A stretch of 42,362 nt of DNA. Origin: an uncultured Clostridia bacterium. GTDB lineage: Bacteria > Bacillota > Clostridia > UBA1381. The notes beneath the pieces were generated by a model, which saw nothing but the letters and a program-made list of their open reading frames with translations, did no database searches and was not told the DNA's origin. This document shows, piece by piece, positions 1 to 42,362 of the stretch (its first letter is position 1; every line of letters starts with the position of its first letter). The stretch is from NCBI GenBank assembly GCA_947628155.1, contig CANQYQ010000004.1:1-42362 (forward strand). The letters run 5' to 3'. The position numbers and the translations under genes are program-made.

Positions 1-302
1 TTTAGTAATTGCCATATCTCGTCCACCTTCGCTTTGATAGCCGTAATATCTTGTTTCATAATTCCATAGGTATTGGCATTCCGCGTGATTTGATTGATAT
101 TCTTTCCGATAGCGTTTATCTCTTTAACTACCGCCCTTAAATCGGAAGTATCAACATTTACCACAAACCCGTCAATAGCCATTTTACGCAGATACGCGCC
201 TCGATTGGTTACATTAGCCAGCCGGACGCGTTTGTTTATCTGTTCCAATTCTTTTTCATCAACATAAAATTTCACTTGAATATCCCGCTTGCGCTTATCC
301 AA
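1..302 (-). CDS. mobC: Mobilization relaxosome protein MobC (3' end outside window)
   Basis: The visible 100 codons read from a TTG start (complement of 300-302) preceded by AAAGGAGG eight bases upstream. The N-terminus (DKRKRDIQVKFYVDEKELEQ) is followed by a ribbon-helix-helix-like stretch with NRGAYLRKMAIDG and a helical part with INAIGKNINQITRNANTYG. This is the typical pattern of MobC accessory proteins, which bind oriT and help the relaxase nick plasmids or integrative elements. No stop codon is seen, so the C-terminus and presumably the relaxase gene lie to the left of the window. Family known: relaxosome assembly at oriT. Inferred: this is the edge of an integrative conjugative or mobilizable element. 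A consensus promoter lies at 497-525 on the same strand. Confidence 0.8.
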   Translation of the reverse strand, partial: MDKRKRDIQVKFYVDEKELEQINKRVRLANVTNRGAYLRKMAIDGFVVNVDTSDLRAVVKEINAIGKNINQITRNANTYGIMKQDITAIKAKVDEIWQLL

Positions 303-327
303 AATTTTCGCCTCCTTTCGTTGCACA

Positions 328-414
328 GGAAACTTTTTGCAAAATCCCGCAAGGGATTTTGGAACACTTCGGTACTTTGAGTACCATAGTGTTATGCTTG
401 CTAAAAAAGTTTCC
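328..414. other. Nested inverted repeats upstream of mobC, candidate oriT
   Basis: An outer 11-bp stem (GGAAACTTTTT 328-338 with AAAAAGTTTCC 404-414) encloses two hairpins: AAAATCCC-GCAA-GGGATTTT (341-360) and a two-part stem AACACT/AGTGTT plus GGTAC/GTACC (363-393). The block lies just upstream of mobC, where oriT usually sits in MobC-type elements. It also falls inside the mobC 5' leader, so an RNA role is possible. The oriT call is inferred from position and symmetry only; no nic site was recognised with certainty. Confidence 0.4.
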
Positions 415-496
415 ACCCATTATCAGCACTATAAATACTCTGTTTTTCTCGTTTTTACCTGTTATTAGAGAATATCCGTATCAATAGTACATATTT

Positions 497-525
497 TTTA
501 TATCGGCGAACTAATAATATGTCAA
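497..525 (-). promoter_or_regulatory. Sigma-A promoter for mobC
   Basis: On the minus strand, TTGACA (525-520) and TATAAA (502-497) are separated by 17 bp. Transcription would run leftward through the inverted-repeat block into mobC. It is divergent from the XRE regulator promoter at 554-582, so both could be controlled from one intergenic region. Confidence 0.6.
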
Positions 526-543
526 TAGTTTTTGAGAAATTTT

Positions 544-582
544 ATTTATGCATTTGAAATTCATAAATATATGTGTTATACT
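544..582 (+). promoter_or_regulatory. Promoter and candidate operator of the XRE regulator
   Basis: TTGAAA (554-559) and TATACT (577-582) are separated by 17 bp. A 7-bp inverted repeat, ATTTATG (544-550) and CATAAAT (562-568), flanks and overlaps the -35 box, as expected for an autoregulated Cro/CI-type repressor. The RBS GAGGTGA lies before the ATG at 603. The operator role is inferred from symmetry and position. Confidence 0.5.
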
Positions 583-602
583 ATGTATGAGGTGAAGTAA
601 AG

Positions 603-1184
603 ATGAATAACGAAGAAATGACAATAGGACAGCGCGTCAGAAAGGCGCGGAAAGAAAAAGGGTATAACCAAACGGAGCTTGCGAACACGCTCGGCAAGTC
701 GCTTCGTACAATACAAAAGTACGAAAACGGCGAGATTGAAATTTCAATCAGTATGCTGAATGAGCTTGCAAAGGCACTTAATACAACGACGACTTATCTG
801 CTCGGTTACAAAACAGAAACGGTGAAACCTCAGATAACCACGTTTGCCGATGTTGCGGTAATGCTGTTTGAGCTTGAAAAGGTCGCGGGACTGAAATTTG
901 ATATTAACGTAAAGCGCCCGCCGAGAGATGATAAGTGGTAATGTTCCATCACATTTGACGGAAAAGCAAAAACCGACCTTAACGCCGATATGTGCCTGTT
1001 CCTCGAGGATTGGTCGGACGCAAGAGAGGATTTCTCGCCAGAGCAGTACGCGGATTGGAAGGATAAGACGCTTGCGTATTATTCGAGATTGACAGTCACG
1101 GAACAGGCAGACGAAATATATGATAATGCAATAAAAGTAAAAGTTATTTCGGCAGATTTGCTCAATGCACAAGATGAGGATTAG
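603..1184 (+). pseudogene. XRE-family (Cro/CI) regulator interrupted by an in-frame stop
   Basis: Residues 1-112 form a helix-turn-helix regulator (MTIGQRVRKARKEKGYNQTE, then LANTLGKSLRTIQKYENGEI). Codon 113 (939-941) is TAA. The same frame then continues without shift for about 80 codons (CSITFDGKAKTDL, then CLFLEDWSDAREDFSPEQY) to a stop ending at 1184. The downstream part reads as a natural continuation of the ligand or oligomerization region, so the ancestral protein was about 193 residues and a nonsense change (for instance GAA to TAA) split it. The truncated product keeps the whole DNA-binding domain and could still act as a repressor. The 64-residue frame starting at 990 is the tail of this gene, not a separate gene. 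Confidence 0.75.
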
Positions 1185-1212
1185 CAAAATCAAAAAATGA
1201 CGAATTTGTATA

Positions 1213-1379
1213 TTTACAATATGTGAAAAATATGGTATGCTATAATTGCTACGCAATAACAATGCGTGGTTTGCGTGGAAAAAGACGCAAGCCCTTGTTG
1301 TCATACCACGTATTGTATGAATTGTGTAGCAACAAAAAAGCGGGCTGCGTTCTTTGGTGCGTGGCCGCGAGGTCACGCA
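1213..1379 (+). promoter_or_regulatory. Promoter and structured 5' leader of the LRR surface protein gene
   Basis: A promoter-like TTTACA (1213-1218) lies 17 bp from TATGCT (1236-1241), next to TATAAT (1241-1246). The following RNA would fold into a long three-tier stem: 1246-1257 with 1321-1332, 1259-1270 with 1305-1316, and TTGCGT 1271-1276 with ACGCAA 1285-1290. A second hairpin is TGCGTGGCC-GCGA-GGTCACGCA (1358-1379). An alternative pairing, AGCCC/GGGCT with TTGTTG/CAACAA, would disrupt the outer stem. The RBS GGGGTGGAG follows before the TTG start at 1406. I could not match the leader to a known riboswitch class. Confidence 0.45.
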
Positions 1380-1405
1380 TTTAATATATAAAGGGGTGGA
1401 GAATA

Positions 1406-4400
1406 TTGAAAACAAGATTCATAAGTATGATACTTGTACTAATTATCTTTATGTCTGCGATTCCGAGCATAGCTGGTGCAGAAACTGTTGACAGCGGTAA
1501 ATGTGGGGCAAGCAGTCTCACATGGACCCTAGATAGTGATGGTACTTTAACAATCCAGGGACATGGGGCTATGCTCGCTACAACATGGAACAGCAACGTA
1601 AAAAGAAACGCTAAAAAAGTCATAGTATGTGATGGAGTAACATCAATTAGTGCTTATGGATTTTCCGGATTGTCTATTACAAGCGCACACCTTCCCGATA
1701 GCATTACTTCTATAGGAGGTCGTGTTTTTGAAGGATGCAAATTTTTAACAACGGTAAATATCCCAGCCAGTTTAACCCGAATAAGTGATTTAACTTTTGC
1801 TGATTGTGCTAGTTTAAAAACAATACAAATTCCCGACTCCATTACATACATAGGACGATGGGCATTTGACGGATGTATTTCTTTAAACCATATAACAATT
1901 CCAAAAGGTGTTGAATCTATCAGTTCATGGGCTTTTAGAGGCTGTACAAGTTTGGAAGAAATAACGATTCCGGATGGCGTGACAAGTATTGGAGATTATG
2001 CATTTCACAATTGTACTAACCTAAAACAAGTTGATTTGTCAAATAATATTACTCAACTTTCTAATGGTCTTTTTGATAATTGTACCATGCTCACCAGCAT
2101 AATATTACCGCCTAATATTACCCGAATAGGACAATGGGCATTTGACGGATGCAGTAGTTTATCAGATATTTATATTCCCCGCAGCGTTACCAGTATAGGA
2201 CTATCCGCTTTTTATAAATGTACCAATTTGAAAAATGTTCACTTTGCAGGTACAAAAGAAGAATGGGATAATATTACAAAAGGAGGATATAATCAACCTC
2301 TAAATAATGCTATAATACATTGTGACAGCGCTATGCCAATACAATCGAATTCCACCTCTGCAAACGCCCCGATTATAACATCAGCGGAAATGGAGTTTAA
2401 CGGATCAACGTATAACCTGTTTAAGGATTATGTGAGCATCAATATGGCCAGCAAAGTACAGGCAAGCATTACAGCTGATGTTAATAAAAATGGCTGTGAG
2501 GACGTTCATTTATATATTACTCAGGGAGTAGATACGGCACTGGAGCTTCCTATAGGCTCGGATAAAGGTTTTGTGGTAAGAGATTTTCTAAAAGCCGGAA
2601 AAGATGTTTATTTGCTTGCCGTAGACAGAAAAACAGGAAAATCAACCTCAAAAAAAATACACTTGAGTATCAGCAACAGCGATGAAAAATTAGAGTTACT
2701 TGACCAATATACCGCAGAAATCGGAACTAATATTGAGTTTAAGATTCCCGAAAATGTTCCTGTTTTCTCAGGAATGGAGTTTTCATGGGAACTACTGCCA
2801 TTCCCGTTTTCGGTAGAATTTGACAGCGAGGATCCTCATAAGCTTCATATTGTTTTCGGCGCAAATATAGAAAATGAGGAAGTGACAAAAGACGGTATAA
2901 AACGAAAATATTTTAAGGACTTTGATTTCAAAAAATATAAAGAAGATTTCAAAAAGTCAGTAAGAAAAGGTGACCGCACAATTAAACAAGTTCGTAATGA
3001 CTATAAAATGCGCAATGATACCAGATTATTCTTTAACGGCAATGTTATTAACAGCAGTGGTGGTAAATGGGGTGGTGATCTTGACCTCACAGGTTATGCC
3101 GAGGTATATTATACAGATGGGCAGTTTAAATTTGCAGAGGGGCAATTATGCTTTGATGCAGAATTTAAATATACATACCAGGGGCAATTATTTATATGGG
3201 TTGTACCAGTTTATTACGAAATCGGCGGTGGTGTTGGAGCAGGCATAGAAGGCAAACTTGTCAACATTGATCCTGTTAATTTTTATCCAGAGCTTGAAGC
3301 GTATATTAATGCAAAGATAATGGCAGAAATAGGTGCCGGAATTGGCGTTGCAAAAGTTGCTACTGTAGGAGCTTCCGGTGAAGGCTCATTAAATATAAAA
3401 AATGCCTTAGATAGAGAATATATTAAATCATGGGTTGAGGGCTCTGCCAATTTTAACATAAAATTATTAGGACGATCTGTAGTAAAAAAAGAATTTGCAA
3501 AAGGCGAGTTCCTTATTTTTGAAACAGGTAATCCTAACGGTCTACTCGGCTCCGGAGGCGGTGGCGGAGGCGGTGGTGGCGGTGGCGCCTTTTCTCTAGC
3601 GTCATCTTCTGATTATAACACCATAGATATAGATAAAGCTTATGAAAACGAAGATCGCAGCTATGCGGAATCACCTGTTGAATGGACGGGCGGAGCAGGT
3701 GAAATACAGCTTGCAAGTGTTGAAAAATCAAATGAAACATTGCGTAAACTTGCCGATAATATTTATACTGAGGCAAAACCGTTAATATGTAATATTGACG
3801 GTACAAAGGTAATGGTGATGCAGTGGGACAACGCCTCGCGCGCTGATGTTGACCGTTCCATGCTTGTATACTCCACATATGATGAAACAGCCGATGCATG
3901 GACTGAACCAAAGGCGATAGATGATGACGGAACAGCAGATTTTTATCCTTGTTTCAAGGATGGTTGGCTTGTATGGCAAAATGAAAAAACGAAGCTCAAT
4001 GACGATATGACTTTAAGAGAAATCGGAGAATTGGGCGAAATTTGTGTAACACAGTGGAATGAAGACGGTTTTGATGCTCCAATGCAAATCACTAATAATA
4101 ATACTCTTGATACTCAGCCATGTGTATCAACTGAGAGTCAAACAGTTTCAGTCGTATGGACAACAAATACAGAGAGTGATATATTAGGTATAACCGGACG
4201 AAATTCTATAATGAAATCAGAGCTTGACTTTTATGATGTATGGGGTGAGCCTGTAGTAGTCGAATCAGATTTAAATGCAATAATATCTATAGATGCCGGA
4301 GCTGCAGAAACAGCTCTTGATATAGCATATGTTATGGATGAGGATAATGATCTGAATACAATCAATGACCGTGATATACGTGTAATTTATCGCACGGGAG

Positions 4401-5752
4401 AAGAATTGCGATTAACTAATAACAATGTTATTGAAAGTAATCCGGTTTTTATATTTAAAGATCTGTACTATTACAGCGATGGAAACATTGTTTGTTCTCG
4501 GGTAGATGAAGCGGATAACTGGTACACTATATTCAGCAAAGCAAAACCGGGACTTACCGATTCATTTTCTGTGACAAGAAATTTCTATACGGATGAGGAA
4601 ATTCTTCTTTGGTCAAAGGCAGAAAATGACGGTTCCGGCATATACGCTTCGCTTTACCGAAACGGAGAATGGAGTGAGGAAATACAGATTGCTCATATGG
4701 AAAACTGTCAGCTAAAATATCCTAATGGCTTTATTGATGATGATGGATTGATATTTGCAGCATTTAACAGCGGCGAACTTGAGGACAATACTGTAACAAA
4801 GACAGACTTATATACTATAGAAGTGAATTCCACGTATGATCTTGCGATAACAGAATCTTATGTGGATGAATCAAATTTAAAAATATACGCGACTGTAACA
4901 AACGTAGGAGAATTACCTGTTGACTTCTACAGAGTAGGATTAAATTATGGATATATTGTAGAATACAAAGAAATAATAGAAACATTAAAACCGGGGGAAT
5001 CAAAAGATTTAGAATTTACATATGATCCTGCGCGTATTACTGATTTTCAGGGACGGACAGGATTAACACTTGAAATTCCGGATTATGAAGATTATAACAG
5101 TGACGATAACTATGTAATGTTTAAAGTATTGAATCCCGATTTATATGTGGAAGATATTTCATTAAATGCAGATGAAAGTATTTTGTATGCCAATATATCA
5201 AATATAGGAAATTCAGATGCAGCGAATGTATCTATCAAATTGCGGGATGGAGGCATTGAAGGCACAACTATTGATGAGGATGTAACAGATATTGGAAAGG
5301 ATGAAACGTATACAGCTGTTTTTACTATTGATAAAGATAATATGAGATTTTATGATTCTGATAAACAATTATATGTGACAGCGGAATATGAAGGTGAAGA
5401 ATCATCAAAGGGCAATAATGATAACTATGTATTTATCACAAGTCCGTCCGGCGTGGCTGATTACGAGACGGAAATTTTAAGCTATGATAAGATTTCCGGA
5501 AAAAATATGATAAATTCCGTTGCCGTAAATAATACCGATACCGAACTGACTTGCCAGCTTTTTACAGCGGTATATTCCACGAGCGGCATGCTCAAAGGCT
5601 GCGGAATGGTAGATGCAGCGATTGCCGCTAACGATGATACAGGAGTTGACATCTCTGTTCCTTGTGAGTTGAAGAGCGGCGATACAATAAAGACTTTCAT
5701 GTGGAAAAACCAAGAGCCTCTGTGTAATGCGGCGGAAATGGAGATTGAGTAA
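1406..5752 (+). CDS. Secreted BspA-type leucine-rich-repeat surface protein
   Basis: This 1,448-residue protein starts at TTG (RBS GGGGTGG) with a signal peptide ending near AGAETVDSG. Residues ~33-60 (CGASSLTWTLDSDGTLTI) are the usual entry motif of BspA proteins. Residues ~60-310 hold about ten LRR_5 repeats of the form F-x-GC-x-SL-x-x-I-x-IP-x-x-V-x-x-I. A middle region of unknown fold ends in a run of about 13 glycines (residues ~716-728). Residues ~1140-1350 contain two CARDB-like beta-sandwich segments (YDLAITESYVD, LYVEDISLNADES), followed by a Clostridial C-terminal module. No LPXTG or SLH anchor is visible. BspA-like repeats are known for adhesion and host or matrix binding; an adhesin role here is inferred. 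The gene is AT-richer than the chromosomal genes to its right, and it lies beside mobC, consistent with acquisition. Confidence 0.85.
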   Translation: MKTRFISMILVLIIFMSAIPSIAGAETVDSGKCGASSLTWTLDSDGTLTIQGHGAMLATTWNSNVKRNAKKVIVCDGVTSISAYGFSGLSITSAHLPDSITSIGGRVFEGCKFLTTVNIPASLTRISDLTFADCASLKTIQIPDSITYIGRWAFDGCISLNHITIPKGVESISSWAFRGCTSLEEITIPDGVTSIGDYAFHNCTNLKQVDLSNNITQLSNGLFDNCTMLTSIILPPNITRIGQWAFDGCSSLSDIYIPRSVTSIGLSAFYKCTNLKNVHFAGTKEEWDNITKGGYNQPLNNAIIHCDSAMPIQSNSTSANAPIITSAEMEFNGSTYNLFKDYVSINMASKVQASITADVNKNGCEDVHLYITQGVDTALELPIGSDKGFVVRDFLKAGKDVYLLAVDRKTGKSTSKKIHLSISNSDEKLELLDQYTAEIGTNIEFKIPENVPVFSGMEFSWELLPFPFSVEFDSEDPHKLHIVFGANIENEEVTKDGIKRKYFKDFDFKKYKEDFKKSVRKGDRTIKQVRNDYKMRNDTRLFFNGNVINSSGGKWGGDLDLTGYAEVYYTDGQFKFAEGQLCFDAEFKYTYQGQLFIWVVPVYYEIGGGVGAGIEGKLVNIDPVNFYPELEAYINAKIMAEIGAGIGVAKVATVGASGEGSLNIKNALDREYIKSWVEGSANFNIKLLGRSVVKKEFAKGEFLIFETGNPNGLLGSGGGGGGGGGGGAFSLASSSDYNTIDIDKAYENEDRSYAESPVEWTGGAGEIQLASVEKSNETLRKLADNIYTEAKPLICNIDGTKVMVMQWDNASRADVDRSMLVYSTYDETADAWTEPKAIDDDGTADFYPCFKDGWLVWQNEKTKLNDDMTLREIGELGEICVTQWNEDGFDAPMQITNNNTLDTQPCVSTESQTVSVVWTTNTESDILGITGRNSIMKSELDFYDVWGEPVVVESDLNAIISIDAGAAETALDIAYVMDEDNDLNTINDRDIRVIYRTGEELRLTNNNVIESNPVFIFKDLYYYSDGNIVCSRVDEADNWYTIFSKAKPGLTDSFSVTRNFYTDEEILLWSKAENDGSGIYASLYRNGEWSEEIQIAHMENCQLKYPNGFIDDDGLIFAAFNSGELEDNTVTKTDLYTIEVNSTYDLAITESYVDESNLKIYATVTNVGELPVDFYRVGLNYGYIVEYKEIIETLKPGESKDLEFTYDPARITDFQGRTGLTLEIPDYEDYNSDDNYVMFKVLNPDLYVEDISLNADESILYANISNIGNSDAANVSIKLRDGGIEGTTIDEDVTDIGKDETYTAVFTIDKDNMRFYDSDKQLYVTAEYEGEESSKGNNDNYVFITSPSGVADYETEILSYDKISGKNMINSVAVNNTDTELTCQLFTAVYSTSGMLKGCGMVDAAIAANDDTGVDISVPCELKSGDTIKTFMWKNQEPLCNAAEMEIE

Positions 5753-5775
5753 TCGGTAATCATAATTTTAATATA

Positions 5776-5816
5776 CAGAAACGGCATATCGCAATTTAAG
5801 CGATATGCCGTTTCTG
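5776..5816. terminator. Bidirectional terminator hairpin
   Basis: A perfect 17-bp inverted repeat (CAGAAACGGCATATCGC 5776-5792 with its complement 5800-5816, loop AATTTAA) lies between the convergent LRR gene and glnN. The T-tract is inside the stem rather than after it. It is likely to end both transcripts. Confidence 0.65.
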
Positions 5817-5907
5817 CACCCTGTCCGACAGCCTGTTATAAAAATTATTGATTATACTGTCTTATGTCATGCCATCGATGCCGGTATTTTTTATGTTTGC
5901 CTATGTA

Positions 5908-7986
5908 TTAAACTCTGTAAAGCAGATCCGTATACGTCGGGAACGGCCAATATTCCTCGGAAACGAGGGTTTCAAGCTCATCGGCCGTCGCGCGGAGCTT
6001 GGCCATAGCCGGTATTGCCTTATCCCTGTAATATCTCGCGAGCTTTAACGCATCGCCGGCGGGAACGCTGTCGGAAACCTTCTGCAGCGCGGCGATATTC
6101 GCGATAAGCGATTCGGTAAGCTTTGAAATTCTTGTGGCAAGAGCTTTTTCCTTCGGCACTTTTATACCAATTGCTTCTTTGGACGAAATGCTGTCCACGA
6201 GGAATTTCGCATATTCAAGACATGCTGGGAGTATTTCCTGATTCGCCATCTGGAGCATTGTAAGAACCTCGATGTTAAGCGCCTTATAATAATCCTCAAG
6301 AAGAATCTCCGTTCTTGTAACGGTCTCCTCCTTTGTAAATACGCCGTGCTTCTCAAACAGCTTAACTGATTTTGGCTCCGCGAAATAGGGGATAGCGTCG
6401 GGAGTAGTCTTAAGATTGGGCAGACCTCTTCTTTCGGCCTCCTTGATCCATTCATCGCTGTAGCCATTGCCGTTAAAGATGATTCTCTTATGCTTCTTGA
6501 ATACCTTGATCGCAAGGTTCATCGCGTCGTGCGCGATATCCTGCGTGCCGTCAAGCTCATCCGCGAACTGTGAAAGCGATTCCGCGACTATTGTGTTTAT
6601 AATTATGTTAATGCCGGAAATCGACTGCGATGAGCCGGGCATTCTGAACTCGAACCGGTTTCCGGTAAACGCGAACGGTGAAGTTCTATTTCTGTCGGTC
6701 GCATCACGGTTAAGCGTAGGAAGCGAAGCAACACCGGTATCAAGAATACCCATAGCCTCTTCCTTCGTGCGCTTGCCCTCTACAAGCTGATTTACGACAT
6801 TTTCGAGCTGATCTCCGAGGTACATCGAAACGATCGCCGGAGGCGCTTCGTTCGCACCGAGACGATGGTCGTTGCCGGCGGTCGCCACAGACAGCCTTAA
6901 AAGCTCCGCATAATCGTCAACGGCCTTTATAACAGCCGCTAAGAACAGCAGGAACTGTACATTATCCTGCGGGTTCCTGCCCGGCTTTAACAGATTCTCG
7001 CCCTCAACCGTTCCCAAAGACCAGTTGTTGTGCTTGCCCGAGCCGTTTATGCCCTCATACGGCTTTTCATTGAGCAGACACCATAATCCATGACGGTTCG
7101 CGACCTTCTTCAAAATCTCCATTGTAAGCTGGTTATGATCGGCCGCGACGTTCGATGTCGAGAATACGGGCGCGACCTCATGCTGAGCCGGAGCGACCTC
7201 GTTATGCTTTGTTTTTGTAAATACACCCAGCTTCCATAATTCCTCGTCGACCTCTTTCATGAACGAGGAAACGCGTTCCTTGATCTGTCCGAAATAGTGA
7301 TCCTCAAGCTCCTGACCCTTTGCCGGCATAGCTCCGAACAAGGTCCTGCCGGTAAGCATAAGATCCTTTCGCATTGAATAAAGCTCCTTGTCAACAAGGA
7401 AATATTCCTGCTCGGGTCCGACATAAGAAACTACCTTTTTTGTGGTTTTTCCGAACAAAGCGAGTACGCGTTTTGCCTCCTTATCGACCGCCGCCATCGA
7501 ACGCAGAAGCGGGGTTTTCTTATCCAGCACCTGTCCCGTGTACGATATAAATGATGTCGGGATGCAAAGCGAGCTGTCCTTTATGAAAGCGTACGAGGTC
7601 GGATCCCATGCCGTATAACCGCGCGCCTCAAATGTCGCGCGCAGACCGCCCGACGGAAAGCTTGACGCGTCCGGCTCACCCATAACGAGGTTCTTACCGG
7701 AGAACTCCATAATTACCGTGCCGTTTTCGTCCGGCTCAATAAATGAATCATGCTTTTCCGCCGTAGTTCCCGTCATCGGCTGAAACCAGTGCGTGTAATG
7801 CGTACAGCCGTTTTCAACCGCCCAATCCTTCATCGCGTTGGCAACGACCTCGGCGACGTTAAGGTCGAGAGGGGTGCCCTCCTGGATTGTCTTTAGCAAA
7901 GATTTGTAAGTAGCCTTCGGCAGTCTCGCTTCCATTGTCGGAAGATTGAATACCTTTGAACCGAAATACTCTGCAACATTAGCCAT
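5908..7986 (-). CDS. glnN: Glutamine synthetase type III (GlnN)
   Basis: This 692-residue protein has the length typical of GSIII, a dodecameric cytosolic enzyme that makes glutamine from glutamate, ammonia and ATP. Recognisable family segments include VAEYFGSKVFN at the N-terminus, the GPEQEYFLVDKELY metal/glutamate segment, HNEVAPAQHEVAPVF, NGSGKHNNWSLGT (ATP/substrate loop), HRLGANEAPPAIVSMYLG and NRTSPFAFTGNRFEFRMPGS. All appear intact. The start ATG has an AGGAGGT RBS. The gene is monocistronic, with a consensus promoter at 8116-8144 and a terminator-like hairpin in the leader at 8048-8083, which suggests control by premature termination. It is convergent with the LRR gene. Confidence 0.95.
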   Translation of the reverse strand: MANVAEYFGSKVFNLPTMEARLPKATYKSLLKTIQEGTPLDLNVAEVVANAMKDWAVENGCTHYTHWFQPMTGTTAEKHDSFIEPDENGTVIMEFSGKNLVMGEPDASSFPSGGLRATFEARGYTAWDPTSYAFIKDSSLCIPTSFISYTGQVLDKKTPLLRSMAAVDKEAKRVLALFGKTTKKVVSYVGPEQEYFLVDKELYSMRKDLMLTGRTLFGAMPAKGQELEDHYFGQIKERVSSFMKEVDEELWKLGVFTKTKHNEVAPAQHEVAPVFSTSNVAADHNQLTMEILKKVANRHGLWCLLNEKPYEGINGSGKHNNWSLGTVEGENLLKPGRNPQDNVQFLLFLAAVIKAVDDYAELLRLSVATAGNDHRLGANEAPPAIVSMYLGDQLENVVNQLVEGKRTKEEAMGILDTGVASLPTLNRDATDRNRTSPFAFTGNRFEFRMPGSSQSISGINIIINTIVAESLSQFADELDGTQDIAHDAMNLAIKVFKKHKRIIFNGNGYSDEWIKEAERRGLPNLKTTPDAIPYFAEPKSVKLFEKHGVFTKEETVTRTEILLEDYYKALNIEVLTMLQMANQEILPACLEYAKFLVDSISSKEAIGIKVPKEKALATRISKLTESLIANIAALQKVSDSVPAGDALKLARYYRDKAIPAMAKLRATADELETLVSEEYWPFPTYTDLLYRV

Positions 7987-8047
7987 TGTGAATACCTCCT
8001 AAAAATTTTCCTTATTCGGAAATTATTAACATGTTAAGATAATACTG

Positions 8048-8083
8048 AAAAAGGCGCATTATATCCTTAGATATAAAACGCCC
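8048..8083 (-). terminator. Terminator-like attenuator in the glnN leader
   Basis: On the minus strand the stem GGCG plus TTATATC pairs with GATATAA plus CGCC (53-56/79-82 and 59-65/70-76 of block 8000) around a short loop, and is followed by five T residues. It lies between the promoter (start near 8109) and the glnN ATG at 7986. It is therefore an intrinsic terminator that transcripts must pass to express glnN. Confidence 0.55.
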
Positions 8084-8115
8084 TTGCTTTATCTCAATCT
8101 CATATTTACATAGCG

Positions 8116-8144
8116 ATTTTACCACAACAAAGCGCGCGTGTCAA
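8116..8144 (-). promoter_or_regulatory. Sigma-A promoter for glnN
   Basis: On the minus strand TTGACA (8144-8139) and TAAAAT (8121-8116) are 17 bp apart, with a TGTGG extended -10. The predicted start is near 8109, giving a leader of about 120 nt that contains the attenuator. Confidence 0.65.
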
Positions 8145-8196
8145 TATGCATAATGTCAAAATTAACGCGGATTAACTTCATTTTAGTTATGCATAA

Positions 8197-9411
8197 TTAC
8201 GGTTTTATATGATGCAAATCGCGCGTAAAAAGCGCGGCATACTTTACATTATCGAGCCGCAAAAGCGCGGCGGTAAGCCGTTCGAGTCCGGTCGTACAGC
8301 CGCCGTAGGGCATTATGCCGTATTTGAGCGCGTCAAAATACGCCGTGTATTGCGCCGGATCGATACCCAGCCGCGCCGCTTTTTCAAGCTGCGCCTTATA
8401 ATTATATATATTTTTCGAGCCTGACGATATTTTCCAACCGTTTAAATATATGTCAAATCCCGAGAAATCCTCCGCGTAAAACGGACGTTTGTCAGGCGGG
8501 AAGCCCGTAACGCATACGAAATCCGAGCCGGATCTTTCCTTTTCCCGAGCGCACAGCCTTTTAATATCCGTGGGGTCAAGGTCAGGCTGATTGTCCTTGC
8601 CGAGGATCTTAAGTGCGTCCCCAAACCCATATATGGGAATTTCGTCAGGTATATTGATGTTGCTTCCGAATTTCGCGGCAGCTTTTAAAAAGCTCGTTAA
8701 CATGCCGATAACGCTATCGATCGTTTTAATATAACCGAGCTGAAAGCTCAGGCTCGTAAATTCGGCCAAATGGCGTGACGAATTATATTTTTTCGCCAAA
8801 AACGACGGCGATACGCAATATGTTCTGTCAAGCGACGCCGTTGCCGCGGTCATATAGAGCTGCGGCGAATACGGCAAATACGCTTTTTTTCCATAGTAGT
8901 CGATCTCAAACGACGGCTTTTCGGAATATTCCGATATCATCGGCGTTACAATACGTGTAAAATCATTCGCGCGCATTAGATCCTCGAAAGCACCGAGAAT
9001 TTGCGACTGGATCTTATAAACCGCGCTTATTTGCGGATGACGCAGAGTAAGCGGCTTATTTTCAATCGTTGTCTCAAGGGAATGATTATATCCGGCGTCC
9101 GATATGCTTATCGGATATGCCGCCGACGGGGAGGACAAAATTTCAAAATCCTCAAGCCGCAGTTCTATCCCGTTGTCGGCCTTTATTTCGGCGGCCGCGC
9201 GGATGTCGGCACGTATAAACATTCCCTCGTCAAGCAATGAAACACTTTTTTCGCACAAGCCGTCCGTGTATACCGTTTTCACAAGCTCACCGCGAAGCGC
9301 AAGATAAACAAAGACCATCTTCCTGCTTCGTTTCAGCCTGTGGACGCGCGCGCTGACCCGCGCCGTATCGCCCGGTTTTAAATCGAGCGGCGCATTATCT
9401 TTAATATCCAT
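8197..9411 (-). CDS. Class II aminoacyl-tRNA synthetase-like protein (AspRS/AsnRS paralogue, probably non-canonical)
   Basis: The 404 residues have the architecture of archaeal-type AspRS/AsnRS. An OB-fold lies at residues ~15-95 and a class II core at ~125-404, with SPQLYM (182-187), a motif 2-like segment SPSFLAKKYNSSRHLAEF (201-218) and motif 3 GCTTGLERL (371-379). Key positions differ from working enzymes. The motif 2 FRAE is FLAK (Leu205, Lys207), the lysine after SPQLY is Met, and the EI-x-SG-x-QR-x-H segment reads KISSGSKNIYNY (K327, loss of QR and H). The motif 3 Glu-Arg is kept. Known: the motif 2 arginine contacts ATP. Inferred: this is not a normal aspartyl- or asparaginyl-tRNA synthetase, and may be a paralogue with another amino-acid-activating or ligand-binding role. 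It sits 14 bp downstream of the VanW gene, on the same strand. Confidence 0.7.
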   Translation of the reverse strand: MDIKDNAPLDLKPGDTARVSARVHRLKRSRKMVFVYLALRGELVKTVYTDGLCEKSVSLLDEGMFIRADIRAAAEIKADNGIELRLEDFEILSSPSAAYPISISDAGYNHSLETTIENKPLTLRHPQISAVYKIQSQILGAFEDLMRANDFTRIVTPMISEYSEKPSFEIDYYGKKAYLPYSPQLYMTAATASLDRTYCVSPSFLAKKYNSSRHLAEFTSLSFQLGYIKTIDSVIGMLTSFLKAAAKFGSNINIPDEIPIYGFGDALKILGKDNQPDLDPTDIKRLCAREKERSGSDFVCVTGFPPDKRPFYAEDFSGFDIYLNGWKISSGSKNIYNYKAQLEKAARLGIDPAQYTAYFDALKYGIMPYGGCTTGLERLTAALLRLDNVKYAALFTRDLHHIKP

Positions 9412-9425
9412 ATTGAATCACCCTA

Positions 9426-11042
9426 TCAGCCGTGCGGACGGTAAAAGCTTGAGCCGAGCGGATCCGTGCTTATAAGCTCGTCGTTTGCGTAGACGTAACG
9501 CGTAGATTCAACCACGGTGTTATCGCCGGAGGTTGATACGCTGTGCTTTAGCTCAACCCTCCTTGGCGGGTCCCATTCGGTGCCGATAATATCGACGTAA
9601 ATTGTGCGTCCGTCTGTATGGCTTAAAATTTTGACGGGATAATCGGTACTGTTTTTGAACTGAAAATCCACGCCGCTGTCGGCGACGGTCGCGTCCTGGC
9701 CGAGCGGAACATATCCGACACTCATCATATGGCATTCGCGGTGCACAACGTTCAAATCAGCGTACAGTACAGCCGAATACAGCGTTGTACTTACCTGACA
9801 CGTGCCGCCGCCTATGCCTTGCACCGACTCTCCGTTAACGTATTCGGCAGCGGTATGGAATCCGTTTTCAACCGTTCTTTGTCCGACAGTTCCGTTAAAT
9901 GAAAACGTATCGCCCGGCGCAATTACCGTACCGTTTATAAGCTCCGACGCGCGGGCGACATTCGCGGCGCGGTTTGAGCTTGAACCGCCGTAGCTTGTCG
10001 AGTATGAACCGAGCGTATCGGCAAACAGCTTCTCCTGAAGCTGCTCACGTGTGACCTCGGGATCTGTGGTATAATACGGAATCTTCACCGGTTCTCCGCC
10101 CTCGGTAACGTTAAGTATATACGCGCCCGCCTCAGCCTCATCAATGCGGCGTCCGACGACCTCCGGTTCTATTGTTACATCGTTGCCGTTTATTATGTAT
10201 TTCGCGTCCGACGGCTCGCAGCATACCGCGTTATTAAGCTTTTCAAGCGTCATTTCCCCGGGCGCCGAAGGCGCAAGCGGCACGGAAATACCGGTATATT
10301 TATTGCGCGAAAGCGCGTCAAGAACCAGTCCCAGCGCTTCAGTATACGATTCCGGCGCGTTCACGTTATATCCGGTACGCCCGGGATATACGTCGGCCGT
10401 TTTATCGGATTTGTTAATACCCACGCCGTGCTCCTTAAATTCCCCGTACAGCTGTAGTCCAAATTCGTTGATTTTCTCTATCAGGCGCTCATCGTCAATA
10501 TCCGCTGCCGGTTTAATATTATGGCGCTTAAACATACATATAGTATTAATCAGTCCGTCCGCTAAGGCATTGCTGCTCTTGCCGTAATCAAAGGCGCGCC
10601 TTGCGGTATTCTCAATATTCGCCGCCATACCGATATCGCTGCCGCGGAATGTAAATTCACTGCCGCCGCATTCGAGCGTGATATCTATGTCGTTCATCAT
10701 ATAATCCGACTTTATTGACGCAAGCGCTTCATCATATGTCATGCCGCCCAGACTTATCCCGTCAAGATACACATTCCTCATAACAGTATCGGACGGCCGC
10801 GCCGCGATACCCTTAATATACGCGCCGGCAGCGAATACGGCCGCCGCGCCGAACACAGCAAACACCGCCCGGCGTACTGTTTTGGCGGAACATGTTTTTT
10901 TGTGTGATAAATCCGGTCGTCCGAGTGTTTTATCCGTGCTCTCGGCTGCGTTTAAAGCGCCGTCCGATTCCGGCTCTGCCGAAGAGCAATCATCGGCCGT
11001 GCCGGCGTTGTTACGGATAAATCTCCTTTTCTTGTCAGACAT
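9426..11042 (-). CDS. VanW-family cell-envelope protein
   Basis: About 538 residues from the ATG at 11042 (RBS AAAAGGAGAG); the frame is open ten codons further upstream, but without an RBS. A basic, polar N-terminal tail (~1-55) precedes one membrane segment (AVFAVFGAAAVFAAGAYI). Two putative peptidoglycan-binding-type repeats (~90-310) follow, and then the VanW domain with NRAANVARASELINGTVIAP, GDTFSFNGTVGQRT, GGGTCQVSTTLYSAVL and HMMSVGYVPLGQDATV. VanW proteins are widespread in Firmicutes, and the family's exact biochemical role is unknown. No vanHAX ligase genes are nearby, so no glycopeptide resistance is implied. The protein is likely anchored in the membrane with its bulk outside. Confidence 0.85.
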   Translation of the reverse strand: MSDKKRRFIRNNAGTADDCSSAEPESDGALNAAESTDKTLGRPDLSHKKTCSAKTVRRAVFAVFGAAAVFAAGAYIKGIAARPSDTVMRNVYLDGISLGGMTYDEALASIKSDYMMNDIDITLECGGSEFTFRGSDIGMAANIENTARRAFDYGKSSNALADGLINTICMFKRHNIKPAADIDDERLIEKINEFGLQLYGEFKEHGVGINKSDKTADVYPGRTGYNVNAPESYTEALGLVLDALSRNKYTGISVPLAPSAPGEMTLEKLNNAVCCEPSDAKYIINGNDVTIEPEVVGRRIDEAEAGAYILNVTEGGEPVKIPYYTTDPEVTREQLQEKLFADTLGSYSTSYGGSSSNRAANVARASELINGTVIAPGDTFSFNGTVGQRTVENGFHTAAEYVNGESVQGIGGGTCQVSTTLYSAVLYADLNVVHRECHMMSVGYVPLGQDATVADSGVDFQFKNSTDYPVKILSHTDGRTIYVDIIGTEWDPPRRVELKHSVSTSGDNTVVESTRYVYANDELISTDPLGSSFYRPHG

Positions 11043-11055
11043 AACCGCTCTCCTT

Positions 11056-11571
11056 TTATACAAACCTCTCAAAATCCTTCAGATAGTCGGTATATTCATT
11101 CATGAACGCCTTAAAACGTTCACTTTTCATCAGAAGAGTAAATGTACGATACAGATTTTTCACAAACCTGCGGTCATAATCATCCATAAGAAGTCCGCGC
11201 GAAAGCGGGCAGACCGATTTTGCGCGCGGGTCAACCGTGATTTCAAGCCTTCCGTTTTTATCAAGCTTCGGTGTAAGCGGAAAGATCCTGCATGAAAGCG
11301 GCCGCTGATATCGGTCACATACGCCGTCGCAGAATAAAATCGGAACGCGGTAATTTTTCCCGTTGTATTTATATGTCATATCGGTTTTATCTATCCTCGC
11401 CCAATCCGGCTCCAGCAGCTTGTATACCTCATATTCGCCGGGGAATAAAAGCATTCCCGCGCTGTCGCCGCCGCAGCACGCTTTTTTGCAAAGCCTGCCG
11501 CAGTCCGTTTTTATGGGCGTAGTCTCGTCGAAAAGTTTATAAAGCTGTAAATATAAGTATGCTGTGTTCAT
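11056..11571 (-). CDS. YkgJ-family cysteine cluster protein
   Basis: 171 residues with the CxxxC...CC (DCGRLCKKACCGG) and later Cys positions (FCDGVC, PLSCRIFPL, SVCPLSR) that define the YkgJ/CxxCxxCC zinc- or iron-cluster family. The PLSCR-IFPL signature is clear. No transmembrane segment or signal peptide is seen, so it is probably cytosolic. The exact function is unknown; some relatives are proposed Fe-S or Zn proteins. It heads a minus-strand group with the VanW and AspRS-like genes (13 and 14 bp spacings), and a promoter lies at 11613-11641. Confidence 0.8.
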   Translation of the reverse strand: MNTAYLYLQLYKLFDETTPIKTDCGRLCKKACCGGDSAGMLLFPGEYEVYKLLEPDWARIDKTDMTYKYNGKNYRVPILFCDGVCDRYQRPLSCRIFPLTPKLDKNGRLEITVDPRAKSVCPLSRGLLMDDYDRRFVKNLYRTFTLLMKSERFKAFMNEYTDYLKDFERFV

Positions 11572-11612
11572 TAAATATCTCCGTTATTATGATATTATTG
11601 TCTTTACAGCTA

Positions 11613-11641
11613 ATTCTATCACACTTTTGCCGTTTAAACAA
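11613..11641 (-). promoter_or_regulatory. Promoter for the YkgJ-VanW-AspRS-like group
   Basis: Minus strand TTGTTT (11641-11636) and TAGAAT (11618-11613) are separated by 17 bp with a TGA extended -10. It is divergent from the topoisomerase promoter. Confidence 0.45.
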
Positions 11642-11664
11642 TAGGAAACATTTGGGGATACACA

Positions 11665-11729
11665 AATGTCATATTTTTTTAATAAAATTGTGATACGCAT
11701 ATCGTTTTATGTTACCGAAATATGACATT
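11665..11729. promoter_or_regulatory. 12-bp inverted repeat between divergent promoters
   Basis: AATGTCATATTT (11665-11676) and AAATATGACATT (11718-11729) are perfect complements separated by 41 bp. They lie between the two divergent promoters (about 24 bp from each -35), so they could be paired operator half-sites. No regulator was identified. Confidence 0.4.
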
Positions 11730-11752
11730 AGCTTTAAAAGTCGTAGATTTTT

Positions 11753-11781
11753 TTGACAAACAGTATATATGGTTGTATAAT
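11753..11781 (+). promoter_or_regulatory. Consensus sigma-A promoter of the topoisomerase operon
   Basis: TTGACA (11753-11758) and TATAAT (11776-11781) have a 17-bp spacer, a perfect vegetative consensus. It is followed by a leader of about 90 nt. Confidence 0.75.
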
Positions 11782-11824
11782 AATAAAAATATGAAAATAA
11801 ATACTATATATGTACGGCCGGACA

Positions 11825-11865
11825 TCCCCGGGGTGGGGGAGCCCGTTCCGATACTATTGAACGGG
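11825..11865 (+). promoter_or_regulatory. Tandem leader hairpins masking the topoisomerase RBS
   Basis: TCCCC/GGGGA (11825-11829 with 11836-11840) is followed by CCCGTTC/GAACGGG (11842-11848 with 11859-11865). The second stem's 3' arm is part of the GGGAG ribosome binding site of the gene starting at 11876. Folding would therefore limit translation. Confidence 0.4.
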
Positions 11866-11875
11866 AGAAATTTAT

Positions 11876-13894
11876 ATGCCAAAATCAAAACCGGATTACG
11901 GTAACGACAGCATAACGAGCCTTAAGGGCGCGGACAGGGTCAGAAAACGTCCGGCGGTAATATTCGGCTCGGACGGCCTTGAGGGTTGTGAGCATTCTTT
12001 TTTTGAGATACTTTCAAATTCGATCGACGAGGCGCGCGAGGGTTTCGGAAAGGAGATTGAAATAACGCGGTTTAAGGACGGGGCGATCGAGGTGCGCGAC
12101 TACGGACGCGGCATTCCGCTCGATTACAACGAAGGCGAACAGCGGTATAACTGGGAGCTTGTCTACTGCGAATTATACGCGGGCGGAAAATATAATAACA
12201 ACAGCGGCGGTATGTACGAGTACAGTCTCGGTTTAAACGGTCTCGGCGCGTGCGCGACTCAGTATTCGAGTGAGTACATGGACGTTACCGTTGTGCGCGA
12301 TAAGACGCGTTATACGCTTCATTTCGAGAAGGGCGAAAATATAGGCGGACTGAAAAAAGAACCGGTAAGGTCAACAAAAACCGGCTCGATACAAAAATGG
12401 AAGCCGGACAGAGATGTTTTTACGGATATCGATATTCCGCTGGAATTTTACAAGGATACTCTTAATAAACAGGCCATGGTAAACGCGGGCATTCGTTTCA
12501 TCCTCTATAATGAAACGGAAACAGGCATGGAAATGTACGAATATTTCTATGAAAAGGGGATCATAGATTATCTCGACCGGATGGTAGGGGATCAGGGATT
12601 TACAACAATAGAAAGCTGGGAAATGGAGCGTGAGGGCCGCGACCGCGAGGACAAGGATAAATATAAGCTTAAAATGCAGATCGCGTTTTGTTTCTCAAAC
12701 AAAGTTAATCTAATCGAATACTACCACAATTCCAGTTATTTGGAGCACGGCGGCTCGCCGGATAAGGCGGTCAAAAACGCGTTTGTTTACGCGATCGACA
12801 GATATCTGAAAAATAACGGAAAATACAATAAAACCGACTCAAAAATTAATTTTACCGATATCGAGGATTGTCTCGCGCTTGTGATAAGTTCATTTTCTAC
12901 GCAGACAAGCTATGAGAATCAGACAAAAAAGGCGATAAACAACAGGTTTATCCAGGACGCTATGACCGAATTTCTGCGTCAGCAGCTTGAAGCGTATTTT
13001 CTTGAAAATAAGACCGACGCGGAAAAGATAGCAAATCAAGTTCTCGTTAATAAACGCAGCCGTGAGAGCGCGGAAAAGGCAAAGATCGACATAAAGAAAA
13101 AGCTCACGGGTTCCATGGACGTCACGAACCGCGTTGAGAAATTTGTGGACTGCCGCTCGAAGGATGTAACCAAACGCGAATTGTATATCGTCGAGGGGGA
13201 TTCGGCGCTCGGCTCGTGCAAGCTTGCAAGAGACGCGTCGTTTCAGGCGATCATGCCGATACGCGGCAAAATATTAAATTGTTTAAAGGCGGATTATCCG
13301 CGTATTTTTAAAAGCGATATAATAGTGGATTTGCTGCGTGTGCTCGGCTGCGGCGTGGAGATCAACACGAAGCACAACAATAAGCTTGACAGCTTCAACA
13401 TAAAAAATCTGCGTTGGGATAAGATAATTATCTGCACGGACGCGGATGTGGACGGCTTCCATATCCGCACGCAGCTGCTTACGATGATTTACCGCCTTGC
13501 GCCGACGCTTATAGAGATAGGCAAGGTATATATAGCCGAGTCGCCGCTGTACGAGATAACAGTGACGAAGGGTAAGCGCAGGAATGAAAAGCATTTCGCC
13601 TATACCGACGCGGAGCGCGACGAGATTGTGGCAAGGCTCAATCAGTCGGGACTGTCAAAGGACAGGGACGATTATGATATAAAGCGCTCGAAGGGATTGG
13701 GCGAGAACCAGCCGGAAATGATGTCGCTCACGACAATGCACCCCGCGACGCGTCGGCTCGTACGCGTGACGCCGGAGGGCGCGGAAAAAACGGCGGCAAT
13801 GTTCGAGGTGCTCCTCGGTGACGACCCGCAGGGCAGACGCGATTATATAGCGGAAAACGGTAACCGATATATGGAAATGGTGGATTTATCGTAA
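11876..13894 (+). CDS. parE: Type IIA topoisomerase subunit B (ParE/GyrB-like)
   Basis: This 672-residue protein has GHKL ATPase motifs: FFEILSNSIDEAREG (Asn and Asp for ATP-Mg), RDYGRGIP, and a GGKYNNN lid with LGLNGLGA. It then has a TOPRIM domain (EGDSALGSCKLARD, TDADVDGFHIRTQ) and the C-terminal RSKGLGE-x-QPEMM. It forms the ATPase/TOPRIM half of an A2B2 enzyme that passes DNA duplexes. The sequence is diverged from standard GyrB (ADRVRKRPAVIFGSDGLE rather than the usual MYIG), so this is a second-copy topoisomerase rather than the main gyrase; whether it acts as topo IV is inferred. The ATG at 11876 is followed 16 bp after the stop by the A subunit. Confidence 0.85.
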   Translation: MPKSKPDYGNDSITSLKGADRVRKRPAVIFGSDGLEGCEHSFFEILSNSIDEAREGFGKEIEITRFKDGAIEVRDYGRGIPLDYNEGEQRYNWELVYCELYAGGKYNNNSGGMYEYSLGLNGLGACATQYSSEYMDVTVVRDKTRYTLHFEKGENIGGLKKEPVRSTKTGSIQKWKPDRDVFTDIDIPLEFYKDTLNKQAMVNAGIRFILYNETETGMEMYEYFYEKGIIDYLDRMVGDQGFTTIESWEMEREGRDREDKDKYKLKMQIAFCFSNKVNLIEYYHNSSYLEHGGSPDKAVKNAFVYAIDRYLKNNGKYNKTDSKINFTDIEDCLALVISSFSTQTSYENQTKKAINNRFIQDAMTEFLRQQLEAYFLENKTDAEKIANQVLVNKRSRESAEKAKIDIKKKLTGSMDVTNRVEKFVDCRSKDVTKRELYIVEGDSALGSCKLARDASFQAIMPIRGKILNCLKADYPRIFKSDIIVDLLRVLGCGVEINTKHNNKLDSFNIKNLRWDKIIICTDADVDGFHIRTQLLTMIYRLAPTLIEIGKVYIAESPLYEITVTKGKRRNEKHFAYTDAERDEIVARLNQSGLSKDRDDYDIKRSKGLGENQPEMMSLTTMHPATRRLVRVTPEGAEKTAAMFEVLLGDDPQGRRDYIAENGNRYMEMVDLS

Positions 13895-13910
13895 CGGAGA
13901 GGATATGTAA

Positions 13911-16130
13911 ATGGCAAGGAAGAAAAAAGACGAGGAACAAATAACGGTGAGCGCGCCGGTCGCGGAGCAGGCGATAACGGATACGCTTGAAAAAAACTTT
14001 ATGCCCTACGCGATGAGCGTGATTATTTCGCGCGCCATTCCCGAAATCGACGGTTTGAAGCCGGCGCACAGGAAGCTCCTCTATACGATGTACAAAATGG
14101 GTCTTCTGGGCGGAAAGCTTACAAAATCCGCGAACGTCGTCGGGCAGACGATGAAATTAAACCCGCACGGCGACGCGTCAATTTATGAAACCATGGTGCG
14201 CCTCACGCGAGGCAACGAGTCGCTTCTGCATCCGCTTATCGAGTCTCAGGGCAACTTCGGCAAGCAGTATTCGCGCGATATGGCCTACGCCGCGTCGCGA
14301 TATACCGAGGTGCGCTTGGAGCCGATCTGCGAGGAACTTTTTCGCGACATAAATAAGAACACCGTTGAATTTGTTGACAGCTACGACGGCGAAATGAAAG
14401 AGCCTGTGATGCTGCCGTCCGCGTTCCCGAATATTCTCGTCAATCCCAATCAGGGTATCGCCGTAGGTATGGCAAGCAATATTTGCTCGTTTAATTTAAA
14501 AGAGGTCTGTGAGACGGCTATCGCGATAATGCGTAAAAAAAGCTTGACAAGCGATGAAATTCTCGATATAATGCCCGCGCCGGATTTTTCATTAGGCGCG
14601 CGGATTGTGTATTCACGCGATGAGATGAAAGGGATTTACGAAACGGGGCGCGGCAGCTTTAAAATGCGCGCGGTGTATAATTACGATAAGAAAAATAACT
14701 GCATAGATATAACCGAGATCCCGTATTCAACGACGTGCGAGGCGATTATCGCCAAAATAATGGAGCTTATAAAGGGTAACAAATTGAAAGAAATTACCGA
14801 CGCGCGCGACGAAACAGGCCTGAACGGATTTAAAATTACAATCGACCTAAAGCGCGGCACAGATCCGGATATGCTCATGGCGAAGCTGTACAAGCTCACT
14901 CCGCTCGAGGATTCATTCAGCTGTAACTTTAACGTGCTTATCAAAAACCGTCCGTACGTTATGGGCGTTAAGGAGATCCTGTCGCACTGGATCGATTTTC
15001 GCTCCGAATGCGTTAAAAACGGCGTAAGATATGATATAGACAAAAAAAGCGCGCGCCTGCATCTTTTGACAGGTTTAAAAAAAATACTGCTCGATATCGA
15101 CAAGGCGATCGCGATAATCCGCCATACCGAGCTTGAAGCCGATGTTGTGCCGAACCTTATGGACGGCTTTGATATAGACAGAATACAAGCTGAATATGTC
15201 GCGGAGATAAAGCTTCGGAATTTAAACCGTGAGCATATATTAAGCCGCACGGCGGAAATTGAAAAGCTTATAGAGGATTTGGAACAGCTGAACAATATAC
15301 TTGCCGATGATAAAGAGGTCAAGAAAATCATAACGTCGCAGCTAAGAGATATTATAAAGAAATACGGGCAGGAGCGTAAAACGAAGCTCATAGCAACGGA
15401 GCATATTGAGGAGTATGTAGAAACGCGTGAGATTAACGATTATGCGTGCACGGTATTCTTTACACGCGGAAATTATCTAAAAAAGATTCCCGCCGTTTCG
15501 CTGCGCTCCTCCACATCGGAGCATCGCTTAAAGGAGGATGACGAAATTGTGCAGACAATAGAGACGTCGAATAACAGCGAATGTCTGTTCTTTACCGATA
15601 AATCGACGGTATATAAAATGAAGCTGTACGATATACCGGACGCGAAGGTCAGCACAATGGGCGAATATATGCCCGGCATTTTGGGACTTGAAGCTGAAGA
15701 GAAAATAGTGTATACTGTAGTTACGAGTGATTTTAAAGGAATGCTGCTGTTCGCGTTTGAGAACGGCAAAATGGCCAAGGTGGAGCTTGCGGGATATGAA
15801 ACAAAGACAAACCGCAGAAAGCTCGTGAACGCGTACAGCGATAAAAGTCCGCTTGTTTCCGCGCTGTATCTGGATACGGACCGCGGCATAGTGGCAATGG
15901 CCGATTCAAATAAGGTACTGTACGCGGACACGTCAAAAATTCCGCTTAAAACAACAAAGAGCACACAGGGAGTACAGGTTATGACTCTAAGGAAAAAAGG
16001 CTCGAAGCTTATATCGGCGGTTCTCGCGGAGGACAGCGGTTTAAGTGATCCGAAAAGATACGCGCCGCGCAGTATTCCGGCCGCGGGTTATGCGCTGAAG
16101 GATGGCGACGGACAGATGAGCTTTATTTGA
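13911..16130 (+). CDS. parC: Type IIA topoisomerase subunit A (ParC/GyrA-like)
   Basis: 739 residues with the winged-helix core, the catalytic tyrosine Tyr131 in the motif AASRYTE, GNFGKQYSRD, and a coiled-coil/tower region (~380-500). The C-terminal beta-pinwheel is short (ending at residue 739) and no GyrA box (QRRGGKG) is seen, which favours a decatenase/topo IV-type enzyme over a supercoiling gyrase. The quinolone-determining loop reads NPHGDASIYE: Ala89 stands where GyrA has Ser83, and Glu93 where GyrA has Asp87. It follows the B subunit by 16 bp. The next gene (citrate synthase) begins 56 bp after the stop with a good RBS. Confidence 0.85.
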   Translation: MARKKKDEEQITVSAPVAEQAITDTLEKNFMPYAMSVIISRAIPEIDGLKPAHRKLLYTMYKMGLLGGKLTKSANVVGQTMKLNPHGDASIYETMVRLTRGNESLLHPLIESQGNFGKQYSRDMAYAASRYTEVRLEPICEELFRDINKNTVEFVDSYDGEMKEPVMLPSAFPNILVNPNQGIAVGMASNICSFNLKEVCETAIAIMRKKSLTSDEILDIMPAPDFSLGARIVYSRDEMKGIYETGRGSFKMRAVYNYDKKNNCIDITEIPYSTTCEAIIAKIMELIKGNKLKEITDARDETGLNGFKITIDLKRGTDPDMLMAKLYKLTPLEDSFSCNFNVLIKNRPYVMGVKEILSHWIDFRSECVKNGVRYDIDKKSARLHLLTGLKKILLDIDKAIAIIRHTELEADVVPNLMDGFDIDRIQAEYVAEIKLRNLNREHILSRTAEIEKLIEDLEQLNNILADDKEVKKIITSQLRDIIKKYGQERKTKLIATEHIEEYVETREINDYACTVFFTRGNYLKKIPAVSLRSSTSEHRLKEDDEIVQTIETSNNSECLFFTDKSTVYKMKLYDIPDAKVSTMGEYMPGILGLEAEEKIVYTVVTSDFKGMLLFAFENGKMAKVELAGYETKTNRRKLVNAYSDKSPLVSALYLDTDRGIVAMADSNKVLYADTSKIPLKTTKSTQGVQVMTLRKKGSKLISAVLAEDSGLSDPKRYAPRSIPAAGYALKDGDGQMSFI

Positions 16131-16186
16131 TCCGTATATAATTTCAGGGAAGGAATTGAGGAAATAAAGCACCGGGAGGTAATCTT

Positions 16187-17554
16187 ATGTCTATTGAAAA
16201 AGACAAAACAGAGGATTTGGAAAATATTTTCCAGAAGAAAGCGGAGGGATTATATCTGCCGTTTTCAAAGGAAACGTTTAAGCGGCACGATGTAAAAAAG
16301 GGATTGAGAAATGACGACGGCACGGGAGTTGTCGCGGGACTTACGTCGGTCGGCTCGGTTATAGGATATGAGCTTATCGACGGCAAAAAAACACCGATAC
16401 CGGGGCAGCTGCGCTATCGCGGCTACAGTCTGTCGGACATCGTGAGAAGCTGCGAAAAGGAAAAACGGTTCGGATTTGAAGAGGTGGCGTATCTGCTCTT
16501 GTTCGGACAGCTTCCGGATAAAAACACTCTGAAAAAATTTACAACACTTATCGGCAAGCTCCGTCCGCTTCCTGACGGATTTGTTGAGGATATGATATTA
16601 AAAGCGCCGAGTGAAAACATTATGAATAAGCTTGCGCGTTCGGTGCTCGCGTCGTATTCATACGACTCCAATCCCGACGAGACAACGGCCGGAAATATTT
16701 TAAGGCAGTCTATTGAGCTCGCGGCACGGCTGCCGGTTATGACGGCGTACGGCTATCAGGCAAAGAAGCATTATTACGACGGCGGGAGCCTGATCCTGCA
16801 TACGCCGCAGGAGGATCTATCCACGGCCGAGAATCTGCTGTATATGATACGCTCCGACAACCGCTACACGCGCGAGGAAGCGGAGATGCTTGACGTAATG
16901 CTGATGATCCATGCCGAGCACGGCGGCGGCAATAATTCCGCGTTCACGGCGCGCGTCGTATCGTCGTCGGGAACCGATACATATTCGGCAATAGCGGCGG
17001 CCATAGGCTCCTTGAAGGGCCCCAAACACGGCGGCGCGAACGCGAAGGTTATGGCAATGATGAACAACATTGAGGAAAACGTATCCGACTGGGAGGATAA
17101 GGATGAGGTTGAGGCGTATCTGAAAAAAATCCTGCGCCGCGAGGCGTTCGACGGCTCCGGACTCATCTACGGTATGGGTCACGCGATTTACACCATGTCC
17201 GACCCGCGCGCGGTATTGCTGAAGGAACGTGCCGAAAAGCTGATCGCGAAAAAGACGAAATTCCGTAAGGAATACAGGCTTTATAATCTTATTGAGGAGC
17301 TTACTCCGCGTGTGTTTGCCGATATTAAGGGCTCGGATAAGCCGATGTGCGCCAATGTAGATATGTATTCCGGCTTTGTTTACAAAATGCTCGGCATACC
17401 GGAGGAAATGTACACGCCGCTGTTCGCGATTTCGCGTGTGATCGGCTGGAGCGCGCACAGACTTGAGGAGGTCCTGGGATGCTCGCGTATTATACGGCCG
17501 GCCTACAAGTCCATTGTTACAAATAAAAATTATATTTGTCTGAAGGAAAGATAA
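16187..17554 (+). CDS. gltA: Citrate synthase
   Basis: 455 residues, condensing oxaloacetate with acetyl-CoA to citrate in the cytosol. Active-site elements are clear: HAEHGGGNNSAFTARVVSSS (His general base), GSLKGPKHGGAN, GMGHAIYTMSDPRA and ISRVIGWSAHRLEE. The acidic His-Asp-type triad context looks intact. The N-terminal region (~1-45) is longer than in the shortest bacterial enzymes, as in many Clostridia. The RBS is GGGAGG. No aconitase or isocitrate dehydrogenase lies nearby, so a role in glutamate precursor supply rather than a full TCA cycle is inferred. It shares the operon-like run with the topoisomerase and TagA genes. Confidence 0.92.
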   Translation: MSIEKDKTEDLENIFQKKAEGLYLPFSKETFKRHDVKKGLRNDDGTGVVAGLTSVGSVIGYELIDGKKTPIPGQLRYRGYSLSDIVRSCEKEKRFGFEEVAYLLLFGQLPDKNTLKKFTTLIGKLRPLPDGFVEDMILKAPSENIMNKLARSVLASYSYDSNPDETTAGNILRQSIELAARLPVMTAYGYQAKKHYYDGGSLILHTPQEDLSTAENLLYMIRSDNRYTREEAEMLDVMLMIHAEHGGGNNSAFTARVVSSSGTDTYSAIAAAIGSLKGPKHGGANAKVMAMMNNIEENVSDWEDKDEVEAYLKKILRREAFDGSGLIYGMGHAIYTMSDPRAVLLKERAEKLIAKKTKFRKEYRLYNLIEELTPRVFADIKGSDKPMCANVDMYSGFVYKMLGIPEEMYTPLFAISRVIGWSAHRLEEVLGCSRIIRPAYKSIVTNKNYICLKER

Positions 17555-17555
17555 T

Positions 17556-18287
17556 ATGGATAAGGTGAACATTTTAGGTGTAAACGTAGATACTGTCACG
17601 ATTGACGAAGCGGCCGACGCGATAATCGGGTTCTTCGATGAAAACAAGCTGCACAGCGTGTTTACGCCCAATTCAGAGATAATCATGGCGGCGTACCGTG
17701 ACAAGGGATTCGCGGATATTTTAAACCGCTCCGAGCTTCTGACCGCCGACGGCATAGGCGTTGTCTACGCGTCTAAAATACTTAATAAACCTTTGCGCGA
17801 GCGTGCGGCGGGTTATGACATCGCATGCCGCGTACTTGAAAAAATAGACGGGACCGAGCACAAGCTGTTCTTGTTCGGGGGCAAACCCGGCGTTGCGGAA
17901 ACGGCGCGGGATAATCTTATAAGAATGTATCCCAGACTCAACATTGCCGGATGCCGACACGGATATTTCGCGCCCGAGGACGACGCGCAAATTGTCGATG
18001 AGATCAACGCTTCGGGCGCGGATATCATTTTCGTATGCCTCGGCGCGCCGAAGCAGGAAAAATGGATCGACGAGCACCGCGGCAAACTCGGCGTCCGTGT
18101 CGCGATGGGCATAGGCGGAAGCCTTGACGTATTTGCCGGCACAGCCGAACGCGCACCGGATTTCTTTTGCAATCACGGGCTTGAATGGCTGTACCGTCTG
18201 TATAAAGAACCAAAGCGTATCGGCAGAATGATGGATTTGCCGAAGTTCGCGATAACGGTGTTTTTGAAAGGAAAACGATATAAGTAA
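17556..18287 (+). CDS. tagA: WecG/TagA/CpsF-family glycosyltransferase
   Basis: 243 residues. The family signature includes NILGVNVDTVTIDEA, FTPNSEIIMAAYRD, LTADGIGVVYASK, LFLFGGKPGVAE, GYFAPED and FVCLGAPKQEKWI, and a C-terminal GLEWLYRLYKEPKRI tail that helps membrane association. These enzymes transfer N-acetylmannosamine(-uronate) from UDP-sugar to lipid-linked GlcNAc in wall teichoic acid or surface polysaccharide synthesis. No other wall-polymer genes are adjacent, so the acceptor is unknown. It starts 2 bp after the citrate synthase stop and overlaps the next gene by one base (TAATG). Confidence 0.88.
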   Translation: MDKVNILGVNVDTVTIDEAADAIIGFFDENKLHSVFTPNSEIIMAAYRDKGFADILNRSELLTADGIGVVYASKILNKPLRERAAGYDIACRVLEKIDGTEHKLFLFGGKPGVAETARDNLIRMYPRLNIAGCRHGYFAPEDDAQIVDEINASGADIIFVCLGAPKQEKWIDEHRGKLGVRVAMGIGGSLDVFAGTAERAPDFFCNHGLEWLYRLYKEPKRIGRMMDLPKFAITVFLKGKRYK

Positions 18288-18964
18288 TGGGAAAATTAAT
18301 TGTCATAGACGGTGTGGACTCAAGCGGAAAGCAGACGCAGACGGATATGCTTGTAAAGCGGCTCATATCCGCAGGACGCCGCGTCAGGAAGGTATCGTTC
18401 CCGGCGTATGAAAGCCCGTCGTCGGCGCTTGTGAAAATGTATCTTGCGGGCGAGTTTGGGAAAAATCCCGACGATGTAAACGCGTATACCGCGTCCGCGC
18501 TGTACGCGCTTGACCGCTTCGCCACATACCGTACCGATTGGAGCAGGGATTATGCCGAGGGCACGATCATCGTCGCGGACAGATATGTGACATCAAACAT
18601 GATTCACCAGGCGGGAAAAATCACAGACACGTCAGAAAAGGAAAAATGTCTTGATTGGATTTACGATTTTGAATATGTAAAATGCGGTCTGCCGTTGCCC
18701 GACGCGACAATTTTCCTTGATATGCCGGTGGAATACGCCGTGAAGCTTATGGAGGACCGCGCGAATAAAATAGACGGCGGCGCGGCAAAGGACATTCACG
18801 AAAGTGATACGGAATATTTGCGCAGAAGCTATAACAGCGCCGTGTTCGTCGCGCGCAGATACGAATGGACGCGCATCGCTTGCGTGGCCGACAAACAAAT
18901 TAAAACGCCCGAGGAAATCCATGACGAGGTTTACCGCGCGGTAATTGAAAAGATTGGGGACTGA
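18287..18964 (+). CDS. tmk: Thymidylate kinase
   Basis: 225 residues starting at the ATG that overlaps the previous stop (TAATG). The P-loop GVDSSGKQTQ is at the N-terminus, the DRY-type motif VADRYVTSNMIHQ follows, and a lid/Arg region is present (MEDRANKIDGG). It phosphorylates dTMP to dTDP. The P-loop GVDSSGKQTQ resembles the Clostridial variant rather than the E. coli GLEGAGK. Position between TagA and a secreted protein gene suggests an operon of mixed function. Confidence 0.88.
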   Translation: MGKLIVIDGVDSSGKQTQTDMLVKRLISAGRRVRKVSFPAYESPSSALVKMYLAGEFGKNPDDVNAYTASALYALDRFATYRTDWSRDYAEGTIIVADRYVTSNMIHQAGKITDTSEKEKCLDWIYDFEYVKCGLPLPDATIFLDMPVEYAVKLMEDRANKIDGGAAKDIHESDTEYLRRSYNSAVFVARRYEWTRIACVADKQIKTPEEIHDEVYRAVIEKIGD

Positions 18965-18966
18965 AT

Positions 18967-20472
18967 ATGAAGAGACTTATTATGCTTGCGGCGGTATTCG
19001 CCGCTCTTTTCGCGCAAACCGCGCTTACGGCGCGTGCGGATGATATCAGTGTTGTGATAAACGGCACAGAACTTAGGACGGAAAACGAGCCGGTGATCAT
19101 TAACGACAGAACGCTTGTACCGATGCGTGCCGTATTTGAGGCGCTTGGCGCTCAGGTTACATGGGACGGCGATAACCGCCGTGTATACGCGTCAAAAAAC
19201 AACGAAGTGATAAAGCTTGACATAGACTCTAACGTTATGGAAACAGGCATCATAAACAGCGGACAGCTTATGGTGTTTTCGTCGTCCACAGAGCTTGATG
19301 TCAGCGCGCAGCTTGTCGGAGATTTTACATATGTTCCGGTCAGGGCGGTCGCGGAGGCGCTTAAATCCGATGTGGCGTGGGACGCGGCGGCAAGGCGTGT
19401 TACGATCACCGATCTGCCGGAGGGGGACAGCGCGTTCTTTTACGCGAGTGCGGACGATTATAATAAGCTTTACCGTGTAGATTCTAACGGAGTAAACCGC
19501 AGTAAGCTTTCGGATTTATCCGTTAAAGAGGTATACTGCGACGGCGGATACGTGTATTATGTGACAGACAGCGGGTATTTGTACCGCCAGGCGGAGAACG
19601 GCGGCGCGGAGGAACAGCTTACGGATTATGATACGGAGTTTATCAGCGCGGAAGACGATAGGGTGTTCTGGCTGAAAAAAACCGCCGAGCATAAGGGTGA
19701 GCTGTACGAATACGGCGGCAGGGATCTCGGTTATGCCGAATATCCGCAGCGGCACCGGAATTATCTGTACTATAACCGCGCCGATGATACGCGCATGTAC
19801 GCGCTCAATATCGACACCTACGCATCATCCGCGGTTGAAATGCCGGGCGGCCTGACACTTTCATCGTTTAACTGTGTGTTTTACGGCGATTATATACTTG
19901 TCGAAAACGGTTACGGCTATCATAACATATACCGCTTTAACGCGGACGGAACGAACATGCAGTATATCAACAACAGCAGCTCTTTCATTTGCCGAAATCA
20001 GGAAGAGGACGCGCGGGTGCTTTATGTCAACGGCGATAACGGTCAGGATATATGGTACGTCTGGATAGACGGCAGTTATAACGGCATTCTTGTCGATATG
20101 CCGGCCGACTGCGCGTATGCGGATGTGCTGTGCCAGAACGGTAACCGTGTATATTATAAAAATATGTACCGGCCCGAGATATACCGCACCGATTTTACCG
20201 GACAGGAGTCTATTTACGTCGGCAGCGGCGATATGGCAAAGACATGCGGCGACACGCTCATTATATCCGATAGCTGCCTGCGTCAGAGCGCGCTCGACGG
20301 TTCGGGTGCGGCTGTAATATACGGCCGCGCCGTAAGCGATTATATCGCGCGTGACAACGGCGCGTACGCTATAGATTCCGGCTTTGGAAATATTATAAAG
20401 GCCGGCTTTGGCAAAAACGCGTCGTTTGTGACAAATGACGCGGTTACGGCGTGGGCGGACAACATAGGATAA
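18967..20472 (+). CDS. Secreted protein: copper amine oxidase N-terminal domain plus DUF5050-type propeller
   Basis: 501 residues with a cleavable signal peptide (MKRLIMLAAVFAALFAQTALTARA). Residues ~25-150 contain the copper amine oxidase N-terminal (stalk) module, with VINDRTLVPMRAVFEALGA-type halves repeated (FTYVPVRAVAEALKSDVAWD). Residues ~160-500 show repeating YYVTDSGYLYR / LYEYGGRDLG / YVNGDNGQDIWYV strands typical of DUF5050 beta-propeller proteins. Known: these modules occur in envelope proteins of Clostridia; the enzymatic site of an amine oxidase is absent. It starts 2 bp after the tmk stop. The function is unknown. Confidence 0.8.
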   Translation: MKRLIMLAAVFAALFAQTALTARADDISVVINGTELRTENEPVIINDRTLVPMRAVFEALGAQVTWDGDNRRVYASKNNEVIKLDIDSNVMETGIINSGQLMVFSSSTELDVSAQLVGDFTYVPVRAVAEALKSDVAWDAAARRVTITDLPEGDSAFFYASADDYNKLYRVDSNGVNRSKLSDLSVKEVYCDGGYVYYVTDSGYLYRQAENGGAEEQLTDYDTEFISAEDDRVFWLKKTAEHKGELYEYGGRDLGYAEYPQRHRNYLYYNRADDTRMYALNIDTYASSAVEMPGGLTLSSFNCVFYGDYILVENGYGYHNIYRFNADGTNMQYINNSSSFICRNQEEDARVLYVNGDNGQDIWYVWIDGSYNGILVDMPADCAYADVLCQNGNRVYYKNMYRPEIYRTDFTGQESIYVGSGDMAKTCGDTLIISDSCLRQSALDGSGAAVIYGRAVSDYIARDNGAYAIDSGFGNIIKAGFGKNASFVTNDAVTAWADNIG

Positions 20473-20485
20473 AGAGGTGTAGGAA

Positions 20486-21400
20486 ATGCTTGCAAATATA
20501 CTGACCGTCGCGCGGCAGGTTTTGATATTGTTTATACTTATCGGCGTCGGTTTTGTGACAAACAGAGCTAAAATATTCAACAAGGACGCGGTAAAGCGGC
20601 TTACGGATTTCATGCTCTACGTCGTCACCCCGGCTGTTATAATTAATTCGTTCAACCGTGAGCTCAATATGGAAATGCTTAAGGGATTGGGCATAGTATT
20701 TGCCGCGGCGCTGGTGTTACATATCATAAACGCGCTTTTTTCGGTTTTTATCATACATGACAGGGATAAAAGCCGCGAAAGCGTAATGAGAATGGCGATG
20801 ATTTTCTCCAATTGCGGATATATGTCATTCCCGCTCCAAGAGGCTATTTTAGGCAGTGACGGCGTATTCTACGGCGCGGCGTATGTGGCCGTGTTCAATA
20901 TCGTTGTGTGGACGTACGGCGAATACGTGATGAATAAGGACTATAAATTTTCGCCGCGCAAAATACTTTTAAACCCCGGAATAATCGGAACGGCAATCGG
21001 ACTGGTTATTTTTTTCACGATCGCGCCGTTAACCGAGGTCATATCCGCGCCGATAAGCTATCTGGCGGATTTAAATACGCCTGTGGCAATGGTTATAATC
21101 GGTTATCACCTGGCTGACGCGAGGTTTAAAATACGCGGTATGAACGAAATCTTGTCCATAGCGTTCCGTCTGCTGCTGTCTCCTATCATAATGATTGCCG
21201 GACTGCTTCTGTGCGGGGTGCACGGCGATGTGCTGATCGTCTGCGCAATTGCCGCGTCGGCGCCGGTTGCTGCCGTTGTTACGATGTTCGCCAATAAATT
21301 CGACGCCGATACTCCGCTCTCCGCAACGCTTGTATCGGTAAGCACCTTGCTCTCAATTATAACCATGCCGATCATAGTAGGAATAGCGCAAGGACTTTAA
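20486..21400 (+). CDS. AEC-family transporter (auxin efflux carrier-type)
   Basis: 304 residues of almost entirely hydrophobic segments, about ten transmembrane helices. The family's crossover motifs are visible in helices 4-5 (FSNCGYMSFPLQEAILGSDG) and near helix 6-7 (YLADLNTPVAMVIIGYHLAD). Members export organic acids such as malate, or other small acids; the substrate here is unknown. The RBS GAGGTG precedes the ATG. It is the last gene before the leucine T-box leader. No terminator was recognised between them, but the T-box promoter at 21433 suggests independent initiation. Confidence 0.85.
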   Translation: MLANILTVARQVLILFILIGVGFVTNRAKIFNKDAVKRLTDFMLYVVTPAVIINSFNRELNMEMLKGLGIVFAAALVLHIINALFSVFIIHDRDKSRESVMRMAMIFSNCGYMSFPLQEAILGSDGVFYGAAYVAVFNIVVWTYGEYVMNKDYKFSPRKILLNPGIIGTAIGLVIFFTIAPLTEVISAPISYLADLNTPVAMVIIGYHLADARFKIRGMNEILSIAFRLLLSPIIMIAGLLLCGVHGDVLIVCAIAASAPVAAVVTMFANKFDADTPLSATLVSVSTLLSIITMPIIVGIAQGL

Positions 21401-21432
21401 AATAAATCAAGAAAACAGATTAAATTTAACAC

Positions 21433-21460
21433 TTGAAATAATAAAATTATATGTTAAAAT
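21433..21460 (+). promoter_or_regulatory. Promoter of the leuA T-box transcript
   Basis: TTGAAA (21433-21438) and an extended -10 TGTTAAAAT (-10 hexamer 21455-21460) are separated by 16 bp. The predicted transcript starts near 21467 and enters the T-box leader. Confidence 0.55.
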
Positions 21461-21484
21461 AACCTTACGAAAATTGAATATCAC

Positions 21485-21884
21485 GTTTATAATGCAATGA
21501 AGGGGATCAGTAGCGAGGCTTTGCGAAATCAGAGAATCCGCGGTTGGTGAAAGCGGGTCAGAGAAAAATCGTGAACTCGCCCCGGAGCAGCCGCCCGAAG
21601 GCGGAAAACGGAAAAATGATATTGTCCAAAAGACATATCCGGCGGACCCGTTCAAAAGACGCGTCCGCGGCGGAAACCGGTTCAAAAGATCGGTCATGAA
21701 GAAAAGTCCAAAAGGCTAAGACGTTTTCCATGCTGTGTAGGCGCGGACGGGAGCCGGCCGTAAAGTCGGCAGGATATGATATGTATCCGACGAGGTGCGC
21801 GGCACTTGGCCGCGAAATAGAGTGGTACCGCATGAATTTTATTTGTGTCTCTATGTGTAGTTTACGCATAGGGATTTTTATTTT
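21485..21884 (+). ncRNA. Leucine T-box riboswitch leader of leuA
   Basis: Stem I features are visible: AGAGA (in the CAGAGAATCC segment), GGTTGGTGAAAGC (distal loop) and the specifier segment GTGAACTCGCCCCGGAG with specifier CTC (21576-21578), a leucine codon. The T-box itself is AGAGTGGTACCGC (21819-21831). It pairs with the uncharged tRNA acceptor end and forms the antiterminator with the downstream GTCTCT. The competing terminator is 21848-21874, followed by TTTTTATTTT. Known: uncharged tRNA-Leu stabilises the antiterminator. The leader is about 400 nt, long for the class, with extended internal arms. Confidence 0.9.
21848..21884 (+). terminator. T-box intrinsic terminator
   Basis: TCTCTATGTGTA pairs with TACGCATAGGGA around a 3-nt loop, followed by a U-rich tract (21875-21884). 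Its 5' arm overlaps the antiterminator partner, giving the switch. Confidence 0.8.
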
Positions 21885-21899
21885 GTGGGAGGAATTAAC

Positions 21900-22778
21900 A
21901 TGAGTAAATACGGGATTCAATATTTTATGCCGCCTGACGCGACATACGACTGGGTAAAAAAGGATCATATAGAAAAAGCGCCTATTTGGTGCAGTGTTGA
22001 TTTGCGCGACGGCAATCAGGCGCTTATCGAGCCGATGAGCTTGGCGGAGAAGCTGGAGTTTTTCGAGATGCTCGTTAAAATCGGCGTAAAGGAAATCGAG
22101 GTCGGGTTCCCGGCCGCGTCGGAAACGGAGTATGAATTTATCCGCGCGCTTATTGAGCGGGATATGATACCGGACGACGTAACAATACAGGTGCTCACGC
22201 AGGCGAGGGAGCATATAATCAAAAAGACGTTCGAGGCGGTAAATGGTGCGCCGCGCGCGGTGGTGCACCTGTATAATTCCACATCTGTGGCACAGCGCGA
22301 GCAGGTGTTTAAGAGGGATAAGGACGAGATTAAGCAAATCGCGGTGGACGGCGCTCTGCTGCTTAAAAGGCTCGCGGACGAAACGGACGGCAATTTTTCG
22401 TTCCAGTACAGTCCCGAAAGCTTCCCGGGCACGGAGGTCGAATACGCGGTCGAGGTCTGCAACGCTGTGCTTGACGTGTGGAAACCGACGGAAGGGAATA
22501 AGGCGATAATAAATATACCGACCACCGTGCAGCTTGCGATGCCGCACGTATTTGCGACGCAGATCGAATACATCCATAAGCACCTGAAATACAGAAACGC
22601 CGTAACTCTTTGCGTGCATCCGCATAACGACCGCGGCAGCGGCATATCCGACGCGGAGCTGGCGGTTCTGGCGGGCGCGGACAGGATAGAGGGCACGCTT
22701 TTCGGCAACGGTGAACGCACCGGTAACGTCGATATGATCACGCTCGCGATGACCCGGGACTGGACTTCTCAAATATAA
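21900..22778 (+). CDS. leuA: 2-isopropylmalate synthase catalytic half (LeuA, frame interrupted)
   Basis: 292 residues from the ATG at 21900 (RBS GGGAGGA). This is the DRE-TIM barrel that condenses acetyl-CoA with 2-oxoisovalerate in leucine synthesis. Metal/substrate residues are present: DLRDGNQ (Arg36, Asp37), the HxH pair His240/His242 in CVHPHNDRG, and the [11 protein letters not shown] loop. The protein ends abnormally after [12 protein letters not shown]. In the next frame the bases read [12 protein letters not shown], the expected continuation of long-form LeuA. About seven residues (the N-x-x-x-x-G-V that precedes DP) and one base are missing, a probable 22-nt deletion near 22752. 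The stop overlaps the next ATG (TAATG). Either a real split by translational coupling, a recent pseudogene, or an assembly error is possible. Confidence 0.85.
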
Positions 22779-23860
22779 TGAAGATCCGTGAAACGTATGA
22801 ACGGCTCACGGGAATGCGTGTTCATGAGCGCACTCCGTATGCGGGTGATTTGGTATTCACCGCGTTTTCCGGATCGCATCAGGACGCTATCGCCAAAGGC
22901 TTAGCGTGGTGGGAGGAAGGGAAGAGCGGCGGCAGGTGGACAGTGCCGTATCTGCCCATAGACCCGCGTGATGTGGGACGCAAATACGACAGCGACGTTA
23001 TACGCATAAACAGCCAATCCGGAAAGGGCGGCGTTGCGTATATACTGAAGCAGAATTACGGCTTCTCGCTGCCGAATAAGATGAAGGCGGACGTGGGATA
23101 CACGGTTAAGGACGTGTCCGATAAGGAGCATATGGAATTAAGCCCGAAGCTTGTATATCAGGTGTTCGAGGATAACTATATCCATAATCCCGCTGTATTT
23201 TCAATTCCCGAGTGCCATTTCAAGCAGCATAACGGCATAACCGCGACTGTTACGATTGAATACAGCGGAGAGCAGCGTGTTATCGAGGTAAACGGTAACG
23301 GCAGATTGGACGCGGTTAGCAATGCGATAAAGCAGTGCTTCGGCATATCGTACGAGCTGTCCGAGTACGAGGAGCATTCCCTTACGCGCGGCTCGTCTTC
23401 AAAAGCGGTAGCTTACGTCGGAATAACGTATAACGGTGAGATGTTCTGGGGCGTCGGCATAGACGAGGATATAATAAAGGCGTCCATAGCGGCGCTTGTC
23501 GCGGCGGCCAACAAGCTCGCGTGCATAAGAAAAACGGATGCGGCGCGTGCTCAGCGCACGATTGATATAATGAACTATATGCAGAACAATTACGACAATG
23601 TCACGCTTGACTCGCTGTCAAAGGTATTTTTCCTTTCTCCTCAGTATTTATCCAAATACATCAAGGAGCACACCGGGATGACCTTTCAGGAAAACGTAAA
23701 GGCGATAAGAATGAAAAAGGCGCGTACAATGCTCAAGCACGGAAATCTATCGGTAGAGAAGGTAGCCGAATCCGTAGGCTATCCGAATGTCGAGCATTTT
23801 AACCGGTTATTTAAAAAAATGTATAATATGACTCCTAAAGCGTTCCGGGAGGGTTTATAA
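22778..23860 (+). CDS. leuA: LeuA linker and leucine-regulatory domain fused to an AraC-type DNA-binding domain
   Basis: 360 residues. Residues 1-150 match the LeuA linker subdomains (YAGDLVFTAFSGSHQDAI, PYLPIDPRDVGR, RINSQSGKGGVAYIL). Residues ~150-248 match the C-terminal allosteric/dimerization domain that binds leucine in the family (ITATVTIEYSGEQ, EMFWGVGIDEDIIKASIAAL). After a short linker (249-262), residues ~263-360 form a complete AraC/XylS two-HTH domain (VTLDSLSKVFFLSPQYLSKY; VEKVAESVGYPNVEHFNRLF; final MTPKAFREG). The whole frame is open with no junction artefact visible. It begins at an ATG overlapping the upstream TAA. No good RBS precedes it, so it depends on coupling. Inferred: leucine binding could drive DNA binding. 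I know of no LeuA with such a tail. Confidence 0.85.
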   Translation: MKIRETYERLTGMRVHERTPYAGDLVFTAFSGSHQDAIAKGLAWWEEGKSGGRWTVPYLPIDPRDVGRKYDSDVIRINSQSGKGGVAYILKQNYGFSLPNKMKADVGYTVKDVSDKEHMELSPKLVYQVFEDNYIHNPAVFSIPECHFKQHNGITATVTIEYSGEQRVIEVNGNGRLDAVSNAIKQCFGISYELSEYEEHSLTRGSSSKAVAYVGITYNGEMFWGVGIDEDIIKASIAALVAAANKLACIRKTDAARAQRTIDIMNYMQNNYDNVTLDSLSKVFFLSPQYLSKYIKEHTGMTFQENVKAIRMKKARTMLKHGNLSVEKVAESVGYPNVEHFNRLFKKMYNMTPKAFREGL

Positions 23861-23897
23861 TTTGTGCAAAATAATTTAAAAATTTTATCGGTTAGCG

Positions 23898-23927
23898 TTG
23901 AAAAATCGGTATAAGTTGTGGTATAAT
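23898..23927 (+). promoter_or_regulatory. Promoter of the toroid-repeat surface protein gene
   Basis: TTGAAA (23898-23903) and TATAAT (23922-23927) are separated by 18 bp with a TGTGG extended -10. Transcription starts near 23934, upstream of the ATG at 23973. Confidence 0.6.
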
Positions 23928-23972
23928 TATAATATATGTATGGATTATGTTCTCCAAAGGAGTCAAAATACA

Positions 23973-25706
23973 ATGAAAAGATTGATTGCACTTACGTGTT
24001 CGCTTATGATTTTCGCACTGACAGCTTTAACGCAAACGCGTATTATCACAGTGCGGGCACAATATACCGAAAGTGAATTAACTGCCGCCATAACATCGGC
24101 GTCCGACTGGATGCGCCAAAACGGCGACCCGCTTTCAGCGATAGGGGAGAAGGCGTCGGACGTCGCGGTAACGGCATTTAAACGCGCGGGTCTGGATTAT
24201 GATTACGACGCGTATCTTAACGGCTTGGATACCGTGGCGCAAAATTACAATGAAACATCCGATGCGGCGGCAATGCAGCTGAGTCTCATGGCGGTAGACG
24301 CATTGGGCGGCGATCCCGGTTATTTCGGCGGACGTGATTTCGCCGGTGATTCCACGTATTGGCGTCCGCTGAACAGCGCGGCGGAATACATCGGCGCGCT
24401 TACCGCGCTGGATGCCGGACAGATCGAAATACCTATTGACGCTCCCGTTGACCGCGACGACTATGTCGCGACAGTTCTGGCATATCAGCTCCCGGACGGT
24501 TCATTCGGTGATATTAAAACGACTGCCGACGCAGTTACCGCGCTTGCGGGTGATTATAATGATGTAGGGCACGTCGTTACATATCCCGATGACAGAGGGC
24601 AGACGCAGGTAACCGGCACGGAAGCGATAAGCAAGGCGTTGTTATACCTTTCGTCGCGTCAGAATGATGACGGTGATTTTGATTGCCTTACCGATACAGC
24701 GGCAGTATCCATGGCGATGGACGCAATGGGTATAGGCCAAGCGGATACAAGGTTCGTCAAGAATAATAACACGGTTATGGATGGATTGCTTAAGTTCCGT
24801 AAGGATAACGGCGGTTTTTCCGAAGATTATAACGATGCCGACGCGAACGCAACCGCGTACGCGTTAAGCGCGATGGTTTCCAACGCGCGCGCGTTACAGA
24901 ACAAAGCCGAATATTATGATTTCGGCAGTGATGATACTATAACGGTAAGCAACAATACTCAAAACCAGAGCAGCACATCTTCCGGTTCGACATCATCAGG
25001 CTCAACGTCGTCCGGTTCGACTTCATCAGGCTCAACGTCGTCCGGTTCGACTTCATCGGGTTCAACTTCGTCGGGTTCGACTTCATCAGGTACAATATCT
25101 TCCGGTTCGACATCATCAGGCACAACATCGTCGGGTTCGACTTCATCGGGATCTACATCATCGTCCGGAAGTTCATTGTTCGGCGGTTCATTGTCGCGTA
25201 CAACGCCGCGGCCAAGCGCAACTACGCGGCCTAATACAAGCGCGACCACACGACCGAGGATAAGCTCTACAACACGCCCATATCCGACTATCGCGCCGAG
25301 CTCATCTTCAAGTCCGACACCTCGTCCGACGCCTTCGCCATCACCGCTTCCGACACAAGAACCTAATTTGGTAGGCCCGGTTAGGATAGTCGGACCTATG
25401 CCTTCGTTCTCTCCGGAGCCGGAAATAGATTATGACGCGGAGACGATCAGCTATAATGATGGAGACGATAACGGAATAGAGGCCGCGGCGATAATAATGG
25501 GCGTCCTGACTTTGGCAGTATTAGTATTGGTTATTATGGCGAAAAATAAGCTGTGGGTATTTAAGATGAAGCCGGAGAAAAAGGAATATTATAAGGCAAA
25601 GATACACAGACGTACCGAAATACATCGCAGATATGAAGACCGCCGCAAAACAGAGAAGCGCGGGAAATATTCCGAACGCAGGAAATATAAGGCCGGACAC
25701 CGTTAA
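23973..25706 (+). CDS. Secreted alpha-toroid repeat protein with Ser-Thr-Gly linker and C-terminal membrane anchor
   Basis: 577 residues from the ATG at 23973 (AAAGGAGT RBS; the longer frame from 23898 overlaps the promoter). Signal peptide MKRLIALTCSLMIFALTALT. Residues ~30-320 have repeated alpha-helical hairpins with the QLPDGSFGD and FRKDNGGFSEDYND glycine-rich turns of the prenyltransferase/squalene-cyclase-like toroid, as in cobalamin-binding and DUF4430-associated surface proteins. A 15-nt repeat encodes ~13 STSSG units (residues ~333-397). A Pro/Thr-rich region (TPRPTPSPSPLPTQEP) follows, then a membrane segment (AAIIMGVLTLAVLVLVIMA) and a strongly basic cytosolic tail of about 50 residues. 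The toroid's ligand is unknown. A terminator lies downstream at 25765-25799. Confidence 0.8.
   Translation: MKRLIALTCSLMIFALTALTQTRIITVRAQYTESELTAAITSASDWMRQNGDPLSAIGEKASDVAVTAFKRAGLDYDYDAYLNGLDTVAQNYNETSDAAAMQLSLMAVDALGGDPGYFGGRDFAGDSTYWRPLNSAAEYIGALTALDAGQIEIPIDAPVDRDDYVATVLAYQLPDGSFGDIKTTADAVTALAGDYNDVGHVVTYPDDRGQTQVTGTEAISKALLYLSSRQNDDGDFDCLTDTAAVSMAMDAMGIGQADTRFVKNNNTVMDGLLKFRKDNGGFSEDYNDADANATAYALSAMVSNARALQNKAEYYDFGSDDTITVSNNTQNQSSTSSGSTSSGSTSSGSTSSGSTSSGSTSSGSTSSGSTSSGTISSGSTSSGTTSSGSTSSGSTSSSGSSLFGGSLSRTTPRPSATTRPNTSATTRPRISSTTRPYPTIAPSSSSSPTPRPTPSPSPLPTQEPNLVGPVRIVGPMPSFSPEPEIDYDAETISYNDGDDNGIEAAAIIMGVLTLAVLVLVIMAKNKLWVFKMKPEKKEYYKAKIHRRTEIHRRYEDRRKTEKRGKYSERRKYKAGHR
24972..25163 (+). 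repeat. 15-bp tandem repeat encoding (STSSG)n
   Basis: About 13 in-frame units, alternating between forms such as TCATCAGGCTCAACG and TCGTCCGGTTCGACT. Third-position variation shows it evolves as protein-coding sequence. It encodes a flexible, probably O-glycosylated or extended spacer. Slippage could change its length between strains. Confidence 0.8.
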
Positions 25707-25764
25707 ATAACGCGGCCTGCGGCATAAGTGATATTAGGTAAAATATGGAAATTTGGTTTAAAGG

Positions 25765-25799
25765 GCATCCTATGGTTTCAGCCATAAGATGCTCTTTTT
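25765..25799 (+). terminator. Rho-independent terminator
   Basis: GCATCCTATGG (25765-25775 region) pairs with CCATAAGATGC (25782-25792) with one mismatch and a 6-nt loop, followed by TCTTTTT. It ends the surface protein gene. Confidence 0.75.
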
Positions 25800-26057
25800 G
25801 ATTCGAAAAAATGATAAATCCCCAAAAAAACTCCATAAACCGAAACAGCTTCAACAGTATATATAACCATAATGAACGTTTATAAAATGACAACCAAGAC
25901 AAAGATAATCGCTGATTTTTACACTATGAATAGTTTACATTAATTTGAGATGTTCGGATTTAAAATCTCCATGGGTTGTTCAAGGAATTTTGCAGAGGCG
26001 TTCATACAGATACATAAGTATATTTTGTTCCTGCGCACGGCGAATATTGGCATTGGC

Positions 26058-26120
26058 GTATGATGAGAAAATCTGATTTCGCCGTCCGACATGATAATCG
26101 ACGCTTGTATATCGCCGCTA
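26058..26120 (+). pseudogene. Degenerate fragment of the downstream ATP-grasp gene
   Basis: About 60 bases match 27498-27560 of the glutathionylspermidine-synthase-like gene almost exactly (shared core ATCTGATTTCGCCGTCCG and ATGATAATCGACGC). One extra T (CGCTTGTAT against CGCTGTAT) shifts the frame, and stops interrupt the surroundings. Flanking bases are not clearly alignable. Between 25800 and 26424 I see only this fragment and the palindrome at 26312-26355; no other gene is supported. Confidence 0.65.
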
Positions 26121-26311
26121 TGAAAAAATATATGGATAATGCCATTATTAAACCACGTAATTAAATTTACTTGTATACTGACATGAAAACCGCGGAATGA
26201 TATGCATTAAAGATCAACGATTTCTTAAATCTTCAATACCAATACGGCCAATACAAAAGCATATAAAAACATATGAAATGGGTCCATTTGCAATAATAAT
26301 GCTCCTCACTC

Positions 26312-26355
26312 TTAATCTAACCATAATAAATGGTGATTTATTATGGTTAGATTAA
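26312..26355. repeat. Perfect 20-bp palindrome with GGTG loop
   Basis: TTAATCTAACCATAATAAAT (26312-26331) and its exact complement (26336-26355) are separated by GGTG. No U-tract follows. It lies in the gene-free stretch between the surface protein and the ABM gene. Possible readings are a transposon-end scar, a protein-binding dyad or an mRNA-stabilising hairpin. Confidence 0.75.
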
Positions 26356-26424
26356 TTTAGCGATTTATCCCCTTTTGATAAGTGCATAACTTCGATTATC
26401 CGTCACCAATATTTATGTTTCTAC

Positions 26425-26453
26425 TTGTCAAAATCCGCAATATATGGTATAAT
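26425..26453 (+). promoter_or_regulatory. Promoter of the ABM/ATP-grasp pair
   Basis: TTGTCA (26425-26430) and TATAAT (26448-26453) are 17 bp apart with TGG before the -10. The start is near 26460, followed by the RBS GGGGTG. Confidence 0.6.
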
Positions 26454-26485
26454 TATTATAAATACATATATACCGGGGTGTTAAT

Positions 26486-26785
26486 ATGATAACTATAATA
26501 GCAAAATTTGACGTAAAGCCGTCATGCACGGAGGAATTTATCCGCCGCGCGACAGACGTAACGCGCGAAACGCGTAAGGAAAAGGGCTGTCTTTCCTATA
26601 AAATACTGACCGCGCGCAGAGACAAAACAAAGTTTACATTTATTGAGGAATGGTTAAACGATGCCGCGATTGACGAACACAACAATTCAAAGCATTTTAT
26701 GCGGTTTGTGGATGATATTGCTCCGCTTTTAAACGATGAGATTAAAATTGAGCAATTTGAAAAGATACCGTCAGTATTCTTTTAA
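26486..26785 (+). CDS. Antibiotic biosynthesis monooxygenase (ABM)-domain protein, YgiN-like
   Basis: 99 residues, a single dimeric ferredoxin-like ABM fold: MITIIAKFDVKPSCTEEFI, TRETRKEKGCLSYKIL, FTFIEEWLNDAAIDEHNNSKHF. Relatives include putative quinol monooxygenases and heme- or quinone-handling proteins; many act without cofactor. The catalytic role cannot be read from sequence. It precedes the ATP-grasp gene by 18 bp and probably shares its transcript. Confidence 0.8.
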   Translation: MITIIAKFDVKPSCTEEFIRRATDVTRETRKEKGCLSYKILTARRDKTKFTFIEEWLNDAAIDEHNNSKHFMRFVDDIAPLLNDEIKIEQFEKIPSVFF

Positions 26786-26803
26786 AGCGGGAGATGACTT
26801 CAG

Positions 26804-28144
26804 TTGAACAGACCATACCTATATTATAAGCAGCTTATCGACAGCAATATTGAATCAGCGCGGACAAGCGCGGCCCGTATGCAGGAATACATCAAAAATT
26901 CCGAAGCGGTTTACACAATAGCGCCGGGCAGGCAAATGGTACTTTATTCGCTGTATATTCCGCAGATTTTTACACATGAAGCGGCGGAATATTTTAAAAA
27001 AATATGCGATACGGCATATAAAATACTGGAAAAGGTGATTACGGAGTATGAGCGCAGCGCGGATTACCGCGCGCTGTTCGGATTTGATAAGCGCCTTGAG
27101 GCGCTTATACTGCGTCCGGCGCGGTATGCGTCAAAGCTTCCGATCGCGCGGATTGACATATTCTTCAATCCCGATGATTTCTCGTTTAAATTCTGCGAGT
27201 TTAACGCCGATGGTTCAAGCGCGATGGACGAAGACAGGATTTTGAATCTTGCCGTCAGTGAAACGGATACATTCAAAAAATTTGCCGAAAAATACAGCGT
27301 TAGAACATATGAGCTGTTTGATTCGTGGGTAGACGAATTTATGAGCATCTACCGCACAATTGAAAATCCTAAAGAATATCCGAATATCGCGATCGTCGAT
27401 TTCATAAAATTCGGGCCGTCCTATGAATTCAAGCGCTTTGAAAAGCATTTTAAAGCGCGCGGTCTAAACTGCGAGATCTGCGATATACGCGATTTGACAT
27501 ATGACGGAAAAAATCTGATTTCGCCGTCCGGCATGATAATCGACGCTGTATACCGCCGCGCGGTTACGTGCGATATCATGGCGGACTACGACAGCATACA
27601 GCCGTTTATAAACGCTGTGAAGGACGAGAACGTTGTTTTGATAGGCGATTTTAAAACGCAGGTTATACATAATAAGCTTGTGTTTTCAATACTGCGCCAC
27701 GATATGACAAAGAAAATCCTCACAGACGCGGAAAACAAATTTATTGAAGAACACATACCGTTTACGGCCGTCTTGACCGCCGAGGCGGTAAAGTCGCATA
27801 ACGTTTTGGCCGAAAAGGATAAATGGGTTATAAAGCCGCAGGATTCGTACGCGTCCAAAGGCTTTCATGCCGGCGTGGAGTGTGAAACAGATGAGGAATG
27901 GGCAAAGACTGTATCGGAAAATATCGGTAACGGGTATATTCTGCAGGAATATGTAAAGCCGTACGAGACGGAAAATATTGATTTTTTGCATAATCCGCTC
28001 GCCGCATATCTAAATTATTCCTCCATAACCGGATTATTCGTATATAACGGCAAATTCTCCGGTATATATTCCCGCATTGCGAAAACGAGTATAATTTCTA
28101 CTCAATACAGCGAAATGTCGCTGCCGAGCATTGTTGCGCGGTAA
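26804..28144 (+). CDS. Glutathionylspermidine synthase-like ATP-grasp protein
   Basis: 446 residues from a TTG start with RBS GGGAG (an out-of-frame ATG at 26793 is not used). The C-terminal half has the ATP-grasp features of the GSP_synth family: KFCEFNADGSSAMDED (substrate/Mg site), WVIKPQDSYASKGFHAG (ATP-binding Lys), GYILQEYVKPYETENID, and FVYNGKFSGIYSRIAKTSIIS near the end. Family members ligate a carboxylate to an amine using ATP. There is no N-terminal amidase domain as in E. coli Gsp. Whether the product is a polyamine conjugate or a peptide is unknown. It is adjacent to an ABM protein, and a partial copy lies upstream (26058-26120). Confidence 0.75.
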   Translation: MNRPYLYYKQLIDSNIESARTSAARMQEYIKNSEAVYTIAPGRQMVLYSLYIPQIFTHEAAEYFKKICDTAYKILEKVITEYERSADYRALFGFDKRLEALILRPARYASKLPIARIDIFFNPDDFSFKFCEFNADGSSAMDEDRILNLAVSETDTFKKFAEKYSVRTYELFDSWVDEFMSIYRTIENPKEYPNIAIVDFIKFGPSYEFKRFEKHFKARGLNCEICDIRDLTYDGKNLISPSGMIIDAVYRRAVTCDIMADYDSIQPFINAVKDENVVLIGDFKTQVIHNKLVFSILRHDMTKKILTDAENKFIEEHIPFTAVLTAEAVKSHNVLAEKDKWVIKPQDSYASKGFHAGVECETDEEWAKTVSENIGNGYILQEYVKPYETENIDFLHNPLAAYLNYSSITGLFVYNGKFSGIYSRIAKTSIISTQYSEMSLPSIVAR

Positions 28145-28221
28145 TAGCATATCCTCGCGGCGTTACCTAAAGCTTGCCACTCCCCCTTCTCCCCTACTAT
28201 TATTCAAATTGTACAAACAAA

Positions 28222-28346
28222 GGGGCTGTAAAAAAGTGAAGTGAACCCCAAAGTTTAGACAAGAATTCATATTAACATGTTTGGGATTCACTTCATTTCT
28301 TGAAATCCTTTTCACGTTTGGGACTTTTTTGACAGCTCTTTTTTTA
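28222..28346. repeat. Nested inverted repeats between convergent genes (terminator or IS remnant)
   Basis: An inner stem (AAGTGAAGTGAACCCCAAA 28234-28252 with 28280-28298, two mismatches, 27-nt spacer) lies inside an outer one (GGGCTGTAAAAAAGT 28223-28237 with ACTTTTTTGACAGCTC 28323-28338). The outer stem is followed by TTTTTTTTA. The inner repeat's CCCCAAA-GTTTAGAC resembles the ends of some IS3-group elements. The plus-strand ATP-grasp gene and the minus-strand activase converge here. The gap 28145-28343 holds nothing else recognised. Confidence 0.6.
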
Positions 28347-31300
28347 TGCTTTAGCCTTTTCTTTCTTTAGAATAGGCTGTTTTGTATCCTCTATCGTAAC
28401 GCTATTAAAATACTCTTCCTTCTTCAAATTTTCAAACGCGACCGCCATCATCAGCTTAATACGGTTCAGCTGATTTACCTCGCTCGCGCCGGGATCGTAA
28501 TCGACCGCGACGATATTCGACTGCGGGAACTGCCGCCGTAATTCCTTAATCATGCCCTTGCCGGTAACGTGGTTCGGGAGACACGCGAACGGCTGCACGC
28601 AGACGATATTTGGCGCGCCGTTATGTATCAGCTCGACCATCTCGCCGGTCAAAAACCAACCCTCGCCCGTGCAGTGCCCGAGCTGTAATATCCCCTTCGC
28701 GCCCTCGGCAATGTCCTTGATACGCCCCGGAGCACAATGCACGAATTTCGGCATTGCCTTCATTTTTTTGCTCATATGACTTCTAAACGCCTCAATCGCG
28801 GTTATGCCGAAATTGCAAAGCGCCGCCGTAGACGACTTCGCGCCCAAGTTATCGCGCTTGAAGTTGATGTTGTAAAGGCAATACAGCATGAAATCCGTAA
28901 GCGGCGGCATAACCGCTTCGCCGCCCTCCGACTCGATCACCTCAACAATATTATTGTTCGCGTCCGGGTGGAATTTTACAAGTATCTCCCCCACAACTCC
29001 CACGCGCGGCTTTTTTACCGATTCGTCGAGTGGTATACTATCGAAGTCATCCAGTATTTCATCTATGATTTTTTTCAGCTTCAGCTTTTTACGGTTCTTG
29101 TGAAGCAGGTCGTTATACAGCCGCTTCAACCATTTATCGCGCAGCCTGTTTGTTTCGCCCTTATTAATCTCATACGGACGTGTGCGCATGGTGACAGCCA
29201 TTAATAAATCGCCCCACAATGCGGCCTTTAACAATCCGTCCACAAGCGGAAGCGTCAGCTTAAAGCCGGGATTATCCTCCAATCCGACGAGGTTTAAAGA
29301 GATCACCGGAACCTGTGAAAATCCCGCCTCTTTAAGCGCCTTTCTCAAAAACGCTATGTAATTCGTCGCGCGGCATCCTCCGCCTGTCTGTGTAATTATA
29401 ACCGACGTATTGTTTGGGTCGCAGCGCCCGGAAGTAAACGCGTTCACGAGCTGACCCGTCACCATGATCGACGGATAGCACGCATCGTTATTGACACTCT
29501 TTAATCCCGCCTCGACGTCCTCGGGCGTCGCGTGCTCCAAAACCATCATGTTATAGCCGTGCGCGCGGAATACCGCCTCGAACATGCCGAAATGGATCGG
29601 ACTCATCTGCGGGCAAATAATCGTGTGATTTTTCCTATCCTCCTCCGTAAATTTGACCTTGTTGACGGTGTAGTCCTCGACCTTATGCGGCTCAAAATCG
29701 TTGTCGTCACGCTCTTGAATTGCGGCGCGTAACGAGCGCACACGTATGCGCGCCGTGCCCAGGTTTGAAACCTCGTCGATTTTAAGTGTCGTATAAATCT
29801 TTTCATAAGCCTGTAAAATCTCCTGTACCTGATCTGTAGTTACCGCGTCAAGGCCGCAGCCGAACGAGTTAAGCTGAATCAGCTCAAGGTGCTTATTCTT
29901 TACCACCTGCGCCGCCGATTCGTACAGGCGCGTATGATACGCCCATTGATCAACCACGCGTATATCGCGCTTCAAATGCCCAAGATGCGCGACGCTGTCC
30001 TCTGTTAATACCGCGAACCCGAGCGAGTTAATCATATCGGGTATGCCGTGGTTGATTTCAGGGTCGATATGATACGGACGTCCGGCAAGAACTATTCCGC
30101 GCTTATCGTGCTCCTCCAGCCATTTTATCGTGTTCTCGCCGCTTTTTCGTATGTCGTTCTTGAAATGCTGTAATTCATCAAACGCTTTATCCGCCGCCGC
30201 GTTTATCCGCTGCTTCGTAAATCCGTAATCCGCGAGCGTCTTATACATCTGCCGCTTAAACGACGGCTTATCCGCGAGATTTATAAACGGATACATGTAC
30301 CGTATCCCCTCTGAGCGCAGGATATCCATATTGTTATATATGACCTCCGGGTACGATGTAACCATTGGGCAGTTAAAGTGATTGCCCGCGGAGGAATATT
30401 CGATCTGCTCATACGGTATGCACGGGTAGAAAATAGTAGTTATTCCCTTGTCGATCAAGTCCTGTATGTGCCCGTGAACGAGCTTTGCCGGATAGCACGC
30501 GCTCTCCGACGGGATCGATTCGATGCCCTTTTCGTAGAGCTTATGCGAGCTTCGCGATGACAATTTTACCGAGAATCCAAGCTCCGTAAAGAACGTATGC
30601 CACAGCGGGTAATTTTCATACATATTCAGTACACGCGGCAGACCTATTACGCCCATCGGCGCGTTTTCCGGCTTTAGCGATTCGTAGCCGAACACGCGCT
30701 TATATTTATAGTCAAATAAATTCGGCAGCTCGTTTGTTTTTTTCTCCATGCCCGCGCCGCGTTCACAGCGGTTGCCTGATATGAAATGTCCGCCGTCGCC
30801 GAATGATGTTATCGTGAGCTGGCAGTGGTTATTGCATTTTTGGCAGCGGGTCAATTCGGTTTTAAACGTAAACTCGTCAAGCTCGTCGGCCGTCAGAATA
30901 TCGCAGTCGCCGCCGTCCCAGCGTTCCTTGGCGATTATCGCCGCTCCGTAAGCGCCCATAAGTCCCGCGATATCGGGCCGGATAACGTTCTTTTCAACGA
31001 GCAGTTCGAAGCAGCGCAGTATCGCGTTATTATTGAATGTACCGCCTTGGACAACAATATTTTCGCCCATAAGCGCCGGGTCGCGCAATTTTATTACCTT
31101 GTAAAGGGCGTTTCTCACAACCGAATATGAAAGTCCCGCGCTTATATCGCCGACCGTCGCGCCCTCCTTCTGCGCCTGCTTAACGCGCGAGTTCATGAAT
31201 ACCGTGCAGCGTGTACCCAAGTCCACCGGTCTGTCGGCTTTTAAGGCCTCCTGCGAAAATGAAACCGTGTCAAGGCCCAGCGATTCCGCAAACGTCTGAA

Positions 31301-32648
31301 TAAACGAGCCGCAGCCGGAGGAGCAGGCCTCGTTAAGCATTATCGAGTCGATAACGCCGTTTTTGATTTTCATGCATTTCATGTCCTGACCGCCGATATC
31401 GATTATAAAATCGACTCCGGGTGAAAAATGGTTCGCCGCCTTATAGTGCGCGATCGTCTCGATCTCACCTTCATTTATGCGAAACGCCGTTTTAAGCAGC
31501 AATTCACCGTAGCCCGTCGTACAGGCATTGGCGATAAACGCGTCCTTGGGGAGCTTCGCGTATAAATCGCGAAGAATATCTATGCCGCGTTTAATGGGGC
31601 TGCCCTCATTCTTACCGTAGTAATCGTATATTATCTCCGAATTTTGGTTTATGACCGCGCATTTAATTGTGGTAGAACCAACGTCAAGGCCTAAAAATAC
31701 CGGCCCTTTTACCGTTGAAATATCGACTCTTTGCGCCTTGTCCTTGTCATGGCGCTCGAAAAATTCCGATTTTTCATCCTCGGTTTCAAAAAGCTTTCTC
31801 ATACGTGTGATTTCCGTATCCGCGGATTTCGCGTTTTTGAGTTTATTTATTAAATCATCTATGTAAACCTCTGTATTATCATACATGAGCGCCGCGCCTA
31901 TCGCTACGAAAAGCTGCGCGTTATCGGGAATGGTAAAGGATTTGGCGTTGTCCTTTAACGTTTCCTCGAACTGCCGCCTAAGCTGCGGTAAAAAGTGCAG
32001 CGGGCCGCCCAAAAATACTATGTTTCCCTTGATCGGCCGTCCCTGCGCGAGACCCGATATCGTTTGTGTCACTACCGCCTGCAAAATCGACGCGGCCACA
32101 TCCTCTCTTGCCGCGCCTTCGTTTAAAAGCGGCTGCACATCGGATTTGGCGAATACGCCGCAGCGCGCCGCGATAGGATAAATCACCTTATGCTTTTGAG
32201 CGAGTGAATTAAGACCGTCCGCGTCTGTTTTTAAAAGCATGGACATCTGGTCGATAAACGAACCCGTACCTCCCGCGCATGTTCCGTTCATGCGCTGCTC
32301 CAATCCGCCGGTCAGGTACAGTATTTTCGCGTCCTCACCGCCCAATTCTATTACTACGTCTGTTTTTGGTAAAAAGGTTTTTATAGCTTCCTTATTCGCT
32401 ATTACCTCCTGCACGAACGGCAAGGATAGCATTTTGGACAATAAAAGACCGCCCGAGCCGGTTATAACAACCGAAAAAGGCTGATTCCTTACGATGTCAC
32501 GTACCTCGCCGAAAAGCTCCGCCACCGTTTGCTTTATATCCGAAAAGTGCCGTCTGTATTCGCTGTATAATATATTTCTGCCGCCGTCCATAACCACGAT
32601 TTTGACCGTGGTCGAACCGACGTCGATTCCCATATGTAGACGACTCAT
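28344..32648 (-). CDS. 2-hydroxyacyl-CoA dehydratase activase-like protein (BcrAD/BadFG ATPase family)
   Basis: 1,434 residues, RBS AAGGGGGT before ATG. Two ASKHA ATPase domains of the HgdC type: residues ~1-270 ([48 protein letters not shown]) and ~315-590 ([56 protein letters not shown]). Each carries the Cys pairs that bind a [4Fe-4S] cluster at a dimer interface. A DUF2229-like region (~660-900; [13 protein letters not shown]-type and [14 protein letters not shown]) and a dehydratase-related C-terminal part follow (~1000-1434; [33 protein letters not shown]). In activases such domains transfer electrons with ATP hydrolysis. The fused four-part form occurs in many anaerobes with unproven role. 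No dehydratase genes are adjacent. Confidence 0.85.
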
Positions 32649-32679
32649 AATGTAACCCCCTTACAATCAGAGCTCGCAC

Positions 32680-32694
32680 GGTATAAAATATACC
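32680..32694. promoter_or_regulatory. Operator-like dyad just after the activase promoter
   Basis: GGTATA-AAA-TATACC (32680-32694) is a perfect 6-3-6 inverted repeat lying about 5 to 19 bases downstream of the predicted transcription start. This is typical for a roadblock repressor. The regulator is unknown. Confidence 0.4.
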
Positions 32695-32705
32695 ATTATA
32701 TATTA

Positions 32706-32734
32706 ATTATATCACAAATCATCTTGATATTCAA
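32706..32734 (-). promoter_or_regulatory. Promoter of the activase-like gene
   Basis: On the minus strand TTGAAT (32734-32729) and TATAAT (32711-32706) are 17 bp apart, with TGA extending the -10. The leader to the ATG at 32648 is about 50 nt. Confidence 0.55.
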
Positions 32735-32852
32735 GTATAAAAAAACGGTGAACCACAACCTACAAAAAACGGTAAACGGCAATCGTCTTTTAGTTTCGTT
32801 ATACATGTTCTGCCCTCACACATATAAATCCTTTTCCGTTTAAAACACGGGT

Positions 32853-33503
32853 TTACACAGCTGCTTTTACGCAATACGTAGCACCCCATTTATAAAGTAT
32901 CTCAATATTTGAAAAACCCGCGCCGCCGAGCACCGTTATTTCATGCTCAACGGTCAGCGGCGTATCGTAATGATAAAATTCACAGTCGTCTGTTCCCTGC
33001 TCTTTTTTCAAAACGCGTAAATTTTCAAAATACATCCGCTCCGCCTCTTCGCTCTCCGCAAAATAATCCGTAAGGATAAAATATCCGCCGCGCTTGATCG
33101 CCTTGCGTAATTTCGTGTAAAGCGGCAATTTTTCCTCGGCGGTAAAATGATGCAGGGATTCCACCGAAACAGCCGCGTCAAAGCGGCGCTCTCCGAACGG
33201 AACATCAAAATACGAGCCGCAAATTAAATTCAAATTATTATCCGGGAATTTTTCCTTAAATCTGCCAAGCATTTCCGCGGATAAATCAATACCCGTAATT
33301 CGAGCATCGGGATGGGCGGCGATGTATTGTTCCAACTCAAGTCCCGTTCCGCAGCCTAAATCAAGGATGCTGCACTCATTACCCGCCGGCAGCTTAGACG
33401 CGGTAAATCCGTAAAACTCCGCCGCGCCTTCGATCTCGGTCAGCATATGCTCATCATAACCGTCAAGTCTGGCCTTAAAGAAATCGCTCATTTTTTCTAA
33501 CAT
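32853..33503 (-). CDS. Class I SAM-dependent methyltransferase
   Basis: 216 residues. Motif I is SILDLGCGTGLELEQYI (glycine-rich SAM loop), the acidic ribose contact follows in ITGIDLSAEMLGRF, and a motif IV-like segment is RFDAAVSVESLHHF. The C-terminal part has the beta-strand pair EHEITVLGGAGFSNIEILYK seen in small-molecule methyltransferases. Substrate unknown. The ATG at 33503 follows GGAGAAG. An AT-rich tandem repeat (33527-33570) lies in its leader. It is isolated from its minus-strand neighbours by the promoter region of the activase downstream. Confidence 0.85.
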   Translation of the reverse strand: MLEKMSDFFKARLDGYDEHMLTEIEGAAEFYGFTASKLPAGNECSILDLGCGTGLELEQYIAAHPDARITGIDLSAEMLGRFKEKFPDNNLNLICGSYFDVPFGERRFDAAVSVESLHHFTAEEKLPLYTKLRKAIKRGGYFILTDYFAESEEAERMYFENLRVLKKEQGTDDCEFYHYDTPLTVEHEITVLGGAGFSNIEILYKWGATYCVKAAV

Positions 33504-33526
33504 GATCTTCTCCGTTAAAATCGTGT

Positions 33527-33570
33527 TTTTATATTATATTTTATATTATATTTTATATTTTATATTATAT
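33527..33570. repeat. AT-only 12-bp tandem repeat (TTTTATATTATA)
   Basis: Three full 12-bp copies (33527-33538, 33539-33550, 33558-33569) and one 7-base partial copy lie 25 bases upstream of the methyltransferase start. Only A and T occur over 44 bases. Copy-number change would alter promoter spacing, so a phase-variable or UP-element-like role is possible. Confidence 0.7.
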
Positions 33571-33619
33571 CAGCACAACCGCTTTATCATATTATTTTTT
33601 GCCGCAAAAAATCCCGTTA

Positions 33620-34660
33620 TCATATACACGGCCGTTTTGCCGTTTTTTCGGCTTTGATCACTCTGTACGCGGCCGCCTTATACAAACGGTTCTTAACAGC
33701 CAGCGCACAGCCGTCGTTTTCGCGGAACTCCGCGAAAACGATTTCTGTTCCGAGGCGGTCAAATTCACGGAGCGCGGCGAACAGATTTCTCGCGTACTCG
33801 GAGTTTTCATACCCGCCGTTTATCATAACCGCGTCATCGTATACCGCGCCGTACATAATAAGCACGCCGCATTTTTTGCCCTTATTTTCTGCGAGCAGCT
33901 CCTTGATTTTTGCCTGCACCGCGTCCTTTTCGCCCTCGACCACCGTGACCTGAGCCTCGGGCGCGTAATGCTTATATTTCATTCCCGGGCTTATGGGTTT
34001 CTCGTCCGGCGCAAGCGATGATAAAACATTTTTGTCGAGCCGTATATCCGGTACGACAGCCTTTAGCATATCATATGTCACGCCGCCGGGACGAAGCAGT
34101 ACAGGCGTGCCGCGCGTCGTATCCACTATCGTGGATTCCACGCCGACCTCGCATTGTCCGCCGTCTATCACGGCGTCTATGCGCCCGTTCATATCCTCCA
34201 AAACGTCGCGCGCCGTTGTCGGACTTGGTTTCCCCGAAATATTCGCGCTCGGCGCGGCTATCGGCACTCCCGCCGCCTTGATCAGCGCCCGTGCCGTCTC
34301 ATGCGACGGATAACGTACCGCAACGGTCGGCAGTCCCGCGGTAACTCCGTCGCTTATACGATCCCGCTTACGCAGAATAAGCGTCAGCGGCCCGGGCATA
34401 AACGCATCTATAAGCCGCCTCGCGTCGTCGGAAATATCCTCCGCCACGTCGTTTATCTGCTCCTTGGAGCATACGTGGACGATAAGCGGATTATCGGAGG
34501 GCCTGCCCTTCGCGGCGTAAATTTTCGCCGCCGCGTCCGCGTCGTATGCGGACGCGCCCAGTCCGTAAACTGTTTCCGTGGGGAACGCGGCAAGGCCGCC
34601 GCGCCGTATTATCTCCCCCGCTTCCGCAATATTGTCAATGGTTAAAAGCTTTGTTTCCAC
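33620..34660 (-). CDS. tsaC: L-threonylcarbamoyladenylate synthase, Sua5/YrdC type
   Basis: 346 residues from GTG at 34660, two bases after the upstream gene's stop and preceded by GGGAGGGG. The YrdC domain (~10-205) has PTETVYGLGASAYD, IYAAKGRPSDNPLIVHV, PSANISGKPSPT and STIVDTTRGTPVLLRPGG. The Sua5 C-terminal domain (~210-346) begins with the linker SPGMKYKHYAPEAQV. The protein makes threonylcarbamoyl-AMP from Thr, bicarbonate and ATP for tRNA t6A37 modification. The two-domain length is usual in Firmicutes (YwlC). It may be co-transcribed with the membrane protein upstream. Confidence 0.93.
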   Translation of the reverse strand: METKLLTIDNIAEAGEIIRRGGLAAFPTETVYGLGASAYDADAAAKIYAAKGRPSDNPLIVHVCSKEQINDVAEDISDDARRLIDAFMPGPLTLILRKRDRISDGVTAGLPTVAVRYPSHETARALIKAAGVPIAAPSANISGKPSPTTARDVLEDMNGRIDAVIDGGQCEVGVESTIVDTTRGTPVLLRPGGVTYDMLKAVVPDIRLDKNVLSSLAPDEKPISPGMKYKHYAPEAQVTVVEGEKDAVQAKIKELLAENKGKKCGVLIMYGAVYDDAVMINGGYENSEYARNLFAALREFDRLGTEIVFAEFRENDGCALAVKNRLYKAAAYRVIKAEKTAKRPCI

Positions 34661-34661
34661 A

Positions 34662-36779
34662 CTATTCCCCTCCCGCGGTCGTCCGGCGTATCACTGCCCG
34701 TACGCCTTTCGCGTTGCTCACGCTCGTATGGAGTACAAATCCGTCGTTATTTACGAAACGCTCCATTGTAGTGTTGTTGCCGTATGGGCACAGCACCCAA
34801 TACGGTTTATGACCGCTCATATTTTCAAGCATATCAAGCGTCGGTATATATACGTAATCCTCAACATAGTAATGATACGCTGTTTTTTCGAGATCATCCG
34901 CATTTTCGCGCGTAAAGTTCCAGTAATGGACATGATCTCCCGCAACCGCCACCGATTTGCGTTCCTGCGGCAATATTGCCGCGTTGGTGGTTTTCATAAG
35001 CCGGGCGCGCTCATCCTCGGTGAAATCCTTAAGGAACTCCGTGTTAAGCCATATTCTTAAATCGCTCTCCGTCCATGAATTATCCGACGCGTCAAACGGC
35101 ATATCCGCTATGGGTTTTTTGGTTACCAATATCTCGGTACCGTCGTTCAGACTCTCATATACCTCCCATACTATCGGCTCGCCTTCGTATGTTCCGAATA
35201 CCGTCTTTGGTTTTGGCGCGGCATAATTACAGCAAAAGGTCATTATAACCACCGCCGTAAGCGACAGTATTAAATTTCTTATTTTCATGTTAATGATCGT
35301 CAGAATACACACAGCGATAAGAATATCTATGCATGTGGTAAACAGAAACATATGCTTCGCTATATCCGCCTGTCCGTTGCCGATAATCGGGATCACAAGG
35401 TTTATCCATAAACCCAGCACAAGCACGTTAAAGCTGCCCATCATATAAATATTACGCTTAGGCTCGCTTTTAAACCGTTTGTAATAGAATATGTCAATAA
35501 TAACCGTATACGCGGTTATCAATATAAAGCCGATATACACTATAATAGGCGCAAACGGGAATTTTACCGAGGCTCTGAGCCTGCTCCACATACTCCACCG
35601 GTTCGTCATCTCCATAGGCACAGTCATCGAATTGCCGGAATTGGGCGGACGTATATACGCGGAATTTGAAATTGCCGTGCTCAGATTCTTAAACAGCCGC
35701 ACCGGGTGAAACACATAAAATATTACAAGATCCGTCTTTGAGACCTTGTCGTAAAAATCCTTCTCGAACTGCTCCGTGGTTATATCTATAGGATATTCGC
35801 CCTCATCCATGTATGCGGTTGTATTCGCAAGCGGCGCGTACTTTTCGTCTACGCCGAGGAATTTCAGATCCTTCTCTACTCGGCCGCTTTCCTTGACTAT
35901 GCCGTAGAATACCGACTGATACGTCGTGTCGCGCTGCATCCAGTCGGGCACACTTGAATAAAGCTGTATTATTGAGAATATGGCTACCAAAAACGCGGCT
36001 ATTACGCCAATCTTAAACAGCTTGTCGCGTCTGAGCACGAGCAGCGTAAGCGACAAGACGCAGACCATAACAGAATACGGGATATTGGCAAGCTTTGAGC
36101 CGGCAAAAAAATACAGTGCGATAAAGAAGCATATCACCTTCGGGATACTCGGCCTGCGGTATATAAGCAATCCCGACGCGATCAAAAGCATAAGCGACGT
36201 ATATTGCAGCGGTTCGCCGTAAAATGAATTGAAATAAAGAATATATCCCGCGTCGCAGAACATGAAAACGAATATTACAAATACCGCTACCCTCGTTTTT
36301 ATTCCGCTGTCGGCAAAAAACGTAAAAATTCCCCACGCGGCGACGGACAGCATAATAATATACAAAAGCGCGAGCCAGACAATGGAATACGCGTTTTCGC
36401 TCCTGCCCGCAATTATATTTGAAATATAATTTAGTGTTTTTGAAATCTTTATAAGCAAAAACTGCGGAGAGGAATAAATTTCCTTTTCATTGCTCGTATC
36501 CCACAGGCTTGCGAGCTTTTCGGAAAACGTATCGCCATCCGTTTTCATGCGATAGTCCTCCTTAAACAGGTACGCCGCGTTTGTATCATTACGATATTCG
36601 AGATTATTTACCAGAAGAACACGTCTGAAATCGCCGTTGTCCGACAAGCCTACGTCTTCCCCCGCAAAAAGCACAATAAAACAAAGCACGAAAACTATTG
36701 CCGCGCCCAAAATAGGAAATATTCTGCTTTGCGTGTCAGGCGATAACCGCCTTATATTGATTCGTTCTCTTATGTCCAT
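34662..36779 (-). CDS. GT-C-like multipass membrane protein fused to a DUF6273 domain
   Basis: 705 residues, RBS GAGGAAG. About ten hydrophobic segments fill residues ~20-520. After the first segment an acidic loop (GEDVGLSDNGDFRRVL) and later an aromatic/acidic loop (YFNSFYGEPLQYTS) resemble the catalytic loops of GT-C glycosyltransferases, including WsfD-like hexose transferases. Residues ~540-700 are an extracytoplasmic DUF6273-like domain (SWTESDLRIWLNTEFLKDF, GHKPYWVLCPYG, VRAVIRRTT). The combination suggests a glycan-modifying membrane enzyme with an outer recognition domain; the substrate is unknown. A terminator at 36794-36815 separates it from the yab cluster upstream, so it needs its own promoter. 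Confidence 0.65.
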   Translation of the reverse strand: MDIRERINIRRLSPDTQSRIFPILGAAIVFVLCFIVLFAGEDVGLSDNGDFRRVLLVNNLEYRNDTNAAYLFKEDYRMKTDGDTFSEKLASLWDTSNEKEIYSSPQFLLIKISKTLNYISNIIAGRSENAYSIVWLALLYIIMLSVAAWGIFTFFADSGIKTRVAVFVIFVFMFCDAGYILYFNSFYGEPLQYTSLMLLIASGLLIYRRPSIPKVICFFIALYFFAGSKLANIPYSVMVCVLSLTLLVLRRDKLFKIGVIAAFLVAIFSIIQLYSSVPDWMQRDTTYQSVFYGIVKESGRVEKDLKFLGVDEKYAPLANTTAYMDEGEYPIDITTEQFEKDFYDKVSKTDLVIFYVFHPVRLFKNLSTAISNSAYIRPPNSGNSMTVPMEMTNRWSMWSRLRASVKFPFAPIIVYIGFILITAYTVIIDIFYYKRFKSEPKRNIYMMGSFNVLVLGLWINLVIPIIGNGQADIAKHMFLFTTCIDILIAVCILTIINMKIRNLILSLTAVVIMTFCCNYAAPKPKTVFGTYEGEPIVWEVYESLNDGTEILVTKKPIADMPFDASDNSWTESDLRIWLNTEFLKDFTEDERARLMKTTNAAILPQERKSVAVAGDHVHYWNFTRENADDLEKTAYHYYVEDYVYIPTLDMLENMSGHKPYWVLCPYGNNTTMERFVNNDGFVLHTSVSNAKGVRAVIRRTTAGGE

Positions 36780-36793
36780 AGCTTCCTCTTATG

Positions 36794-36815
36794 AAAAAGG
36801 GCGGAAATTCCGCCC
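36794..36815 (-). terminator. Terminator of the yab/divIC cluster
   Basis: On the minus strand GGGCGGAA pairs with TTCCGCCC around a very short loop, then TTTTT. It lies just after the S1 protein stop and before the GT-C gene start. Confidence 0.8.
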
Positions 36816-36826
36816 AAATCAGTATA

Positions 36827-37270
36827 TTAACCGCGTCCTCTGCGGCTGTAGCCGCCCGAACGCTTCGATTCCGCGCTGCGGCGGAGTGTCTGCATTTTCT
36901 CGTCGCTTATCTGTTTAAACCTTGACAGCTTATCCTCAAACGACATCTGAGCGTCGTTATTTGCCGACCAGTCGAAATTGTCGGGGCGCGTGCTTTCGCT
37001 ATGCCTTGCGCGGCGGGTCCTCTTCCCCTTCGGGCCGCGGCTTACCGCACGTCTCATTGACAGGCTGATTTTGCCGCTGTCATCGATGCTTAGAACCTTG
37101 ACCTTGACCTTATCACCCTTTTTGACATGATTGTTTATATCCTCGACATACTCTTCCGAAATTTCAGAAATATGTATAAGTCCGGTTCTCTTGCCGCCCA
37201 GATCCACAAATGCTCCGAACGGCATTATTCCCGTTACCGTTCCTTCAATAATATCTCCGACCGATACCAT
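36827..37270 (-). CDS. yabR: S1-domain RNA-binding protein (YabR/GSP13-like)
   Basis: 147 residues. A single S1 OB-fold occupies residues ~1-75 (MVSVGDIIEGTVTGIMPFGA, GLIHISEISEEYV, VKVLSIDDSGKISLSMR). The tail is basic and low-complexity with Arg-rich runs, ending SGGYSRRGRG. S1 proteins bind RNA or ribosomes; in B. subtilis the homologous position next to divIC is yabR. It is the last gene of the cluster, with a terminator immediately after. Confidence 0.88.
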   Translation of the reverse strand: MVSVGDIIEGTVTGIMPFGAFVDLGGKRTGLIHISEISEEYVEDINNHVKKGDKVKVKVLSIDDSGKISLSMRRAVSRGPKGKRTRRARHSESTRPDNFDWSANNDAQMSFEDKLSRFKQISDEKMQTLRRSAESKRSGGYSRRGRG

Positions 37271-37287
37271 TTTTTCCCTCTTTTCCG

Positions 37288-37614
37288 TTATCGCTCCTGC
37301 GAAACGTCAATAAATATTTTTGAGTTGCTTTTTATAAGACCAAGCTTTTCCTCCGCAACCTTTTCAATATATTCATCGCTGCCTATACGTGTCATGAGCG
37401 CGTCCGTTTCACGCTGACGCGTCTTTTCATACTCTATGCTCTCACGAACCGAGACTATATTAAGCTTGTTTTCTTTTATCTGCGGTATCTGCATAACTCC
37501 CTTAAATATCATTAACGCGCACGCGGCAATAACAACCCATGTAAAAATGGATTTTTTATGCGTTACCGCGAAATGCACGATTTTTTCCTTCCAGCCAGCC
37601 ATAAAAATCTCCAT
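37288..37614 (-). CDS. divIC: Septum formation initiator DivIC (FtsL/FtsB-type)
   Basis: 108 residues from ATG 37614 (RBS GGGAGGA). A short cytosolic basic N-terminus, one membrane segment (IFTWVVIAACALMIFKGVM) and an extracellular coiled coil (ENKLNIVSVRESIEYEKTRQ) end with the VAEEKLGLIKS signature of FtsB/DivIC. The protein bridges FtsL and DivIB/FtsQ at the division septum. Position between yabQ and the S1 gene matches the canonical Firmicute order. Confidence 0.85.
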   Translation of the reverse strand: MEIFMAGWKEKIVHFAVTHKKSIFTWVVIAACALMIFKGVMQIPQIKENKLNIVSVRESIEYEKTRQRETDALMTRIGSDEYIEKVAEEKLGLIKSNSKIFIDVSQER

Positions 37615-37694
37615 AGCCTTTCCTCCCGCAAGTATAAGAACCTCCGACGCCTTTGCCGCGGGAAAGCAATATCCGCTTAACGTAAACCGTTACA

Positions 37695-38117
37695 TCAAGC
37701 ACCGCCGTTCTTCCTTTTCAAATGCCTTGCCATACCCTTAACAGGCGCTGTTATTATTTTATACAAAAATGAGCGCACTGTCAAGAGGATTTTATGAATC
37801 CTCTTGATTATTTTAACACATATCACGCTGATTGTCAAAAAAAATTTATAAACATACGCGCTTACCGTAAGAAAATACGCTGCCGCGCCTATGATAAAAC
37901 CCGCGAACTCGTATCCGCGCAGTTCTCCGGTATTAAGCTGCCAAAGGCTGTATATGACCGCCGCGCATACGATTGCCCAGTAAACGATGTCGGAAATAAT
38001 TACAATAACGTCATGTCTCCTGAGAACGTAATGTGCGCCGCGAAACGCGTCAAACAGCGCCGAGCAGAACGTTCCGCATACGCACATTCCCAAAAGGACC
38101 CATACCTCGCGCGTCAT
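37695..38117 (-). CDS. yabQ: Spore cortex biosynthesis protein YabQ
   Basis: 140 residues with several hydrophobic segments (WVLLGMCVCGTFCSALFDAF, IIVIISDIVYWAIVCAAVIY, GFIIGAAAYFLTVSAYVYKF), the YabQ family pattern, and a basic tail. In B. subtilis YabQ is a forespore-coat-associated membrane protein needed for cortex formation. Its ATG overlaps the YabP stop (ATGA). The presence of yabP-yabQ marks the organism as an endospore former or a recent descendant of one. Confidence 0.85.
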   Translation of the reverse strand: MTREVWVLLGMCVCGTFCSALFDAFRGAHYVLRRHDVIVIISDIVYWAIVCAAVIYSLWQLNTGELRGYEFAGFIIGAAAYFLTVSAYVYKFFLTISVICVKIIKRIHKILLTVRSFLYKIITAPVKGMARHLKRKNGGA

Positions 38118-38407
38118 TTTAGCAGACTATCCCAAAATCCGGTCTTCTGCTTCGTCTGATACTGTATCGAGTTTATGCTTCCGTTTATTTCCACATCACC
38201 GTCGTTTGTGTTGAGCCTGCTTATCGTAAGCCCCTCGCCCTTTACTGTCATAGCGCCCATATTGGTTTTAAGCTTAACCGCGCTGTCTGAAAATTCACTA
38301 ACGTCCGTCACGCCCGTCAGCGTCATCTTTGCTCTGTCATGAAGCTCCATGCTGTGTCCGGCGTTTGATACAGACCCCGCGAATTCCGCGCCCTTGACGA
38401 TTGCCAT
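38114..38407 (-). CDS. yabP: Sporulation protein YabP
   Basis: 97 residues from the ATG at 38407, placed 9 bases after AAGGGTGTG. The frame is open six codons further upstream, but that start lacks an RBS. The YabP/YqfC fold is seen in HSMELHDRAKMTLTGVTDVS, VKLKTNMGAMTVKGEGLTIS and LNTNDGDVEINGSI. YabP is required for spore cortex or coat attachment in B. subtilis. Its stop overlaps the YabQ start. Confidence 0.85.
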   Translation of the reverse strand: MAIVKGAEFAGSVSNAGHSMELHDRAKMTLTGVTDVSEFSDSAVKLKTNMGAMTVKGEGLTISRLNTNDGDVEINGSINSIQYQTKQKTGFWDSLLK

Positions 38408-38447
38408 ATTTATCACACCCTTCATGCTATAAATATGCCTGTTTTAT

Positions 38448-38690
38448 TCAGTTTATTACCTCGTAAAGCGCGGCCGCGTCATTTTTTAAAACGTGCTCGG
38501 CTATTGCCGTTATACGTACCTTTAATACGCGCTCGCCCATTTTTATCTCCATGACGTCACCTTCCTTAACATCGTATGACGCCTTTACAATTTTACCGTT
38601 TACCGATATTCTGCCCTGCGTGCACGCCTCATTCGCAACGCTTCTGCGCTTTATAAGCCTTGACACCTTTAAATATTTATCTATTCTCAT
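38448..38690 (-). CDS. S4-domain RNA-binding protein (Hsp15/YabO/RqcP-like)
   Basis: 80 residues. The S4 motif fills most of the chain (RIDKYLKVSRLIKRRSVANE, GRISVNGKIVKASYDVKEGD). Homologues in this yab position (YabO, also called RqcP) bind stalled 50S subunits and help ribosome quality control. GAGGTATAT precedes the ATG. It is separated from the HU gene by a terminator hairpin at 38704-38734, so it relies on readthrough or on a promoter not identified. Confidence 0.88.
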   Translation of the reverse strand: MRIDKYLKVSRLIKRRSVANEACTQGRISVNGKIVKASYDVKEGDVMEIKMGERVLKVRITAIAEHVLKNDAAALYEVIN

Positions 38691-38703
38691 ATATACCTCA
38701 TGT

Positions 38704-38734
38704 AAAAGAGGCTGTCCGAGAGACAGCCTCTTTT
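38704..38734. terminator. Bidirectional terminator after the HU gene
   Basis: AAAAGAGGCTGTC (38704-38716) pairs perfectly with GACAGCCTCTTTT (38722-38734), loop CGAGA. The T-run lies within the stem's 3' arm on the minus strand, and five T residues lie on the plus side. Confidence 0.75.
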
Positions 38735-38747
38735 TAATTTGCGGAAA

Positions 38748-39023
38748 TTATTTATTTACTGTATCCTTTAATGCCTTTCCTGCTTTGAATGCCGGAACCT
38801 TAGATGCCGCGATCGTGATCTCTTCACCCGTTCTGGGGTTCTTGCCCGTTCTCGCAGCTCTCGCTCTTGTTTCAAAAGTACCGAAACCTACAAGCTGAAC
38901 CTTATCCCCTGACTTAAGCGCATCCGTAATAATGCCTGTTACAGCATTTACCGCAGCCTCGGCGTCCTTCTTCGTTAAATCAGCCTCTTTGGCTACCGCC
39001 GCAATCAACTCTGATTTGTTCAT
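38748..39023 (-). CDS. hup: HU-family DNA-binding protein
   Basis: 91 residues, full HU length. [20 protein letters not shown] begins the helical dimer body. The DNA-grasping beta-arm with the conserved proline is [19 protein letters not shown] (Pro in GKNPRTGE) and the tail is [19 protein letters not shown] bends DNA and organises the nucleoid. It has its own promoter (39082-39110) and terminator, so it is expressed independently of the mazG and S4 genes that flank it. Confidence 0.95.
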
Positions 39024-39081
39024 TGTTTTAATCCTCCTAAAAATAAATTAAATCTCTTCTTAAGATTTCTTACAGTAAAAT

Positions 39082-39110
39082 ATTTTAATACAAAACCCGT
39101 GTTATGTCAA
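39082..39110 (-). promoter_or_regulatory. Sigma-A promoter of the HU gene
   Basis: On the minus strand TTGACA (39110-39105) and TAAAAT (39087-39082) are 17 bp apart, a strong vegetative promoter for the gene starting at 39023. Confidence 0.65.
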
Positions 39111-39157
39111 TACTTTTTACGGCATTTAACGCTATATTTTCGCATTTTTAACATTTT

Positions 39158-39937
39158 TCATGCCATTTTCACGATATTCCACAGCTTATCAAGCTCTTCA
39201 TCATTCATTTTTGCCATATCCGCGCCCGATTTTCTGGATATATCTTCCATCTTTTCAAATCGTGAGATAAACTTATCCGTCGCCTTGTTCATAGCAATTT
39301 CCGGCTGAAGCGACAGCTTCCTCCCAAGATTTACCACGGAAAACAGCAGATCGCCGTACTCCTCTTCAATTCTTTCCGCATTCCCGGATTCAATCGCGCC
39401 GCGAAGTTCATCTGTTTCTTCCGTAAGCTTATCGAGTACCGGTTCGCTTTCACGCCAGTCAAACCCCACGCCGGATGCTTTTTTCTGCACCTTTGCCGCC
39501 CGCATAAGCGCCGGCAGATATCCGGGTACGTCTTTGAGCATCGCGGTATAGCTGTCGAGATTTTTCTCCTTCTTCTTATTCGTCTCCCATGTCGCATATG
39601 CTTCTTCGGCATTTCCCGCGTGATCCGAGCCAAACACATGCGTGTGGCGTGTTATAAGCTTTGTACATATTTCGTTGACTATATCATTATAGTCAAACGC
39701 GCCTCGCTCCTGCGCCATCACCGCGTGAAACGCCACCTGCAGAAGCACATCGCCAAGCTCGTTCGCAAACGCGCGGTCATCGCCGGAATCGAGCGCGTCT
39801 ATCGCCTCATAGCATTCCTCTATCATGTTATGCTTTATCGTCTCGTGCGTCTGCACCTTGTCCCACGGGCAGCCGTCAGGCTCACGCAGACGACGTATTA
39901 TAGCGAGTAAATCCTCTGTTGTGTATTGCTTATCCAT
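39158..39937 (-). CDS. mazG: Nucleoside triphosphate pyrophosphohydrolase MazG
   Basis: 259 residues from the ATG at 39937, since GAGG lies 8 bases before it; an ATG two codons earlier is too close to the RBS. Tandem MazG alpha-helical domains are seen: the first has REPDGCPWDKVQTHETIKHN and EECYEAIDAL...ELGDVLLQV (EExxE and ExxD metal sites), and the second TEETDELRGAIESG...EEYGDLLFSVVNLGR. It hydrolyses NTPs to NMP plus pyrophosphate. In Bacillus the matching gene is yabN. It heads the yab cluster, with a promoter at 39983-40011. Confidence 0.9.
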   Translation of the reverse strand: MDKQYTTEDLLAIIRRLREPDGCPWDKVQTHETIKHNMIEECYEAIDALDSGDDRAFANELGDVLLQVAFHAVMAQERGAFDYNDIVNEICTKLITRHTHVFGSDHAGNAEEAYATWETNKKKEKNLDSYTAMLKDVPGYLPALMRAAKVQKKASGVGFDWRESEPVLDKLTEETDELRGAIESGNAERIEEEYGDLLFSVVNLGRKLSLQPEIAMNKATDKFISRFEKMEDISRKSGADMAKMNDEELDKLWNIVKMA

Positions 39938-39982
39938 AATCATTACCTCTTTATTTTAACCATATTTTAAATTCTATACTAC

Positions 39983-40011
39983 ATTTTACCACATTTTTAT
40001 TCTTTTTACAA
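39983..40011 (-). promoter_or_regulatory. Promoter of mazG
   Basis: On the minus strand TTGTAA (40011-40006) and TAAAAT (39988-39983) are 17 bp apart, with the TGTGG extended -10 seen at several other promoters in the window. Confidence 0.5.
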
Positions 40012-40162
40012 GTCTGCATTTTAATCGGGATGCGGACAACCGAGTTGAGCCGGGTCTTTATATGCTTATCACATCAAATCAACCTTTCCTCATGCCGCAA
40101 AACATATAGCTCATATCCTTGCCTTTTGTCATAAAATGTGCTTTAAACAGCACGAAATGTTA

Positions 40163-40191
40163 TGGACACGGAATAAAAAATGTGGTAAAAT
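40163..40191 (+). promoter_or_regulatory. Promoter of the PAP2 gene
   Basis: TGGACA (40163-40168) and TAAAAT (40186-40191) are 17 bp apart with TGTGG before the -10. The start is near 40198. GGAAGGAG follows before the ATG at 40222. No gene is seen in 39944-40221 apart from the two divergent promoters. Confidence 0.5.
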
Positions 40192-40221
40192 ATACATATA
40201 AAAAAATGGAAGGAGATCATT

Positions 40222-41205
40222 ATGGACATTAATTATTTACTTATGCTGCAGAATTTCCGCGAGGCGACGGGCGGATTTCTCGACACATTTATGGAGCTTA
40301 TAACAAAACTCGGTGAAACGTCGGTCATTGTATTTTTTATAGGATTGGTGTATTGGGGTGTTAATAAGAAACAGGGTATATTTCTTATGTTTTCGCTTTA
40401 TACCAACAGAATAGTAAACGGCTTTATAAAAATAACGGCCTGCGCTTACCGCCCGTGGATACGCGACGCACGCATAACGCCCGTGCCGGAGGCTCAGGCT
40501 GACGCGACGGGATATTCGTTCCCAAGCGGACATACAGCAAACGCGGTAAGCGTATGGGGCGGACTTTCGGTTAATACAAAAGACGGTGTGAAGTTACCGA
40601 AGTGGTTTAGTATAGTGCTTATCATACTTCTTCTGCTGATAGGCTTTTCGAGAAACTACCTCGGAGTGCACACGCCGCAGGACGTTATCGTCGCGTTTAT
40701 TATAGGCGGCGCGGTGCTGTTTTTAATGGCGAAGCTCATGCCGATCATTGACGAGCGCCCGAATATGGATCTATGGGTAATGCTCGGCGGTGTGGCGCTT
40801 TGCGCGCTGCTGATACTGTACGCCGCGCTAAAGCCTTATCCGGTCGATTACGCGGCTGACGGCTCGGTAATAGTCGAAGGCTCGAAAATGGCAGTAGATT
40901 CATTTAAAAACGCCGGAATGGGAATAGGATTCTTCGTGGGTTGGTTCATTGAAAGACGGTTTATAAAATTCTCGACGGACAAAAGCAATACCGATAATAT
41001 TATAAGACTCATATTCTGTGTGTTTACATATACGCTGCTCGATAATTTTTCCGGAAACGCGGCAAGCGCGATAGCGGGCGCCGGATTGGGAGAGGGCTTC
41101 GCGAAAGCGCTTATGCAGTTCGTATGCGTGTTCTATTTCGTAGCCGGAGCGCCAGCGATTTCGGAGCTGATTTTAAAACTCGTACCAAAAAAGAACGGCC
41201 GATGA
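40222..41205 (+). CDS. PAP2-family membrane phosphatase
   Basis: 327 residues with about eight membrane segments. The three-part phosphatase signature is complete: K70-x6-RP (KITACAYRPW), PSGH (101-104, in SFPSGHTAN) and SR-x5-H-x3-D (SRNYLGVHTPQD, Ser143, Arg144, His150, Asp154). The catalytic pair is His104 and His150. PAP2 enzymes dephosphorylate lipid phosphates such as undecaprenyl or phosphatidylglycerol phosphates at the membrane outer face. The substrate here is not evident. Length and C-terminal helices resemble the Firmicute YbjG/BcrC-related group only loosely. Confidence 0.88.
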   Translation: MDINYLLMLQNFREATGGFLDTFMELITKLGETSVIVFFIGLVYWGVNKKQGIFLMFSLYTNRIVNGFIKITACAYRPWIRDARITPVPEAQADATGYSFPSGHTANAVSVWGGLSVNTKDGVKLPKWFSIVLIILLLLIGFSRNYLGVHTPQDVIVAFIIGGAVLFLMAKLMPIIDERPNMDLWVMLGGVALCALLILYAALKPYPVDYAADGSVIVEGSKMAVDSFKNAGMGIGFFVGWFIERRFIKFSTDKSNTDNIIRLIFCVFTYTLLDNFSGNAASAIAGAGLGEGFAKALMQFVCVFYFVAGAPAISELILKLVPKKNGR

Positions 41206-41243
41206 TTAAAGCGCCGCGCGGCAAATTCCTTGAATGATTTAAA

Positions 41244-41280
41244 AAAAAACAGACCAGCATTGATATGAGGTCTGTTTTTT
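41244..41280. terminator. Bidirectional terminator between PAP2 and the dipeptidase gene
   Basis: AAAAAACAGACC (41244-41255) and GGTCTGTTTTTT (41269-41280) form a 12-bp stem with a 13-base loop. A- and T-runs on both arms serve each convergent gene. Confidence 0.8.
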
Positions 41281-41287
41281 ATATTCA

Positions 41288-42046
41288 TCAGTTCGTTTCA
41301 ACGGATTCGTCGCTGACGGGGAAATCGAAATATGTATCGGTAAACGGTTCATCAGCAAGCGTGAAATGCCACCATTCCGTATCGAGCGGCTTAAATCCGT
41401 TGTCGACCATTATATCTCTCAGTATGTTTCTGTTCTGTATTTCCTCCGCCGTAAGTTCGCCGGTGTAATCGGGATGGGAAAGCTCGCCGAAATAATCGAA
41501 TGTGCCGCCCATGTCAAGCTCTTTACCCGTGTCCATATCAAACAGCGTCAAGTCGACCGTGCTGCCACGGCTGTGACCGGATTTGTCGGCGATGTAGCCT
41601 TGGTCAAATAACACCGACTTATCAAGCTCGGGATAGAAATATTTTTTCATTCTCGTATCGTCAATATCCTCCGCCCATTCGATAAAATTGTTTACGGCGG
41701 TCTGGGGCCGGTACGCGTCATAAATTTTGAGCATATACCCCTTGCTCTCTGCTTCGCTTGCCGCGTTTTTCAGCGCGGCCGCGGCCTCCTTTGTCAAAAG
41801 CGCGCACGGCTCTTCATACCCGTCGATTCTGTCACCGACAAAATTGTATGTAGAATAGTACCTTATTTCAAGTATCACGTCGGGGATCTCCTCAGCAAGG
41901 GAAACAAAATCCGACGCGTCGGTCGATACCATGCTTTCAGCTTGAACGCCGCCGGAAGAAGCGGGATCGGTGCTTGACGCGGCGCATGAGGACAACACTG
42001 CCGCCGCTGCCGATAAAACTGCAATATTAATCATTTTTTTAAACAT
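41288..42046 (-). CDS. VanX-type D-Ala-D-Ala dipeptidase lipoprotein (peptidase M15D)
   Basis: 252 residues, RBS AGGAGATG. The N-terminus is a lipoprotein signal peptide with lipobox VLSSC (Cys21), then a Ser/Thr-rich spacer. The catalytic pattern of VanX is intact: Arg113 (YDAYRP), His158 and Asp165 (SGHSRGSTVDLTL) and Glu224/His227 (EWWHF). It should cleave D,D-dipeptides outside the membrane. No vanHA genes are nearby, and secretion fits peptidoglycan recycling or lysis roles rather than cytosolic resistance VanX. A duplicated signal-peptide remnant lies directly upstream. Confidence 0.88.
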   Translation of the reverse strand: MFKKMINIAVLSAAAAVLSSCAASSTDPASSGGVQAESMVSTDASDFVSLAEEIPDVILEIRYYSTYNFVGDRIDGYEEPCALLTKEAAAALKNAASEAESKGYMLKIYDAYRPQTAVNNFIEWAEDIDDTRMKKYFYPELDKSVLFDQGYIADKSGHSRGSTVDLTLFDMDTGKELDMGGTFDYFGELSHPDYTGELTAEEIQNRNILRDIMVDNGFKPLDTEWWHFTLADEPFTDTYFDFPVSDESVETN

Positions 42047-42079
42047 ATCAACATCTCCTTGTTATACCTAAATCCGGTC

Positions 42080-42174
42080 GTTTGAATTACGGGATCGGCG
42101 CTTGACGCGGCGGACGAAATAATCGCCGCCGCAAACGCCGCTATAAACGGTTTTCGGTTAACTATCTTTTTACC
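42080..42174 (-). pseudogene. Remnant of a duplicated signal-peptide coding segment
   Basis: On the minus strand one frame reads KKIVNRKPFIAAFAAA then IISSAASSADP. This parallels the dipeptidase start KKMINIAVLSAAAA then VLSSCAASSTDP. At DNA level GGGATCGGCGCTTGACGCGG (42101-42120 region) repeats GGGATCGGTGCTTGACGCGG inside the dipeptidase gene. No start codon or RBS is present, so it appears to be the decayed 5' end of a paralogue. Confidence 0.55.
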
Positions 42175-42186
42175 GGCAAAATGTAT

Positions 42187-42362
42187 TTAGTTTATCGAAA
42201 CCGCACTTATCATCGTCGCAAATTCCGCCCGGGTAAGATTTGCCCGCGGATCAAATTCGCCGTTGTCGCGCCCGTTCATAACGCCCTTCATCGTGCAGAA
42301 CATTACGCCGTCCATAGCCCAGTCGGAAATATCCGCGAGATCGGTATAATCAAGCCGTATCG
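42187..42362 (-). CDS. SLH-domain protein, C-terminal fragment
   Basis: 58 codons before the stop (TAA, complement of 42187-42189); the gene continues past the right end. It is a typical S-layer homology repeat: LADISDWAMDGVMFCTMKG, then VMNGRDNGEFDPRANLTRAE and FATMISAV. SLH repeats bind pyruvylated wall polymers and anchor surface proteins. The rest of the protein, and thus its function, is outside the window. Confidence 0.85.
   Translation of the reverse strand, partial: IRLDYTDLADISDWAMDGVMFCTMKGVMNGRDNGEFDPRANLTRAEFATMISAVSIN

Follow-up and report, generated by a model that had tools for sequence, protein, structure and literature searches.

A degenerate archaeal-type aspartyl-tRNA synthetase with a rewritten active-site pocket at an ancestral gatCAB-aspS2 locus in a gut and rumen genus of Clostridia

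The gene at positions 8197 to 9411 (minus strand) of the analysed window, a stretch of 42,362 nucleotides from an uncultured Clostridia bacterium of a gut and rumen genus, encodes a degenerate archaeal-type aspartyl-tRNA synthetase (AspRS2) of 404 amino acids, with an OB-fold and a class II catalytic domain. Judging from its residues, the protein has most likely lost the ability to activate an amino acid and to charge tRNA. The explanation that we favour, at somewhat better than even odds, is a neofunctionalised pseudo-synthetase, that is, a remnant of AspRS2 that catalyses no reaction but binds a ligand, either a small anion or a nucleotide.

The open reading frame starts with ATG and is intact, and its product matched the Pfam family PF00152 (tRNA-synt_2) with 146 bits (E 1.4e-42). 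The top profile was the archaeal-type AspRS model NF003483 (NCBIfam), with 253.8 bits against a cut-off of 353, and TIGR00458 gave 171.5 bits against 368.4, so that neither curated AspRS2 cut-off was reached; the canonical AspRS2 of a sister genus (L103) scored 521.7 and 386.9 bits with the same two models. An Rfam search of the window gave no match. The first-pass annotation, made from the sequence alone, had asked for a comparison of predicted structures, and the AlphaFold2 model (pLDDT 77.9, pTM 0.68, with the motif-2 loop at residues 205-216 below pLDDT 50) indeed has an AspRS fold with an N-terminal OB-fold and a class II domain. Its best PDB match in Foldseek was AspRS 1b8a (TM 0.78 by query length). 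Among solved chains, the protein matched the Thermus AspRS2 1n9w.

The residue changes are given below in 1b8a numbering followed by window numbering, and the roles of the residues are those generally known from AspRS structures. By alignment, the flipping loop (residues 160-170; positions 8902-8934) is shortened around E170, and the canonical A-E-G-G is missing. In the SPQLYM segment (8851-8868) Gln184 is retained and the substrate lysine K195 is replaced by Met187. Motif 2, FLAKKYNSSRHLAEF...Q (8734-8808), carries R214 to L205, E216 to K207, D231 to S222 and E233 to Q224, and KISSGSKNIYNY (8398-8433) stands in place of EI-x-SGGQRxH, with E361 to K327, G366 to S332, Q367 to K333 and R368 to N334. 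Motif 3, KYGIMPYGGCTTGLERL (8275-8325), retains R412 as R378 and has P401 to M367 and H403 to Y369. Q192, R222, H223, E226 and R412 (1b8a numbering) remain, including the RH-x-x-E of the motif-2 loop (R222, H223, E226). Apart from Gln184 and the motif-3 arginine, nearly all ATP- and Asp-binding residues are gone: the motif-2 Arg, the Mg-binding Glu and the Asp-binding Lys and Arg of AspRS2 are absent, with L205, K327, M187 and N334 in their places. Since the Mg-binding Glu has become Lys and the alpha-phosphate Arg and the Asp-binding Lys and Arg are lost, adenylate formation would be very unlikely.

All the changes named in the first-pass annotation (FRAE of motif 2 to FLAK, the lysine after SPQLY and the E-I-x-SG-x-QR-x-H segment) were present in the alignment, as was the motif 3 Glu-Arg that it described as remaining, within a kept GLER. 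The loss of catalytic residues that it proposed goes further than it had listed, extending to the flipping loop with E170, D231, E233, P401, H403 and an Arg and a Gln of the OB-fold. Its statement that the OB-fold is retained holds for the fold, which the model places at about residues 14-95 (9127-9372), but not for these two residues, which are near-invariant in canonical copies, lie at the anticodon-binding face of AspRS and are replaced by A38 and K45.

When compared with the archaeal-type non-discriminating AspRS2 (NF003483/TIGR00458; Thermus 1n9w/3kfu), the window protein is alike in fold, domain order, ancestral locus and motif 3, but lacks the active-site residues, the full flipping loop and an adjacent gatCAB, and scores below the cut-offs. 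Asparagine synthetase A (AsnA), which activates Asp with ATP, and AS-AR are likewise AspRS-derived proteins that are not synthetases. An enzyme with changed chemistry of the AsnA or EpmA kind, binding an adenylate or acyl phosphate and moving the acid to a new acceptor, would be compatible with the new invariant polar residues K207, Q224, K327, S332 and N334 and with the kept Gln184 and motif-3 Arg. AsnA and EpmA, however, retain two features that are lost here, the Arg of motif 2 and an acidic ligand for Mg, and the window protein scored far under the cut-offs of the corresponding models (AsnA 59.7 of 309 and 56 of 368, EpmA 14.3 of 286.9); we therefore regard this reading as improbable. Amino-acid synthesis, which the first-pass annotation had offered as a possible new job, is unlikely in the AsnA form, because such enzymes keep the ATP-binding residues that are missing from the window protein. 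AsnA also has no anticodon domain (PMC4206432, PMC9437257), whereas the window protein still has its OB-fold but not the residues that bind ATP and Asp. A further comparison is with HisZ, the HisRS-like regulatory subunit of HisG, which has a class II synthetase fold and no adenylation activity (PMC9437257). Like HisZ, the window protein has a class II fold kept by selection in an open gene with the catalytic residues lost, and in its case the loss of catalysis is predicted from those residues. HisZ is HisRS-derived with a known partner, whereas the window protein is AspRS-derived and would have changed in situ after the break-up of an operon.

Each of the five genomes sampled from the genus (G000-G004) encodes such a protein. 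The four other copies are 40-65% identical to that of the window and have the substitutions in common, and K207, Q224, K327, S332, N334 and M367 are invariant among the genus copies. Given that most of the substitutions are common to all five genomes, sequencing error and chance can both be dismissed, and to the question of whether the substitutions are fixed, raised with the first reading of the gene, the answer is largely yes among close homologues. A DNA-pattern search for the signature K-I-x-S/T-G-x-K/E-N covered 95 genomes of the order and 391 of the class, and the only matches that were homologues by profile search were the genus's five copies; the remaining matches, which were not, were rejected as chance. 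A scan of genome contigs gave four loci, every one from this genus. AspRS2 copies read outside the family in a class-wide sample retain the catalytic residues, and no report of such a protein was found in open-access papers.

The gene lies in a conserved run on the minus strand. It is preceded, across a gap of 14 bp, by a gene for a VanW-domain protein (9426-11072), before which stands a gene for a cysteine-cluster protein, named YkgJ-like by eye (11056-11571), at the start of the run. On the other side of the altered gene lies one for a 692-aa glutamine synthetase, type III-like by inspection (glnA3; 5908-7986). The order YkgJ-VanW-altered AspRS2-glnA3 was found in the window and in G001, G003 and G004; in G002 the contig ends inside the altered gene and the glnA3 after it is visible. 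glnA3 flanks the altered gene in every genome sampled from the genus, and it flanks many canonical loci as well. The VanW-domain protein (548 aa) scored 65.8 bits with NF033128, well under the cut-off of 365, and stays together with the cysteine-cluster protein across much of the family.

In most genera of the family the same locus reads YkgJ-VanW-gatC-gatA-gatB-aspS2, often followed by glnA3, and the synthetase is canonical; at the window locus there is no gatCAB and VanW is directly upstream. Because the same locus carries gatCAB-AspRS2 in sister genera, the window gene is a positional orthologue of AspRS2, and this origin is well supported. A recent duplicate was considered and rejected, as the gene sits at the family's ancestral aspS2 position; of the first-pass description as an AspRS-like paralogue, the kinship to archaeal-type AspRS stands and the duplicated paralogue is not the best description. 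In Deinococcus and Thermus an archaeal-type second AspRS works with GatCAB in making Asn on tRNA-Asn (PMC4206432).

The state of the synthetase across the family followed the presence of gatCAB. With gatB directly upstream, R214, E361 and R368 were kept in 37 of 37 AspRS2 copies, and R214 was lost in 10 of the 11 copies without adjacent gatB. In ten of these the gene directly upstream is VanW. Among the ten, the G042 copy is canonical, the G046 copy differs over six tabulated residues by R214C alone, and the other eight lack several ligand residues. The remaining copy (G002) lies at a contig end with no gatB in reach and is likewise altered. In genus g9 the erosion at this locus is graded, in the sequence G042, G046, G038. 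The states of G042 and G046 suggest that loss of gatCAB came before loss of residues. One copy with gatB present and an altered flipping loop (L025, G016) was set aside; its contig is 3.8 kb long and its bin is 8% contaminated. In G068 (L114, 8502-9952) gatA is apparently split into two adjacent frames in an otherwise normal gatCAB-aspS2 locus, which is either a sequencing error or a real break. In G049 (97% complete) the locus reads YkgJ-VanW-glnA3 with AspRS2 and gatCAB cleanly gone (L187, G049:C51), and the genome had no GatB match and one extra LysRS-like protein; the function is therefore dispensable somewhere.

In four sister species (G001-G004; L169, L170, L171 and L172) GatB is encoded at another place in the genome, next to a second AspRS of bacterial type, in the order aspS-gatC-gatA-gatB; the G004 copy of this AspRS scored 743 bits with the model for bacterial AspRS. 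The Gat proteins of this cluster share only about 34-53% identity with their ancestral counterparts (GatB about 43-45%), and given this low identity the cluster was possibly acquired from outside. No AsnRS-like match was obtained in a PF00152 search of G001-G004, including the 99% complete G001, and the indirect route to Asn-tRNA is therefore presumably served by the new aspS-gatCAB pair, whose AspRS would then be non-discriminating. The window's own assembly (86% complete) contained one ordinary AspRS on contig C62, which answers the first-pass question of whether a canonical enzyme exists elsewhere in the genome; besides this AspRS and the altered copy, a LysRS-like protein and a single weak match below threshold were present. 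Neither GatB nor a second AspRS was detected in this assembly, and for this reason the replacement is read from the four sister species.

The presence of GatCAB in these four species bears on whether the altered protein is a structural subunit of an AspRS-GatCAB complex (a transamidosome scaffold) or a heterodimer partner of an active AspRS, and AspRS2 itself belongs to the solved transamidosome 3kfu, which was a Foldseek match. However, the gatB of the genus is far from the ancestral one, as given above, and the genus has lost the Arg and Gln of the OB-fold. In addition, GatB was not detected in G034, G038, G033 and G046 of g9, which carry changed copies, and hence such a role is not a general reason for retention. 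We consider it distinctly unlikely.

Pairwise dN/dS, estimated by a simple method at dS above 1.3, was 0.19 (95% 0.12-0.26) for the window gene against G004 and 0.23 (95% 0.15-0.31) for G003 against G001, compared with 0.05-0.09 for canonical pairs and 0.20-0.22 for altered pairs of g9. When neutral evolution was simulated over half the synonymous distance, the frame stayed open in 0 of 2000 runs and acquired about 16 stops on average. The marks of a pseudogene, a disrupted frame or a dN/dS near 1, are absent. These values are relevant to the possibility that the gene is simply decaying, its catalysis having become redundant after gatCAB loss and the frame being on its way to a pseudogene. Canonical copies are two to four times more strongly constrained, the altered copies have long branches, and the graded series in g9 and the clean deletion in G049 are what decay would produce. 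On the other hand, the frame is open in each of the five genus copies (one of them truncated at a contig end) and in every altered g9 copy that was read, dN/dS is well under 1, and the changed pocket is re-fixed and not variable, which leaves decay with a small probability in our judgement.

In the genus the pocket belongs to the best-conserved parts of the protein, and a different consensus has become established there: two E-to-K changes, plus R to N, G to S and E to Q. The proportion of columns invariant in the genus was 17/25 in the pocket and 57/310 elsewhere (P=4e-7), and among columns departing from the canonical residue it was 6/12 and 14/147 (P=0.001), where the P values are indicative only, given that the pocket columns were chosen from knowledge of AspRS structures after the alignment had been seen and that the five related sequences are non-independent. 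The losses were not significantly concentrated on the listed ligand residues among canonical-invariant columns (Fisher's exact test, P=0.34), because many other invariant columns have changed too. Re-fixation of the pocket is the stronger signal of the two: after being rewritten, the pocket was kept.

Further altered AspRS2 copies, forming a second set, were found at the same locus (L109-L112 in G038, G033, G039 and G034), with SGGEH as the replacement. The Gln and Arg of the OB-fold are still present in them, except that G039 has Lys in place of Arg, and these copies may for this reason still bind tRNA. The replacements differ between the window's genus (KI-x-SGSKN) and g9 (EI-x-SGGEH), and loss of both the OB-fold Arg and Gln is confined to the window's genus. 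AspRS2 trees group the altered copies of the two genera (99/94) on very long branches, and the join is doubtful because the branches are so long; monophyly of g9 without the window's genus was not clearly rejected on these data (P=0.065). A tree of the VanW and YkgJ proteins separates the two altered groups and rejects one clade of altered loci (AU test, P=4.6e-8). A single origin of all altered copies is thus disfavoured, and given the neighbour-protein tree and the doubtful AspRS2 join, at least two independent erosions is the favoured reading, the pattern of substitutions in g9 being probably the outcome of an erosion of its own. An altered copy could also have been transferred between genera.

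In the pseudo-synthetase reading that we favour, the history would have started with an archaeal-type non-discriminating AspRS2 in a gatCAB-aspS2 operon. In the window's genus gatCAB was lost from the locus, with Asn-tRNA synthesis apparently passing to the separate operon of bacterial aspS and gatCAB, and the AspRS2 fold, freed from catalysis, would have been retained and re-selected with a rewritten pocket. In this pocket the Mg-ATP-handling acidic residues, as well as the Arg and Lys that bind Asp, have given way to conserved Lys, Gln, Asn and Ser or to Met/Leu, and the residues of the AspRS adenine sandwich (motif-2 aromatic and motif-3 Arg) remain. Together with the new lysines, they would suit a Mg-free nucleotide or another anion, which is our guess at the ligand. 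The protein may act as a sensor, regulatory subunit or scaffold and is probably co-expressed with the VanW protein; the latter would be our guess at a partner, a candidate by position alone, because the adjacency arose through the loss of gatCAB.

Gene duplication is the usual origin given for synthetase-like proteins that have acquired new functions. Proteins of the present kind should not be annotated as Asp-tRNA ligases or counted as a second AspRS. We tentatively suggest, as a minority possibility, that the AspRS2 of this family had a second, non-aminoacylating job that became visible on loss of gatCAB, so that lineages converge on dead but selected copies at the YkgJ-VanW locus. Living species still display the successive steps, from an intact operon with a canonical synthetase, through a canonical synthetase with its partner gone (G042) and loss of the motif-2 Arg (G046), to the full rewrite, and this stepwise series makes it testable what keeps a dead synthetase alive.
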